Source of the DNA: Streptomyces sp. NA02950
GTDB taxonomy: Bacteria; Actinomycetota; Actinomycetes; Streptomycetales; Streptomycetaceae
Direction: 5' to 3'
Assembly: GCF_013364155.1 (NCBI RefSeq)
Contig: NZ_CP054916.1
Span: forward strand, 5,453,001-5,517,000
DNA length: 64,000 nt
Shown: piece after piece, positions 1 to 64,000 of the stretch
How positions within the stretch are numbered: the first letter of the stretch is position 1
Layout of the letters: the number at the start of each line of letters is the position of its first letter
The notes under the pieces: model-generated
What the model saw: the letters and a program-made list of their open reading frames with translations, nothing else
The model's database searches: none
Told to the model about the DNA's origin: nothing
Position numbers and translations under genes: made by a program

Positions 1-1025
1 CCGAGGTCACCGAGCTGGCCGAGCGATGTCTGCTCGCCGCGCTCCCGGGCGCCCTGCCCGTGGTGATGCGCGCCCTCGCCGACCGCGCGGCGCTCGACAC
101 CGACGTCGGGCATCTCGCCCAGGCGCTGCCGTCGCTGGTGCGGTCGGTGCGCTACGGCGATGTGCGCGCCACCGACACCGCCGCCCTCACCGAGGTCGCC
201 GCCGGGCTCGCCGAGCGCGTCCTCGTCGGTCTCCCACCCGCCTGCGTCGGCCTCGGCCCCGACGGCGCGGCCGAAATGCGCGCCCACCTGGAAGCCACCC
301 ACCGCGCGATCGCCCTCCTGACGGAGTCTGCCGGTGTTGTGGCACCGGGCCCGGCCGCACCGGCACCGTCGTCGGCGTCCGGCTCGGGACCGGGAAAGGC
401 CCCGGAACCGGAGCCGGGGGCGGTCGGAGACGGCGGGTTGCGGGGGCGGTGGGCCGGGGTGTTGCGGGGGGTTGCCGGGCGGGACGGGGAGCCCGGCGTT
501 CCCGGGGTGATCCGAGGGCGGGCCGCCCGGTTGCTGCTGGACGACGGGCGGCTCGCGGAGGACGAGGCGGCCCGGCTGATGGGGCTCGCCCTCTCGCCCG
601 GCACCGCGCCGACCGAAGCCGCCGCCTGGACCGAGGGGTTCCTCGGCGGCGAGGCGGGCGGCGGGATGCTGCTCGTCCACGACGAGCGGCTGCTCGGTCT
701 CGTCGACCGCTGGCTGACGGGCGTGCCCGCCGACGCGTTCACGGATGTGCTGCCGCTGCTGCGGCGCACCTTCTCCGCGTACGACGCGGGCGTCCGCCGC
801 ACCCTCGGCGAGCTGGTCCGCCGCGGTCCGGGCGGGGCGGACCAGAGCGTCACCGGCGGGCCACGTGGTCAGACCGCCCCCGCGGCACCCGGGTTCGGGC
901 CCGGGCTGGACGCGGACCGCGCGGCGGCGGCCGAACCGACGGTGCGCCTCCTGCTCGGTCCCGGCCACGGCCACGCCGCCGTCCCCGTCCCTGACGACCA
1001 CCACGCGCTGGAGGCAGCCGGATGA
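1..1025 (+). CDS. DUF5682 family protein, C-terminal part (5' end outside window)
   Basis: The reading frame is open from base 3 and runs without a stop to TGA at 1023-1025, so only the C-terminal ~340 residues are visible. The segment with ALSPGTAPTEAA, WTEGFLGG and LPLLRRTFSAY resembles the C-terminal part of DUF5682 proteins, which usually exceed 700 residues. The function of DUF5682 is unknown. In actinobacteria it typically sits with a MoxR-type AAA ATPase, a SWIM zinc-finger protein and a VWA protein, which suggests a metal-dependent chaperone-like system. The stop overlaps the next start (ATGA), indicating translational coupling to the VWA gene. A Gly/Pro/Ala-rich insert lies near residues 110-150. 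The family call rests on remembered similarity and context. Confidence 0.7.
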   Translation, partial: EVTELAERCLLAALPGALPVVMRALADRAALDTDVGHLAQALPSLVRSVRYGDVRATDTAALTEVAAGLAERVLVGLPPACVGLGPDGAAEMRAHLEATHRAIALLTESAGVVAPGPAAPAPSSASGSGPGKAPEPEPGAVGDGGLRGRWAGVLRGVAGRDGEPGVPGVIRGRAARLLLDDGRLAEDEAARLMGLALSPGTAPTEAAAWTEGFLGGEAGGGMLLVHDERLLGLVDRWLTGVPADAFTDVLPLLRRTFSAYDAGVRRTLGELVRRGPGGADQSVTGGPRGQTAPAAPGFGPGLDADRAAAAEPTVRLLLGPGHGHAAVPVPDDHHALEAAG

Positions 1026-2251
1026 GCAGCCGTACACCCACCACCGACCACCACGAGCGGCTGCGGCGGTGGCGGCTGGTGCTGGGCGGACAGGGCGCCG
1101 ACGGCACCGGCTGCTCGCTCAGCGGGGCCGACGCCGCCATGGACCGCACCCTCGAAGCGCTCTACGGAGCCGGGGGCGGGGGTGGCGAAGGCCCCGGCAC
1201 CCCCGGCACCACCGGCGTCACCCCGCACGGCGGCGCCGCCGCGTCCGGTCCGCGCTCCGCCGGGCTCGGCGGCTCCGCGCCCCAAGTCGCCCGCTGGCTC
1301 GGCGACATCCGCCGGTACTTCCCCACCTCGGTGGTCCAGGTCATGCAGCGCGACGCGATCGACCGGCTCGGTCTTTCCGCGCTGCTGCTGGAGCCCGAGA
1401 CGCTCGAGGCCGTCGAGGCGGACGTCCATCTCGTGGGCACCCTGCTCACCCTCAACAAGGCGATGCCGGAGACCACCAAGAACACCGCGCGGGCCGTCGT
1501 CCGCAAGGTCGTCGAAGACCTGGAGAAGCGGCTCGCCACCCGCACCCGCGCCACGCTCACCGGCGCCCTCGACCGCTCCGCCCGGATCAGCCGCCCGCGC
1601 CACCGGGACATCGACTGGGACCGCACCATCCGGGCCAACCTCGCCCACTACCTCCCCGAGCACCGGACGGTCGTCCCCGAGCGGCTGATCGGCTACGGAC
1701 GCGCGGCGCGCGGGGCGAAGAAGGACGTCGTGCTCTGCGTCGACCAGTCCGGGTCGATGGCCGCGTCCGTCGTCTACGCCTCCGTCTTCGGCGCCGTGCT
1801 CGCCTCGATGCGTTCGCTCGCCACCCGGCTCGTCGTCTTCGACACCTCCGTCGTGGACCTCACCGACGAGCTCGACGACCCGGTGGACGTCCTCTTCGGC
1901 ACCCGGCTCGGCGGTGGCACCGACATCAACCGGGCACTGGCGTACTGCCAGTCGCGGATCACCCGGCCCGCCGACACCGTCGTCGTGCTCATCAGCGACC
2001 TGCACGAGGGCGGGATCCGCGACGAGATGCTGGGGCGGGTCGCGGCGATGAAGGCGTCCGGAGTGCAGTTCGTGGCGCTGCTCGCGCTCTCCGACGAGGG
2101 GGCGCCGAGTTACGACCGTGAGCACGCGGCGGCGCTCGCCGCGCTCGGCGCACCCGCCTTCGCCTGCACCCCCGATCTCTTCCCGGAGGTGATGGCCGCG
2201 GCGATCGAGCGGCACCAACTGCCGATACCGGACATGGCGATGCATCAGTGA
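1022..2251 (+). CDS. VWA domain-containing protein (CoxE-like)
   Basis: A 409-residue soluble protein. The N-terminal half is helical with a glycine-rich linker around residues 50-85. The C-terminal half is a von Willebrand factor A fold with a full MIDAS: DQSGS from Asp241, a downstream Thr in GGGTDIN, and Asp in LISDLHEGG. Such proteins bind a divalent metal and usually work with a MoxR-family AAA ATPase in complex assembly or metal insertion; the ATPase is presumably upstream of the window. The ATG overlaps the stop of the DUF5682 gene by four bases, so the two are coupled. No signal peptide or membrane segment is visible, so it is probably cytoplasmic. Its client is unknown. Confidence 0.85.
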   Translation: MSSRTPTTDHHERLRRWRLVLGGQGADGTGCSLSGADAAMDRTLEALYGAGGGGGEGPGTPGTTGVTPHGGAAASGPRSAGLGGSAPQVARWLGDIRRYFPTSVVQVMQRDAIDRLGLSALLLEPETLEAVEADVHLVGTLLTLNKAMPETTKNTARAVVRKVVEDLEKRLATRTRATLTGALDRSARISRPRHRDIDWDRTIRANLAHYLPEHRTVVPERLIGYGRAARGAKKDVVLCVDQSGSMAASVVYASVFGAVLASMRSLATRLVVFDTSVVDLTDELDDPVDVLFGTRLGGGTDINRALAYCQSRITRPADTVVVLISDLHEGGIRDEMLGRVAAMKASGVQFVALLALSDEGAPSYDREHAAALAALGAPAFACTPDLFPEVMAAAIERHQLPIPDMAMHQ

Positions 2252-2398
2252 CCAGGGGCTTGCGCCGCCCCCTGTCGGTCGTGCAAGGATCATCTCCGTC
2301 GCCCCGGACGTGAATCCGACCGTCCGGTTGGCAGGTTCGTCCTGTCCGTGCGTTTTTACGTTCCAGCATCACGTCTCGTATCCAGGGAAGGCCCGCTC

Positions 2399-3286
2399 TT
2401 GTCCGCTGTGTTCGCCCTGCCTGCCGCCGTGCGCCTGCCGCGCACCGTGGCCGCTCGGCGAGCGCTGCTGACGGCGTTCTTCCTCGGCGGCTTCCTGGCC
2501 CTGGCGTTCCTCTTCGGCGGCGGCGCTCACGCCGCCGAGCGGCCGGAAGCGGTCGCCACGGCCGGACAGGCCCAGGGCTCCAGCGAGTCCGGGCTGTTCG
2601 ATCCGTCCCGGGCCGACACCGCCCGGGACCGGACCCAGCAGGCCGGGGAGCGCACCCGGGAGGCCGGGGAGCACACCCGGGCCGGGGCCGGCGAGGCGGC
2701 CGACACCACCCGGGACACGGTCTCCGAGGCCGTACGCCCCGTCCGGGAGCCGGTCGAGCGACAGGCTCGGAAGGTCACCGACCCGGTCGGTGACCTGGTG
2801 CGCAGCACCGGCGACAGCCTGCCCGTCGGCCTGCCCGACCTCGGCGTCGGCAGCTCCGGCGGCGCGGGCTCCGACGGCTCCGCACCGGGCCACGGCCCGG
2901 CCAAGGACCGTGCCGCGCAGGGCGGTTCCGCCCTTCCCGGCAACCAGTCCGCGCAGGTCACGGCCCCGGCGGGCCCCGTGGCGGCATCGTCCGTCACCAC
3001 CCCGTCGCGCTCCGACGACGACGCCGGGCACGGCCCGGTCGTCCGGGCGGCCGTCGGCGCGGCCCAGGACGGTGGCGCCCCGGCGCCGCTGCCCCTTCCG
3101 CGGTCCCCCCTTGGGACCGTCCCCCAGTACTCCGGCGACAGCGGCGCTCCCCGTGGCGGGGACACCCATGCCGCTCTGCCGCCGTCCGACGCGAACCACT
3201 TCGGGCTGCGGCCCGGTGCGATCCGCGCGGAGAGCTCGGCGCCGACGCGCGAGCGGTTCAACGAAGTCCTCGAATTCCCCGGCTAG
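2399..3286 (+). CDS. secreted or membrane-anchored low-complexity protein
   Basis: I do not recognise a characterised family. The TTG at 2399 is chosen because AGGGAAGG lies about 7 bases upstream; an in-frame GTG at 2348 would add 17 residues but lacks a good ribosome site. The product (~295 aa) has a basic N-terminus, then one hydrophobic stretch ending in an A-H-A-A signal-peptidase-like site near residue 43. The mature part is rich in Asp, Arg, Thr and Gly, with heptad-like RDRTQQAGERTREAGE repeats, then a Pro/Ala/Gly-rich disordered region. No enzyme motif is seen. It lies 99 bp before a second exported repeat protein on the same strand, and the two may share a surface role. Confidence 0.6.
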   Translation: MSAVFALPAAVRLPRTVAARRALLTAFFLGGFLALAFLFGGGAHAAERPEAVATAGQAQGSSESGLFDPSRADTARDRTQQAGERTREAGEHTRAGAGEAADTTRDTVSEAVRPVREPVERQARKVTDPVGDLVRSTGDSLPVGLPDLGVGSSGGAGSDGSAPGHGPAKDRAAQGGSALPGNQSAQVTAPAGPVAASSVTTPSRSDDDAGHGPVVRAAVGAAQDGGAPAPLPLPRSPLGTVPQYSGDSGAPRGGDTHAALPPSDANHFGLRPGAIRAESSAPTRERFNEVLEFPG

Positions 3287-3385
3287 GGCAGACCTCCCCC
3301 CGTCTGCATGAGACCTGCCGCGCGGGGGCGGGTCAGGTCTGCCCGTCCGACAACCCCCTTGTGAATTCGAAGGACTTCCACTGCC

Positions 3386-4600
3386 ATGCGCAACAACATC
3401 CGCCGTTCCATCCTCGTAGCCGCCGCTGCCACCGGCATCTGGGCCCTGGGCACCGCCGCCGCCAGCGCCGACGAGCTGCCCTCCGTTCCCTCCACCGACA
3501 GCGTCACCAGCACGGTGGACGGCGTCGGCAAGACCGCCCGGGACACCGCCTCGACCGCCAAGGTCACCGACACCGACAAGGTCACCGACACCGCGAAGAC
3601 GACCGTGGGCGGTGCGACCTCGACGGTCACCGACACCGTCAAGGGCGGCGTCCCCGCCACCGACGGTCTGCCGGGCGTCCCGGACGTCTCCAAGACCGTG
3701 AAGGGTGCGACCGGCGGTGCCGCCGGTGACGCCAAGGCGGACAAGGTCGCCAAGAAGGCCGGCAAGGCCGTGAAGAAGGCCAAGAAGGCCACCGACCTCG
3801 ACCTGCCCACCGGTGAGGTCTCCGGCGTGGTGCCGGACATCCCGGTCCTCGGCTCGCTGCCGACCGTCCCCGACACCTCCGCGCTTCCCGCCGCGGGCTC
3901 CGTGCCGTCCGTCGACGGCGCCGTCCCGGCCGAGCTGCCCACCAAGCTCCCCGCCACCCCGAAGCTGCCCACCGTCCCCGGCTCGGCCGACGAGCTGCTG
4001 GGTGCCCTCTCCGGCGCGGGCGTCCGTCCCGAGCAGCTGACCGGCAAGGCCCAGGCCGCCGCCGACGCCGCACGGCCGACCGTCGACGGTGCCGCCGCCG
4101 ACGTGCTGCCCCCCGCCGCGCACCGCATCGTGGTCAAGGTCGTCCCGGTCGCGCAGCTCGCCGCCGGTGACGCCGGTGTGCTGGCCGGTGACGCGGTGGA
4201 CCACGCCACCCCGTACGCGGGCTACGTGACCGGCAGCGCCCAGGGCCACGCGCTCGGCACCGCCTCCAACGTCGTTCCGTTCGCGCAGGACACCGCGGCC
4301 GGTGCCGTCCCGGTGGCCAAGAGCGTGGTGGTCACCACCGTTCCGTTCGCGCGGGACCTGGCCACCAGCACGGTGCCGTTCGCCCAGGACCTGGGTACCT
4401 CGGTGGCCGCCGACGCGCAGGTCACCGCGGGCAACGCCACGGATGGTGCGAAGAGCCTGCTCCCGGCGGTGCCGACCGACCTGACGGACGCCGCGAACAT
4501 CCCGGCCCTCCCGGTCCTGCCGACCGTTCCGGCCGACGTCCCGACGGTCCCGGCGGAGCTGCCGACCGTTCCGGCCGAGCTGCCGACCGTCCCGGCGTAG
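3386..4600 (+). CDS. secreted Val/Pro/Ala repeat protein, probably ended early by a TAG
   Basis: A 404-residue protein with a clear Sec signal peptide (MRNNIRRSIL, hydrophobic core, A-S-A before DELPS near residue 29). The mature part carries DTVK/TDTAK repeats, a Lys/Ala helical patch (KKAGKAVKKAKKA) and then VPF-A-D and LPTVPAE repeats. ATG 3386 follows GAAGGAC. Repeats of this kind suggest an extended cell-surface or spore-surface protein, but no family is recognised. The reading frame ends at TAG 4598-4600 in the middle of an LPTVPAE repeat, and the repeat continues in frame for 18 more codons to TGA 4655-4657. One G-to-T change (GAG to TAG) would account for this. Confidence 0.7.
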   Translation: MRNNIRRSILVAAAATGIWALGTAAASADELPSVPSTDSVTSTVDGVGKTARDTASTAKVTDTDKVTDTAKTTVGGATSTVTDTVKGGVPATDGLPGVPDVSKTVKGATGGAAGDAKADKVAKKAGKAVKKAKKATDLDLPTGEVSGVVPDIPVLGSLPTVPDTSALPAAGSVPSVDGAVPAELPTKLPATPKLPTVPGSADELLGALSGAGVRPEQLTGKAQAAADAARPTVDGAAADVLPPAAHRIVVKVVPVAQLAAGDAGVLAGDAVDHATPYAGYVTGSAQGHALGTASNVVPFAQDTAAGAVPVAKSVVVTTVPFARDLATSTVPFAQDLGTSVAADAQVTAGNATDGAKSLLPAVPTDLTDAANIPALPVLPTVPADVPTVPAELPTVPAELPTVPA

Positions 4601-4702
4601 CTGCCGACCGTTCCGGCCGAGCTGCCCACCCTTCCGGCCGAGCTTCCGGCCGTCTGATCATCCGCGTGGCCATCGGGCCGTACGCATAGCTGTGCCGAAC
4701 GG

Positions 4703-4769
4703 CAGTCCTCTTTGGGGAGGGGACTGTCGCTGACCGGGCGGCCCTCTTTGGGGAGGGGGCTGCCCGGTC
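4703..4769 (+). terminator. two tandem stem-loops after the secreted repeat protein
   Basis: Two copies of CCTCTTTGGGGAGGGG (4707-4722 and 4743-4758) start 36 bases apart, each inside its own inverted repeat. The first pairs CAGTCCTC with GGGGACTG. The second pairs CGGGCGGCCCTC with its downstream arm ending in GCTGCCCG. They lie between two units read in the same direction, which suits factor-independent termination of the upstream gene. There is no T-tract, as is common in Streptomyces. Confidence 0.55.
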
Positions 4770-4838
4770 GCGGCGTTTCCGGCGGCACAACGGCGCCGGG
4801 CGAGGCACCATCGACATAGATACCCATGGCAGCGATCT

Positions 4839-4852
4839 GTGACCGTAATCAC
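4839..4852. promoter_or_regulatory. CRP-like dyad upstream of sucC
   Basis: GTGA, six bases, then TCAC form a perfect dyad, and another TGTGATC lies 20 bases downstream. It resembles half-sites bound by CRP/FNR-family regulators and sits 181 bases before the sucC start in the only spacer between sucC and the upstream hairpins. The regulator is not identified; this is sequence resemblance only. Confidence 0.3.
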
Positions 4853-5032
4853 CGCTCCAGTGTGATCTGCGATTTAGGGTCATCCGGTCCACGGGGATAA
4901 CCTGCGTGGCGGACATGCCGCGTACCCGGCGCACGTGTGCCGCCCTCGTCAAAGATCGCGTCCTCACGCTGCCACCGCGGCACGCCCGCGCAGACAACGA
5001 CCGCGATATCCATGGAAAAGGGACGGACGCGC

Positions 5033-6205
5033 GTGGACCTGTTCGAGTACCAGGCGAGGGACCTCTTCGCCAAGCACGGTGTACCGGTGCTGGCCGGTGA
5101 AGTCATCGACACGCCTGAGGCGGCGCGCGAGGTGGCCGAGCGACTGGGCGGCCGTGCGGTCGTCAAGGCGCAGGTCAAGGTCGGTGGCCGCGGTAAGGCC
5201 GGCGGCGTCAAGCTGGCCTCCGACCCGGCCGACGCCGTGGAGAAGGCGACCCAGATCCTGGGCATGGACATCAAGGGCCACACGGTCCACAAGGTGATGC
5301 TCGCCCAGACCGCGGACATCAAGGAGGAGTACTACGTCTCCTTCCTGCTGGACCGCACCAACCGCACCTTCCTCGCCATGGCCTCCGTCGAGGGCGGCGT
5401 GGAGATCGAGGTCGTCGCGGAGCAGAACCCCGAGGCGCTCGCCAAGATCGCGGTGGACGCCATCGAGGGTGTGACCGCCGAGAAGGCCGCCGAGATCGTC
5501 GCCGCCGCGAAGTTCCCGGCCGAGATCGCGGACCAGGTCGCGGAGGTCCTCCAGCAGCTGTGGACCGTCTTCATCAAGGAAGACGCCCTGCTCGTCGAGG
5601 TGAACCCGCTGGTCAAGACAGGCGACGGCCAGATCATCGCGCTGGACGGCAAGGTCTCCCTGGACGAGAACGCCGCCTTCCGCCAGCCGGAGCACGAGGC
5701 GCTCGAGGACAAGGCCGCGGCCAACCCCCTCGAGGCGGCCGCCAAGGCCAAGGGCCTCAACTACGTCAAGCTCGACGGTGAGGTCGGCATCATCGGCAAC
5801 GGCGCGGGTCTGGTCATGTCGACCCTCGACGTCGTCGCCTACGCCGGTGAGAACCACGGCGGTGTGAAGCCCGCCAACTTCCTCGACATCGGTGGTGGCG
5901 CCTCCGCCGAGGTGATGGCGAACGGTCTCGAGATCATCCTCGGCGACCCGGACGTCAAGTCGGTCTTCGTCAACGTCTTCGGTGGCATCACCGCCTGCGA
6001 CGCCGTGGCCAACGGCATCGTCCAGGCCCTGGAGCTGCTGAAGTCCAAGGGCGAGGACGTCACCAAGCCGCTGGTCGTGCGCCTCGACGGCAACAACGCG
6101 GAGCTGGGTCGCAAGATCCTCACCGACGCCAACCACCCGCTGGTGCAGCAGGTGGACACCATGGACGGCGCGGCCGAGCGTGCCGCCGAGCTGGCTGCGA
6201 AGTAA
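5033..6205 (+). CDS. sucC: succinyl-CoA synthetase (ADP-forming) beta subunit
   Basis: The beta subunit of the TCA-cycle enzyme that converts succinyl-CoA + ADP/GDP + Pi to succinate + CoA + ATP/GTP. The N-terminal ATP-grasp domain is evident ([43 protein letters not shown]), followed by the CoA-ligase domain ([30 protein letters not shown]). GTG 5033 gives MDLFEYQAR, the conserved family start, with GGAAAAGGGA upstream; an in-frame ATG at 5012 would add seven residues. Length (390 aa) is normal. sucD follows after 21 bp, so the two form an operon and a heterotetramer. Confidence 0.97.
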
Positions 6206-6226
6206 GGGACGAGGTCACCAGAAACC

Positions 6227-7111
6227 ATGGCTATCTTCCTCACCAAGGAAAGCAAGGTCATCGTCCAGGGGATGACCGGGTCCGAGGGTCAGAAGCACAC
6301 CCGTCGGATGCTTGCCTCGGGCACCAACATCGTCGGTGGCGTGAACCCGCGCAAGGCCGGCACCACCGTTGACTTCGACGGCAACGAGGTCCCGGTCTTC
6401 GGCTCCGTCAAGGAGGCCATCGACGCCACCGGCGCCGATGTCACGGTCATCTTCGTCCCGGAGAAGTTCACCAAGGACGCGGTCATCGAGGCGATCGACG
6501 CCGAGATCCCGCTCGCCGTCGTGATCACCGAGGGCATCGCCGTCCATGACTCGGCCAACTTCTGGGCCTACGCGGGCAAGAAGGGCAACAAGACCCGCAT
6601 CATCGGCCCGAACTGCCCGGGTCTGATCACGCCGGGTCAGTCGAACGCGGGCATCATCCCGGCCGACATCACCAAGCCCGGCCGGATCGGTCTGGTGTCG
6701 AAGTCCGGCACCCTGACCTACCAGATGATGTACGAGCTGCGGGACATCGGCTTCTCGTCCTGCGTCGGCATCGGCGGCGACCCGATCATCGGCACCACCC
6801 ACATCGACGCCCTGGCCGCCTTCGAGGCCGACCCCGACACCGACCTGATCGTGATGATCGGTGAGATCGGCGGCGACGCCGAGGAGCGGGCCGCGGACTT
6901 CATCAAGGCCAACGTCACCAAGCCGGTCGTCGGCTATGTGGCGGGTTTCACCGCCCCCGAGGGCAAGACCATGGGCCACGCGGGTGCGATCGTGTCCGGT
7001 TCCTCCGGCACCGCGCAGGCGAAGAAGGAGGCCCTGGAGGCCGCGGGCGTGAAGGTCGGCAAGACCCCGTCCGAGACCGCCCGCCTCGCGCGCGCCGCGC
7101 TGGCCGGCTGA
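6227..7111 (+). CDS. sucD: succinate--CoA ligase alpha subunit
   Basis: A 294-residue alpha subunit. The N-terminal CoA-binding Rossmann domain has [16 protein letters not shown] and GGVNPRKAG. The ligase domain carries [21 protein letters not shown] and the phosphohistidine loop [17 protein letters not shown], whose His is the transiently phosphorylated residue in this family. It forms the complete enzyme with the sucC product encoded 21 bp upstream. The start is the ATG at 6227, preceded by AAGGGACGAGG. A strong hairpin terminator follows the stop, so the operon appears to be just sucCD. Confidence 0.97.
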
Positions 7112-7143
7112 CGCCGACCCGGCGCCGGTTCCACGGCTCGAGG

Positions 7144-7183
7144 GCGCGGGTCCGCACCACTCATGGGTGGTGCGGACCCGCGC
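7144..7183 (+). terminator. rho-independent terminator of sucCD
   Basis: A perfect 17-bp inverted repeat (7144-7160 with 7167-7183) closes a 6-base loop and is followed by CTTTTC. It starts 33 bases after the sucD stop. Confidence 0.9.
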
Positions 7184-7289
7184 CTTTTCGCCTTCTGGCC
7201 TACAAGCGAATAAAAGACGCATAAGCGGACTAAGTGCGACACGGCGACCAATCGCTTGATGTAGGGATGAAACGGCTGTTATTGGCAGC

Positions 7290-9380
7290 ATGGTCGTCGT
7301 GACCCAGACGACCACCGATCGCAGCCCGACGTTGTCCTCACGCGGCCGTGCCGCGCTCCAGAGTCCCTCCGCCCGGGAGGCGTTCCTCGGCGGTGTGGTC
7401 GCCGCGGGGCTCGGCCTGGGTGTGCTCTCCGTCGCCGTACTCCTGTTGTGGATCACCTCCCCGTCCCCGGAGACCAGCCCTGACGGGGCCCTGCACGTCG
7501 CCGCCGACCTGTGGCTGCTCGGCCACGGCTCGGAACTCGTGCGCACCGAGTCGCTCTCCGGGCACTCGATGCCCGTCGGACTGCTCCCGCTGCTGATCGG
7601 CCTGGTGCCGTGCTGGCTGCTCTACCGGGCCGCACAGCACGCCGTCTACCGGCAGGAGACCGCCGAGGACGACGGGGAGTGGGTGCCCGGGTCGTCCGCC
7701 GTGGATCCGTACACCGCCTTCGGGTGGGTGACCGGCGGCTATCTGCTGGTGGGCGTGGCGACCGTGCTCTACGCCTCGTCCGGCCCGCTGCACGTCAACG
7801 TGGTCAGTGCCCTGCTGCATCTGCCGGTGGCCGTCGCGTCCGTCGCGGTCCTCGGGGTGTGGGTGGCCGACGGGCGGTTCCCGGTACGGTTCCCGGCCCG
7901 GCTGAAGGCCCCGCTCCGCCGGATCCGGGGCGCCGACAAGGCTGTTCGCGCCCTGGTCTGGGTGCGCGGGCGGAGCTGGTGCCGACGCCGTCCGCTGATC
8001 GCCGCCCTCCGGGCCGGGGCGAGCGCCCTGGTGGTGCTGCTGGGCTGTGGCGCGCTGCTCACCGCCACCTCGATGCTCAGCCACTCCGGCGCGGCCCAGT
8101 TGGCGTTCCTCCAGCTCAGCGATGTGTGGTCGGGGCGGTTCGCGGTACTGGTGGTGAGCCTGGCACTGCTGCCGAACGCGATCGTCTGGGGCGCCGCCTA
8201 CGGGGTCGGCGCCGGATTCGCGGCCGGCGGGGGCAGCGTGATCGCCCCGCTCGGTGTCACCTCGACCCCCAAGCTGCCGGACCTCCCCCTGGTCGCCGCG
8301 CTGCCCGACGCCGGATCGGGAGTGCCGCTGGTCTGGCTGACCGGTATCGCGGCGGGGATGTCACTGGCCCTCTTCACCGGGATCGCGGCGGCACGGCGGC
8401 TGGGCCGCGGTGACCGGCCCTCCTGGACCCTGATCGAGACCACGATGCTGGCCGTGCTGGCGGCGCTGGGCTGCTCCGCCGCGATGGCGCTGCTGGCGGC
8501 CGTCTCGGGCGGCTCGCTGGGCGTGGGCATCCTCTCCGACCTGGGCCCGAGCTGGTGGCGTACGGGTGGGGCCACCCTCGGCTGGACGGCGCTGATCGGA
8601 GTGCCGGGAGCGGTGGTGGTGCGCTGGGTCCGGCTGTACGTCCCGACCCGGTCGACCTGGGACGAGTGGAAGGCGGCCCGGGTGGCGAGCGCGGAGCTGC
8701 GTGCGCGGAAGCGCCAGGCACGCGCCTCGGAACGGATCGCCCGGAAGGCCGAGCGGGAGGCGGTGCACGCGGAGGCGGTGGCGAAGGCGGCGGGGCGGCC
8801 GAAGCCCGCGTTGCCCATGGAGGACGTCGATCTGCGCAAGGCCATGTCCGAGCCGTGGTGGCAGTGGCTCCGGCCGCGTACGCGCACCGCGGAGGGCGGA
8901 AAGCGGAAGCGCGGGGCGCACCGCCGGGGCGCGGGTACGGGCGTGGACACGGGTACGGACGCCCCCCGGGACACCGCCGGAGCCGGGTCAGAACCGGTGA
9001 ACGGGATCGGCCGCCCCGCCGGTCCGAACGGCGCTGCGGGCGCGCAGGGTTTGACCGGCACGAGCAGCACGGATGGCGTTCCCGGCGGGAAGGGCGCTCC
9101 TGGCGTGAACGGCGGCGCGGAGGCCGACCGTCCGGCGGTGGCGCAGCCCGCCCTCGGCACCGCACCGCATCCACGGCGTCGGCTGACCTCCTGGTTCAAG
9201 CCCATCGCGTCCGTGGCGGCCGAGCGGTCCACCGCACCGGCCGAGTCGGGTGCGTCCGGCAGCTCCGGGAGCGAGTCGGCGGTGTCCGCGGAGTCCTCGT
9301 CCGGCGGCGACGTACGCCCCGCGGCGGCCAAGGAGGACAGCGGCGCCCCCGGAACGCCGAGCGGCGCCCGGGACGCGTAG
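7290..9380 (+). CDS. polytopic membrane protein, PerM/DUF6350 family
   Basis: A 696-residue protein with about nine hydrophobic segments in the first ~460 residues (for example [20 protein letters not shown] near residue 35), then a ~200-residue charged and Gly/Ala-rich cytoplasmic tail. In Streptomyces the gene just downstream of sucCD encodes DUF6350/PerM; the mycobacterial homologue was linked to cell division and persistence. That role is inference here. The ATG at 7290 lacks a clear Shine-Dalgarno, and a GTG three codons on is an alternative. The gene converges with the next one across a shared hairpin. Confidence 0.75.
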
Positions 9381-9395
9381 GAGCGTCGGACGCAC

Positions 9396-9434
9396 CACGG
9401 CCCGGCAGGCGCACAGCGCGCCTGCCGGGCCGTG
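9396..9434. terminator. bidirectional terminator between convergent genes
   Basis: A perfect 17-bp inverted repeat (9396-9412 and 9418-9434) with a 5-base loop sits in the 62-bp gap between two convergent genes, and can serve both strands. Confidence 0.85.
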
Positions 9435-9442
9435 TCGTGCGG

Positions 9443-10444
9443 TCAGTCCTCGGTGCTGAGCAGCGGCCTCAGTTGCTCGGGCAGCAGGCTCTCGCACTGC
9501 TGCCGGGCGGTCTGGGTCAGCGCGTCGTCCACACAGGTGTAGTAGTCCTTGTAGACGAACTGGATGCTGAAGGTCGCGGCCACTATGGCGAGCGCGAGCG
9601 CACCCGTCACCACGCCGCTGATCGCCGCCGTGGACTGCGGCTTGGATCCGGTGGAGCCGGGCGCGGGCAGCCGGGCCGGAGTGGCGCCCGGCGGCGGGGG
9701 CGGCGCGTTCAGCGCGGCCTGCGCGGGCGCCGGGGACGGTGCCGGACGGCGCGGCTTGGCCCGCAGCGCGCTGATGCCCCAGTACAGGGCCAGCGCACCG
9801 AGCAGCAGCGCGATCTGCGGCAGGCTGAACAGCGCGAAGAAGAATCCCCACATGCCCGAGAGCAGGGCGTAGCGGGCGCGGCGCTGGGCCGGGTCGGTGG
9901 GGTCCCAGCGCGGGCCGCTCTGGCCGGTGGGGCCGTTCGGGCGGTTGGCGCCGGGGAGGCTGCCGAAGCCGCCGCCGCTCTGGCGGCCGGGCTGGCGGCT
10001 GCTCCACTGGCTGCCCCACGCCGGGGGCCGCTGTCCCTCCGGGCCGCCGTCCTGCCCGTCCTGGCCGTTCTGGCCGTCCTGGCCGTTCTGGCCACCGTGG
10101 CCGTTCTGGCCACCGTGGCCGTCCTGGCCACCGTGGCCGTCCTGCCCGTTCTGGCCATCGTGGCCGTTCTGGCCCTCGGAGCCGCTGCCGCCGGCCGAGT
10201 GGTGGCGGGGCTGCCAGGGCTGGTCCGGCCTGCCCTCCGGCGGTGGGGCGAACGGGTTGTCCTCCGGCCCTCCGCCGCGCTGGCCACCGGACGGCGCGCC
10301 GGGGGACGGGGCTCCCCGGGAACCGCCCGGGGCGGCCCCGGGAGCGCCCTCGGACGCGCCGGGGGAGGAGGGCGAGGACGAGGAGGACGGCGACTGCCGC
10401 TCATGCATCAGCGGCGTCGCACGCGACGTGCGGGCGTGGCTCAT
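9443..10444 (-). CDS. membrane protein with a collagen-like Gly-X-Y tract
   Basis: About 333 residues from ATG 10444, preceded by GGGGGG at good spacing; upstream in-frame starts would add a Pro/Arg-rich stretch with no ribosome site. The N-terminal ~190 residues are disordered and include roughly 14 consecutive Gly-X-Y triplets of the type GQN/GQD/GHG. Two transmembrane helices follow: one in [30 protein letters not shown] is a broad hydrophobic block, the other is [20 protein letters not shown] short C-terminal domain has Cys at YYTCVDDAL and RQQCESLL that could form a disulfide outside the membrane. The C-terminal half resembles Streptomyces DUF4190-like integral membrane proteins. Function is unknown. 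Confidence 0.7.
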
Positions 10445-10797
10445 CGCCGCCCCCCGGTCGAGGCGGGAGTCGGAGTGAGGCGTTGAGCCGCGCGGCGGCG
10501 TCGGTCCGGCATCTGGAGTGTGTCTTCCCCTTGTGTCGTCGTCCCGCACACCGGGCCCGCGGTCGGCTGGTGCCGGGCGGCTCGGCGGCGCGGGCGCGAG
10601 GGTCGTTCCCACGGCGTCGGTTGGATTCGCAGTCCAGACGCTACCTCCCGTGCCCGCCCCCGTCCCCCGGGGGCCGCTTCGTGTGCCGGTATCGTTGCTG
10701 ACGGTCGGCGGCTTCGTAGAGTTCCCCCGAATTCATGAGTCCGCGGCCTTGTACGACCACACACATGGCAGCACCGCCCGCGAGAAGGATCCCCGCC
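10445..10797. other. divergent intergenic region before purN
   Basis: These 353 bases separate the minus-strand membrane gene from purN. I see no supported gene. The purN promoter-like pair lies at 10695-10722 and the purN ribosome site GAGAAGGA at 10782-10789. The minus-strand promoter was not located. Confidence 0.5.
10695..10722 (+). promoter_or_regulatory. candidate sigma-HrdB-type promoter for purNH
   Basis: TTGCTG (10695-10700), 16 bases, then TAGAGT (10717-10722) match the streptomycete housekeeping consensus TTGAC(R)-N16-18-TAGRRT. Transcription would begin near 10729, giving a leader of about 70 bases before the purN GTG. Confidence 0.45.
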
Positions 10798-11445
10798 GTG
10801 GCCTCCCCGCCTTCCTCCGCCCGCCCCGGGCGCCCCGCCCGCCTCGTCGTTCTCGTCTCCGGTTCCGGTACGAACCTCCAGGCGCTGCTCGACGCCATCG
10901 CCGCGGAGGGGGTGGCCGCCTACGGCGCCGAGGTGGTCGCCGTCGGTGCCGACCGCGACGGCATCGAGGGGCTGGAGCGCGCCGAGCGTGCCGGGATCCC
11001 CACCTTTGTCTGCCGGGTCAAGGACCACGGCAGCCGCGCCGAGTGGGACGCCGCGCTGGCCGAGGCGACCGCCGGGTACCAGCCCGACCTCGTCGTCTCG
11101 GCCGGGTTCATGAAGATCCTGGGCGAGGAGTTCCTCGCCCGCTTCGGCGGCCGCTGCGTCAACACCCACCCCGCGCTGCTGCCCAGCTTTCCCGGTGCCC
11201 ACGGCGTACGCGACGCCCTCGCGCACGGTGTGCGGGTGACCGGCTGCACCGTCCACTTCGTCGACGACGGCGTCGACACCGGCCCGATCATCGCCCAGGG
11301 CACGGTCGAGGTCCGGGACGAGGACGACGAGTCCGCTCTGCACGAGCGGATCAAGGAAGTCGAGCGTTCGCTGCTCGTCGAGGTCGTGGGGCGTCTGGCG
11401 CGTCACGGCTACCGCATTGAGGGACGAAAGGTAAGGATCCCGTGA
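10798..11445 (+). CDS. purN: phosphoribosylglycinamide formyltransferase
   Basis: The third step of purine synthesis: transfers formyl from 10-formyl-THF to GAR. The 215-residue chain has the GAR transformylase fold motifs [26 protein letters not shown], the catalytic [12 protein letters not shown] (Asn and His) and the Asp in [16 protein letters not shown] 10798 is chosen because GAGAAGGA lies 8 bases upstream and the protein then starts just before the first strand; an in-frame ATG at 10735 would add 21 residues. The end overlaps the purH GTG by four bases (GTGA), so purN and purH are translationally coupled. Confidence 0.95.
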
Positions 11446-13007
11446 CCGCCGAAGGTACGAAGCGGCCCATCCGCCGCGCGCTGGTGAGCGTCTACGACAA
11501 GACGGGGCTCGAGGAGCTGGCCCGCGGGCTGCACACGGCGGGTGTCCAGCTCGTCTCCACCGGCTCGACGGCCGCGAAGATCGCCGCCGCGGGTGTCCCG
11601 GTCACCAAGGTCGAGGAGCTGACCGGCTTCCCCGAGTGTCTCGACGGCCGCGTCAAGACCCTGCATCCGCGGGTCCACGCGGGCATCCTCGCCGACCAGC
11701 GCCTGGACGCGCACCGCGAGCAGCTGGCCGAGCTGGGCGTCGAGCCGTTCGAGCTGGTGATCGTCAACCTCTACCCGTTCCGCGAGACCGTCGCCTCGGG
11801 CGCCTCGCCCGACGAGTGCGTCGAGCAGATCGACATCGGTGGGCCGTCCATGGTGCGCGCCGCCGCCAAGAACCACCCGTCCGTGGCCGTGGTCGTCAAC
11901 CCCGCGGCCTACGACGACGTGCTGAAGGCCGTCGCCGACGGCGGCTTCGACCTCGAGCGGCGCAAGCGGCTGGCGGCCGAGGCGTTCCAGCACACCGCGG
12001 CGTACGACGTGGCGGTGGCGAACTGGTTCGCCCAGGGCTACGCCGCCGCCGACGACTCCGGCTTCCCCGAGTTCCTGGGCGCCACCGTCACCCGCGCCAA
12101 TGTGCTGCGCTACGGCGAGAACCCGCACCAGGCCGCCGCGCTCTACTCCGACGGCTCCGGCAAGGGCCTGGCGCACGCGGAGCAGCTGCACGGCAAGGAG
12201 ATGTCGTACAACAACTACGTCGACACCGAGGCCGCCCGGCGCGCCGCCCACGACCACGCCGCGCCGTGCGTCGCGATCATCAAGCACGCCAACCCCTGCG
12301 GGATCGCGGTCGGCGCGGATGTCGCCGAGGCGCACCGCAAGGCGCACGCCTGTGACCCGCTGTCGGCCTTCGGCGGGGTCATCGCCGTCAACCGGCCGGT
12401 GTCGGTCGCGATGGCCGAGCAGGTCGCCGAAATCTTCACCGAGGTCATCGTGGCGCCGGACTACGAGGACGGCGCGGTCGAGGTGCTGGCCCGGAAGAAG
12501 AACATCCGCGTGCTGCGTTGCGCCGACGCCCCCGAGGCGACCGTCGAGGAGCGTCCGATCGAGGGCGGTGCGCTGGTCCAGGCCAAGGACCGGTTCCAGG
12601 CCGAGGGCGACGATCCGGCGAACTGGACCCTGGCCACCGGGGAGGCGCTGGACGCCGACGGCATCGCCGAGCTGTCCTTCGCCTGGCGCGCCTGCCGCGC
12701 GGTGAAGTCCAACGCGATCCTGCTGGCCAAGGACGGCGCCACGGTCGGCGTCGGCATGGGACAGGTCAACCGCGTCGACTCGGCGAAGCTGGCCGTGGAG
12801 CGGGCGGGCGAGGAGCGGGCGAGCGGTGCGTACGCCGCCTCGGACGCCTTCTTCCCCTTCCCGGACGGCTTCGAGGTGCTGGCCCGCGCCGGGGTCCGGG
12901 CCGTGGTGCAGCCGGGCGGCTCGGTCCGTGACGAGCTGGTGGTGGAGGCCGCGCGCGAGGCGGGCGTGACCATGTACTTCACCGGTACGCGCCACTTCTT
13001 CCACTGA
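11442..13007 (+). CDS. purH: bifunctional AICAR formyltransferase / IMP cyclohydrolase
   Basis: Catalyses the last two steps of IMP synthesis. At 521 residues it is the usual length. The N-terminal MGS-like IMP cyclohydrolase domain has [37 protein letters not shown] and [15 protein letters not shown]. The C-terminal AICAR transformylase domain carries [13 protein letters not shown], the catalytic Lys-His in [32 protein letters not shown] and [14 protein letters not shown] 11442 overlaps the purN stop, with AAAGGTAAGG upstream. A strong hairpin follows the gene. Confidence 0.98.
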
Positions 13008-13063
13008 GCGTCCCCGCGCCGTGAACGCCATAGGCGTGACCGCCATGAGGCGGTGAACGTCAC

Positions 13064-13097
13064 AAGGCCGCACCCCCGGGCCCGGGGGTGCGGCCTT
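13064..13097. terminator. perfect palindromic hairpin after purH
   Basis: 34 bases form an uninterrupted inverted repeat (AAGGCCGCACCCCCGGG and its complement), 56 bases after the purH stop and 61 bases before folD. It is most simply the purNH terminator. Confidence 0.8.
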
Positions 13098-13158
13098 CGC
13101 GCGGCCCCGACCGTACCTGATTGGATCCGACGTCCCCGCATCCGGGAGGATGAAAGAC

Positions 13159-14046
13159 ATGACCGCCCAGATTCTCGATGGCAAGGCAACCGCAGCCGCG
13201 ATCAAGTCCGACCTCGTCAGCCGTGTGGAGGCGCTGAAGGCCCGGGGCGTCCACCCCGGTCTCGGGACGGTGCTGGTCGGTGAGGACCCCGGCAGCAAGT
13301 GGTACGTGGCGGGCAAGCACCGCGATTGCGCCGAGGTGGGCATCGCCTCCATCCGGCGCGATCTGCCGGAGACCGCCACCCAGGAGGAGATCGAGGCGGT
13401 GGTCCGGGAGCTCAACGAGGACCCGGAGTGCACCGGCTACATCGTCCAGCTGCCGCTGCCCAAGGGCATCGACACCAACCGCGTGCTGGAGCTGATGGAC
13501 CCCGGCAAGGACGCCGACGGGCTGCACCCGATGAACCTCGGCCGGCTGGTGCTGAACGAGTCCGGCCCGCTGCCGTGCACCCCCCAGGGCGTCATCCAGC
13601 TGCTGCGCCACCACGGTGTGGAGATCAAGGGCGCGCATGTGGTGGTCGTCGGCCGCGGTATCACCGTCGGCCGCTCGATCGGGCTGCTGCTGACCCGCCG
13701 CTCGGAGAACGCCACGGTCACCCTGTGCCACACCGGCACCCGCGATCTGCCCTCGGTGCTGCGCCAGGCCGACATCATCGTGGCGGCGGCCGGGGTACGG
13801 CATCTGGTCAAGCCGGAGGACGTCAAGCCGGGCGCCGCGGTGCTGGACGTGGGCGTCAGCCGGGACGAGCACGGCAAGATCGCCGGGGATGTGCACCCCG
13901 GGGTGGCCGAGGTCGCCGCCTGGATCTCGCCGAACCCCGGCGGAGTGGGTCCGATGACCCGCGCGCAGCTGCTGGTCAATGTGGTGGAGGCCGCCGAGCG
14001 CGCGGCGGAGGCGGCCGACGGCGGCGGTGCCGGTCATGGCGGCTGA
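13159..14046 (+). CDS. folD: methylenetetrahydrofolate dehydrogenase / cyclohydrolase
   Basis: Interconverts 5,10-methylene-THF, methenyl-THF and 10-formyl-THF, supplying the formyl donor used by PurN and PurH. The 295-residue protein has the catalytic [13 protein letters not shown] (Lys), the active-site strand [31 protein letters not shown] and the NAD(P) motif [17 protein letters not shown] 13159 (MTAQILDGK) is preferred over ATG 13150 because GGGAGGA sits immediately before 13150 but 9-10 bases before 13159. The 3' end overlaps the DUF3017 gene by 11 bases. Confidence 0.97.
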
Positions 14047-14479
14047 GGCGAGCGAACCGGCGGCGGGGGAGCCGCAGACCGGGGAGCCCGCCCGTAAGTC
14101 GCGGCGCTTCCCGCTGATCACCCGGGACACCGCGCGTCCGGAGGGCGGCGGCCGGGCGGCGTCCGGGGGCGCTCCGGCACCCGTGCGCCAGTGGCCGCTG
14201 CTCGCGGTCATGGGCGGTGTGGGGCTGGGGCTGCTGATCGTCGCCCTGGACGCGTTCCGGGCGGGCACCGTGCTGATCGGGCTCTCGTTGCTGGCGGGTG
14301 CGGTGCTGCGGTGGGCGCTGCCGGACGTCGGGATGCTCGCGGTGCGGTCCCGCTTCACCGACATGCTGACGTACGGGCTGCTGGGCGCGGCGATCGTGCT
14401 GCTGTCCCTGATGGCCCAGCCGGATCCCTGGGTGACGATTCCCTTCCTGGAGGATCTGGTGCACTTCACCGTCCGCTAG
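14036..14479 (+). CDS. DUF3017 domain-containing membrane protein
   Basis: A 147-residue protein with a disordered acidic/basic N-terminus of about 60 residues, then three hydrophobic helices ([40 protein letters not shown] and [15 protein letters not shown]). This matches DUF3017, which in actinobacteria almost always follows folD. Function is unknown. The ATG lies inside the end of folD, so it is translationally coupled. A long hairpin follows, closing the folD-DUF3017 unit. Confidence 0.85.
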
Positions 14480-14902
14480 GCCCTGTCCGGAGTCCGCTGG
14501 CCGGAGCGAACGGCGGCCCGTCCTCTCCCCCGTGGGAGGACGGGCCGCCGTCGTTTCCGGGGCCGGGTCTCCTCGACCCGGCGACGGTCCGCCCTCTCCC
14601 CCGAAGCAGGACGGACCGCCTGGTCGTCAGCGTTGTGTGTCGGCTGTGCTGGATCAATGGACGTCGGCGGCCTGTGGCGCGGAAGTGACCATTCCGGTAC
14701 GAGTTCTCGGCTACGCAACGATGAACTGGGGCGCAAGGGTGCGTACGGCGTATAGCGAAAGCCACAATGCGCCCCCGGCGGGAGAACTGACATCCTGGAC
14801 CACGGCATCCCCCGGGACAGGGAGTTCGGATCCTCGGGGTGCCAATCGCGGTACCAGCACAGGAGATTCACCGGATCCACACGGGGGGAACAGGGGGAGG
14901 CA
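14480..14902. other. intergenic region between DUF3017 and HTH genes
   Basis: 423 bases without a supported gene. It contains the hairpin at 14511-14550 and, at its 3' end, the GGGGGAGG ribosome site of the HTH gene. A stretch of lower G+C around 14690-14770 may hold that gene's promoter, but I could not assign -35/-10 boxes. Confidence 0.5.
14511..14550 (+). terminator. terminator after folD-DUF3017
   Basis: A perfect 15-bp stem (14511-14525 with 14536-14550) with a 10-base loop begins 31 bases after the DUF3017 stop and is followed by TCGTTTCC. Confidence 0.8.
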
Positions 14903-17439
<2,537 letters not shown>

Positions 17440-17499
17440 GGCCCGGACGCCTGATCCGTTGATCTCCTGATCTCCGCCCGGCTTCTGCCGGACAGCCAT

Positions 17500-17545
17500 C
17501 CGAAGGGTCACACTCCGGTATTCACTCCGGAGTGTGACCCTTCGG
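17500..17545 (+). terminator. mdh terminator
   Basis: A perfect 19-bp inverted repeat (17500-17518 with 17527-17545) with an 8-base loop, 61 bases after the mdh stop. Confidence 0.9.
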
Positions 17546-17615
17546 CCATTCCCTGTGATGGCGGCTCATCCTCCCCTACGGTGGGAGGAGTTGACGCCGG
17601 CCTCGGGGGGAGAGC

Positions 17616-19415
17616 ATGGCCAGGGACAGTCGCGCCGATCATGCCGTACGTCTGCCGCGCTCGCGGCCGGAGCCCACGCGCCCCGTCCCCGTATCGTCCT
17701 CACCCCACACCAGCAGCGAGGCGACCCGGTTGCTGTGCGCGGGCACCTATATCGACGACGACTTCCGGGACGCCGTCGTGGACGAGCTGTATGTCCACGA
17801 GGAGCGTTCCGTGGCGCCGTCCCTCGGGATCGACGCGGCCCGGGTGCTCGCCCATGCGCTGCGCGCCCGCCGTCTGGAGGCGGGCTGGACGGCGCTGCTG
17901 GCGGGGTTATGGCTGCTGGACTTCCTGCTCGCCCAGGGTTTCTTCTACGCCTTCCTGCTGTCCTGCGCGCTGCTGCTGATAGCCGCCTGGGCCAGGGGTG
18001 GTGCGTCCGGCCCCTTCCGCGCGGACTATCCGGGGGCCGACCGGGTCAGGTCGTACCGGCGGCGGGTGGCCGCGGTGCTGCGGCTGGCCGGCTGGCTGAC
18101 GTTGATCTCCTATGTGGCCAGTGCCCTTGAGCTGGCCCTCGCGGACGACCCGGATCCGAGCGCGCTGAGCGGTGCGCTGCCGCCGGAGCTGCTGGCCGGG
18201 GCGAATCCCACCGCCGCCTGGTGTGCGCTGCTGATTCCCGCAGCGATGGCCGGTGCGGTCGCGCTGCACCGGGAGCATGTGGCCGGGGTGCTGGCCACCG
18301 AGCTGGATCCGGTCACCTTCGCCGACCCCGGCGCCGATCCGGCCGAGCGGTTCGAGGGCGCCCGCTTCCAGCGGGTGCGTGCCCTGATCCGCCGGGAGCA
18401 GCACGCACCGGTGATCCTCTACCACGATCAGCACCCCTTCCTCGGCGCGGGCGCCGCCCATGCCACCTGGACCCTTGCGGTGGAGCTGCGCCCGCGTGAG
18501 GGCGCCACGGCCGTGCCGCTCGACAACCGCGTGATCCTGGAGCGGATCCGGCCGCTGGTGGAGGCGTTGCGCACACCGTCCGCCGGGGGCGCCGCCGTTG
18601 GAGCCGCCCGGCTCCCCGCCGTCCCCGACCCCGCCCCGCCGCCCGGTATCCCGGGTGACCGGGTCCGTGACCGGCTGCGCGGTCTGGAGCTGGACGAGTG
18701 TGTGTTCCTCAAGGCCACCGGATTGCGCAGCCGGTCCTTCGTGCCGTACGGCGAGGCGGACTTCGCCCGGGAGCGGGCCGAGGCCGTCGAGGAGGGCGGC
18801 GAGATCCGGCGCCACTTCCTGCGGATCCGTGTCGGGGCATGGCGGGAAGAGGTGGTGGTCACGGTCTTTGTGCGGGTCCACACCCAAGGCGGCATGCTGA
18901 TGCTGGAGTTCGCGCCGCATGTGCTGCGTCCGATCCGCCCGGCCTTCCGGGCGGTCGACCGGATCTCCGACTCCCACCGCCGGGGCGGGCTGCCGGGCAA
19001 GGCGGTGTGGGCGCTGGCCCGCACCCCCACGGCGGCGGGCCGGGCGCTGATCCAGCTCTTCCGGTCGGCCGCCTTCCTCTGGCGGATGTACGCGGGCGGT
19101 TATGACGCCGCGATCCCCGACGGCCCCTGGGCGTCGGTGCGTGAACTGGGCAGTGACGGCGGCGCCTCGCTGTTCCAGGAGATGGATGTCAGCCGCTATC
19201 TGAAGAGCGTCGAGGACCGGGTGGCCAATGGTGTCCGGCAGGCGCTGGCCGAAGCCGGCTGGGAGACCGGTGAGTTCGAGCAGAAGGTCATCAATGTGAG
19301 CGGCGGCGGCATCTTCATCGAGTCCGCCGAGAACAGCGCCTTCGGCTTCGGCGACCACAACACGATCAGCAACACCCCACGCAATGGAGCGGGAGGCAGC
19401 CATGACAACGGCTGA
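17616..19415 (+). CDS. membrane protein of unknown function with C-terminal GFGDHN motif
   Basis: I do not recognise a family. The 599 residues begin with a hydrophilic region. A broad hydrophobic block follows at about residues 89-125 (two helices), then helices at ~150-172 and ~197-215. The remaining ~380 residues form a soluble domain with conserved-looking stretches (ILYHDQHPFLGAGAAH, LQLD-type ELDECVFLKATGL). The extreme C-terminus, residues 575-588, reads AFGFGDHNTISNTP, and the next protein carries a closely similar motif near its N-terminus. The two genes overlap by 14 bases. GGGGGAG precedes ATG 17616. The architecture suggests a membrane receptor whose tail contacts its neighbour; this is inference. 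Confidence 0.75.
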   Translation: MARDSRADHAVRLPRSRPEPTRPVPVSSSPHTSSEATRLLCAGTYIDDDFRDAVVDELYVHEERSVAPSLGIDAARVLAHALRARRLEAGWTALLAGLWLLDFLLAQGFFYAFLLSCALLLIAAWARGGASGPFRADYPGADRVRSYRRRVAAVLRLAGWLTLISYVASALELALADDPDPSALSGALPPELLAGANPTAAWCALLIPAAMAGAVALHREHVAGVLATELDPVTFADPGADPAERFEGARFQRVRALIRREQHAPVILYHDQHPFLGAGAAHATWTLAVELRPREGATAVPLDNRVILERIRPLVEALRTPSAGGAAVGAARLPAVPDPAPPPGIPGDRVRDRLRGLELDECVFLKATGLRSRSFVPYGEADFARERAEAVEEGGEIRRHFLRIRVGAWREEVVVTVFVRVHTQGGMLMLEFAPHVLRPIRPAFRAVDRISDSHRRGGLPGKAVWALARTPTAAGRALIQLFRSAAFLWRMYAGGYDAAIPDGPWASVRELGSDGGASLFQEMDVSRYLKSVEDRVANGVRQALAEAGWETGEFEQKVINVSGGGIFIESAENSAFGFGDHNTISNTPRNGAGGSHDNG

Positions 19416-19860
19416 CACGGACGGCGAGCACGGGGCGGACGGTGGAGCCACGGGCACCGGCGGCACCGCGGACAGTGCCACGGACACCGGTGGCGGTGGG
19501 CGGAAGTTCGGGGACATCCGTATCGGCAGTGTGCGCGGAAGCGCGGTCGGCTTCGGCGACCACAACCACATCGTGAACGCACCGCGGAGCGAGGCGCCGT
19601 GCGACCCGGCGTACGAGGAGCTGCTCGAGGCGGTCCGGCAGCTCACCGCCGACCTGGAGCGGATGGTTCCCGGGCCGGAGGTCCAGGCGCTGTCCAATGA
19701 ACTGGCCACCACCCAGGACGAGATCCTGCGCACCGGCCGGGCCGGGGTGGGGCGGCTGGCCCGGGTGCGCGCGCTGCTCCAGGACGCCGGGACCAGCATC
19801 GGCATGCTGGCGTCGGGCGTTGCCGTGGGGCAGGCGGTCGGCGCGCTGCTGGGCGGCTGA
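19402..19860 (+). CDS. small protein with N-terminal GFGDHN motif and glycine-zipper C-terminus
   Basis: ATG 19402 is chosen because GGGAGG lies 6-11 bases upstream, inside the end of the previous gene; an ATG at 19384 has no such site. The 152-residue product has a Gly/Thr/Asp-rich head and then IRIGSVRGSAVGFGDHN, which parallels the C-terminus of the upstream protein. A helical segment follows (EELLEAVRQLTADLERM, coiled-coil-like). The chain ends in a hydrophobic Gly-repeat tail, SIGMLASGVAVGQAVGALLGG, of the kind that can insert in or pack against membranes. No known domain is recognised. The next gene starts one base after its stop, so all three are coupled. Confidence 0.7.
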   Translation: MTTADTDGEHGADGGATGTGGTADSATDTGGGGRKFGDIRIGSVRGSAVGFGDHNHIVNAPRSEAPCDPAYEELLEAVRQLTADLERMVPGPEVQALSNELATTQDEILRTGRAGVGRLARVRALLQDAGTSIGMLASGVAVGQAVGALLGG

Positions 19861-19861
19861 G

Positions 19862-20671
19862 ATGACTACTCCGGGCGGCGGGCACGGCCCCCGCTGGGAC
19901 GAGGAGACGCAGCGCTGGGTGGGGGAGGGCGCGGAGCCGTCGCCTCCGGGCCGCAGACCGCCCTGGCTGTTTCAGGGCGCGGTACTGCTGTCGGCGCTCG
20001 CGGTGCTGCTGGTCGGCGGTATCGGCGTCGGCGCCTGGAAGTTGCTGGAAGGGGACGGTGGCGACGACCGGGCCCGGAGCAGTTCCACTTCGAGCGCGGG
20101 ATGGCCCGGTGGGGACGGGACGCCGTCTCCGTCGGCATCCTCATCGTCCGCGCTGCCGCCGGCGCCGTCGTCCGCACCGCCGTCGGTGTCCTCGGATGGG
20201 GACGGCGGAGCACCGACGGGATATGTACGGACCCGGGATCCGGAGGGGTTCACCCTCGATGTGCCGGTGGGCTGGCAGCGGGTCAAGCGCGATACGGGCG
20301 TGTTCTACGAGTCGGCCGACGCGGGCAGTCTGATCCAGGTCTTCGTGATGACCGAGCCGGAGGTCACCCCGTACGAGGCGCTGCGGGAGGCGGAGACGGG
20401 GCTGCGGAAGAACCCCGGCTACCAGCGGTACCGGCTGGAGAAGCTCGGCCCCGGCGACGGGGCGGACGCGGAGCTCGAATACGGCTACCGCAGCGAGAAG
20501 TACGGCCCGCGCCGCATTCTCGACCGCGCCTTCTCCGAGCCGAACGGAGTGCAGTACGCGGTGCTGGTGGCGGGTCCGGCCGCGGACTGGCCGGAACAGC
20601 GGAAGCGGCAGGGCATCGTGCTCGACGCCTTCTGCCCCACCGCGTACTGCCCGGCGGGGTCGGACCCGTAG
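19862..20671 (+). CDS. single-pass membrane protein with exported kinase-tail-like domain
   Basis: 269 residues: a short cytoplasmic head that begins TPGGGHGPRWDEETQ, one transmembrane helix (VLLSALAVLLVGGIGVGAWKLL), a Ser/Pro linker, then a ~140-residue external domain. That domain starts EGFTLDVPVGWQRV and ends with FCPTAYCP, where two Cys may pair. The same DxPxGW pattern appears in the next gene and in the C-terminal domain of the kinase-like protein at 48617-50011. The domain resembles ligand-side domains found on actinobacterial Ser/Thr kinases. ATG 19862 follows the previous stop by one base. Ligand and function are unknown. Confidence 0.7.
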   Translation: MTTPGGGHGPRWDEETQRWVGEGAEPSPPGRRPPWLFQGAVLLSALAVLLVGGIGVGAWKLLEGDGGDDRARSSSTSSAGWPGGDGTPSPSASSSSALPPAPSSAPPSVSSDGDGGAPTGYVRTRDPEGFTLDVPVGWQRVKRDTGVFYESADAGSLIQVFVMTEPEVTPYEALREAETGLRKNPGYQRYRLEKLGPGDGADAELEYGYRSEKYGPRRILDRAFSEPNGVQYAVLVAGPAADWPEQRKRQGIVLDAFCPTAYCPAGSDP

Positions 20672-20832
20672 TCCGGCCGGTAGGACCACGGGGCGTGGGA
20701 TCCGCCGCGCCATCCGGCGAAGTATCCGGCATCGAGACGGTGGCAGACGGGGCGATGTCGCGCATACTGGGTTCTCCGTATGTCGGCTAACTCGCCTTAT
20801 CGGCATAAGGGTTCCGCTATGGGGGGGCGTTC

Positions 20833-21756
20833 ATGGAGTACGGGGGGCCGGGGGACCGGCAGCAGTGGCCCGAGGGCGAGGGCGAGGGACAGAGGCAGGA
20901 CGCCGCATGGCAGTGGGAGGACACCCCTCCGGCCGGTGCGCCGCAGTGGGCGCCGCCACCGCCACCACCCGCGCCGGTGCCGGGCGGCGAGACCCGTCGG
21001 GTCCTCCAGGCGATGGCCGTAGCGATCTTCCTGACGGTCGGGGTCGCGTTCTCCGGCTGGGTGGCGTTCGGCGGGGACGGGGACACCGGATACCGGGCCG
21101 GTCCGCTCCCGGGGGTGAACGAGAGCCCTTCGCCGACACCGGCCCCGGACGTGCCGTCGCCCGACGGCCTGCCCACACCCGGCCCCGAGACCGGTGTGCC
21201 CACCGCGGTGCCCACGGATTCGCCGACGGACCTGCCGGGGGTGCCGTCACCGTCGGCCACCCCCTTCGGGACCCCGTCGTCCCCGTCGCTGACCGGCGGT
21301 GATCCGCCCGCGGGCTACAGCACCCAGAGCGATCCGGCCGGGTTTCACCTCGCCGTCCCGGACGGCTGGCGGCGCACCGCCGAGGGCCCCAGCGTCTACT
21401 ACACCTCGCCCGACGACAGCACCACGATCCAGGTCTTCGAGCTGCACGGTCCCGAGGCGACCCCGTACGAGTCGGCGCGGGAGGCCGAGCGGCTGGCCTC
21501 CCACCACCGTGGCTACGAGCAGGTCACGCTGGCCCCGCTCGGTACGGCCGCCATGGACCCGGCGCAGCTGGAGTACACCTACGACAGCAAGAGCGACGGC
21601 CACCGCCGGATCATGGACCGCCGCTTCGCCGCACCCAGCGGCACGATGTACGCGGTGCTGGTCATCGGACCTTCCGGGGACCGGGCGAGCGAGCAGGAGG
21701 TCCACGAAACAGCCCTGGACACCTTCTGTCCCACGGCCTACTGCACGACGTCGTGA
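20833..21756 (+). CDS. single-pass membrane protein, paralogue of the preceding gene
   Basis: 307 residues with the same plan as its upstream neighbour: Pro/Gly-rich cytoplasmic head, one transmembrane helix (AVAIFLTVGVAFSGWVAFGG), a Ser/Thr/Pro linker, and an external domain that begins AGFHLAVPDGWRR and ends DTFCPTAYC. Matching blocks (TPYE-A-REAE, RRI-DR-F, MYAVLV) show a tandem duplication. GGGGGGG lies about 4-10 bases before ATG 20833. A 161-bp spacer separates the two, so it may have its own promoter. Confidence 0.7.
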   Translation: MEYGGPGDRQQWPEGEGEGQRQDAAWQWEDTPPAGAPQWAPPPPPPAPVPGGETRRVLQAMAVAIFLTVGVAFSGWVAFGGDGDTGYRAGPLPGVNESPSPTPAPDVPSPDGLPTPGPETGVPTAVPTDSPTDLPGVPSPSATPFGTPSSPSLTGGDPPAGYSTQSDPAGFHLAVPDGWRRTAEGPSVYYTSPDDSTTIQVFELHGPEATPYESAREAERLASHHRGYEQVTLAPLGTAAMDPAQLEYTYDSKSDGHRRIMDRRFAAPSGTMYAVLVIGPSGDRASEQEVHETALDTFCPTAYCTTS

Positions 21757-21893
21757 CCGGACCGCAACCCCGTGTGACGTGAGCCCGGCCACTTTCCGTG
21801 ATGAAGTGCGCATACGTTCGCCCCGTCGGGTTAGGGGTCCTTGTTGCTGGCGTGGCCAGCGGGAAAGAACGCAGAACCGGAAGGCAGAACGAC

Positions 21894-23396
21894 GTGTCGG
21901 CAGTCGAGACCATTCATGTGGACGGGGTGTGGCGGGCGGCCGCATCCGGCGCGCAGCGGGAGGTCCTCGACCCCGCGGACGCCAAAACCCTCGCCGTGGT
22001 GGCCGAGGGCGGCGCCGAAGACATCGACGCGGCCATCGCCGCCGCGCGGCGTGCCTTCGACAAGGGCCCCTGGCCCGGTACCCCGGTGGCCGAGCGGGCC
22101 GCGCTGCTGCGACGCGTGGCCGATCTGCTCCAGCGCGACCGGGAGACCATCGCGCTCATCGAGAGCCGGGACACCGGCAAGACCCTCGAGGAGGGCCGGG
22201 TCGACGTCGACGACGTGACCAACGCCTTCCGCTACTTCGCCGAGCTGGTCGTGGGCGAGTCCGCGGGGCGTGTGGTGGATGCCGGTACCCCCGATGTGCA
22301 CAGCGTGGTCGTCCATGAGCCGGTCGGCGTGTGCGCGATGATCACCCCCTGGAACTATCCGCTGCTCCAGGCCAGCTGGAAGGTCGCCCCGGCGCTGGCG
22401 GCGGGCAACACCTTCGTGATCAAGCCGAGCGAAGTGACCCCGATGTCCACCGTCCACCTGGTGAAGCTGCTGGCCGAGGCCGGGCTTCCGGCCGGTGTGG
22501 CCAATCTGGTGACCGGCGCCGGTGACCCCGTGGGCGCCCGGATGTCCGAGCACCCGGACGTGGACCTGGTGTCCTTCACCGGTGGCCTGGTCAGCGGTAC
22601 CAAGGTGGCCCAGGCCGCCGCGCCGACGGTGAAGAAGGTCGCCCTCGAGCTCGGCGGCAAGAACCCCAACGTGGTCTTCGCCGATGCCTGCTCCACCGCC
22701 GAGGGCTTTGACACCGCCGTCGACCAGGCGCTGAACGCCGCGTTCATCCACAGCGGCCAGGTCTGCTCCGCCGGTGCCCGGCTGATCATCGAGGAGTCGG
22801 TGCGGGAGCGCTTCGTGGCCGAGCTGGCCCGTCGCGCGGAGAAGATCAAGCTGGGCCGCGGCACCGAGGAGGGCGTCGAGTGCGGCCCCCTGGTCTCCGC
22901 CCAGCAGCTGGACAAGACCGAGGCGTATGTCGCCTCCGCCCTGGAGGAGGGCGCGCTGCTGCGCTGCGGCGGCAAGCAGCCCGAAGCGAACGCGGTCCGT
23001 CCCGCCACCGGCTATTTCTATCTGCCGACCATCCTCGACCAGTGCCACCGCGAGATGCGCGTGGTGCGTGAGGAAACGTTTGGGCCTATTTTGACGGTCG
23101 AGTCTTTCCAGACCGAGGACGAGGCCGTCACACTCGCCAATGACACGGAGTACGGACTCGCCGGCGCCGTCTGGTCCGCCGACACCGCACGGGCCCGCCG
23201 CATCGCCGCACGGCTGCGGCACGGCACTGTGTGGATCAACGACTACCACCCCTACCTCCCGCAGGCCGAATGGGGTGGGTTCGGCAAGTCCGGGGTCGGG
23301 CGTGAGCTCGGTCCGTCCGGGCTGGCCGAATACCGGGAGTCCAAGCATGTCTACGAGAACCTGCGGCCCGGCCCGGTGCGCTGGTTCGGCGGCTGA
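21894..23396 (+). CDS. betaine-aldehyde dehydrogenase family protein
   Basis: Oxidises an aldehyde, probably betaine aldehyde to glycine betaine, with NAD(P). About 500 residues in the ALDH fold: [33 protein letters not shown] loop, catalytic Glu252 in [13 protein letters not shown], catalytic Cys291 in [11 protein letters not shown], and [11 protein letters not shown] 21894 ([11 protein letters not shown]) has GGAAGG upstream; an upstream in-frame ATG at 21798 would add 32 unconserved residues. It is followed by a choline-oxidase-like gene and an osmolyte transporter, which supports the substrate call. Confidence 0.88.
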
Positions 23397-23583
23397 CACC
23401 CCACCGCCGGCGCCCCTTCCGGGCACCGCCGGGCCCGGCCCACCGCCCGGGCCAGGACCCGGCCGCGCCCGATGAGGGCGCCCGGCGGTTCCACATCGAG
23501 AAACACCACCCCCAAGGGGCGTCAGCCCCATGGCCCGCGCTGTCGCGGGCCCCTGAGCAAGACCGCGAGGAGTAACCCCCACC

Positions 23584-25158
23584 ATGTCCGTACCTGAAGG
23601 CTATGACTACGTCGTCATCGGCGGCGGCACCGCCGGTTCGGTGATCGCGTCCCGGCTCACGGAGGACCCGGACGTCCGCGTCGCCGTCATCGAGGGGGGC
23701 CCCACCGACATCGACCGGCCCGATGTCCTCACCCTGCGCCGCTGGCTCGGTCTGCTCGGCGGCGACCTCGACTACGACTACCCCACCACCGAGCAGCCGC
23801 GCGGCAACTCCCACATCCGGCACAGCCGGGCGCGCGTGCTCGGCGGCTGCTCCTCGCACAACACCCTGATCTCCTTCAAGCCGCTGCCGGGCGACTGGGA
23901 CGAGTGGGCCGAGGCCGGCGCCGAGGGCTGGGACGCCGCGTCCATGGACCCGTACTTCGCGCGGCTGCGCAACAACATCGTGGCGGTCGACGAGAAGGAC
24001 CGGAACGCCATCGCGCGTGACTTCGTCGAGGCCGCCCAGGCCGCCGCCGGGGTGCCGCGGGTGGAGGGCTTCAACAAGAAGCCGTTCCACGAGGGCGTCG
24101 GCTTCTTCGACCTCGCCTACCACCCGGAGAACAACAAGCGCTCCTCGGCGTCGGTCGCCTACCTCCACCCCTTCCTGGACCGGCCCAACCTCCACCTGAT
24201 GCTGGAGACCTGGGCGTACCGGCTGGAGCTCGACGACAACGGCCGCGCCACCGGGGTGCGGGTGCGCACCAAGGACGGCGAGGAGCTTCTGGTCGAGGCG
24301 TCGCGCGAGGTGCTGGTCTGCGCCGGCGCGGTGGACACCCCGCGGCTGCTGATGCACTCCGGTATCGGCCCCAAGGCCGATCTGGAGGCGCTGGGCATCC
24401 CCGTGGTCCACGACCTTCCGGGCGTCGGCGAGAACCTGCTCGACCACCCCGAGTCGGTGATCGTGTGGGAGACGGACGGCCCGATCCCGGACAACTCCGC
24501 GATGGACTCCGACGCGGGTCTGTTCATCCGGCGCGACCCCGAATCCCGGGGCCCGGACCTGATGTTCCACTTCTACCAGATCCCGTTCACCGACAACCCC
24601 GAGCGGCTGGGCTACGAAAAGCCCGAGCACGGGGTGTCGATGACCCCCAACATCCCCAAGCCGCGCAGCCGCGGCCGGCTCTACCTCACCAGCGCCGATC
24701 CGGCCGTCAAGCCCGCCCTGGACTTCCGCTACTTCACGGACGAGGAGGACTACGACGGCCGCACCCTGGTCGACGGCATCCGGCTCGCCCGCGAGATAGC
24801 CAAGACCGAGCCGCTGGCGGGCTGGCTGAAGCGCGAAGTGTGCCCCGGGCCGGAGATCACCTCGGACGAGGAGATCAGCGAGTACGCCCGTAAGGTCGCG
24901 CACACCGTGTACCACCCGGCGGGCACCTGCCGGATGGGTGCCACCACGGACGAGCTCGCCGTGGTCGGCCCCGACCTGAGGATCCGCGGACTCGACGGCG
25001 TGCGTATCGCCGACGCGTCCGTGTTCCCCACCATGCCCGCGGTGAACCCGATGATCGGCGTTCTGATGGTGGGCGAGAAGTGCGCCGAACTGCTCACCCA
25101 GGACCATCGCCGATCCCGGGACCGAGCCCCGCAACCCGCTCCCGGAGGTGACGCCTGA
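23584..25158 (+). CDS. GMC oxidoreductase, choline oxidase-like
   Basis: A 524-residue FAD enzyme. The N-terminal [17 protein letters not shown] is the dinucleotide motif. [12 protein letters not shown] places His92 where choline oxidase of Arthrobacter globiformis carries the FAD-linked His. The active-site pair is His444 ([13 protein letters not shown]) and Asn488 (AVNPMIGVL). These features favour a choline oxidase-type enzyme that oxidises choline to betaine aldehyde. Neighbours agree: the aldehyde dehydrogenase is upstream, and the betaine/proline transporter begins at an overlapping ATG. Membrane-type choline dehydrogenase (BetA) activity cannot be excluded. Confidence 0.85.
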
Positions 25159-26252
25159 TGTCCGCGACTACGGTCTCCAAGTCCCCTGAATCCCCTGAGA
25201 AGTCCGAGAACAACGGCACGGCACCCGTGTTCTCCGTCCGTGGCCTGTGGAAGGTCTTCGGACCGAAGGCCGACCGCATACCCGGCTCCGCCGAGGCCGA
25301 GCTCTCGGCGGAGGAACTGCGCGCCCGCACCGGGTGCACCGCCGCCGTCCGCGACGTCTCCTTCGACGTCCAGCCGGGCGAGGTGTTCGTGGTCATGGGG
25401 CTGTCCGGCTCCGGCAAGTCCACCCTGGTGCGCTGTCTGACCCGGCTGATCGAGCCCACCGCCGGTGAGCTGAGCATCGACGGCGAGGACGTGCTCGGCA
25501 TGGACAAGAACCGGCTGCGCGATCTGCGCCGCCACCGCGCCGCCATGGTCTTCCAGCACTTCGGGCTGCTGCCGCACCGTTCCGTCCTGGACAACGTCGC
25601 CTACGGCCTGGAGATCCAGGGCATGGGCAAGGCCGAACGCCGCGCCAAGGCCGCCGAGGTGGTGGAGAAGGTCGGCCTCACCGGTCTGGAACGGCGCCGC
25701 CCCGGCCAGCTCTCCGGCGGGCAGCAGCAGCGTGTCGGACTCGCCCGCGCCCTCGCGGTCGACCCGGAGGTGCTGCTGTTCGACGAGCCGTTCAGCGCGC
25801 TGGACCCGCTCATCCGGCGCGATATGCAGGAAGAGGTCATCCGGCTGCACCGCGACGAGGGCCGGACGATGGTCTTCATCACCCACGACCTCAGCGAGGC
25901 GCTGCGGCTCGGGGACCGGATCGCGCTGATGCGCGACGGTGGGATCGTGCAGCTCGGCACCCCCGAGGAGATCGTCGACTCCCCGGCCGACGACTACGTA
26001 CGGGACTTCGTCCGCGATGTGCCGCGTGAGCAGGTGCTGACCGTGCGCCGCGCGATGCGTCCCGCGGACGGTGACGAGGCCACCGACGGTGACTCCGTGG
26101 CCCCCGGTGTCACCGTGGCCGAGGCGATCGAGGTGGCCGCCCGCAGCGGTGGCCCGGTCCGGGTGGTCGAGGGCGGCCGGTGCATCGGCGTCGTCGACCA
26201 CCAGCGGCTGCTCGCCGTGGTCGCGGGGGTGGAGACGGGGGTCCCGGCATGA
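25158..26252 (+). CDS. glycine betaine/L-proline ABC transporter, ATP-binding subunit
   Basis: 364 residues of the ProV/OpuAA type. Walker A is GLSGSGKST, the signature [15 protein letters not shown] and Walker [14 protein letters not shown], followed by the switch His in [11 protein letters not shown] family-typical N-terminal extension precedes Walker A. The C-terminal ~90 residues form a single CBS-like region ([23 protein letters not shown]), the usual ionic-strength-sensing location. The ATG overlaps the stop of the GMC gene (TGATG), and its own stop overlaps the permease ATG, so translation is coupled throughout. Confidence 0.93.
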
Positions 26253-28282
26253 GCGTGACCGCCACCGCCCCCGACCAGACGTCCCTGGAGAAGAGAGGGC
26301 CGGACGGCGCGCCCGAGCGAGCCGGACGGCTCAAGGCACTGCTGACCCACCCTCTCGGGCGCAAGCTCGTGCCCCTCACCGTCCTCGCCGCGGTACTGGT
26401 ACCCATCGCCGCGGGGCTGTGGGGCAGCGGCGCCTGGCCCGGCGCGCTCACCCACGATGTCAAGGAGCCGCTGGACTCCTTGAACCAGTGGATCATCGAC
26501 AATCGTGATACCCACCCGCTGTTCCTGTACTTCCTGCTGCACTTCAGCAACACGGCCACGGACGCGATCAACGCCGTCTACAACGTGCTGGACGCGCTGG
26601 GCTGGATCGGGGTCACCGCCACCGCCGTTCTCTTCGCCTGGCGGGCCGGGGGCCTCGGCCGGGCCGGTCTGAAGGTCGCGGGCATCACGCTCGGAGCGTT
26701 CGTGGTCTGCGGGCTGCTCGGGATGTGGGACCCCACCATGATCACCCTCGCGCTGATGGTGGTGGCGGTCGCCGTCTCCGCTGTCATCGGCGCGCTGCTC
26801 GGGCTCGCCGCCGGTCTGTCCGAGCGCTTCAACCGGATGCTGCGGCCCGTGCTCGACACCATGCAGGTGATGCCGGCCTTCTCCTACCTGCTGCCCATGG
26901 CGCTGATCTTCGGCCCCGGCACACCGGCCGCGCTGTTCTCGACGATCATCTACGCCGTGCCGCCGATGACCCGGCTCACGGCGCTCGGCCTGCGCGGCGC
27001 CGACCCGGCCGTCCTGGAGGCGTCGTCCTCGCTGGGGGCGAGCTTCTGGCAGCGGCTGCGGACCGCTCGAGTGCCGCTGGCCCGTAAACAGATGCTCCTC
27101 GGGCTCAACCAGACGATCATGATGGCGCTGTCGATGGTGGTCATCGCGTCCATCGTCGGTGCGGGCGGTCTGGGCGAGGAGGTGTTCACCGCGCTGTCGA
27201 CGACGGATGTCGGCAAGGCACTCGCCGCGGGCCTGCCGATCGTCCTGATCGCCGTCTGGCTGGACCGTACGACCGGGGCCGCGGGTGAACGCTTCGGCGC
27301 GACCTCGGCGGCCGAAGCGACCGGGGCCCGGCGGCTGCTGCACGGCTGGCGGGCCTGGACGCTGGTGACGGCCGGCGCGGTGGTGGCGACCGTGGCCGGC
27401 CGGCTGGCCGGGGCGACGCTGTGGCCGGAAGCCTGGGTCTACGAGGTCTCCACGCCCGTCAACAAGGTCCAGGAGTGGATCACCGACAACCTCTACCAGG
27501 ACGTGCCCGTCCTGGGCGGCACCAAGGTCTGGGCGGACCACATCACCGAGTGGATGCTCAACCCGCTCCGCGACGGGCTGCTGAACGCCCCGTGGTGGCT
27601 GTTGCTGCTGCTGGTCGCTGTTCTCGCACTGCTGGTCGGCACCTGGGGCACCGCGCTCACCGCCGTCCTGTCCATGTCGGCGGTCGGCGTGCTGGGCGTC
27701 TGGCCGAAGACGCTGGACACGCTGTCGCAGGTGCTCGTGGGCCTCGCGCTGACCCTCGTGCTGGGCTTCGCGATCGGCGTTCTCGCGGCCCGTGTGGGAT
27801 GGGTGGAACGCCGGCTGCGGCTGGTGCTCGATGTGCTGCAAACACTGCCGCAGTTCGTCTATCTCATCCCGGTCGTGGCGCTGATGGGCGTCGGCCGTGT
27901 CGCGGCGATCACCGCGGCGGTGGCCTACGCGCTGCCCGCCGTCGTCCGTATCACCACCCAGGGGATCAAGGAGGTCGATCCGGCGGCCCTGGAGGCCGCC
28001 CGCTCCATGGGAGCCAGCGGAGCCCAGCAACTGCGTCAGGTGCAGCTGCCACTGGCCCGGCCCGCGCTTCTTGTCGCCGTCAACCAGGGCGTGGTGCTGG
28101 TCCTCGCCGTGGTCGTCGTCGGTGGTCTGGTCGGCGGTGGGGCTCTCGGATACGACGTGGTCTTCGGCCTCGCGCGCGGAGAACTCGGAGTGGGTCTGGT
28201 GGCCGGTACGGCCATCGTCTGTCTCGGCCTGGTACTCGACCGGGTCACACAGCCCACCGCCGCTACCCGCAAGGAGGGCTGA
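26249..28282 (+). CDS. glycine betaine ABC transporter, double permease
   Basis: 677 residues containing two complete binding-protein-dependent permease domains in tandem. Each has about six helices and its own EAA loop: [21 protein letters not shown] in the first half and [21 protein letters not shown] in the second. Single ProW/OpuAB chains are about 300 residues and work as dimers, so this fused chain would supply both halves of the channel. Each half is also preceded by an extracytoplasmic segment ([10 protein letters not shown] and [10 protein letters not shown]). The ATG overlaps the ATPase stop. The binding lipoprotein follows. Confidence 0.92.
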
Positions 28283-28354
28283 GGTCCCGTGAACATTACG
28301 GCCGATGCCATCACCCCCCGTGCCACATCCCCGAAGAAAAGGAACATATTCGCC

Positions 28355-29314
28355 ATGATGAACAGCAAGCGGGTTCGCAGAACTCTCGTTGCCACCACCG
28401 GAGCCGTCGGCCTGGTCGCGCTGACCGCGTGCGGTGCGGCCGACACGGGCAAGAAGGACGACGTGGGCGGCGACAAGACCGTGACGCTGACGGTTCCGTC
28501 CTGGGTCGGCGCGGAGGCGAACGTGTCCGTGGCCAAGTACATCCTGGAGAAGGAGCTCGGCTACAAGGTCCATACCAAGCAGATGGGCGAGGTTCTGGCC
28601 TGGGACGCGCTGAGCAAGGGAGACATCGACGGAATCCTTGAGGACTGGGGCCACCCCAAGCAGGAGAAGCAGTACCTCAAGGGCCAGAAGACCGTGGTGA
28701 AGGGCGGCGACCTCGGCGTCACCGGCCACATCGGGTGGTACGTGCCGAAATACTTCGCGGACAAGCACCCCGACGTCACCGACTGGAAGAACCTCAACAA
28801 GTACGCGAAGGACTTCAAGACTTCCGAAAGCGGGAGCAAGGGCCAGCTGCTCGAGGGTTCGCCTGACTACGTCACCAATGACGACGCCCTCATCAAGAAC
28901 CTGAAGCTGAACCTGAAGACGGTCTACGCGGGCAATGAGTCCTCGCAGATCACCCAGATCAAGCAGAACGTGAAGAACAAGACGCCGTTCCTCACCTACT
29001 GGTGGACGCCGCAGTGGCTGAACAACCAGGTGGACATGGTCGAGGTGAAGCTGCCGGAGTACAAGACGGGGTGTGACGCGGACCCGAAGAAGATCACCTG
29101 CGCGTACCCCAAGACTCCGCTCCAGAAGTACTTCAACGCCGACTTCGCCAAGAACGGCGGCAAGGCGGCGAAGTTCCTGAAGAACTTCAAGTGGACCACC
29201 GAGCAGCAGAACGAGGTCGCGGGAATGATCGCCGGGGACAAGATGTCCGCGGACGCGGCCGCGAAGAAGTGGGTCGAGGAGAACAAGTCGGTCTGGAAGA
29301 AGTGGCTGCCGTAA
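28355..29314 (+). CDS. glycine betaine-binding lipoprotein
   Basis: The substrate-binding component (OpuAC type). From ATG 28355 the product has a lipoprotein signal (MMNSKRVRR, hydrophobic core, lipobox LTAC), and AAAAGGA lies upstream. A GTG at 28289 could give a 22-residue extension that would displace the signal from the N-terminus. The mature domain shows VPSWVGAEANVSVAKYIL, ALSKGDIDGILEDWG and PFLTYWWTPQWLNN, whose Trp residues are of the kind that form the betaine cage. Length (about 319 aa) is typical. A hairpin follows the stop. Confidence 0.93.
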   Translation: MMNSKRVRRTLVATTGAVGLVALTACGAADTGKKDDVGGDKTVTLTVPSWVGAEANVSVAKYILEKELGYKVHTKQMGEVLAWDALSKGDIDGILEDWGHPKQEKQYLKGQKTVVKGGDLGVTGHIGWYVPKYFADKHPDVTDWKNLNKYAKDFKTSESGSKGQLLEGSPDYVTNDDALIKNLKLNLKTVYAGNESSQITQIKQNVKNKTPFLTYWWTPQWLNNQVDMVEVKLPEYKTGCDADPKKITCAYPKTPLQKYFNADFAKNGGKAAKFLKNFKWTTEQQNEVAGMIAGDKMSADAAAKKWVEENKSVWKKWLP

Positions 29315-29342
29315 TGCTGTCGCTGTGACCCTTTGACACTGT

Positions 29343-29372
29343 GCGCCCCGCCGATGTGTGTCGGTGGGGCGC
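29343..29372 (+). terminator. terminator of the betaine operon
   Basis: A 12-bp stem with one G-T wobble (29343-29354 with 29361-29372) and a 6-base loop, 28 bases after the binding-protein stop. Confidence 0.75.
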
Positions 29373-29573
29373 CGGTGTGTGTGGGTGCGGGTCCGGGGCC
29401 TCCGGGGCGGGGTCCTGGACCGTCTCTTCAGGCGCCGGTGCCCGGAGAAGCGGGATGGGCCGGAGATGGGCGCCACACATACGCCCCTGGCCTTCGGCAT
29501 GGGGGACCCCGAGTGTCCAGGACCCCGCCCCTGCGCCCCCGGCCCCTCCCGTCGCGTCGGCGCCTCTCCGTAC

Positions 29574-30281
29574 TCAGCGCTTGAGGGCTTCGGCTATGTG
29601 TCGGGTGTGGGCCATCGTCTCGCGGAAGAGGCGGGGCCCGAAGGTGACCCGGGTGGCGCCGAGTCGGCCCAGCTCCTGCGGGGAGGGGCCGTCCGGGCGG
29701 AACGCCGACGCGTTGAGCGGGGTGTTGACGGCGGCGGACAACCGCGGCAGCAGCTCCGGTGGCGCCATGATCGGGTAGACGCAGTCCGCGCCTGCCTCGA
29801 CGTAGAGCCGAGCGCGGGTGATGGCGTCGTCGATGTCCTGTCCGCCGCGTACGAAGGTGTCGACGCGGGCGTTGATGAACAGCGTCGGGCCCGCTTCGGC
29901 GCGTACCGCTGCCAGACGGTCGGCCTGGCGAGCCGGTTCGAGGAGTTGGCGGGCGTCGGAGTCCTCCAGGTTGCAGCCCACGGCGCCCGTATCCAGGAGG
30001 CGTTCGACCAATTCGCGTGGGGCCAGGCCGTAGCCGCTCTCGACGTCCGCCGACACCGGGATGTCCACGGCGCGGACGATACGGGCCACCGCGGCGAACA
30101 TCTCGTGCGGTGGGGTGTGGCCGTCGTCGTACCCCAGCGAAGCCGAGACCCCCGCGCTGGGCGTCGCCAGGGCGGGAAAACCCGCGTCGGCGAAGAGACG
30201 GGCCGACGCGGCGTCCCACGGGCCCGGGAGGATCAGGGGCGCGTCGGTGGTCGCGTGGTGGTGCAGTGCGCGGAAATCCAT
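29574..30281 (-). CDS. isocitrate lyase/PEP mutase family protein
   Basis: 235 residues in the PEP mutase/isocitrate lyase TIM-barrel superfamily: PGPWDAASARLFADAGFPALAT, the metal-binding DVESGYG, the strand VGCNLEDSD and FINARVDTF. The lyase active-site KKCGH loop of true isocitrate or methylisocitrate lyases is not seen, so it may be an oxaloacetate- or carboxyphosphonate-type C-C/C-P lyase of undefined substrate. It lies four bases after the AhpD-like gene on the same strand, so the two are probably co-transcribed. Confidence 0.85.
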   Translation of the reverse strand: MDFRALHHHATTDAPLILPGPWDAASARLFADAGFPALATPSAGVSASLGYDDGHTPPHEMFAAVARIVRAVDIPVSADVESGYGLAPRELVERLLDTGAVGCNLEDSDARQLLEPARQADRLAAVRAEAGPTLFINARVDTFVRGGQDIDDAITRARLYVEAGADCVYPIMAPPELLPRLSAAVNTPLNASAFRPDGPSPQELGRLGATRVTFGPRLFRETMAHTRHIAEALKR

Positions 30282-30285
30282 GGGC

Positions 30286-30756
30286 TTACTGTGGCTTGTA
30301 GGCGCCGGGGGCCAGCCGGGTGGTCACACCGATGCGGTTCCATGCGTTGATGGTGAGGATCAGCGCGATCAGCTGGGCCAGCTCCTGGTCCTCGAAGTGC
30401 GCGGCGGCGTGGTCGTAGACCTCGTCCGGGACGAAGCCGTCGGTCAGGACGGTGACCGCCTCGGTCAGGGCGAGCGCCGCCCGTTCCTTGGCGGTGTAGA
30501 TGTCCCCGGCGTCTTCCCAGGCGTTGAGCAGATAGATGCGTTTCTCGGACTCGCCCGCGGCGCGGGCGTCCTTGCTGTGCATATCGATGCAGAACGCGCA
30601 GTGGTTGATCTGCGAGGCGCGGATCTTGACCAGTTCGGTCAGCTCCGGGTCCAGTCCCTTCCTGGCGGCCGCGTCGAGCTGCACCATGGCCTTGTAGACC
30701 TCGGGCGCCGACTGGGCGAAGCGGATCCTGCTCTTGTGCGTCGTCATGTCCTTCAC
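30286..30756 (-). CDS. carboxymuconolactone decarboxylase / AhpD-like protein
   Basis: 156 residues with the AhpD-type redox motif HCAFCIDMHSKDAR (Cys-X-X-Cys followed by His) and LLNAWEDAG typical of the peroxidase-related CMD subgroup. Such proteins act as alkylhydroperoxidases or thiol-disulfide partners. GTG 30756 has GGAG at 7 bases; the in-frame ATG at 30747 has no properly spaced site. It is divergent from a MocR regulator gene that starts 38 bases away, so that regulator probably controls it. Confidence 0.88.
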   Translation of the reverse strand: MKDMTTHKSRIRFAQSAPEVYKAMVQLDAAARKGLDPELTELVKIRASQINHCAFCIDMHSKDARAAGESEKRIYLLNAWEDAGDIYTAKERAALALTEAVTVLTDGFVPDEVYDHAAAHFEDQELAQLIALILTINAWNRIGVTTRLAPGAYKPQ

Positions 30757-30794
30757 GCTAGAACTCCAGTAGCCCAGGGGTATGGTCCACTTCC

Positions 30795-32189
30795 ATGGAG
30801 GATTCCTGGGCCAATTCGGTGGGGGCGGATCTGCATCTGGATCTGCCGAGGGGTGCGGGGGTGCGGGCGGCGCTGATTTGCTCGCTGCGCGATGCCGTAC
30901 GCGAGGGGCGGCTCGCGCCCGGCACCCGGCTGCCCTCCTCCCGCTCGCTCGCCGTGGACCTCGGTATCGCCCGCAATACGGTGGCCGACGCGTACGGGGA
31001 GCTGGTGGCCGAGGGCTGGCTCACCGCACGCCAGGGCTCGGGCACCCGGGTGGCCCGGCGGGTGGTGACGCCGGCGCCCGCTCCGCCGCGGACGCCCCAG
31101 GGCGCCGCCCGGCCCCTGTTCGATCTGACGCCCGGTTCGCCCGATGTCGCGTCCTTCCCCCGGTCGGCCTGGCTCTCCGCGGCCCGGCGGGCGCTGACCG
31201 CCGCCCCGAACGAGGCGTTCGGCTATGGGCAGCCGCGTGGTCGGCCGGAGCTGCGCCGGGTGCTGGCCGACTATCTGGCGCGTGCTCGCGGGGTGCGGGC
31301 CGCGCCCGAACGGATCGTGGTCTGCGCGGGGTTCACCCAGGGGCTCGCGGTGCTCAGCCGGGCGCTGCGGCAGGCCGGGCACCGGGAGGTGGCCGTCGAG
31401 TCGTACGGGCTGGACATCCACTGGAACGTGATGGGCCGGGCCGGGCTGGACACCGTGCCGCTGCCGGTGGACGGCCGCGGTGCCCAGGTGGCGGAGCTGG
31501 GCGGGGTGCGGGCCGTGCTGCTGACCCCGGCGCACCAGTTCCCCACCGGGGTCTCGCTGGACCCCGACCGGCGGGCCGAGGTGGTGGACTGGGCCGCGCG
31601 GACCGGTGGACTGGTGCTGGAGGACGACTACGACGGGGAGTTCCGCTACGACCGCCAGCCGGTCGGGGCGCTCCAGGGGCTCGACCCGGAACGGGTGGTC
31701 TATCTGGGGACGGCGAGCAAGAGTCTGGCGCCCGCGCTGCGGATCGCCTGGATGGTGGTGCCGGACCATCTCATGGACGCGCTGCTGGCGCTGAAGGGGG
31801 CGGGGGAGTGGCAGTCGGGTGTGCTGGATCAGCTGACGCTCGCGGAGTTCATCGACTCCGGTGCCTACGACCGCCATGTGCGCGGGATGCGGCTGCGCTA
31901 CCGGCGCCGCCGAGACCAGTTGGTGGCCGCGCTGGCCGAGCGGGCCCCGGGGGTGCGGGTCACCGGGATCGCGGCGGGGCTGCACGCGGTGCTCGACCTG
32001 CCGCCGGGCACCGAGCGGTCGGTCGTCCAGGGTGCGGCCTGGCAGGGGCTGGCTCTGCAAGGGCTGGCCCGCTTCCGGCATCCGGAGTCGGGCCCGGAGC
32101 GACGGGACGCGCTGGTGTTCGCCTACGGGACGCCGCCTGACCATGCCTTTTCGGGCGCGGTCGAGGCACTGTGCCGCGTACTGCCGTGA
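30795..32189 (+). CDS. MocR-type GntR/aminotransferase-like transcriptional regulator
   Basis: 464 residues. Residues ~18-85 form a GntR winged helix (LRDAVREGRLAPGTRLPSSRSLAVDLGIARNTVADAYGEL, split over several motifs). The rest is a fold-type-I PLP aminotransferase-like domain with LTPAHQFPTG, LEDDYDGEFRYDR and the PLP lysine in GTASKSLAP. MocR proteins usually regulate a divergently transcribed gene. Here that is the AhpD-like gene 38 bases away, with the PEP-mutase-family enzyme behind it. The ligand is unknown. The start ATG lies in the short divergent promoter region. Confidence 0.9.
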   Translation: MEDSWANSVGADLHLDLPRGAGVRAALICSLRDAVREGRLAPGTRLPSSRSLAVDLGIARNTVADAYGELVAEGWLTARQGSGTRVARRVVTPAPAPPRTPQGAARPLFDLTPGSPDVASFPRSAWLSAARRALTAAPNEAFGYGQPRGRPELRRVLADYLARARGVRAAPERIVVCAGFTQGLAVLSRALRQAGHREVAVESYGLDIHWNVMGRAGLDTVPLPVDGRGAQVAELGGVRAVLLTPAHQFPTGVSLDPDRRAEVVDWAARTGGLVLEDDYDGEFRYDRQPVGALQGLDPERVVYLGTASKSLAPALRIAWMVVPDHLMDALLALKGAGEWQSGVLDQLTLAEFIDSGAYDRHVRGMRLRYRRRRDQLVAALAERAPGVRVTGIAAGLHAVLDLPPGTERSVVQGAAWQGLALQGLARFRHPESGPERRDALVFAYGTPPDHAFSGAVEALCRVLP

Positions 32190-32261
32190 GCGACCCCGGC
32201 GTACGGATGTGCGATCACGCGGCACTAGGGTGAGCGGTCCACACACGGGGGAGGCAATTCG

Positions 32262-32809
32262 ATGGAGCGCAGAACTCCACGCCGGCATGGCGCTTCGTGG
32301 ACCGCGAACTCGGCTTCATCCGCGCCTGTTTCAAGCTCTCCCCCTGGGAGTGGCCGGCCACCGACCGCTTCGGTCCGCATGTGCTGGACACGCTCGACAA
32401 CGGCGGCGGCACCGGATCCACCCTGTGGATCGAACCCGCCTGGAAGATGCTGCTGTCCAACAAGGCGCTGCTCGCCGTGGTCTGGGAGCTCTACCCCGGT
32501 CATCCGCATCTGCTTCCCGCCCATCTCGACGGCCCCCGGGAACTGGCCCGGACCACCGGTTACGTGGCCAAGCCGCTGCTCGGCCGGGAGGGCGCGGGGG
32601 TCACCGTGCACCGGCCGGGCGATGATCCCGCGGTCCGCGGCGAGCCGCGCTGCTACCAGGAACTGGCGCCACTGCCCGACTTCGACGGCAACCGGGTGGT
32701 GCTCGGGGCGTGGGTGGTGGAGGACGAGTCGGCGGGGCTCGGTATCCGGGAGTCGGCGGGGCTGATCACCGATGAGTACGCCCGCTTTCCGCCGCATGTG
32801 ATCCTCTGA
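32262..32809 (+). pseudogene. glutathionylspermidine synthase family gene with large internal deletion
   Basis: The 5' end looks intact: GGGGGAGG lies 7 bases before ATG 32262, which opens MERRTP, resembling this family's N-terminus. The recognisable C-terminal portion (LGFIRACFKLSPWEW, WIEPAWKMLLSNKALLAV, KPLLGREGAGVT, YQELAPLPDFDG, GIRESAGLITDE) is in a different frame, open from 32234 with a GTG at 32297. Full-length homologues are about 390 residues, but only ~180 codons fit here. The simplest reading is that an internal segment of roughly 200 codons was deleted with a frameshift. A 170-residue remnant could still be translated from 32297 but lacks the N-terminal half of the ATP-grasp enzyme. 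Confidence 0.75.
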
Positions 32810-32826
32810 GCTGTCGCCGTGTCCTC

Positions 32827-34053
32827 TCACGGCGACAGCACCGCCGTGAGCTGCTCCAGACCCCAGAGCAGATCCTCCTCGCCGATCACCAGCGGCGGGG
32901 CGATCCGGACCGTGGCGCCACGGGTGTCCTTGACCAGCACCCCGCGGTCCATCAGCCGCTCGGCGATCTGCCGCCCGGTGCCCAGGTCCACGGGAATGTC
33001 CACCCCCGCCCACAGGCCTCGGCCGCGCACCTCGTCCACCCGCCCCGCCTCCCGCAGCAGCCGCAGCTCATGATGGAGCCGCTCGCCCAGCTCCGCCGAC
33101 CGCCGCTGGAACTCCCCGGTCCGCAGCAGGGCGATCACCTCCAGGGCGACCGCGCAGGCCAGCGGATTGCCGCCGAAGGTCGAACCGTGCTCCCCGGGCC
33201 GGTGGACCCCGAGCACCTCGGCGGAGGACACCACCGCCGACACCGGGACCACCCCGCCGCCGAGCGCCTTGCCCAGCACATAGACATCCGGGACCACCCC
33301 CTCCTGATCACAGGCGAAGGTCGCGCCGGTGCGCCCCAGCCCGGACTGGATCTCGTCCGCGATGAACAGCACCTTCCGTGACCGGGTCAGCTCACGGACG
33401 CCGGCCAGATAGCCGGGCGGCGGCACCAGCACCCCGGCCTCGCCCTGAATGGGCTCCAGCAGCACGGCCACGGTGTCCGCAGCGGCCTCGTCGAGCGCGG
33501 TCTCCATCGCCGTGAGATCGCCGTACGGGACGATCACAAAGCCGGGGGTGTAGGGGCCGTGGTCGGCACGGGCCTCCGGATCGGTGGAGAAGCTGATGAG
33601 GGTGGTCGTCCGGCCGTGGAAGTTGTTCTCCGCGACGATGATCCTGGCCCGGCCCTCCTGGACGCCCTTGATCCGGTAGCCCCACTTCCGGGCGGTCTTG
33701 ACCGCCGTCTCGACCGCCTCCGCCCCGGTGTTCATCGGCAGCACCATTTCCATACCGCACAGCGCGGCCAGCTCCGTGCAGAAGGCCCCGAAGCGGTCGT
33801 GGTGGAAGGCGCGCGAGGTCAGCGTGACCCGCTCCAGCTGGGCCTTGGCGGCCTCGATCAGCCGGTGGTTGCCGTGCCCGAAGTTGAGCGCGGAGTATCC
33901 GGCGAGAAGATCGAGATAGCGGCGGCCCTCGACATCGGTCATCCAGGCGCCCTCCGCGGACGCGATCACAACCGGCAGCGGGTGGTAGTTGTGCGCGCTG
34001 TGGGCCTCGGCGGCGGCCAGGGCGTGCTGTGAGCGGGAATCCGGGGTGGACAA
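32827..34053 (-). CDS. rocD: ornithine--oxo-acid transaminase
   Basis: Converts ornithine and 2-oxoglutarate to glutamate semialdehyde and glutamate. 408 residues from TTG 34053, which has GGGAG at 8 bases and gives MSTPDSRSQ, like known RocD starts; upstream in-frame codons give an unconserved tail. Class-III aminotransferase features: NYHPLPVVIASAEGAWMTDVEG, MNTGAEAVETAVKTARKW, ADEIQSGLGRTG, the PLP lysine in VLGKALGGGVVP, and GEHGSTFGGNPLA. It is divergent from glyA across the ZTP riboswitch region. No other arginine-catabolism gene is adjacent. Confidence 0.93.
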   Translation of the reverse strand: MSTPDSRSQHALAAAEAHSAHNYHPLPVVIASAEGAWMTDVEGRRYLDLLAGYSALNFGHGNHRLIEAAKAQLERVTLTSRAFHHDRFGAFCTELAALCGMEMVLPMNTGAEAVETAVKTARKWGYRIKGVQEGRARIIVAENNFHGRTTTLISFSTDPEARADHGPYTPGFVIVPYGDLTAMETALDEAAADTVAVLLEPIQGEAGVLVPPPGYLAGVRELTRSRKVLFIADEIQSGLGRTGATFACDQEGVVPDVYVLGKALGGGVVPVSAVVSSAEVLGVHRPGEHGSTFGGNPLACAVALEVIALLRTGEFQRRSAELGERLHHELRLLREAGRVDEVRGRGLWAGVDIPVDLGTGRQIAERLMDRGVLVKDTRGATVRIAPPLVIGEEDLLWGLEQLTAVLSP

Positions 34054-34161
34054 CGCGTACTCCCTTCGGTGCCGGGCCTGCCGGACGCTGTCTCGTCCGC
34101 TGATGTTCCTCGGGATGGCGGGTGGGCACGGTGGGCTGTCCGCGAGGGAGCCGCTGCCTAC

Positions 34162-34167
34162 TAGAGT
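34162..34167 (+). promoter_or_regulatory. candidate -10 box (TAGAGT) for riboswitch-glyA
   Basis: TAGAGT matches the streptomycete TAGRRT consensus and lies 9 bases before the riboswitch, so the transcript would start almost exactly at its first stem. No good -35 is visible. Confidence 0.4.
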
Positions 34168-34170
34168 GGG

Positions 34171-34264
34171 GGTGCGCACCGTGACTGGCGAGCCGAGCGT
34201 GGAACCGACCACGAGGAAGCGGTGCGCGGCCCCAGCGCCACGAGGTGCCGCCCGCCTGGGCACC
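34171..34264 (+). ncRNA. ZTP riboswitch (pfl motif) upstream of glyA
   Basis: The conserved pieces occur in order: GTGACTGGCG (34181-34190), a short stem around GTGGAACCGACCAC (34199-34212), GGAAGCGGTGCG closing the first helix with CGCACC at 34175-34180, and the 3' signature CCGCCTGGGCA (34252-34262) after a variable linker hairpin. This is the ZTP/ZMP-sensing pfl RNA known upstream of folate and purine genes in Streptomyces. It ends about 47 bases before the glyA ATG, so it could act on transcription or translation of serine hydroxymethyltransferase. ZMP is the substrate of the transformylase domain of PurH, also in this window. Confidence 0.88.
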
Positions 34265-34310
34265 GAAGGGATCACGACCGGATCACCACCGATCGCCCCG
34301 GAGGAATGCC

Positions 34311-35582
34311 ATGAGCCTGCCCCTTTCCCATCCCGCCCTGTCGGCGTCCGACCCCGAACTCGCCGCCCTCGTCGGCGCCGAGGAACTGCTCCAGTCCGAG
34401 ACCCTGCGGCTGATCCCCAGCGAGAACTATGTCTCCGGGGCCGTCCTCGAAGCCTCGGGGACGGTGCTCCAGAACAAGTACAGCGAGGGCTACCCGGGCC
34501 GCCGCTACTACGAGGGCCAGCAGGTCATCGACCAGGTCGAGACCCTGGCGGTCAACCGGGCCAAGGCCGTCTTCGGCGCCGACCACGCCAATGTCCAGCC
34601 CTACTCCGGCTCACCCGCCAACCTCGCCGTCTATCTCGCCTTCGCCGAGCCCGGCGACACCGTGATGGGGATGTCCCTGCCGATGGGCGGCCATCTCACC
34701 CATGGCTGGGGCGTCTCCGCCACCGGCTCCTGGTTCCGCGGTGTCCAGTACGGGGTGCGCCAGGACACCGGCATGATCGACTTCGATGAGGTCCGCGACC
34801 TGGCCCGCAAGGAGCGGCCCAAGCTGATCTTCTGCGGTGGCACCGCCGTGCCCCGCACGATCGACTTCGCCGCCTTCGCGGAGATCGCCCGCGAGGTGGA
34901 CGCGGTGCTGGTGGCCGATATCGCGCATATCGCCGGACTGGTCGCGGGCGGGGCCCACCCCTCCCCGGTGCCGCATGTCGACGTCGTCTCCACCACCACC
35001 CACAAGACCCTGCGCGGCCCGCGCGGCGCGATGCTGATGGCCCGCGAGGCCCACGCCAAGGCCATCGACAAGGCCGTCTTCCCCGGGCTCCAGGGCGGCC
35101 CGCACAACCAGACCACCGCCGCCATCGCCGTGGCCCTCCACGAGGCCGCCCAGCCCGCCTTCCGGGACTACGCCCACGCCGTGGTCGCCAACGCCAAGGC
35201 CCTGGCCGAAGCGCTGCTCGCCCGTGGCTTCGACCTGGTCTCCGGCGGCACCGACAACCATCTGATCCTGATGGACCTCACCCCCAAGGAGGTGCCGGGC
35301 AAGGTCGCGGCCAAGGCGCTGGACGAGGCCGGGATCGTGGTGAACTACAACACCGTGCCCTTCGACCCGCGCAAGCCCTTCGACCCGTCCGGCATTCGTA
35401 TCGGCACCCCCTCCCTGACCTCGCGCGGGCTGGGCACCGAGCACATGCCCACCGTGGCCGAATGGATCGACCGCGGGGTGACCGCCGCGAAGAGCGGTGA
35501 CCCGGCCGGAATCGCCAAGATCAGGAACGAGGTCGCCGAGCTGATGGCGGCCTACCCGGCTCCGGGTCTGCCGACCGGCTGA
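34311..35582 (+). CDS. glyA: serine hydroxymethyltransferase
   Basis: Interconverts serine + THF and glycine + 5,10-methylene-THF with PLP. 423 residues: LIPSENYVSGAVLEASG, KYSEGYPGRRYYEGQQ, VQPYSGSPANLAVY, DIAHIAGLVAGG and the PLP lysine in STTTHKTLRGPRGAM. ATG 34311 has GGAGGA 5 bases upstream. It is under the ZTP riboswitch. The first third departs slightly from the commonest actinobacterial GlyA, but all catalytic blocks are present. A paralogous glyA may exist elsewhere. The 3' end overlaps a minus-strand gene by 62 bases. Confidence 0.96.
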   Translation: MSLPLSHPALSASDPELAALVGAEELLQSETLRLIPSENYVSGAVLEASGTVLQNKYSEGYPGRRYYEGQQVIDQVETLAVNRAKAVFGADHANVQPYSGSPANLAVYLAFAEPGDTVMGMSLPMGGHLTHGWGVSATGSWFRGVQYGVRQDTGMIDFDEVRDLARKERPKLIFCGGTAVPRTIDFAAFAEIAREVDAVLVADIAHIAGLVAGGAHPSPVPHVDVVSTTTHKTLRGPRGAMLMAREAHAKAIDKAVFPGLQGGPHNQTTAAIAVALHEAAQPAFRDYAHAVVANAKALAEALLARGFDLVSGGTDNHLILMDLTPKEVPGKVAAKALDEAGIVVNYNTVPFDPRKPFDPSGIRIGTPSLTSRGLGTEHMPTVAEWIDRGVTAAKSGDPAGIAKIRNEVAELMAAYPAPGLPTG

Positions 35583-35605
35583 CGGCGTCCGCGGAGCCGC
35601 TCACG

Positions 35606-35650
35606 GAGCTCACAGAGCTCACAGAGCTCACAGAGCTCACAGAGGTGACA
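35606..35650. repeat. 9-bp GAGCTCACA direct repeats
   Basis: Four perfect copies of GAGCTCACA and a fifth degenerate copy (GAGGTGACA) run head to tail just after the glyA stop. Read on the minus strand they encode the Ser-Val tail of the small protein downstream of the sigma gene. Confidence 0.9.
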
Positions 35651-35800
35651 GAGCGGAGAGTGCTGACGGTGCCCTGCCCGGCCGACAGGCCGGGTATGGC
35701 CCGCCACCACTGCTCCTCCCGGATCCGGCCGCGGTCCGGCGGCACCGGCACCGGCAGGCCCACGATCCGGGCCATCACCCGCTCCACCACCGTCTCGCCC

Positions 35801-37691
<1,891 letters not shown>

Positions 37692-37820
37692 CGGCCGGGC
37701 ACCGGGGGTCAGTGCCTGGCCGAGGACCGGCCGACCGCCGGCCGCGCACCGGCCGCGCGGAAGGTGAATGCGCGGCGGGTGAACGCGCGGCGGGTGAGCG
37801 CCCGTAGACAGCAGTACACC

Positions 37821-37858
37821 CGGGTCCGGGCCCCCGACCAGAGGGGGCCTGGGACCCG
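37821..37858 (+). terminator. hairpin after trpS
   Basis: CGGGTCCGGGCCCCC (37821-37835) pairs with GGGGGCCTGGGACCCG (37843-37858) apart from one bulged A, with a 7-base loop, 130 bases after the trpS stop. The intervening bases hold short GCGCGGCGGGTGA repeats. Confidence 0.65.
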
Positions 37859-37968
37859 TGTGGTGAAGGACCGAGGCACCTAGCCGTGAAGGCGGCACAG
37901 CCGCCACACTGACACCGGTGCAGCGGCATCGAGCCCAGCAGCCCGGGAGGGCCAGGAGGGAGAACGCA

Positions 37969-38568
37969 GTGGGGACCGTAACGCTCGGCGTTTCGATCGC
38001 GGTCCCGGAGCCGTACGGCAGCTTCCTCCAGGGGCGGCGCGCGGGCTTCGGGGACCCAGCCGCCCATGGCATCCCCACCCATGTCACCCTGCTGCCGCCG
38101 ACCGAGGTGGACGCCTCGGCACTGCCGGCCATCGAGGACCATCTGGCCCGGGTGGCCGCCGAGGGGCGGCCGTTTCCGATGCGGCTGGAGGGGACCGGCA
38201 CCTTCCGGCCGCTCTCGCCGGTCGTCTTCGTCAAGATCGTGGAGGGCGTGGAGGAGTGCGCCGCGCTCCAGGAGCGGATCCGGGCGGCGTCCGGACCGTG
38301 CGCCCGTGAGCTCCAGTTCCCGTACCACCCGCATGTCACGGTCGCCCACGGCATCGACGAGGAGGCCATGGACCGGGCGTTCGCGGAGCTGAAGGACTAC
38401 GAGGCGGCTTGGACGATCACCGGCTTCGCCCTCTACGAGCAGGGCGCCGACGGGGTGTGGCGGCTGGAGCGCGAGTACCCCTTCAGGGCGGGTGAGCCGC
38501 GGGAGGGCGGTACGCCCGTGGTGCCCCGTCAGGCCGATCTCTCCCGCCCGGCCCCGACCTCGCGCTAG
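37969..38568 (+). CDS. 2'-5' RNA ligase / cyclic phosphodiesterase family protein
   Basis: 199 residues with the two H-X-T motifs that define the 2H phosphoesterase superfamily: HVTLLPP near residue 40 and HVTVAHG near residue 125. Such enzymes hydrolyse or form 2'-5' RNA bonds or cyclic phosphates. GTG 37969 (MGTVTLGVSIAVPEPYG) is preceded by AGGAGGGA at 7 bases. The C-terminus is a disordered basic tail. Placement after trpS is common in Streptomyces. The physiological substrate is unknown. Confidence 0.88.
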   Translation: MGTVTLGVSIAVPEPYGSFLQGRRAGFGDPAAHGIPTHVTLLPPTEVDASALPAIEDHLARVAAEGRPFPMRLEGTGTFRPLSPVVFVKIVEGVEECAALQERIRAASGPCARELQFPYHPHVTVAHGIDEEAMDRAFAELKDYEAAWTITGFALYEQGADGVWRLEREYPFRAGEPREGGTPVVPRQADLSRPAPTSR

Positions 38569-38836
38569 CCGGTTGCCCGCGTCCGCGCGCCCCCGGCTCG
38601 ACACCACGTCAGCACATCAGCACGTCAGCACATGTACACGTTCACCGGAACGAGTGATGGACGGTGTGTTGGGTGGCTGTGTGCCGACTGACGCCCCGTC
38701 GGCGGCCAGAGTCATGACCGGATGGAGCCCCGCACCGCGCTAGGGGTGCGCGTTCCGGGGAACCCGGACTCTGGCCTTCCGCGCAGCTCAGCGTGCGCCG
38801 AGGAGGAGGAACCGCGCAGAAGGGTAGTTGCTGATC

Positions 38837-39808
38837 ATGGAATGGTTGACCCGGCTGCCAGTTGTCGGCCCCGCGATCGCCCGGCTGATGCACACCCACG
38901 CCTGGCGCTCCTACGAGCGGCTGGACCGCGTCCACTGGACCCGGCTCGCCGCCGCGATCACCTTCATCAGCTTCCTCGCGTTCTTCCCGCTCGTCGCGGT
39001 CGGGGCGGCGATCGGCGCCGCGACGCTCAGCGAGTCCCAGATGCACCAGTTCCAGAAGAAGCTGGCCCAGCAGATCCCCGGCATCTCCGGTCAGCTCGAC
39101 CTGGGCGGTCTGGTCGACAACGCGGGCACGATCGGGGTCGTCGCGGGCGCCCTGCTGCTGTTCACCGGTATCGGCTGGGTGAGCTCGCTGCGCGAGTGCC
39201 TGCGCGCCGTCTGGGAGCTGGAGGAGGACCCCGGTAATCCGGTGGCCCGCAAGCTCAAGGACGCGGTCGTCCTGGTCGGCCTCGGCGGCGTCGCCCTGGT
39301 CTCGTTCGCCGTCTCGACGCTCGCGGGCACCGCGGTCGGCCGGGTCGCCCAACTGCTCGGCATCCCCGAGGACGGCATCGGCGGCTGGCTGCTGCGGATC
39401 GCCGCCTTCGTCGTCGCCGTCGTCGCCGACTTCCTGCTGCTGTGCTACGTACTGACCTGGCTGCCCGGGGTCGAGCCGTCGCGCCGTCGCGTCGTTGTTG
39501 CCGCGCTCATCGGCGCGATCGGCTTCGAACTGCTCAAGCTGCTGCTGAGCAGCTATCTGCGGGACGTGGCGGCCAAAAGCATGTACGGCGCGTTCGGCGT
39601 GCCCATCGCGCTGCTGCTGTGGATCAACTTCACCGCCAAACTGACGCTGTACTGCGCGTCCTGGACCGCCACCGGGTCGGCCGAGGAGAGCGCCGAGGAC
39701 GCCGAGGAGGGCGGGACGGGCGGGACAGGTGGCTCCGGTCAGTCCGGTGGGGCCGACGCGCCCAAGCCGAAGTCCGCGCCCGCCGGTCCCGCCAATCCTC
39801 TGGACTAG
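38837..39808 (+). CDS. YihY/BrkB-family inner membrane protein
   Basis: About 323 residues with six hydrophobic helices: AAAITFISFLAFFPLVAVGAAIG, TIGVVAGALLLFTGIGWV, VVLVGLGGVALVSFAVSTLAG, LRIAAFVVAVVADFLLLCYVL, VVVAALIGAIGFELLKLLLS and GVPIALLLWINFTAKLTLYCA. These match YihY/BrkB proteins, once misnamed RNase BN. Residues after ~285 form a Gly/Ser tail. ATG 38837 is chosen; a TTG at 38828 has a closer GAAGGG and would add three residues. Transport function is unproven in the family. Confidence 0.88.
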   Translation: MEWLTRLPVVGPAIARLMHTHAWRSYERLDRVHWTRLAAAITFISFLAFFPLVAVGAAIGAATLSESQMHQFQKKLAQQIPGISGQLDLGGLVDNAGTIGVVAGALLLFTGIGWVSSLRECLRAVWELEEDPGNPVARKLKDAVVLVGLGGVALVSFAVSTLAGTAVGRVAQLLGIPEDGIGGWLLRIAAFVVAVVADFLLLCYVLTWLPGVEPSRRRVVVAALIGAIGFELLKLLLSSYLRDVAAKSMYGAFGVPIALLLWINFTAKLTLYCASWTATGSAEESAEDAEEGGTGGTGGSGQSGGADAPKPKSAPAGPANPLD

Positions 39809-39813
39809 GCCCC

Positions 39814-39844
39814 GTCCGCCGTACCGGGGCCGAGGCCGGCGGAC
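39814..39844. terminator. short bidirectional hairpin between convergent genes
   Basis: GTCCGCCG and CGGCGGAC (39814-39821, 39837-39844) pair around a GC-rich loop in the 41-bp gap between convergent genes. Confidence 0.5.
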
Positions 39845-39849
39845 CGGAC

Positions 39850-41151
39850 TCAGCCGCGGCCGCGCCGCCGCACCAGCTCCGGCAGCGGCCAGCGGCGGTG
39901 CACCGCGTAGGCCACCCCGGCCAGCAGCGCGAGCGTGCCGCCCGTGATGCCGATCGCCGTCCACTTGCCGCCCGAACCGCCGTCACCCGGTGAGACCGAC
40001 GCCTGGGTGTGCTCGTCCGAGCCGTTCCCGTGCGCGGACGTCCGGTTCTGGTTGGCGCCCGCCGCGCCCGGCCGGACGAGGGTGCCCACCGGATTCACCG
40101 AGTCGGACGCCTTGAAGCCCCAGTCGAAGAGCCTGGCGGTCTCCTTGTAGACCTCACTGGGCGCGGAAATCTGCGGGTTCATCACGGTGACCAGCAGCAC
40201 CCGCTTGCCGCGCTGGGCGACCCCGGTGAACGTGGAGCCCGCGTTCGTCGTGTAGCCGTTCTTGACCCCGGCGATGCCCTTGTAGGTCGGGATGCCGAAG
40301 CCGGTCAGCAGCCGGTTGGTGTTCTGGATCTCGAAGCTCTCGCGGGTCTTCTTGCCGTCCTTGCCCTTCTTGAACTTCCCGGGGAACTTGGCGTTCGCCG
40401 TCGAGGCGTACTCCCGGAAGTCCGCCTTCTGGAGCCCGGAGCGGGCGAAGAGCGTGAGGTCGTACGCGCTGCTGACCTGGCCCTTCTCGTCGTAGCCGTC
40501 CGGGGTGACGACATGGGTGTCGCGGGCGTTCAGCCGGTGGGCGTGCGCCTGCATCTCCTGCACGGTCTTCGGTTTGCCGCCGTTCATCGCGGACAGCACG
40601 TGCACCGCGTCGTTGCCGGAGCGCAGGAACACCCCGAGCCAGAGGTCGTGCACGGTGTAGGTGTAGTTCTCCTGAACCCCGACCAGGCTGCTGCCCGCGC
40701 CCATCCCCGCCAAGTCCGACGGCAGCACCTTGTGGGTCTGGTCCTTGGGCAGCTTGGGCAGCACGGTGTCGGCGAACAGCATCTTCAGAGTGCTCGCGGG
40801 CGGCAGCTGCCAGTGGGCGTTGTGCGAGGCCAGCACATCGCCCGACTCGGCGTCGGCCACCAGCCAGGACCGCCCACTGAGCTCCTTCGGCAGCCGAGGC
40901 GCGCCCGCCTTCGGGTCCACCTGGGTGCCGGGGCGGCCGAGCCGCTTTCCGCCGATCGTGGACATCTGGGCCGGGGGCTTCACGGTGTCGGGGCCATCGG
41001 CGGGCCCGGATTCGTCGTCGGCGAAGGCCGGGGTGGCGGGCAGCAGGCTGGACAGCAGGAGGACGGCGGCGGCGGTCAGCGGCGCCGCACGGCGGCGTGC
41101 GGCAGCCCTGGGGCGCGCGGGGGCAGTGGAGGCATATGAACATGTCAGCAC
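39850..41151 (-). CDS. D-alanyl-D-alanine carboxypeptidase (PBP5/DacC type)
   Basis: A peptidoglycan-tailoring serine peptidase of about 433 residues from GTG 41151. The signal peptide (residues ~1-45) ends in P-A-F-A. The three penicillin-binding motifs are present: S120-T-L-K (PPASTLKML), S178-G-N (LRSGNDAVH) and K297-N-G (GVKNGYTTN; KTG in most relatives). A C-terminal helix (IGITGGTLALLAGVAYAVH) and RRRGRG tail anchor it in the membrane. The start is uncertain because no strong ribosome site is visible; longer starts would overlap the divergent small gene. Confidence 0.9.
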   Translation of the reverse strand: MLTCSYASTAPARPRAAARRRAAPLTAAAVLLLSSLLPATPAFADDESGPADGPDTVKPPAQMSTIGGKRLGRPGTQVDPKAGAPRLPKELSGRSWLVADAESGDVLASHNAHWQLPPASTLKMLFADTVLPKLPKDQTHKVLPSDLAGMGAGSSLVGVQENYTYTVHDLWLGVFLRSGNDAVHVLSAMNGGKPKTVQEMQAHAHRLNARDTHVVTPDGYDEKGQVSSAYDLTLFARSGLQKADFREYASTANAKFPGKFKKGKDGKKTRESFEIQNTNRLLTGFGIPTYKGIAGVKNGYTTNAGSTFTGVAQRGKRVLLVTVMNPQISAPSEVYKETARLFDWGFKASDSVNPVGTLVRPGAAGANQNRTSAHGNGSDEHTQASVSPGDGGSGGKWTAIGITGGTLALLAGVAYAVHRRWPLPELVRRRGRG

Positions 41152-41257
41152 GTTGGCGAACGTACCTGCCGTGGCTGTGGTCGGCGACAGGACCGCCGTC
41201 GTCCGGGCGTCAGACCCCCGCGTGGAGGTATCGGGAGTTGCGCCCATACTGGAGACC

Positions 41258-41509
41258 ATGAAGCTCAGCCGCCCCGTGTCCTGGTTCCTGCTCGCCTTCG
41301 GGGTCTGGAGCTGGGTCATCTGGTTCACCTTTGTCAAAAACCTGTGGAAGGACAGCAGCGGACTCGCCTTCGACGACTCCGGCGATCCCACCGCGTACTT
41401 TTGGGTGCATCTGCTGCTCGCGATCACCTCGTTTCTCTTGGGGACGGCAATCGGCGTGATCGGGTTGCGTGGTCTGCGCGCTCTGCGCAGGAAGGACACC
41501 TCCGAGTAG
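41258..41509 (+). CDS. conserved small membrane protein (SCO4848 family)
   Basis: 83 residues with two transmembrane helices (VSWFLLAFGVWSWVIWFTFV and WVHLLLAITSFLLGTAIGVIGL) separated by a short acidic loop (DDSGDPTAYF), ending in a basic tail RALRRKD. This small protein is conserved in Streptomyces between the D-Ala-D-Ala carboxypeptidase and a metallophosphoesterase. Function is unknown. GGAGAC precedes ATG 41258. The metallophosphoesterase follows 42 bp later and may be co-transcribed. Confidence 0.8.
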   Translation: MKLSRPVSWFLLAFGVWSWVIWFTFVKNLWKDSSGLAFDDSGDPTAYFWVHLLLAITSFLLGTAIGVIGLRGLRALRRKDTSE

Positions 41510-41551
41510 TCGTTCCGGGCGGACAAAGCGGAAAAAGGGGAGAAACCGGGG

Positions 41552-43531
41552 ATGGTCGTGCTCTTCGTCCTGATCGCACTGGCCGTCGTCGGACTGCTGG
41601 CCGGGGTGCACTGGTATCTGTGGCGGCGGCTGGTCCGCGATACGACGGCGCCCGGCGGGCTCGCCCGCCGGGCGGGCACGGTGGCGGCGTTCGTCCTGCC
41701 GCTGACCACGGTCGGGGCGCTGGTCGCGGGGCGCGCCGGAGCGCCCTTCGCGCTCCAGCGCACGCTGGCCTGGCCCGGCTATCTGTGGCTTGCGCTGGTC
41801 CTGTACCTGACCCTCGCCCTCCTGGTGGGCGAGGGTCTGCGCCCGCTCCTCGTGCGGATTGCGCCGTCCGGCGGGGGCGAGGGGGAGGGGCCGGAGGCAC
41901 CCGACGGCACGGCTACGGACGCGGGTCCGGCGGCCAACGGGCCGGGCGGGCCCGGAGGCCCCGGCACGTCGGGCGCCTCGGCCGCCCCGGACGTTTCCGG
42001 GGCCCCCGGCAGCCCCGGGGCCCCCGGCCGCCCGGCGGCGTCGGGAGCCCCGGTGGCGCCTGGCGCAGCCGATGACGCTGGCGCGTCGGGAAGGCTCGGT
42101 GGTCCGGTCGGGTGCGGCGTTTCCGCCGTCCCGGACGGGTCGGTTGCCTCCGGCGCCCTCAACGCTTCGGGTGGACCGGGGGCGTCGGTTGCGCCGGGCC
42201 TTCCGGAGGGTTCCGGTGGATCCGGATCTTCCGGTGGCTCCGTTGACGCTGGCGCGTCGGGAAGGCTCGGTGGTCCGGTCGGGTGCGGCGTTACCGCCGT
42301 CCCGGACGGGTCGGTTGCCTCCGGCGCCCTCAACGCTCCGGGTGGCCCGGGGGCGTCGGTTGCGCCGGGCCTTCCGGAGGGTTCCGGTGGACCCGGAGGT
42401 CCTGGCACATCCGGTGTCTCCGGTCCGGGGGAGGTGCCCGGTGCGCCCGCAGCTTCGGGTGGCTCCGCAGCTGCTGACGCACCCGGAGCGCGCGGTGCTC
42501 CGGTCGGGCGCGGCGCCTCCGCCGTACCGGACGGGCCCGGCACCCCTGGCACCCCCGCCGTTCCGGGCACGCCCGACGCCCCGGCAGCCCTGGGAACGTC
42601 CGGCGCGCCCGGTCTCCCCGAGAGCTCCGACGCCGTCGATGCCCCGGGCGGACCGGGGGCGTCCGGGGCTCCGGCGGGCCCCGGGGTCACGCAAACGTCC
42701 GCTTCCGCTTCGCGGCGGCTGTTTGTCGCGCGGGCGATTGCGGCCGGGGCCACCGCGGTGGCGGCGGGGACCGTGGGGTATGGGATGGCGACCGTGTTGC
42801 GGGGGCCGCGCGTCAAGCGGGTCACCGTGCCGCTGGCCAAGCTGCCGCGCCGGGCGCACGGATTCCGGATCGCCGTCGTCAGCGATATCCACCTCGGGCC
42901 GATCCTGGGCCGCGCCCACACCCGGCGGGTCGTCGACACGATCAACCGCACCAACCCCGACCTCATCGCCGTCGTCGGCGACCTCGTGGACGGCAGTGTG
43001 GCCGATCTGGGGCCTGCCGCCGAGCCGTTGCGGGGGCTGCGAGCCCGTCACGGCTCGTTCTTCGTCACCGGGAACCACGAGTACTTCTCCGGTGCCCGCC
43101 CATGGGTCGATCACGTACGTGAGCTGGGGCTGCGCCCGCTGGAGAACGAGCGGACCGAACTGCCCGGCTTCGATCTCGCCGGAGTGAACGACGTGGCGGG
43201 CGAGGACGAGGGCCAGGGGCCGGACTTCGACAGGGCGCTCGGCGACCGCGACCGGTCGCGGGCCTCGGTGCTGCTGGCACATCAGCCCGTGGTGATCCAC
43301 GACGCGGTGGACCACGGTGTGGACCTCCAGCTCTCCGGCCATACGCACGGCGGGCAGATGTGGCCCGGCAATCTCGTCGCGGCGCTCGCCAACCCGACCG
43401 TCGCCGGGCTCGAGCGCTACGGCGACACCCAGCTCTACGTGACCCGTGGCGCCGGGGCCTGGGGGCCGCCGGTACGGGTCGGGGCCCCGCCGGACGTCAC
43501 GGTCGTGGAACTGGCGTCGCTTCGCGCCTGA
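41552..43531 (+). CDS. membrane-anchored metallophosphoesterase with expanded repeat linker
   Basis: 659 residues in three parts. Residues 1-~110 hold three to four transmembrane helices (VVLFVLIALAVVGLLAGVHW, AFVLPLTTVGALVAG, LWLALVLYLTLALLVG). Residues ~110-385 are a Gly/Pro/Ala/Ser linker with collagen-like triplets and a 57-residue tandem repeat. After another helix comes a calcineurin-type phosphoesterase with all metal motifs: VVSDIHLG, VVGDLVDG, TGNHEYF, LLAHQP and SGHTHGGQ. Its orthologues usually lack so long a linker. The substrate is unknown; periplasmic-side UDP-sugar or phospholipid hydrolases use this fold. The 3' end overlaps the convergent VanZ gene by 97 bases. Confidence 0.88.
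   Translation: MVVLFVLIALAVVGLLAGVHWYLWRRLVRDTTAPGGLARRAGTVAAFVLPLTTVGALVAGRAGAPFALQRTLAWPGYLWLALVLYLTLALLVGEGLRPLLVRIAPSGGGEGEGPEAPDGTATDAGPAANGPGGPGGPGTSGASAAPDVSGAPGSPGAPGRPAASGAPVAPGAADDAGASGRLGGPVGCGVSAVPDGSVASGALNASGGPGASVAPGLPEGSGGSGSSGGSVDAGASGRLGGPVGCGVTAVPDGSVASGALNAPGGPGASVAPGLPEGSGGPGGPGTSGVSGPGEVPGAPAASGGSAAADAPGARGAPVGRGASAVPDGPGTPGTPAVPGTPDAPAALGTSGAPGLPESSDAVDAPGGPGASGAPAGPGVTQTSASASRRLFVARAIAAGATAVAAGTVGYGMATVLRGPRVKRVTVPLAKLPRRAHGFRIAVVSDIHLGPILGRAHTRRVVDTINRTNPDLIAVVGDLVDGSVADLGPAAEPLRGLRARHGSFFVTGNHEYFSGARPWVDHVRELGLRPLENERTELPGFDLAGVNDVAGEDEGQGPDFDRALGDRDRSRASVLLAHQPVVIHDAVDHGVDLQLSGHTHGGQMWPGNLVAALANPTVAGLERYGDTQLYVTRGAGAWGPPVRVGAPPDVTVVELASLRA
42074..42400 (+). repeat. 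171-bp in-frame tandem repeat within the metallophosphoesterase gene
   Basis: The segment starting GACGCTGGCGCGTCGGG at 42074 recurs at 42245 with only a few substitutions over about 155 bases, a 171-bp (57-codon) period. A third, degraded copy begins near 42475 (GACGCACCCGGAGCGC). The reading frame is preserved throughout. Confidence 0.9.
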
Positions 43532-44850
43532 CGGACCGGGTGGGGCGACGGCGCACCGGCCGCGCCCGCCGCGGGGCGGGATGACGGTACCCCGGTCGCG
43601 TCTGCCGTGAGACGGGACGACCGTGTCCCGGCCGTGCCCACCGCCCCCACCGCGCGCGTATGCGGCAGCGCCGTGGTGCGGACGCCGGACACCCGCTCGT
43701 GCGGGGCCAGTCCCGCCGGGTGCCGCAGGGTGCGCAGGCCGTAGCGCAGGGCCAGGAAGAACGCGGCCAGGGCGATCAGGACCTCGCTCGGGGCGATGGC
43801 GACGGCCGCCAGGGTCACCGCCTCGGTGCCGACCGACTGGTGGACGGCGCCCAGCAGGTCGGTCAGCTGGGTCGGACCGGGCAGTGAGGACGCGGCCATC
43901 AGCACCGCCGAGGCCACCGCCATCCCCGCCAGCAGCGGCAGCGCCGCCGTCCCGAGGAGGGCCGCGCGGACGGCCAGCGCTCCGGGGGTGAGCGGGCCGC
44001 CGTCGGCGGCTTCCAGCCGCAGCAGCAACAGCCGCTTCCCCGGTGTCGCGCCCGTCCTCAGCGGGAGGACGACGAACCACAGCACGAACACCCCGGCCGG
44101 CACCCACGGTTCGCCGCCCGGATCCCCGTACGCGAGCATCTCGCCCGCCACGCCCGACACCACCAGGAACCCGGCCAGATCGACGATCAGCGCCACCAGC
44201 CGCCGCCCGAACGGCACCGGGCGTATCGCCAGCGCCCGGCCGTCCAGCGTCTCCAGGGCGGGCAGTACGCGGGTGAGCGGCCCGGCCAGCAGCCAACCGG
44301 CCGCCGCGCCCGCCGTGTTGGTGAGCAGGTCGTCCACGTCGAAGAGCCGGTACGGGCAGTCGTAGAGCCCCCACACCCCGGACCACTGGGTCAGCTCGAA
44401 GAAGAGCGAGGACGCCAGGCCGACGGCGACGGTGGCCCGCGGTCCGCAGCGGACGTGGTAGCGCAGGAAGACGCCGAGCGGCACCAGGAGCAGCAGATTG
44501 AGCAGGGCTCCGGCGACGGCGGGGTTCTGGAGGACCAGCGCCCCGGGCGTGACCTTGTGGTGGGCCTCCTTCCAGATGTCGGCGACGGTGTTGCCCGGCG
44601 TCCACTGGGGCCGGGCGAACGCGCTGAACCGGGTGCACATGTCCGCCGTCCGGCGCGGCAGCGGAACGACCGTCAGGCAGACGGCGGTCAGCGCGTAGTA
44701 GAGGAAGGCGTACAGCGACAGCGTCCGGCCCTGTGACATGACGCCGTGGCGCCGGTAGAGGACAACGGCGGTCGGCAGCAGTAACACCAGGGCGAGCAGC
44801 GGGAAGACGGCGGCCGCTGTCTTGATCGGCATGAGGTGTGCGTGAGGCAT
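43435..44850 (-). CDS. VanZ-RDD fusion membrane protein
   Basis: 471 residues with two recognisable membrane modules. The N-terminal ~210 residues match VanZ: PHAHLMPIKTAAAVFPLLALVLL-type first helix, FARPQWTPGNTVADIWKE, and SSLFFELTQWSGVWGLYDCPYRLFDVDD spread over several motifs. Residues ~230-400 match RDD: GRRLVALIVDLAGFLVV, RTGATPGKRLLLLRL. The ~70-residue tail is disordered. ATG 44850 is preceded by TATAGT at 7 bases and no ribosome site, which suggests a leaderless mRNA. VanZ-like proteins are linked to glycopeptide tolerance and envelope phase changes; the role here is unknown. Confidence 0.85.
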   Translation of the reverse strand: MPHAHLMPIKTAAAVFPLLALVLLLPTAVVLYRRHGVMSQGRTLSLYAFLYYALTAVCLTVVPLPRRTADMCTRFSAFARPQWTPGNTVADIWKEAHHKVTPGALVLQNPAVAGALLNLLLLVPLGVFLRYHVRCGPRATVAVGLASSLFFELTQWSGVWGLYDCPYRLFDVDDLLTNTAGAAAGWLLAGPLTRVLPALETLDGRALAIRPVPFGRRLVALIVDLAGFLVVSGVAGEMLAYGDPGGEPWVPAGVFVLWFVVLPLRTGATPGKRLLLLRLEAADGGPLTPGALAVRAALLGTAALPLLAGMAVASAVLMAASSLPGPTQLTDLLGAVHQSVGTEAVTLAAVAIAPSEVLIALAAFFLALRYGLRTLRHPAGLAPHERVSGVRTTALPHTRAVGAVGTAGTRSSRLTADATGVPSSRPAAGAAGAPSPHPVRQARSDASSTTVTSGGAPTRTGGPQAPAPRVT

Positions 44851-44857
44851 GCGCGGC

Positions 44858-44891
44858 ACTATACGCGAGGTGTATACACGGAATGTATAGT
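44858..44891. promoter_or_regulatory. symmetric divergent promoter/operator dyad
   Basis: ACTATAC (44858-44864) and GTATAGT (44885-44891) are exact complements, and the 10-base palindrome GTGTATACAC (44870-44879) shares their centre. A second overlapping dyad, TATACA-N5-TGTATA, lies at 44873-44889. TATAGT reads as a -10 box on both strands. The minus-strand copy is 7 bases from the VanZ-RDD ATG. The geometry suits a TetR-like repressor, but none is encoded nearby. Confidence 0.5.
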
Positions 44892-44959
44892 CCTCGGCCG
44901 GCCGGCCATTGGGGAGGACCGGAACGACACCGGGCCCGGCGGCGGCCGAGAACGCCGAC

Positions 44960-45000
44960 AGGGCGGCGTACGCCGACGTGGTGTCGGAGTACGCCGCCCT
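44960..45000 (-). terminator. terminator after the DrrAB-type operon
   Basis: AGGGCGGCGTA (44960-44970) pairs with TACGCCGCCCT (44990-45000), enclosing a second stem CCGAC/GTCGG, 45 bases beyond the permease stop. Confidence 0.75.
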
Positions 45001-45044
45001 GGGGCGGGACGAGCCGAGGGAAGCGGCCCGCGCGGTCGTCCCGG

Positions 45045-45860
45045 CTACTGCGGATCGCGGTTGAAAACCGCCTTCGACCAGAAGCAGCCGAGCGTGGAGA
45101 GCGCCAGGCACCAGGCGACCGCGAGCCATCTGTTGTGCCCGATCTCGCTGCCGAGCAGCAGCCCGCGCAGGGTCTCGATGGCCGGGGTGAACGGCTGGTA
45201 CTCGGCGATCGGCTGGAACCAGCCCGGCATCGCCTCGACCGGGACGAAGGCGCTGGAGATGAGCGGGAGGAAGATCAGCGGCATCGCGTTGTTGCTGGCC
45301 GCCTCGGCGTTCGGGCTGACCATGCCCATCCCGACCGCGATCCAGGTGAGCGCCAGGGCGAACAGCGTGAGCAGCCCGATCGCCGCGATCCACTCCAGGG
45401 CCGTGGCGTCCGTCGAGCGAAAGCCGATGGCCACGCCGACGGCACCGACGAGAACCACGCTCATGACCGACTGCAACACGCTGCCGACGACATGCCCGAC
45501 CAGCACGGAACCGCGGTGGATCGCCATCGTGCGGAAGCGGGCGATGATGCCCTCGGTCATGTCGTTGGAGACGGACACCGCGGTGCCGATCGTGGTGCTC
45601 CCGATGGTCATCAGCAGCAGGCCCGGCACGAGGTAGGCGATGTACGCGGAGCGGTCGGCGCCGCCGCCGATGCCCGCGCTCATCACGTCGCCGAAGACGT
45701 AGACGAAGAGCAGCAGCAGCATGATCGGTGTGAGCAGGACGTTCAGGGTGAGGGAGGGGTAGCGCCGTGCGTGCAGGAGGTTGCGGCGCAGCATCGTGGA
45801 CGAGTCGCGCACGGCGAGGGAGATCCGGGGCGGGCGGGTGGCGGCCAGGGGGGCGCTCAT
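45045..45860 (-). CDS. ABC-2 type permease, daunorubicin-resistance (DrrB) family
   Basis: 271 residues with six helices of the ABC-2 exporter type: SLTLNVLLTPIMLLLLFVYVFGDV, YIAYLVPGLLLMTIGSTTIG, SVMSVVLVGAVGVAIGF, LTLFALALTWIAVGMGMVS, LIFLPLISSAFVPVEAMP and the C-terminal WLAVAWCLALSTLGCFW. The conserved FRTMAIHRGSVLVGH coupling loop is present. It starts at ATG 45860, overlapping the ATPase stop by four bases, so the two subunits are coupled. The substrate is unknown; relatives export hydrophobic drugs. Confidence 0.92.
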   Translation of the reverse strand: MSAPLAATRPPRISLAVRDSSTMLRRNLLHARRYPSLTLNVLLTPIMLLLLFVYVFGDVMSAGIGGGADRSAYIAYLVPGLLLMTIGSTTIGTAVSVSNDMTEGIIARFRTMAIHRGSVLVGHVVGSVLQSVMSVVLVGAVGVAIGFRSTDATALEWIAAIGLLTLFALALTWIAVGMGMVSPNAEAASNNAMPLIFLPLISSAFVPVEAMPGWFQPIAEYQPFTPAIETLRGLLLGSEIGHNRWLAVAWCLALSTLGCFWSKAVFNRDPQ

Positions 45861-46849
45861 CGGACAGTCTCCTTGGGCTTGTCGGCGCTGCCGGTCAGGG
45901 CGAAGAACACGTCGTCGAGGTCGGGTGTGTGCACGGTCAGTTCGTCGGCCTCGATGCCGAGCGAGTCCAGCCAGTCGAGGATGGAGCGCAGCTCCCGCTG
46001 GCTGCCGTCACTGGGGATCTGCAGCGACAGCGCCTCGTCGTCCCGGGTGACCTCGCGCAGCGCGAGGGCGGCGCTCTGGTACGCGGACGGGTCGGAGAAG
46101 CGCAGTCGGACATGCCCGCCGGGGATCAGCCGCTTCAGCTCCTCGGCGGTGCCCTGGGCGGCGATCTTTCCGTCGTTGAGCACGGCGATACGGTCGGCGA
46201 GCTCGTCGGCCTCGTCCAGGTACTGGGTGGTGAGGAAGACGGTGACACCGTCGGAGACCAACTCACGGATGATGCCCCACATATTGTGCCGGGAACGCGG
46301 ATCGAGGCCGGTCGTCGGCTCGTCGAGGAAGATGATCCGCGGGTTGCCGACCAGCGTCATGGCGATGTCGAGGCGGCGCTTCATGCCGCCGGAGTAGGTG
46401 GACGCGGGCTTCTTCGCCGCCGCCACCAGGTCGAAGCGCTCCAGCAGCTCGGCGGCGACCCGCCGCCCCTCGCGGCGGGGGAGGTGGTGCAGGTCCGCCA
46501 TGAGGAGCATGTTCTCCTCGCCGGTGATCAGCCCGTCGACGGCGGAGAACTGCCCGGTGACGCCGATCGCGGCGCGCACCCCGTCCGGTGACGTGGCGAG
46601 GTCGTGGCCCGCGACCTGGGCCTGCCCGCCGTCGGCGGTGATGAGCGTGGACAGGATCTGCACGGTGGTGGTCTTGCCGGCACCGTTCGGCCCGAGCAGC
46701 GCGAACACGGACCCGCCCGGGATATGCAGGTCGATGCCGTCGAGGACGGTCTTGTCGCCGTAGGACTTGCGCAGATCGGCGGTAAAGACGGCGGCCGGTG
46801 ACGGGTGACCGTCGGCGCGCCTGGACGTGAGCATGACAGATGAAGGCAC
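45857..46849 (-). CDS. ABC exporter ATP-binding protein, daunorubicin-resistance (DrrA) family
   Basis: 330 residues. Walker A GPNGAGKTTT, signature YSGGMKRRLD and Walker B IIFLDEPTTGLDP are intact, with the DrrA-type C-terminal domain (SLGIEADELTVHTPDLDDVFFALTG). GTG 46849 is chosen because GGGAGGG lies 5 bases upstream and gives the family's normal length; an internal ATG at 46834 is an alternative. It powers the permease encoded next. The DUF4097 gene lies 61 bp upstream, and the ribbon-helix-helix regulator precedes that. Confidence 0.93.
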   Translation of the reverse strand: MPSSVMLTSRRADGHPSPAAVFTADLRKSYGDKTVLDGIDLHIPGGSVFALLGPNGAGKTTTVQILSTLITADGGQAQVAGHDLATSPDGVRAAIGVTGQFSAVDGLITGEENMLLMADLHHLPRREGRRVAAELLERFDLVAAAKKPASTYSGGMKRRLDIAMTLVGNPRIIFLDEPTTGLDPRSRHNMWGIIRELVSDGVTVFLTTQYLDEADELADRIAVLNDGKIAAQGTAEELKRLIPGGHVRLRFSDPSAYQSAALALREVTRDDEALSLQIPSDGSQRELRSILDWLDSLGIEADELTVHTPDLDDVFFALTGSADKPKETVR

Positions 46850-46910
46850 GGAGCCCTCCCGTTCGAAGGCTGAAGTGGGTGGGGGACGGGGCCGGTTGAG
46901 GATCTGGCGC

Positions 46911-47753
46911 TCAGACCTTGGCGCGGCGGACGTCGATGTTGCCCCAGCGGGTCCGGGCGCGGACCTCGACGGTGCCCTCGGTCTCCTCCGGGGGTTCGGA
47001 GTCGGCGAGCGCGTTGCGCACCTGCCCGCGCTCGGAGCTGGCGTCGAGCCAGGTGGCGGTGCCCTCGCGGACGCCGACCTCGATGGCGCCGGAGGACGTC
47101 TCCAACTGGACGGTGCCGGAGGCGACTTCACTGACGCGCAGCGCGCCGTAGGCGGTGGTGGCGGTGACCGAGCTCTCGGCACGCGCGATGTCGATGTCGC
47201 CGTGGGCGCCGCTCACTTGCAGATCGCCGGTCACGGCGGCGACGGCCGTGGCACCGTGCGAGTTCTTCAGGACGGCGGGACCGTCGACGGTGCCGACGCG
47301 TAGGCTGCCGGAGCTGGTGGTGATACCGGCCGTGCCCTCGACCCGGTCGACGGTGATCGAGCCGTGGGAGACGGTCAGTTGGAGCGGCCCGGTGGTGTCC
47401 AGGCGGACGTCGCCGACCGAGGTCTTGACCCGGGCCTCGCCGAGCCGGCCCTCGCCGAGCATGTTGATCCAGGAGCCGGTCACGTCGACGCGCGAGCCCG
47501 TGGGCAGGTCGACCGCCACGTCGACGGCGCCGGAGGGGCCGATGAGGCGGCGTTCCTTCGTCCTGACGGTCAGGACGCCGCTCGCGTACGTGACCTCGGT
47601 CTGCTCGGCGGCCCGCACGTCCTTGTCCCGTTTCGGGTCGCCGGGCCGTACCTCGACGACGGTGTCGAGGCGGTCGCTCGCGGTGATCCGGAGGGAACCT
47701 GCGCCGATGTGCGCGGTGATCGAAATCGGTTCGGGAGTGTCGAAAGAAGGCAT
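46911..47753 (-). CDS. DUF4097-family beta-strand repeat protein
   Basis: 280 residues made of alternating short beta strands, the right-handed adhesin-like repeat of DUF4097 (SVGDVRLDTTGP, SHGSITVDRVEG, SSGSLRVGTVDG, SHGATAVAAVTG, AHGDIDIARAES, AYGALRVSEVAS, SSGAIEVGVREG). There is no signal peptide, so it is probably cytoplasmic. ATG 47753 has GAGGAC about 9 bases upstream. In actinobacteria such proteins often sit between a HicB/RHH regulator and a Drr-type transporter, as here. The biochemical role is unknown. Confidence 0.85.
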   Translation of the reverse strand: MPSFDTPEPISITAHIGAGSLRITASDRLDTVVEVRPGDPKRDKDVRAAEQTEVTYASGVLTVRTKERRLIGPSGAVDVAVDLPTGSRVDVTGSWINMLGEGRLGEARVKTSVGDVRLDTTGPLQLTVSHGSITVDRVEGTAGITTSSGSLRVGTVDGPAVLKNSHGATAVAAVTGDLQVSGAHGDIDIARAESSVTATTAYGALRVSEVASGTVQLETSSGAIEVGVREGTATWLDASSERGQVRNALADSEPPEETEGTVEVRARTRWGNIDVRRAKV

Positions 47754-47848
47754 GGCTGTACCGTCCTCATGGGTCCTTGGGGCGTCCCCGCTGGTGGGAC
47801 GTGGTGTGGGTGAAGTGCCGTTCTCTTGGGGCGCGGGCGGGCGCGCGG

Positions 47849-48367
47849 CTAGCGCACCCAGCCCGTGAAGCTCTGTCCGACGCTGCGGGTCTTCTCCGCC
47901 GTACGCGGCCGGGTGCCGCCGTCGACCGCGGCCGACACGGCGCGCACCAGCCACGCGTTGACCGACAGGCTCTCGCGGCTCGCGGCCTCCTCGGCGCGGG
48001 CCTTGAGGTGGGCCGGCAGACGCAGGTTGACGCGGGCGGTGCCGCCCTCGTCGCTGTCGCCGGGGGCCGGGGCCCTGAGTGATTCGGTGGGCGCGGCCGG
48101 CTCCGCGGGGGCGCCGCCGGCGGTGGGCGGCGGTGTCACCACGAAGTCCGGGTCGAGCCCGCGCAGCCGTACGTCGACCGAGCCGGGGGCGAGTTCGCGG
48201 GTGATCTCGTCCATCGCGGCGGAGAGCACATTGAGCATGGTCAGCCGGGTCGCCGACTCCAGAGGAGCGGTGAGCCGCTCGGCCAGCTCGCGGGCATCGT
48301 CCCCGCCGGCTTCGGCGGCCACCGCGAGTTCGCGGCGGAGGGTGTCGACATACGGGGTGAGGTCCAT
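47849..48367 (-). CDS. ribbon-helix-helix (HicB-type) DNA-binding protein
   Basis: 172 residues. The N-terminal ~65 residues are helical (VDTLRRELAVAAEAGGDDA, LESATRLTMLNVLSAAMDEI), then a Pro/Ala linker. The C-terminal ~45 residues form a ribbon-helix-helix: strand ARVNLRLP, helix AHLKARAEEAASRES and helix LSVNAWLVRAVSAAV. It is annotated in relatives as a HicB-family antitoxin, but no HicA toxin is encoded beside it. It is the first gene of a probable operon with DUF4097 and the Drr-type transporter, and its upstream region carries phased repeats suited to cooperative RHH binding. I infer an autoregulatory repressor. No ribosome site precedes ATG 48367. Confidence 0.83.
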   Translation of the reverse strand: MDLTPYVDTLRRELAVAAEAGGDDARELAERLTAPLESATRLTMLNVLSAAMDEITRELAPGSVDVRLRGLDPDFVVTPPPTAGGAPAEPAAPTESLRAPAPGDSDEGGTARVNLRLPAHLKARAEEAASRESLSVNAWLVRAVSAAVDGGTRPRTAEKTRSVGQSFTGWVR

Positions 48368-48417
48368 GACGCCATCATGGCACCACTATGGCGCCATCCG
48401 CAAGTCCGGATGGCGCC
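48367..48417. promoter_or_regulatory. four TGGCGCC-like sites at 11/11/22-bp spacing over the RHH gene start
   Basis: TGACGCC (48367), TGGCACC (48378), TGGCGCC (48389, within the palindrome ATGGCGCCAT) and TGGCGCC (48411) recur at one or two helical turns across the start codon and presumed promoter of the ribbon-helix-helix gene. They match the units of the distal array at 48518-48597. Confidence 0.55.
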
Positions 48418-48517
48418 GCGCCCGCCACGGAGGTAAGGGAGGCCGGTTCTGCCTGCGGAAGCGGAAGGAGGATGACCGGGTCATGGTGGCGCTGCGCAGG
48501 AGCTCCGGGGGTCGAAA

Positions 48518-48597
48518 TGGTGCCGGGTGGCGCCCGGTGACGCCATCTGGTGCCACCTGGTGCCACCCGGTGTCATGTGGCGCCCTGTGATGCCACA
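48518..48597. repeat. eight direct repeats at exact 10-bp period (consensus TGGTGCCACC)
   Basis: Units begin at 48518, 48528, 48538, 48548, 48558, 48568, 48578 and 48588: TGGTGCCGGG, TGGCGCCCGG, TGACGCCATC, TGGTGCCACC, TGGTGCCACC, CGGTGTCATG, TGGCGCCCTG, TGATGCCACA. The first seven bases follow TGGYGCC. The array is noncoding and lies 151-230 bases upstream of the ribbon-helix-helix gene. Arrays with one site per helical turn are a known target form of RHH proteins. Confidence 0.8.
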
Positions 48598-48616
48598 AGA
48601 AGGTGGTGTGCGGGGC

Positions 48617-50011
48617 TCAGTCCTTGGTCTCCTCGAAGGACTTCAGGAAGATGTCGAGCGCCTTCTCGTTCTCCGTCGAGTCCGCCTCGTCCGCCGGGGT
48701 CGTCCACCGGATGGAGAAGCCGCGGCCGCCGCCGACGAGGAAGCCGCGGCCGAAGGTGCGGAACGGATCGCCGCCGATGGCCGAGGACCAGGTCATATCC
48801 GCCGCATCCCAGTCGCGGTAGTCGACTCTGCGGATGTCGTCGATCCGCTGGAAGCCCGGGGAGAACTTCTCCAGCGACGGGACCAGGCTCTTCCAGACCT
48901 CGACGGGGTCCTCGTCCTCGGAGTCCTTGCCGAAGGTGACGACCAGGTCCCGGTTGTCGTCCTCGTCCGGCGAGGCGAACTTCACATGGAAGCGCGAGCC
49001 GCTCTCCACCCGCTTCCAGCCCTTGGGCAGATCGATGGAGAACCCTTCGGCCTCGGCGGTGTAGCGGACGAAGCCCGCGGGCTCGTCGCCACCACCCCCG
49101 CCACCGCCTTTGCCGGGCGGATCGGAAGGGGTGGCCGGAGCGGAGGGGGCGGCCGGAGCGGAGGGATCGGATGGCCCGGATGGAGGTGACGGGGAGGGGG
49201 GCGATGTCTTCGGGGGAGTGGGCTCGCGGGGCAGGCTCGGCGGAGCCCCGTTCGGCGGTGACGCGGAACGGGTGGGGCCGGAAGCGCGGTTGTCGCCCCC
49301 GGTCAGGGTGCCGGTCGAGGCGAGCGCCACCACCGAGACGACCGACACCAGGGCGAGCCCGGCGGCCAGGGCCACCGCGGGCCGGACCTTCCGCACGTCG
49401 CGCCGGTGCCCACACGGCCACAGTGCCTCATAGGTGCCGTGCAGCCAGGGGAGCCGCGGCGCTGTCCGCGTATCGGCTGGTCGATCCTGGTTCAGGGCCC
49501 GCGTCAGCGCCTGCCGGACCAGCGGTTCGGTCAGCCGCGACGGGGGGTCGGGGCGCAGCAGCCCCTGGATGACCTGGGTGAGCGGTCCGGCCCTGGTCAC
49601 GTCGAGCCCGCTCCAGTCGGGGTGCGGCGGATGGCCCTCGACCATGACGAAGAGGATCGCGCCCAGGGACCACAGATCGGACTCGGGGGTTCCGCGGTCT
49701 CCCCGTACCTGTTCGGGGGAGGCGAACGCGGGGTCGGTGACCGGGCGGGAGGGATCCGTGCCGGTGGGGCCGAACCCGCTGAGAACGATCTCATCGTCGG
49801 GCAGGAGCAGCACTCGCGCCGGAGTGAGATCGCCGTGGGTGATGCCCTTGGTGTGGGCGGCGCTGAGGACGTCGAGCAACCGCAGGCCGATCCCGGCCGC
49901 CCGAGCGGGCTCCAGGCGGCCCTTTCGGTCGAGGAGTTCACTCAGAGGACAGCGGTCGGTATCGGGCCGTACGGTCTGCGTCCCGTGGACGGGCTGGTCC
50001 GCGCCGATCAT
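48617..50011 (-). CDS. truncated pseudokinase with transmembrane and external DxPxGW domain
   Basis: 464 residues. Residues ~20-195 match the C-lobe of an actinobacterial Ser/Thr kinase (LEPARAAGIGLRLLDVLSAAH, SPEQVRG, ESDLWSLGAILFVMVEG), but the whole N-lobe with the glycine loop and the ATP lysine is missing. Within the C-lobe the catalytic loop is ITHGD61LTPAR (Lys and Asn replaced by Thr63 and Arg66), and the DFG motif is SGFG (Asp lost). It therefore cannot be a canonical kinase. One transmembrane helix near 210-232, a Pro/Ser linker and an external domain beginning EGFSIDLPKGWKRV follow. Transcribed toward the RHH operon, separated by the repeat array. Confidence 0.85.
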   Translation of the reverse strand: MIGADQPVHGTQTVRPDTDRCPLSELLDRKGRLEPARAAGIGLRLLDVLSAAHTKGITHGDLTPARVLLLPDDEIVLSGFGPTGTDPSRPVTDPAFASPEQVRGDRGTPESDLWSLGAILFVMVEGHPPHPDWSGLDVTRAGPLTQVIQGLLRPDPPSRLTEPLVRQALTRALNQDRPADTRTAPRLPWLHGTYEALWPCGHRRDVRKVRPAVALAAGLALVSVVSVVALASTGTLTGGDNRASGPTRSASPPNGAPPSLPREPTPPKTSPPSPSPPSGPSDPSAPAAPSAPATPSDPPGKGGGGGGGDEPAGFVRYTAEAEGFSIDLPKGWKRVESGSRFHVKFASPDEDDNRDLVVTFGKDSEDEDPVEVWKSLVPSLEKFSPGFQRIDDIRRVDYRDWDAADMTWSSAIGGDPFRTFGRGFLVGGGRGFSIRWTTPADEADSTENEKALDIFLKSFEETKD

Positions 50012-50445
50012 GGTCTCACCCCTTGCTCCACACGCCCAACAGCTTTCCCTCGGGAGGTACGCCCGGAGATCGGCATGTGCTCAACGGGAGGCGGGGCGAA
50101 TGGGGCCCGTGCCCGAAAACTGGGCACTCGTCCCCGGCCGGAAGAGAACACGAACGCCCCAGTAGAACTGGGGTGCGAGCGATGGGGCGATGCCCCGGGG
50201 CCGGTGCGGTCGTGAGCGCCACGTGGGGTGCGGCGATCGCGCGGAGCGTGTCCGGGCAGCCCGCCGATACGGATCCGGGCGACCCCGGTCCGACCCGGCG
50301 CTGGGAGTGGGACGGCCTCCAGGGGGACCAGGGGGACCAGGGGTGACCCCGGGAGACAGCCCCGAAGACGGCGAGGACCCCGCGCTCCTTCGTGCTTCGT
50401 GGAGTGCGGGGCCCTCGCCGTAGCGATATCGCGAGACCGAGGAGG
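50012..50445. other. intergenic region between sdhB and the pseudokinase gene
   Basis: 434 bases without a supported gene. It contains the sdh terminator (50370-50419), two and a half GGGGGACCA repeats at 50318-50342, and presumably the pseudokinase promoter near 50012-50060. No kinase N-lobe remnant is visible. Confidence 0.5.
50370..50419 (-). terminator. terminator of the sdhCDAB operon
   Basis: A 19-bp stem with one mismatch and one wobble (50370-50388 with 50401-50419) and a 12-base loop, 27 bases past the sdhB stop. Confidence 0.8.
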
Positions 50446-51219
50446 TCAGAAGCGACGCGTGATCAGCGCGCGCTTCACCTCCTGGATGGCCTTGGTGACC
50501 TCGATACCACGCGGGCAGGCCTCCGTGCAGTTGAAGGTGGTGCGGCAGCGCCAGACACCGTCCTTGTCGTTCAGGATCTCCAGCCGCTGCTCACCCGCCT
50601 CGTCACGCGAGTCGAAGATGAAGCGGTGCGCGTTGACGATTGCCGCCGGGCCGAAGTACTGCCCGTCGTTCCAGAACACCGGGCACGAGGAGGTGCACGC
50701 GGCGCACAGGATGCACTTGGTGGTGTCGTCGAAGCGCTCGCGGTCCTCGGCGGACTGCCGGCGCTCGCGCGTCGGCTCGTTGCCCGTCGTGATCAGGAAG
50801 GGCATCACATCGCGGTACGCCTGGAAGAACGGCTCCATGTCCACGACCAGGTCCTTGAGGACCGTCAGGCCCTTGATGGCCTCGACCGTGATGGGCTTCT
50901 CCGGGTTGATGTCCTTGATCAGCGTCTTGCAGGCCAGCCGGTTGCGGCCGTTGATCCGCATGGCGTCGGAGCCGCAGATGCCGTGGGCGCAGGAACGGCG
51001 GAAGGTCAGTGTGCCGTCCAGGTCCCACTTGATCTTGTGGAGGCCGTCGAGGACGCGCTCCTTGGGATCGATGTCGAGCTGGAAGTCCTCCCAGACCGCC
51101 TGGTCCGAGATCTCCGGGTTGAAGCGCCGGATCCGGAAGGTGACCGTGATCAGGTGCGAGGCGTCGGCGCCGCCCGCCTCCGGAGCCTCCGAGGTCTTCT
51201 CAAGCGTGGGGGTGCTCAT
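50446..51219 (-). CDS. sdhB: succinate dehydrogenase iron-sulfur subunit
   Basis: 257 residues carrying the three Fe-S clusters that pass electrons from SdhA to quinone. The 2Fe-2S ligands lie in CAHGICGSDAMRINGRN with a further Cys in LACKT, the 4Fe-4S ligands in CILCAACTSSCPVF, and the 3Fe-4S group in CRTTFNCTEACPRG. The ATG overlaps the sdhA stop by one base (TGATG). It is the last gene of the operon and is followed by a hairpin. Confidence 0.97.
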   Translation of the reverse strand: MSTPTLEKTSEAPEAGGADASHLITVTFRIRRFNPEISDQAVWEDFQLDIDPKERVLDGLHKIKWDLDGTLTFRRSCAHGICGSDAMRINGRNRLACKTLIKDINPEKPITVEAIKGLTVLKDLVVDMEPFFQAYRDVMPFLITTGNEPTRERRQSAEDRERFDDTTKCILCAACTSSCPVFWNDGQYFGPAAIVNAHRFIFDSRDEAGEQRLEILNDKDGVWRCRTTFNCTEACPRGIEVTKAIQEVKRALITRRF

Positions 51220-52973
51220 CAGTACTTACGCTCCATCGGCTGGTAGCGGGTCTGCACGACCGGCTTGTAGTCGAGGCGGATGGACTCCGCGCCGTCCGCG
51301 CCCACCTCGCGGTACGCCATGGTGTGACGCATGAAGTTGACGTCGTCGCGGTTCGGGTAGTCCTCGCGGTAGTGACCGCCGCGCGACTCCTTGCGGGCCA
51401 GTGCGGAGATCGCCATGACCTCGGCCAGGTCGAGCAGGTTGCCCAGCTCGATGGCCTCCAGCAGGTCGGTGTTGAACCGCTTGCCCTTGTCCTGGACGCT
51501 GCAGTTCTTGTAGCGCTCGCGGAGGTGGCCGATCTCCTCGACGGCCTCCTTGAGCGTCTGCTCGGTGCGGAAGACCATGACGTTCTTGTCCATGGTCTCC
51601 TGGAGCGCCTTGCGGACCTCGGTGATCCGCTCGGTGCCGGTGGCGTCGCGCAGGTTCTCCACCTGGTCACGGACGAAGGCGGCCGGGTCCTCCGGCAGCT
51701 CGACGAAGTCGGCCTTGGCGGCGTACTCCGCGGCGGCGATGCCCGCGCGGCGGCCGAAGACGTTGATGTCGAGCAGCGAGTTGGTGCCCAGCCGGTTGGC
51801 ACCGTGCACCGAGACGCAGGCCACCTCGCCCGCGGCGTACAGACCGGGGACGACGGTGTCGTTGTCCGACAGCACCTCGCCCTCGACGTTGGTGGGGATG
51901 CCACCCATCGTGTAGTGCGCGGTCGGCTGGATCGGGATCGGGTCGGTGTACGGCTCGATGCCCAGGTAGGTGCGCGCGAACTCGGTGATGTCCGGCAGCT
52001 TGGCGTCCAGCTGCTCCGGCGGCAGGTGGGTGAGGTCCAGATAGACGTGGTCGCCCTCGGGACCGCAGCCGCGGCCCTCGCGGATCTCGGTGTAGATGGA
52101 GCGCGAGACCACGTCACGCGAGGCGAGGTCCTTCATGACCGGCGCGTACTTCTCCATGAAGCGCTCGCCGTCCTTGTTGCGGAGGATGCCGCCCTCACCA
52201 CGGGCGCCCTCCGTCAGCAGGATGCCCATCCGCCAGATGCCCGTCGGGTGGAACTGGAAGAACTCCATGTCCTCCAGCGGCAGCCCGCGCCGGTAGGCGA
52301 CCGCCTGGCCGTCACCGGTGAGGGTGTGCGCGTTGGAGGTCACCTTGAAGAACTTGCCGCAGCCGCCGGAGGCGAAGACCACGGCCTTGGCCTGGAAGAC
52401 GTGCAGCTCGCCGGTGGCCAGCTCGTAGGCGACCACACCCGCGGTGCGCTTGACCCCGTCGACCTCGGTGAGCAGCAGGTCCAGGACGTAGAACTCGTTG
52501 AAGAACTCCACGCCCTCCTTGACGCAGTTCTGGTACAGCGTCTGGAGGATCATGTGGCCGGTGCGGTCCGAGGCGTAGCAGGACCGGCGGACCGGGGCCT
52601 CGCCGTGGTTGCGGCTGTGGCCGCCGAAGCGGCGCTGGTCGATGGTGCCGTCCGGGGTCCGGTTGAACGGCAGGCCCATCTTCTCCAGGTCCAGGACCGA
52701 GTCGATGGCCTCCTTCGCCAGGATCTCGGCGGCGTCCTGGTCGACCAGGTAGTCGCCACCCTTGATCGTGTCGAAGGTGTGCCACTCCCAGTTGTCCTCC
52801 TCGACGTTCGCGAGGGCGGCGGCCATGCCGCCCTGGGCGGCGCCGGTGTGGGAGCGGGTCGGGTAGAGCTTGGTGAGCACCGCCGTGCGGCTGCGCTTGG
52901 TCGACTCGATGGCCGCGCGCATACCGGCGCCGCCGGCGCCCACGATGACGGTGTCGTACTTGTGGATCTTCAT
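51219..52973 (-). CDS. sdhA: succinate dehydrogenase flavoprotein subunit
   Basis: 584 residues; oxidises succinate to fumarate with covalent FAD. The dinucleotide site is [16 protein letters not shown], and the FAD-linked His is in [11 protein letters not shown]. Substrate-site motifs include [25 protein letters not shown] and [12 protein letters not shown]. Family-typical [24 protein letters not shown] and the C-terminal [13 protein letters not shown] are present. sdhD lies 24 bases upstream and sdhB overlaps its stop. Confidence 0.98.
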
Positions 52974-52997
52974 GAGTGGATACCTCAGCCCCGGGGC

Positions 52998-53468
52998 CTA
53001 GCGGATGTTCGGGTCGAAGGTGAAGATCACCAGAGTGCCGAGCACGATGGTGAAACCTGCCGCCGTGTAGAGCAGCCCCTTCAGCCACAGGCGGGTGTTG
53101 TCCCGCTCCGCGTAGTCGTTGATGACCGTGCGCAGACCGTTCGCGCCGTGCAGTGTGGCGAGCCAGAGCATGATCAGGTCCCATGCCTGCCAGAACGGCG
53201 AGGCCCAGCGGCCCGCCACGAAGGCGAAGCCGATCTTGGAGACGCCGCCGTCGAGGACCAGCTGGATCAGCAGGTGGCCCAGGACCAGGACGACCAGCAC
53301 GATGCCGGACAGGCGCATGAAGAGCCAGCCGTACATCTCGAAGTTGGTGCGGGTCGCCTTGGGCGTCTTACGGGTACGGGCCCGCGGCGGCTCGATGAGC
53401 GGGGCGGGGTGGTCCACGTCGTACGTGCCGACCGTGTCCGTCGCGGGGGTGTTGGTCTCGGCGGACAT
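52998..53468 (-). CDS. sdhD: succinate dehydrogenase membrane anchor subunit
   Basis: 156 residues with three transmembrane helices: NFEMYGWLFMRLSGIVLVVLVLGHLLIQL (broad block), WDLIMLWLATLHGANGLRTVI with the conserved His-Gly-X-Asn-Gly-X-Arg motif, and LLYTAAGFTIVLGTLVIFTF. The His in VLGHL is a candidate heme b or quinone-site ligand. It starts three bases after the sdhC stop. Together with SdhC it anchors the SdhAB catalytic dimer. Confidence 0.94.
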   Translation of the reverse strand: MSAETNTPATDTVGTYDVDHPAPLIEPPRARTRKTPKATRTNFEMYGWLFMRLSGIVLVVLVLGHLLIQLVLDGGVSKIGFAFVAGRWASPFWQAWDLIMLWLATLHGANGLRTVINDYAERDNTRLWLKGLLYTAAGFTIVLGTLVIFTFDPNIR

Positions 53469-53471
53469 GCG

Positions 53472-53852
53472 TCAGCTCCCGAACAGTTCGCGCAGCGTGT
53501 GCTGGAGGATCGGGTAGAAGGCCCCGGCCATCAGCACGACCCAGATACCGACAACGGACCACAGCATCTGACGCTGGTACTTCGGGCCCTTCGACCAGAA
53601 GTCCACGGCGATGACGCGCAGACCGTTGAGGGCGTGGAACAGGATGGCGGCGACGAGGCCGTACTCCATCAGGTTCACGATGGGATTCTTGTACGTCGCG
53701 ACGACGTCGTCGTACGCCTCGGGGGAGACACGGACGAGCGAGGTGTCCAGGACGTGTACGAACAGGAAGAAGAAGATGAGGACGCCGGTGACTCGATGAG
53801 CCACCCAGGACCACATACCTTCCCGGCCGCGATACAGCGTTCCAGCCGGCAC
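53472..53852 (-). CDS. sdhC: succinate dehydrogenase cytochrome b556 subunit
   Basis: 126 residues, three helices, with the signature SWVAHRVTGVLIFFFLFVHVLD containing the Ser-X2-His-Arg-X-Thr-Gly quinone-site motif, and the heme-ligand region AAILFHALNGLRVIAVDF. GTG 53852 has GGAGGG at 7 bases. It is the first gene of sdhCDAB; the promoter should lie in 53853-54030, where a pair of 13-bp direct repeats is found. Confidence 0.95.
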   Translation of the reverse strand: MPAGTLYRGREGMWSWVAHRVTGVLIFFFLFVHVLDTSLVRVSPEAYDDVVATYKNPIVNLMEYGLVAAILFHALNGLRVIAVDFWSKGPKYQRQMLWSVVGIWVVLMAGAFYPILQHTLRELFGS

Positions 53853-53980
53853 GGAAAACCCTCCGGAAGCGGGGATTGGGGCCTGCCGGCTTCACTGTCG
53901 GTCTGGCCCGGCCGGGTACGGTCCACCGGCCCTGGCCATCGTAGCGACGTGTTGTCGGTTCCTCTGCCCGGGGGTGCTCA

Positions 53981-54015
53981 GGTGTGATCAAAGAGGCACG
54001 GAGGTGTGATCAAAG
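53981..54015. promoter_or_regulatory. two 13-bp direct repeats upstream of sdhC
   Basis: GGTGTGATCAAAG occurs at 53981-53993 and again at 54003-54015, a 22-bp step (two helical turns), about 130 bases before sdhC. Each copy contains the palindrome TGATCA. It is a candidate binding site for a regulator of the operon. Confidence 0.45.
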
Positions 54016-54047
54016 GGGACGTACGGCCGATCAGGAGGCCCGGAACC

Positions 54048-54626
54048 TCATGATGAACGGCAAACAGGGTGTTCCCGGGTCAGCCGGGCGAGGCGCCCGC
54101 GGGCGATCCGCCGCAGCTCCTCCGCGGTGTTCGTCCGCTCCTCCTCGCGCTCGTTGCCGAGCCGGGTGCGGATTCCGGTGAGCAGCCGGTCCAGCATCTC
54201 GTCGGGGCCGAGGCCGTCCAGGCAGATCACAAAGGAGTGGCCGAACTGCCGCTCGTACTCGGAGTGAGCAGCGCGTAATGCTGTGTGAGCGGCGAGGGTG
54301 CCCAGGCTGTCCGCGGCCGGGAGGGGGTGGCCGACCATCTTCTCGTCGGCCAGCGCCTCGTCCAGATCAGCGGCGGTGAGGTCGTAGCTGGCCTCGTCCC
54401 CGGCGGCGAGCAGCGCCTCCACATCGGGGTACGGGCGGTGGGACGCGATCAGCCGTGCCCAGCGGCGGCTGCCGCAGCAGGCGAGCAGCACCTCCTCGGC
54501 CGCCTCGGCGGTGGCGGCGTTGAGCCGGTCGAGGCTGTGGACTGGGTCACGGGACCTGGACCTGGACCTGGACAGCGTGGGCTCCTTGGACGCGCGTGGC
54601 TGGGGCACGTGAGGCGAGCGGTTCAA
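54048..54626 (-). CDS. 2-oxo-4-hydroxy-4-carboxy-5-ureidoimidazoline decarboxylase-like protein
   Basis: The OHCU decarboxylase completes uricase-pathway conversion of urate to S-allantoin. The domain begins at LDRLNAATAEAAEEVLLACCGSRRWA (split over two motifs) and includes RPYPDVEALLAAGDEA, a GHPLP segment near the catalytic His-Pro position, EYERQFGHSFVICLDG and RIRLGNEREEE-type helices. The start is uncertain: TTG 54626 has no ribosome site, and the first ~28 residues contain a Ser-Arg repeat. Other urate genes are not in the window. It lies upstream of sdhC on the same strand, 195 bases away. Confidence 0.82.
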   Translation of the reverse strand: MNRSPHVPQPRASKEPTLSRSRSRSRDPVHSLDRLNAATAEAAEEVLLACCGSRRWARLIASHRPYPDVEALLAAGDEASYDLTAADLDEALADEKMVGHPLPAADSLGTLAAHTALRAAHSEYERQFGHSFVICLDGLGPDEMLDRLLTGIRTRLGNEREEERTNTAEELRRIARGRLARLTREHPVCRSS

Positions 54627-54827
54627 GGTGGCGGCGTGACGTGAAGGGCATGAAACGGGTACATGAGGGACCTGTGCTCGGGGCGTGAGCAGTACACGCT
54701 AACGAGGTGAACAGGCCGGTGTGCCGCAGACGGCGTAAATTCACCCGTACGGGGACGTTTTGCTGGAAGAGGTGGACGGCATGTCGAGGCGCAGGGCGTT
54801 TTACGCCTGAAACAGGAGGTTTGCGCC

Positions 54828-56468
54828 ATGGGAATGCCCAGGAGAGCGACCCGGGCCGCCTGGGCCCGCGGCACCCTCGCCGGTGCCGCCGCGACCTTCG
54901 TCCTCATAGCGCTCGGCTGCCAGCAGCCCACGGGGTCCTCCCCGACCGGTTCCCCGTCGGCGTCCCCCTCCGCGTCTCCCCCCGCGTCCCCCGCGTCCCC
55001 CGCGTCCCCCTCGGCCTCGGCGCCCGGCAAGGCGCCGTCCGCTCCGCCCCGCACCATCCCCTCGGTCCGTGAGTTCGACCCCGGGACCGGATCCGGCTGG
55101 CGGCCCGGCCACCACAGCCGGGTGGTGGCCGACCTCAACGGCCCGCTCGCCGACGAGGCCCGGATGATCGCCGACGAACTGGACATCCACGCCGTCTCCG
55201 GCAAGGCCCACCGCGGCGATCTGTCGCTGGCACTGAACCCCGGGCAGTCCGGCGGGCGCGAGGGCTACACCCTGACCGTCAAGAACGGCAGCGCCCGGAT
55301 CACCGCCGCCGCCGACACCGGCGTCTTCTACGGCACCCGCACCGTGAAACAGGCGCTGCGCTCAGGCGACCGCGTCCCCGCGGGCGTGATCCACGACCGG
55401 CCCGCCCGCGCCCAGCGCGGTCTCAACCTCGACATCGCGCGCAAGTTCTACACGGCCTCGTGGATCGAGGCCCGGCTGCGCGAGATGGCCGACCTCAAGC
55501 TCAACCAGCTCGGTCTGCACTTCTCGGACGACCAGGGGTTCCGCATCCAGAGCAGCAGCCACCCCGAGATCGTCTCCCAGCAGCACCTCACCAAGGCCGA
55601 GGTCCGGCGGATCATCGCCCTCGCCCAGCGGCTGCACATCACCGTCGTCCCCGAGATCGACTCGCCCGGCCACCTCGGCGCGGTGATCGACGCCCACCCG
55701 CAGCTCCAGCTGCGCAACGCCTCCGGGACCCGGTTCCAGGGCTCCGTGGACATCTCCAAGCCGGCCGCCGCGCAGATCGTGGACGAGCTGATGCGCGAGT
55801 ACGCACCGCTGTTCCCCGGCCGCTACTGGCATCTGGGCGCCGATGAGTACCTTGCGCTCACCGTCAAGGATCCCCAGGCGTCGTTCCCGCAGCTGGCCGC
55901 CGCCGCCGAGCGCGAGTACGGATCCCGGGCGAAGGTCCAGGACCTGGCCACCGGCTGGCTGAACGACCGGGCGGCGGTCGCCCGTGAGCTGGGCAAGCAG
56001 CCCAAGGCGTGGAACGACGGCTTCTTCGCCGGGGGCGTGGTCACCCCCGACCGGAACATCCAGGCCGAGTACTGGACCGGGCGGCTGAAGTGGCCCGCCC
56101 GGCAGCCGGAGGAGTATCTGCACGAGGGCCGGAAGCTGGTCAATCTCAACTCCGAGTACCTCTACTACGTCCTCGGCGAGCCCAACGGCTTCCTCTACCC
56201 CACGGGCGAACGTATCTACGAACAGTGGACGCCCGGGACCCTGCGCGGCACCAAGCCGGTCGCCGACAAGAAGCTGACCGGACCCGACCGGGTGCTCGGC
56301 GCGCGCTTCGCGATCTGGTCCGACCAGCCCGGGGCGCAGACCCAGGCACAGGTCGCCAAGGGCGTCCGGCTGCCGCTCGCGGCGCTCGCCCAACGGCTGT
56401 GGGATCCCGGAAAGCCGCCGCTGAGCTGGGGTGACTTCACCAAGCTCGCCGATCGGCTGGGCGTCTGA
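54828..56468 (+). CDS. GH20 beta-N-acetylhexosaminidase lipoprotein
   Basis: 546 residues. A lipoprotein signal (lipobox IALGC near residue 27) is followed by a Ser/Pro linker, a GH20b-like domain (~80-190) and the catalytic GH20 barrel. The catalytic pair is Asp339-Glu340 in HLGADEY, preceded by LNLDIARKFY, LNQLGLHFSDDQGFR and VPEIDSPGHLGAV. GH20 enzymes release terminal GlcNAc/GalNAc from chitin oligomers or glycans by substrate-assisted catalysis. AGGAGG lies 8 bases before ATG 54828. It is monocistronic, with a hairpin downstream. Confidence 0.95.
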   Translation: MGMPRRATRAAWARGTLAGAAATFVLIALGCQQPTGSSPTGSPSASPSASPPASPASPASPSASAPGKAPSAPPRTIPSVREFDPGTGSGWRPGHHSRVVADLNGPLADEARMIADELDIHAVSGKAHRGDLSLALNPGQSGGREGYTLTVKNGSARITAAADTGVFYGTRTVKQALRSGDRVPAGVIHDRPARAQRGLNLDIARKFYTASWIEARLREMADLKLNQLGLHFSDDQGFRIQSSSHPEIVSQQHLTKAEVRRIIALAQRLHITVVPEIDSPGHLGAVIDAHPQLQLRNASGTRFQGSVDISKPAAAQIVDELMREYAPLFPGRYWHLGADEYLALTVKDPQASFPQLAAAAEREYGSRAKVQDLATGWLNDRAAVARELGKQPKAWNDGFFAGGVVTPDRNIQAEYWTGRLKWPARQPEEYLHEGRKLVNLNSEYLYYVLGEPNGFLYPTGERIYEQWTPGTLRGTKPVADKKLTGPDRVLGARFAIWSDQPGAQTQAQVAKGVRLPLAALAQRLWDPGKPPLSWGDFTKLADRLGV

Positions 56469-56496
56469 AGACGCCGGAGAGACGCCTGAGAAGGAA

Positions 56497-56545
56497 GGAC
56501 GGCCGGGGCCGCCACCCCCCACAGGAGAGGCCCCGGCCGCCGTCC
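56497..56545 (+). terminator. terminator after the GH20 gene
   Basis: GGACGGCCGGGGCC (56497-56510) pairs with GGCCCCGGCC..GTCC (56529-56545) with a 3-base bulge, 28 bases after the stop. Confidence 0.75.
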
Positions 56546-56774
56546 AGCGTGGGCCCGCATGGAGCCCTTACTCCCTACAGCGTCGCATGCCTCGAATGCG
56601 TCACACCTGTCGTCGGGATGAAACCTCGGGGCCCGGGAGCGCGTCCGGGGGCCCCTTCGGCTCTGGACGGGACCGGGCGGATGCCCGTAACGTGCAGGTC
56701 CGCGCTGTGGGCGCGGTCAATTGCTTATCTTCGCGCGTGGCCTGGTGCGGGCCACGTCCCCAGGGGGACTCAAA

Positions 56775-57758
56775 ATGTATCCGTGCGGGAACTGCCGCGC
56801 TGTCGCCGTCGGGCCCGACGGGCGCTGTGCCGCATGCGGAACCTTCCAGCAGCAGTACCAGCAGCCGCCGGCGCCCGGGGGCTATCCCGCCGCACCGTCG
56901 GTCGGGATGCCGACCGGAGGTGTCGATCTGCGCCGTGGGCTCGCGACCACGCTCACCGTGCTGTTCGCGGTGGCGCTGCCCGCGCTGATCCTGGTGCTGG
57001 TGGGCCGCGGCGGCCAGTACGGCGTCATCGGCGACATGCTCGACGACCCCACGTCGGTTACGCAGAAGGACCTGGACGACGCGGACGACTTCTTCCTCGG
57101 CGCCTGGGTCATCTTTGTGCTGCTCACCCTCGCGATCGCGGTGGTCTGGGCGGTCTGGTTCCGGAAGCTGCGGCTGAACGCCGAGGTCTTCGCGCCCGGC
57201 GGGCACCGCTTCAGCACCGGCTGGGCGGCGGGTGCCTGGTTCACCCCGGTGGTGAGCCTGTGGTTCCCCAAGCAGATCGCCAATGACATCTGGCGCGCCA
57301 GCTCTCCTCTGGGTCCCCACGCGGTCAACCGCGGTTTGCTCAATGGCTGGTGGGTCACCTGGATCGTCGCCATGGTTGCGAACTTCATCGGCAACCTGCG
57401 CTACAGCATGCTCCGTAACAAGGTGGAGAGTTCCACTTACTCCCCTTCCTTGTCGGAGGCGAAGGACGACATCGAGAGTCTGCACAGCATCCTCGCCTTC
57501 GATATGTTCGCGACCGTGATCCTGATGGCCGCGGCGATCCTGGCGCTGCTGCTGGTCCGCCAGATCACCGCCATGCAGGAGCAGCGCGCGGCGCTGCCCC
57601 CGCAGGCGGGGCCGATGGGCGGTCAGGGTTACGGGCCGGGCGCCCCTCCGCCGTATGGTGTCCCGCCGCAGGGGCAGTCGCCGTACGGCGCCCCGCAGAT
57701 GCCGCCGGCCCCGCCCGGTCAGCCCGGCCAGCAGTACCCGCCCTACGGCCACGGCTGA
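56775..57758 (+). CDS. DUF4328 domain-containing membrane protein
   Basis: 327 residues. The N-terminus has a small zinc-ribbon-like CGNCRAVAVGPDGRCAACG, then four transmembrane helices (TTLTVLFAVALPALILVLV, AWVIFVLLTLAIAVVWAVWF, WWVTWIVAMVANFIGNL, VILMAAAILALLLVRQI). The DUF4328 signature is WFTPVVSLWFPKQIANDIW with NGWWVTWI. The C-terminus is Pro/Gly/Gln-rich and disordered. CAGGGGG lies 7 bases before ATG 56775. Function is unknown. A sigma-factor gene follows after 51 bp. Confidence 0.88.
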   Translation: MYPCGNCRAVAVGPDGRCAACGTFQQQYQQPPAPGGYPAAPSVGMPTGGVDLRRGLATTLTVLFAVALPALILVLVGRGGQYGVIGDMLDDPTSVTQKDLDDADDFFLGAWVIFVLLTLAIAVVWAVWFRKLRLNAEVFAPGGHRFSTGWAAGAWFTPVVSLWFPKQIANDIWRASSPLGPHAVNRGLLNGWWVTWIVAMVANFIGNLRYSMLRNKVESSTYSPSLSEAKDDIESLHSILAFDMFATVILMAAAILALLLVRQITAMQEQRAALPPQAGPMGGQGYGPGAPPPYGVPPQGQSPYGAPQMPPAPPGQPGQQYPPYGHG

Positions 57759-57809
57759 TCCATCGCGGGCGATCGCGGACCTCAGAACCTCCGAGGGCAG
57801 GAAGAGAGC

Positions 57810-58490
57810 GTGCAGGGGGACGACGCGGAACTGACCGCCGCGGTGCGTGCGGCACAGGACGGGGACGAGACCGCCTTCCGGACCGTGTACCGGTCCGTGC
57901 ACCCTCGTCTCCTCGGCTACGTGCGCACCCTGGTCGGCGATGGCGACGCGGAGGACATCACGTCGGAGGCATGGCTTCAGATAGCGCGTGACCTGCAACG
58001 TTTCAGTGGGGACGCGGACCGGTTCCGTGGCTGGGCGGCGCGGATAGCCCGCAATCGCGCGCTCGACCACATACGGATGCGCGGCCGCCGCCCGGCCATC
58101 GGCGGCGACGAGACGGAGCTGGAGACCCGGGCCTCGGAGGCGGACACCGCGGGCGAGGCGATGGAGGCCCTGGGCACCGGCCGCGCGCTCGGGCTGATCG
58201 CCCAGCTCCCGCAGGACCAGGCCGAGGCCGTGGTGCTGCGGGTGGTCCTCGGCCTCGACGCGAAGAGCGCGGCCACGGTGCTCGGCAAGCGGCCGGGAGC
58301 GGTGCGCACCGCCGCCCACCGCGGACTGCGGAAGCTCGCCGATCTGATCGATCCCCGGGCAGGGGGTGATCCGGGAGTCCTCGACGGGATTCCCGTGCAA
58401 CGTGAGTCGCCTGGGAAGGCAACCAACTCGGGGGCGGCGAAGTCTGCGGGTGTGACGGATTCGTGCACGCCAACGCAGAAGGACATGTGA
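57810..58490 (+). CDS. sigma-70 family (ECF-like) RNA polymerase sigma factor
   Basis: 226 residues from GTG 57810 with GGAAGAGAG upstream. Region 2: FRTVYRSVHPRLLGYVRTLVGDGDAEDITSEAWLQIARDL (several motifs) and FRGWAARIARNRALDHIRMRGRR. Region 4: LIAQLPQDQAEAVVLRVVLGLDAKSAATVLGKRPGAVRTAAHRGLRKL. The tail has no extra domain. The stop overlaps the ATG of a single-pass membrane protein (TGATG), the arrangement expected for a sigma/anti-sigma pair. Confidence 0.92.
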   Translation: MQGDDAELTAAVRAAQDGDETAFRTVYRSVHPRLLGYVRTLVGDGDAEDITSEAWLQIARDLQRFSGDADRFRGWAARIARNRALDHIRMRGRRPAIGGDETELETRASEADTAGEAMEALGTGRALGLIAQLPQDQAEAVVLRVVLGLDAKSAATVLGKRPGAVRTAAHRGLRKLADLIDPRAGGDPGVLDGIPVQRESPGKATNSGAAKSAGVTDSCTPTQKDM

Positions 58491-59653
58491 TGGCCGAAGA
58501 CCGCCGCTACAGCTGGCTGGATGACAGTGCCGCGGAGCGGTTGCTTCGTGGCGAACCGGTCGAGGGGCAGCACGGTGTCCCCAGCGACCGGCACGACCAG
58601 TCATGCGCCGAAGCGGAACGGTTGGCCGCCGTGCTCTCCGCCGTTGCCGAGGCGACCCGCCCCGCGGCCGGACCCACGGATGGCGCACCTCCGCTTCCAG
58701 GCGAGGAGGCGGCCGTGTCCGCCTTCGTGTCGGCCCGCGAGGAGTTCGCCGCGGCGGCCGCCGATGACCCGATGCCCGGCTCCGAGGCGTCCGGTGGCGG
58801 CGGACGGGTCGTGCGCGCTCTGCGCGGCGGCCGCTTCGGCGCCCGGCGGCAGTTGCGCGCGGGCATGGTGGCCGCGCTGGCGGGCTGCGCGCTCAGCGGT
58901 TTCGCGGTCGCGGCCGGGGCGGGGGTGCTGCCCACGCCGTTCGGCGAGCGCGGTGGCAGCCCCAGCCCCTCGGTGAGCATGCCGGGTGACCCGGCCACCG
59001 ATTCGGTTCATCCGGAAATCTCCCGGGACCCCACCACCGCGACGCCCGGCCCCAGCGGCTCCGGCGACAACGATGCCAGCGATCCGTCCTCGAACGGCGG
59101 CTCGGGGCCGACCGCGCCGAACGCCAAGGACAAGGGCCACGGGAAGGGCGGCGGCAAGGGTGAGAAGGACCACTCCGCGGGTTCCCCGGGCAGCGGGCGG
59201 CACGGCGGAACGTGGGCGCTCGACGCCTGCCGCCGCTATCTGGCCGCGGAGTCCGGCGAGGGCAGCGGGCTGGACCGCAAGGCGCTGCACCAGCTGAAGA
59301 AGTCCGCGGGCCGGTCCACCCTCCACGGCTACTGCGTCCAGATCCTGTCGAACAACGGCGCACAGCTGCCGAGCACCGGCTCCGACGGCAAGGGCGACGG
59401 CGGTACGGACGGCGGCGGGGACGACAGCGGCGGGTCCGGCGGCAGCGGCGGCTCGGACGACGGTGGCTCCGGCGGATCCGGTGAGGACGGGTCCGGTGGT
59501 TCGGGCGATGGCGGCAGATCCGGCGATCCCAACCCCGAGCCGCCGCCCCCGACGCCGTCCGCACCGGCCGAGACCCCGGCCGACGGCACGGCGACGACCG
59601 GCTCCACGGCCCAGGACGGGACCGCGGCGGCCACCGGCGCGACCGCAGGTTGA
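58490..59653 (+). CDS. single-pass membrane protein coupled to the sigma factor
   Basis: 387 residues. The cytoplasmic head (~100 residues, YSWLDDSAAERLLRGEPV, AEAERLAAVLSAVAEAT) could bind the sigma factor. One transmembrane helix follows (MVAALAGCALSGFAVAAGAGVL). The external part holds a helical patch around residues 240-285 (WALDACRRYLAAESGEGSG, with Cys later in HGYCVQIL) and ends in Gly/Ser/Asp repeats and a Pro/Thr tail. It lacks the HXXXCXXC zinc anti-sigma motif, so any anti-sigma role is inferred from coupling and topology only. Confidence 0.75.
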   Translation: MAEDRRYSWLDDSAAERLLRGEPVEGQHGVPSDRHDQSCAEAERLAAVLSAVAEATRPAAGPTDGAPPLPGEEAAVSAFVSAREEFAAAAADDPMPGSEASGGGGRVVRALRGGRFGARRQLRAGMVAALAGCALSGFAVAAGAGVLPTPFGERGGSPSPSVSMPGDPATDSVHPEISRDPTTATPGPSGSGDNDASDPSSNGGSGPTAPNAKDKGHGKGGGKGEKDHSAGSPGSGRHGGTWALDACRRYLAAESGEGSGLDRKALHQLKKSAGRSTLHGYCVQILSNNGAQLPSTGSDGKGDGGTDGGGDDSGGSGGSGGSDDGGSGGSGEDGSGGSGDGGRSGDPNPEPPPPTPSAPAETPADGTATTGSTAQDGTAAATGATAG

Positions 59654-59845
59654 GCGCTCAAGGTCTTAGGTGTGACGTTTTTTTCGGCGGTGGCGCTGTA
59701 AGAAACGGGCCGACTGGTCATCGGCCGCGCGAGAGCCGAGGTTCCCCCCGTACCGACGGCTCCGCGCATCCGGCGCGGGCGGGGCACGTTCCCCCGGTCC
59801 TGCCCGCGCCGCTCTTCCTCGACTGAAGACCACTCCTCCCCCTCA

Positions 59846-60751
59846 TCAGGTGAAAACCACCACCTTGTCTCCGGCCTTCACCTGGCCGAACACCGACGCG
59901 ATCTTCTTCTTGTCCCGGACGTTGACACAGCCGTGCGAGGCACCGGCATAGCCGCGGGCGGCGAAGTCGGCCGAGTAGTGCACCGCCTGGCCGCCGCTGA
60001 AGAACATCGCGTACGGCATCGGGGTGTGGTAGATCGTCGAGACATGGTCCCGGCTCTTGAAGTTGACCTGGAACAGGCCCTCACGGGTCGGGGTGTACTG
60101 CGAGCCGAACCGCACGTCCATCGCCGAGACCACCCGCCCGTTGATCATCCAGGCGAGGGTGCGGCTGCTCTTGCTGATGCACAGCACCCGCCCGGTCAGA
60201 CAGCGCCGATCGGGCTCGGCGAGCGGAAGGCTGGTCGGCGGATACAGCTCGTCACGCGCGGGCGGACGGCTCCGGGAGCGCAGCGAGCCCCAGGTGCGCC
60301 GGTCCACCGAGCCGGTGGCCACCAGCCCGTGGCCGCGCTGGTAGGCGAGCACCGACGCCCGGGTGACCGAGCCGTAGTACCCGGTCGGATTGCGGCCGAA
60401 CAGACCCAGCTGGCGCAGCCGCGCCTGTAGCTCGCGCACCCGCTCACCGCTGCTGCCCACCGCGATCACCGCCGGGGCGACCCGGGGCGTGGTGCCGCGC
60501 CGCGGCACCTGGGCCGTCGGCCGCGCCGGGCGCGCCCGGACCGGGGGGTGCCCGGCCCGGTGCCGGGGCTTGTGGGTGAAGGTGCGGTGCGGCCGCGGGA
60601 CGTCCCGCGCGGGCGCGCTGGTACTCGTCCGCGCCTGCGGTCCGTCCTGGCTCCGGCCGTCCGCGGTCACCGACCCCGCCCTGCACCCCGCGAGGAGCGC
60701 CGCGGCCGTGGCCGTGGCCAGCGCGGTGCGGACCACCGGCATCCGGTGCAT
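59846..60751 (-). CDS. L,D-transpeptidase with peptidoglycan-binding domain
   Basis: 301 residues. A lipoprotein-type signal (LLAGC near residue 22) and a basic Pro/Arg linker precede a PG_binding_1 domain (VRELQARLRQLGLF, VLAYQRGHGLVATGSVDRRTW) and a C-terminal YkuD catalytic domain. The catalytic Cys is in ASHGCVNV, with the upstream His in AVHYSADF. Such enzymes form 3-3 cross-links or attach proteins to peptidoglycan. ATG 60751 has GGGGGG at 6 bases. Divergent from the mutase gene. Confidence 0.93.
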   Translation of the reverse strand: MHRMPVVRTALATATAAALLAGCRAGSVTADGRSQDGPQARTSTSAPARDVPRPHRTFTHKPRHRAGHPPVRARPARPTAQVPRRGTTPRVAPAVIAVGSSGERVRELQARLRQLGLFGRNPTGYYGSVTRASVLAYQRGHGLVATGSVDRRTWGSLRSRSRPPARDELYPPTSLPLAEPDRRCLTGRVLCISKSSRTLAWMINGRVVSAMDVRFGSQYTPTREGLFQVNFKSRDHVSTIYHTPMPYAMFFSGGQAVHYSADFAARGYAGASHGCVNVRDKKKIASVFGQVKAGDKVVVFT

Positions 60752-60895
60752 CTCATCCCCCCAGTCCACCCGGTCCACTGATTTATCGCCCTGAATGTTT
60801 CCCGGCGCTGCCGTTCGGTGAACATCGACGCATGCTGTGAACAAGGCCCCGTACCGGGACAAGAGCGGGTATCGGCCACCAGGAGGCGTGGACCC

Positions 60896-62485
60896 ATGGC
60901 GCGCGAGTCGGAGTCGGGATTCCCCGTCGAGCCGGTGTACGGACCCGGTGCGCGCACCGGCCGGGACCCGGACGCGCTGCTGGGCGAGCCCGGGGTGTAC
61001 CCCTTCACCCGCGGGGTCTATCCGACGATGTACACCGGCCGCCCCTGGACGATGCGCCAGTACGCGGGGTTCGGCACCGCCGCCGAGTCCAACGCCCGCT
61101 ACCGGCAGCTGATCGACCACGGCACCACCGGGCTTTCGGTCGCCTTCGACCTGCCGACCCAGATGGGCTACGACTCCGACGCCGACCTGGCCCACGGCGA
61201 GGTCGGCAAGGTGGGTGTGGCCATCGACTCGATCGAGGACATGCGGGTGCTGTTCGGCGGCATTCCGCTGGACCGGGTCTCGACCTCGATGACCATCAAC
61301 GCGCCCGCCGCACTGCTGCTGCTCCTCTACCAACTCGTCGCCGAGGAGCAGGGGGTGACGGGCGACCGGCTGACCGGCACCATCCAGAACGACGTGCTCA
61401 AGGAGTACATCGCCCGCGGAACCTACATCTTCCCGCCCGGCCCCTCCCTGCGACTGGTCGCCGACACCTTCAAGTACTGCACGGCCGAACTGCCGAAGTG
61501 GAACACGATCTCGATCTCCGGCTACCACATGGCGGAGGCCGGGGCCTCGCCCGCGCAGGAGATCGCCTTCACCCTTGCCGACGGCATCGCGTATGTGCGG
61601 ACGGCGGTCGCGGCGGGCATGAACATCGACGATTTTGCGCCACGGCTGTCGTTCTTCTTCGTCTCCCGCACCACCCTGCTGGAGGAGGTCGCCAAGTTCC
61701 GTGCCGCACGCCGGATCTGGGCCCGGGTGATGCGCGAGGAGTTCGGCGCCCGTGACCCCAAGTCGCAGATGCTGCGCTTCCACACCCAGACCGCGGGCGT
61801 CCAACTCACCGCCCAGCAGCCCGAGGTGAATCTGGTGCGGGTCGCGGTCCAGGCGCTCGCGGCCGTCCTCGGCGGCACCCAGTCGCTGCACACCAACGCC
61901 TTCGACGAGGCCATCGCGCTGCCCACCGACAAATCCGCCCGGTTGGCGCTGCGCACCCAGCAGGTGCTGGCGTACGAGACGGATGTGACGGCCACCGTCG
62001 ACCCGTTCGCGGGCTCCTACGCCGTCGAGTCGCTGACCGACGCCGTCGAGGCCGCGGCCCTGGACCTGATGCGGCGGGTGGAGGACCGGGGCGGCGCCGA
62101 GGCCGCCATCGAACAGGGCTTCCAGAAGGAGGAGATCGAGCGCAACGCCTATCGCATCGCCCAGGAACAGGACGCGGGTGAGCGGGTGGTCGTCGGCGTC
62201 AACCGCTTCCGGCTGGAGGAGGAAGAGCCCTACCAGCCGCTGCGGGTGGATCCGGCGATCGAGGACCGGCAGCGGGAGCGGCTGGCCGCGCTGCGTGCCG
62301 GGCGCGACGGGGAGGCGGTCCGCACGGCGCTGGCGGCGCTGAAGAAGGCGGCGGAGAGCGAACAGGGCACGGCCAATGTGCTCTATCCGATGAAGGACGC
62401 GCTGGCGGCGCGGGCCACGGTGGGCGAGGTGTGTGACGCGTTGCGCGAAGTGTGGGGTACGTATGTCCCCGCTGATGCATTCTGA
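60896..62485 (+). CDS. acyl-CoA mutase large subunit (methylmalonyl/isobutyryl-CoA mutase family)
   Basis: 529 residues forming only the substrate-binding barrel of B12-dependent acyl-CoA mutases: [97 protein letters not shown] and [14 protein letters not shown]. The C-terminal cobalamin-binding domain of classical MutB is absent, so a separate small subunit is needed; none is in the window. [12 protein letters not shown] is commoner in isobutyryl-CoA mutase-like members than in MutB. ATG 60896 has AGGAGG at 9 bases. Confidence 0.9.
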
Positions 62486-62521
62486 GCGCTCCGGGAGTTT
62501 CCGGGGCTCCGGGCTTCGTGG

Positions 62522-62553
62522 CTTCCGGGCTTCCGGGCTTTCGGGCTTCCGGG
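62522..62553 (+). repeat. 8-bp CTTCCGGG repeats
   Basis: Four head-to-tail copies of CTTCCGGG (one with CTTTCGGG), in the spacer between the mutase and lipoprotein genes. No function is suggested. Confidence 0.75.
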
Positions 62554-62601
62554 GTTTTCAACGTCCCGGGTATCCGGGTGACAACAAGGGGGGGCGGGCC
62601 G

Positions 62602-63246
62602 ATGGGGGCCGGACGGGTACGAGGCGCGGCGGCCGTGGGGCTGGCACTGGTGATGGCGGCGCTCGCGGGATGCGGCGGCGACGGTGACGGCGGTGACGGC
62701 GGCGGCGGGGGATTCGGCGGCGGCAAGAACCCGCGCGGCGGCTCAGTACCCAGCGCGAGCGCCACGGCGAGCGCCCCGGAGGGCACCGACGCGCCCCGCA
62801 CCACCACGCCGCTCGCGGAGCCGCTGCGGCTGCTGCCCGTCGCGGCGTCGGCCCCCGGGAACTGCCCGGCCGAGCGGCCCGCCGGGGGCCCGGACGCCTA
62901 CGCGACGTACAAGGACCGGGAGGGGGTCTGCTACGTCGTCCGGCGGAACGACGGGATGAACGTCGTCGAGCCCCGTTCCGCCAAGGCCGGTTACGACCGC
63001 GAGAACGGCGCGGGCCACACCGTCACCGTCCGCTTCAACAGCCGTGACGCCGCCCGCTTCGCCCGGCTCACCCAGGAGCTGGCCACCCGGCAGCCCCCGG
63101 AGAACCAGCTCGCGATCGTGCGCGACGGCCGGGTGCTGTCCGCGCCGTCGGTGGCCACCTCCATCACCGGGGGCACGGTGGTCATCTCGGGGAGCTTCAC
63201 CCGTGAGTCCGCGCGGCAGCTCGCCCGCGACCTCGGCGGCGGGTGA
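62602..63246 (+). CDS. lipoprotein with SecDF P1-head-like domain
   Basis: 214 residues. The signal ends in a lipobox (ALAGC near residue 20), then Gly/Asp-rich and Ser/Thr linkers. The C-terminal ~110 residues resemble the P1 head of SecD/SecDF: VTVRFNSRDAARFARLT, NQLAIVRDGRVLSAPSV and GGTVVISGSFTRESARQLA. In SecD this domain contacts translocating proteins; here it is free-standing and lipid-anchored. A CXnC pair (NCPAERP, GVCYVV) may form a disulfide. ATG 62602 follows a run of G. Function is unknown. Confidence 0.82.
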   Translation: MGAGRVRGAAAVGLALVMAALAGCGGDGDGGDGGGGGFGGGKNPRGGSVPSASATASAPEGTDAPRTTTPLAEPLRLLPVAASAPGNCPAERPAGGPDAYATYKDREGVCYVVRRNDGMNVVEPRSAKAGYDRENGAGHTVTVRFNSRDAARFARLTQELATRQPPENQLAIVRDGRVLSAPSVATSITGGTVVISGSFTRESARQLARDLGGG

Positions 63247-63260
63247 GCGACACTGGGGTC

Positions 63261-63473
63261 ATGTCTGCTCCCCGCCGCGCCTGTCCGGTCTGCACCCGAG
63301 AGATCGCGGTCGTGGGCGGGCGGTTCGCCCGTCACGATCCGCCGGGCCGCCGCACGGACTACGAACTGGTCTCCTGCCCCGGGTCGCGCCGGACCGCGCC
63401 GCTGCTCGGCACCCCGCCGAAACTGTTCGGCGAGGACGAGCCGCCGTCGCCGGGACAGCAGGCGCTGTTCTGA
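63261..63473 (+). CDS. small protein with an N-terminal Cys-X-X-Cys knuckle
   Basis: 70 residues from ATG 63261; a GTG at 63243 that overlaps the previous stop would add six. RACPVCTREIAV forms one Cys-X-X-Cys knuckle, and the only other Cys is in LVSCPGS, so a complete zinc ribbon is not evident. The rest is Pro/Arg-rich (HDPPGRRTDYELVSCPGS). Possibly a small zinc-binding or disordered protein. Not recognised beyond that. Confidence 0.6.
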   Translation: MSAPRRACPVCTREIAVVGGRFARHDPPGRRTDYELVSCPGSRRTAPLLGTPPKLFGEDEPPSPGQQALF

Positions 63474-63521
63474 TCAGCGTTCCGGCCCGCCGCCCCGCCG
63501 TCTTCCAGTCCCCGCCGTCGT

Positions 63522-64000
63522 TCAGCCGCCCGTGACCAGCCGGGAGGCGATCCGCACCCCGGGGCTGCTCTCGGTCAGGGCCTCCGCCAGCTGATCGCCC
63601 GCGGCCTTCAGCGCGATGTCGTCCAGCGGACCGAGCGCGTCCAGGACGAAGAAGGCGCGGGTGGTGGTGTGGGTGAGCCGGGTGCGGACGCACTGGCGCC
63701 AGTTCCAGCGGCGGCAGGTGACGCCCGCGTCGTCCCGCCACACCACCTCACCGGACGCGGGGTGTTCCACGGCGGCCTCGCCCCCGGCCGTGGTCTCGAA
63801 GGTCTCCTCGCCGGTGGCCCGGACCAGCCGGGCGGGCCCGCTGTAGTGGTCGAGGTCCTCACCGCCCAGCGGCAGCACATGGGCGACCGAGACCGCGTTG
63901 TAGAGGTCGGTCAGCCGGTCCACCCGGGGCAGCCCGGCGCCCACCCGCCGCAGCAGGGCCTCCGCGCTGGGCCGGGTGCGCTGCGGCTTGGCCCCGAAGC
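63522..64000 (-). CDS. B3/B4 tRNA-binding domain protein (5' end outside window)
   Basis: The frame is open from the right edge to a stop at 63522, giving about 158 residues. LYNAVSVAHVLPLGGEDLDHY, EVVWRDDAGVTCRRWNWRQCVRTRLT and FFVLDALGPLDD match the B3/B4 domain first seen in phenylalanyl-tRNA synthetase beta subunits. Free-standing versions may edit mischarged tRNA. It converges with the small Cys-X-X-Cys gene, with 48 bp between stops. Confidence 0.85.
   Translation of the reverse strand, partial: FGAKPQRTRPSAEALLRRVGAGLPRVDRLTDLYNAVSVAHVLPLGGEDLDHYSGPARLVRATGEETFETTAGGEAAVEHPASGEVVWRDDAGVTCRRWNWRQCVRTRLTHTTTRAFFVLDALGPLDDIALKAAGDQLAEALTESSPGVRIASRLVTGG

Follow-up and report, generated by a model that had tools for sequence, protein, structure and literature searches.

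A phased array of palindromic boxes ahead of a ribbon-helix-helix gene in Streptomyces, predicted to be the autoregulatory operator of an RHH-DUF4097-DrrAB operon

Introduction

The ribbon-helix-helix (RHH) repressor MetJ binds tandem 8-bp palindromic met boxes, AGACGTCT, which abut at a step of 8 bp. Lys23 and Thr25 read this sequence, with Thr25 facing the A, and S-adenosylmethionine acts as corepressor. The operator of the Arc repressor of phage P22 is short, with dimer centres 11 bp apart and no long array. The omega repressor of pSM19035, which serves plasmid copy control and partition, places RHH dimers on long arrays of tandem 7-bp heptads.

The window investigated here is the whole stretch of DNA that was analysed, 64,000 nucleotides from Streptomyces sp. 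NA02950. It carries an RHH gene preceded by boxes of the form TGRYRYCA. As in the MetJ operators, these boxes are tandem 8-bp palindromes; the box of the loci with Ser or Thr at residue 114 of the RHH protein has the met box core GACGTC, and Thr25 of MetJ occupies the same strand position as residue 114. The step is different, with 8 bp for met boxes against 11 bp (302 of 427 proximal pairs) and 10 bp (distal boxes) here, and neither the N-terminal part nor the operon resembles that of MetJ. Arc and Mnt are similar in their DNA-binding strand (QFNLRWP in Arc, RVNLRLP here), in their profile matches and, for the Arc operator, in the 11-bp dimer spacing, but differ in their phage context, their short operator and the lack of an N-terminal part of about 100 residues. 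With omega the locus shares the principle of RHH dimers on long arrays of short sites, whereas the heptads and the plasmid role contrast with the 10- and 11-bp steps here, where the box shows no 7-bp repetition.

AmrZ of Pseudomonas is an autorepressor that reads 5'-GGC half-sites through the strand residues Lys18, Val20 and Arg22 (PMC3325190). Its own promoter carries two sites and no phased array, and it has many other target genes. An actinobacterial operon of a Toastrack (DUF4097) protein, an ABC ATPase, a permease and an RHH factor has been noted, and Toastrack proteins were proposed to help assemble sub-membrane stress-signalling complexes (PMC11237479). This is very likely the same kind of operon as the one in the window, so the operon type is already known. 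The portion of that account considered here does not describe an operator, box, phasing or recognition code, and we found no description of such an operator in the literature searched by titles and abstract openings.

An eight-unit array with a 10-bp step

A putative distal operator array occupies 48518..48597 on the minus strand, roughly from -230 to -151 relative to the RHH start codon, and starts 19 bp past the stop codon of a kinase-like gene. Its unit starts, from 48518 to 48588, are spaced by exactly 10 bases, and each unit consists of the 8-bp palindrome TGRYRYCA plus 2 bp. The eight units match TGRYRYCA at 7, 7, 8, 8, 8, 7, 7 and 8 of 8 positions. The resulting sum of 60 of 64 was the highest eight-unit sum of the window when steps of 7 to 13 were tried, while sums in 30 dinucleotide-preserving shuffles of the window (steps of 8 to 12) did not exceed 43. 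With a 7-bp step the best eight-unit sum, scored with the TGRYRYCA box, was 40. The sequence-only reading had described eight TGGYGCC units at exact 10-base steps. Both spacing and consensus were confirmed, with TGGYGCC exact in five of the eight units and the units at 48538, 48568 and 48588 off by one or two bases; the palindromic nature of the unit had been overlooked.

The same reading had proposed a genome search for further TGGYGCC arrays. In the strain's own genome, the pattern TGGYRCCA-N2/3-YGRYRYCR gave 16 rows, seven at the locus and nine elsewhere, compared with 10 for a reversed control pattern. The stricter pattern TGGYGCC-N3-TGGYGCC occurred three times, twice at the locus and once elsewhere, compared with four for its control. 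The counts elsewhere do not exceed those of the controls (9 vs 10 and 1 vs 4), so in this genome clustered tandem boxes were found at the RHH locus only.

Proximal boxes and a putative promoter

Further boxes lie on the minus strand at the start of the RHH gene; their positions are counted in gene direction, taking the first base of the ATG as 0. Proximal boxes 1, 2 and 3 begin at -29 (48389..48396), -18 (48378..48385) and -7 (48367..48374), follow one another at an 11-bp step and match at 8 of 8 positions each. Another box, beginning at -51 (48411..48418, TGGCGCCG on the plus strand), lies 22 bp further on and matches at 7 of 8. The four sites reported earlier at 48367, 48378, 48389 and 48411, with intervals of 11, 11 and 22 bases, are thus real. 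Their overlap with the start of the RHH gene also stands, but it had gone unnoticed that they share bases with a putative promoter as well as with the start codon. Box 1 is located between a putative -35 element, TTGCGG (48398..48403, minus strand), and a putative -10 element, CATGAT (48374..48379, minus strand), six bases before the ATG. Box 2 ends in the two bases with which the putative -10 element begins, and box 3 extends from the last T of that element to the A of the ATG.

Promoter bases were compared in 253 loci, grouped as Asn-type (179) or Ser/Thr-type (74) by residue 114. A T at -35 is present in 0.97 of the Asn-type and 0.93 of the Ser/Thr-type loci, and in the Asn-type loci two further bases are almost invariant, A at -11 (0.96) and T at -7 (0.97). 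In several distant relatives the -35 element reads TTGACA. A simple consensus promoter scan of 48300-48700 gave no match. The near-constant T at -35, A at -11 and T at -7 fit a -35/-10 promoter with a leaderless transcript, for which we infer a start point at the ATG. Leaderless mRNAs are common in Streptomyces, and 264 mRNAs of S. coelicolor have leaders shorter than 10 nt (PMC4681348).

Conservation of the proximal boxes in relatives

Searches at E ≤ 0.001 detected the RHH family in 27 of 41 near genomes, 143 of 394 genomes drawn from the class and 188 of 295 genomes of the genus, and in three other families in 12 of 14, 82 of 150 and 20 of 35 genomes. The gene is not universal among the genomes searched. 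The 80 named loci are the best 80 of 373, and the Streptomyces sample is therefore skewed to close relatives; 60 loci outside the first set were picked by hand from the class-wide matches listed, for family spread. From 308 loci, 10 without an RHH match, one without the N-terminus (L300) and 44 duplicates were removed, leaving the 253 loci, which include that of the window.

At least one perfect box was present within 60 bp of the start codon in 251 of these loci, the exceptions being L215 and L268. Two or more such boxes were found in 242 loci and three or four in 155. The commonest starts are those of the three proximal boxes, -29 (173 loci), -18 (195) and -7 (178); a perfect box at -51 occurs in 34. 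Neighbouring proximal boxes are 11 bp apart in 302 of 427 pairs. A loss of periodicity in close relatives that keep the RHH gene, named beforehand as evidence against the sequence-only reading, was not seen for these 11-bp boxes. Comparison of orthologous upstream regions thus shows the proximal phasing to be kept, while the distal 10-bp array is variable (102 of 139 against 8 of 112 loci, as described below).

The link between boxes and gene was assessed in 30 genomes of the genus, chosen by hand from those with and without a match. The strict tandem pattern TGGYRCCA-N2/3-TGGYRCCA was present in 12 of 15 genomes with the RHH gene, in 11 of them beside the gene, and 15 of the 17 places in this group adjoin it. 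Three of the 15 lack the strict pattern and in G015 it occurs solely at a distance from the gene; the RHH genes of these genomes carry looser boxes. The 15 genomes without a detected RHH gene contained two strict places, in two genomes. These are single tandem box pairs (G014:C168:141547 and G016:C13:6241) and could represent chance, a remnant or a diverged relative. Judged by eye, the DNA further upstream varies among the loci, and the boxes stay with the RHH gene.

The RHH protein and its gene neighbourhood

On the minus strand the kinase-like gene (48617-50011) precedes the distal array, followed in the same direction by the RHH gene (47849..48367), the gene of a DUF4097 (Toastrack) protein (46911..47753), that of a DrrA-type ABC ATPase (45857..46834) and that of a DrrB-type ABC-2 permease (45045..45860). 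The starts of the DUF4097 and DrrA-type genes were picked from the translations of their reading frames. The gene order agrees with the earlier statement that the RHH gene heads a DUF4097/Drr-type operon, and in this putative operon the DUF4097 gene would be the second. Of the downstream genes of diverse relatives, 24 loci were viewed, 16 chosen and 10 scanned. All 10 scanned contained DUF4097, with L200 below the curated cut-off, and six further downstream proteins appeared DUF4097-like by eye. On the plus strand, a 659-aa open reading frame at 41552-43531 has a hydrophobic N-terminal part, a long repetitive middle rich in Gly, Ala, Pro and Ser and, by eye in the translation, a phosphoesterase-like C-terminal part.

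The RHH protein (172 aa) consists of an N-terminal part, a linker and a C-terminal RHH part with the strand ARVNLRLP. Searched alone against Pfam, it matched no family at E ≤ 0.001, the N-terminal part included. Among 69 family members, 45 matched HicB, nine RHH_1 and seven Arc. Between about residues 107 and 164, a family profile aligned with RHH proteins of known structure (Arc, E 0.0016; Mnt, 0.0026; AmrZ, 0.088), matches that are weak but consistent, and its top match for the C-terminal part was a DUF1778-type antitoxin (E 0.00033). The Pfam and PDB profile matches of the family thus assign the C-terminal part of the window protein to the RHH class by similarity. A single-protein search had returned TAL-effector repeats over residues 11-105 (24 PDB matches). 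These were judged to be chance matches of leucine- and alanine-rich helices and were rejected; the family profile search gave RHH proteins over the C-terminal part instead. The genome of the window contains a weak second RHH-like match at G000:C1:2200336-2200557 (36% over residues 99-170, E 1.3e-5).

Most of the names among the best 120 of 7963 relatives are "toxin-antitoxin system HicB family antitoxin" or "hypothetical protein", with a few "Histidine kinase". The HicB label is a product of automatic annotation. No HicA toxin was present among the five window proteins scanned (RHH, kinase-like, DUF4097, DrrA and DrrB types). A toxin-antitoxin reading was dropped, as a toxin gene was absent both from these five and from the 10 scanned downstream proteins of relatives. 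The annotated "HicB antitoxin" is instead predicted to be an autoregulator, for which binding sites, a promoter layout and the operon behind it can be specified.

The distal array across relatives

In the region from -300 to -55 of 138 Asn-type loci, 332 perfect boxes were counted, compared with a mean of 10.9 in shuffles. Neighbouring distal boxes were most often 10 bp apart (84 pairs), followed by 20 bp (25) and 22 bp (14), with at most nine for the other steps listed. The 54 Ser/Thr-type loci had 20 distal boxes (2.8 in shuffles) and no 10-bp pair. Runs of at least two boxes at 10 bp, with looser ends allowed, were found in 102 of 139 Streptomycetaceae/f1 loci and in 8 of 112 others. As such runs occur mainly in the Streptomycetaceae, the distal array can be viewed as an elaboration and the 11-bp proximal boxes as the shared core, and the 10-bp array looks like a later addition to the proximal boxes.

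The distal array might have no function beyond that of the proximal boxes and be a minisatellite grown by slippage. The number of units is indeed variable, with a run of two missing in 37 of the 139 Streptomycetaceae/f1 loci, and in L107 five identical 10-bp units, TGGCGTCA-gg, stand in a row upstream of the RHH gene, a sign of possible array growth through unit duplication. However, in 181 neighbouring pairs the two bases of the spacer are the same with frequencies of 0.42 and 0.36, compared with 0.37 and 0.27 for units paired at random. Agreement so little above chance argues against recent slippage as the only source of the array. Around a perfect distal box of the Asn-type loci, moreover, the fraction of matches of at least 7 of 8 peaks at offsets of +10 (0.475), +20 (0.358) and +30 (0.209) and stays below 0.1 at all other offsets from 8 to 33. 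We regard a functionless minisatellite as unlikely.

Covariation of residue 114 with the half-site

Positions 2 and 6 of the RHH strand are Arg in all 253 loci. Position 4, which corresponds to residue 114, is Asn in 179, Thr in 47 and Ser in 27. The third base of the half-site follows this residue. With Asn, 765 of 952 half-sites read TGG, compared with 46 of 158 with Ser and 57 of 246 with Thr. TGA was found in 112 of 158 half-sites with Ser and 189 of 246 with Thr (301 of 404 for the two together). In the -29 and -18 boxes the contrast between the classes is sharpest, at positions 3 and 6; it is weaker in the -7 box, where the third base is G in 0.68 (Asn), 0.41 (Ser) and 0.43 (Thr). Positions 2 and 7 are mainly G and C across the classes. 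In the -18 box the classes differ at position 4 too (T in 0.82 with Asn, 0.63 with Ser and 0.34 with Thr), so the effect is not limited to one base.

The same pattern was obtained in a thinned set of 99 loci, from which proteins shorter than 140 or longer than 215 aa, those at least 82% identical to a chosen one and those without a box had been dropped. The majority of half-sites was TGG in 36 of the 42 Asn loci, with six ties and none with a TGA majority. Among the 57 Ser/Thr loci, 46 had a TGA majority, 10 were tied and one (L190) had a TGG majority. A Mann-Whitney test on this set gave p 1.1e-16, a value that is uncorrected for kinship and does not constitute proof. On the tree, where the 16 ties were left unscored, there were six residue changes and seven operator-state changes, which yielded one independent pair on supported branches and six on all branches. 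The independent-pairs test gave a single supported pair both times it was made, which leaves the sign test without power, and significance after correction for kinship cannot be claimed for the match. Individual cases of the pairing include L102, a Ser locus within Streptomyces, which has TGGCGTCA and TGGTGTCA at -29 and -18, where its Asn relatives L217-L219 have TGGCGCCA and TGGTGCCA; the switch alters one half of each box. In another family, the paralogues L032 and L033 pair Ser with TGACGTCA.

The sequence-only reading had named the product of 47849-48367 as the candidate binder, and both the covariation of residue 114 with the half-site and the linkage of boxes and gene support this choice. 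The covariation, whose independence from kinship is unproven, points to this protein as the likely binder of the boxes. Binding by some other regulator, for which the RHH gene is merely a conserved target, would be compatible with the fact that autoregulation rests on position and on a covariation without a kinship-corrected test, and a second conserved motif near -100 (see below) shows that further factors may act. Such a regulator would not explain why the third base of the half-site tracks residue 114 in the 253 loci, in the thinned 99 and in L102, nor would one expect tandem boxes elsewhere in the genomes to be at background. We therefore consider it quite improbable.

Four Thr-type loci (L170, L175, L176 and L182), with the strand SRTTLRLP or TRTTLRLP, have asymmetric pairs, TGACACCA-N3-TGGTGTCA, in which the outer half-sites are TGA and the inner ones TGG. 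The protein may recognise the inner half-sites of these loci in another way than the outer ones.

Proposed mechanism

To judge from the comparisons above, binding of the RHH protein to the boxes very probably represses the RHH-DUF4097-DrrAB operon, its own gene included. One RHH dimer would occupy each 8-bp TGRYRYCA box, with its two-stranded ribbon in the major groove. In each TGRY half-site, Arg112 and Arg116 would hold the constant part while the third base would be read by residue 114, Asn selecting G and Ser or Thr selecting A. Dimers at -29, -18 and -7 would sit side by side on one face of the DNA over the spacer, the -10 element and the start point. In this position they would shut out RNA polymerase and keep the RHH-DUF4097-DrrA-DrrB operon repressed. 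The boxes share almost a single face of the helix, which makes contact, stacking or looping of dimers at the 10- and 11-bp steps plausible. In the Streptomycetaceae, the 10-bp-step array about 150-230 bp upstream probably raises local occupancy cooperatively, either by looping or by a stack of dimers that spreads. The N-terminal part of the RHH protein or the DUF4097 protein would be the natural candidate for the sensor of a derepressing signal.

The array could also act as RNA, as a hairpin or terminator in the 3'-terminal part of the kinase-like transcript upstream, a reading in line with its start 19 bp after the kinase-like stop codon and with a folding z of -2.68 (2 of 200 shuffles as good), but palindromic boxes fold anyway, a scan found no terminator-like site at the locus and similar arrays lie ahead of the RHH gene where the upstream DNA differs by eye, which makes this highly improbable.

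The 253 loci represent a natural protein-operator series in which one residue apparently chooses one base, and on which RHH recognition can be tested directly. With steps of 11 bp near the promoter and 10 bp in the remote array, RHH cooperation along DNA becomes testable by footprinting. More tentatively, the proteins could form a widespread family of actinomycete autorepressors with a natural one-residue code (Asn with TGG, Ser or Thr with TGA), to which the Streptomycetaceae have added a promoter-remote 10-bp array, where stacked protein forms a one-faced filament that loops or spreads to the 11-bp boxes; we put this forward as a possibility, with more doubt than confidence. If true, operator length would set a cooperative, switch-like response of a membrane-stress export operon.

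A second conserved upstream element

In the stretch that separates the distal array from the promoter, the minus strand of the window reads TTCCGCAGGCAGAA at 48447-48460. This is a variant of a second element, approximately TTTCCGCAGGTCAG, that sits at about -80 to -120 in related loci. The element does not resemble the boxes and may be the site of another regulator. GCAGSTSA, in either orientation, is present in 78 of 249 loci, and the bin from -100 to -81 holds 56 occurrences on the gene strand.
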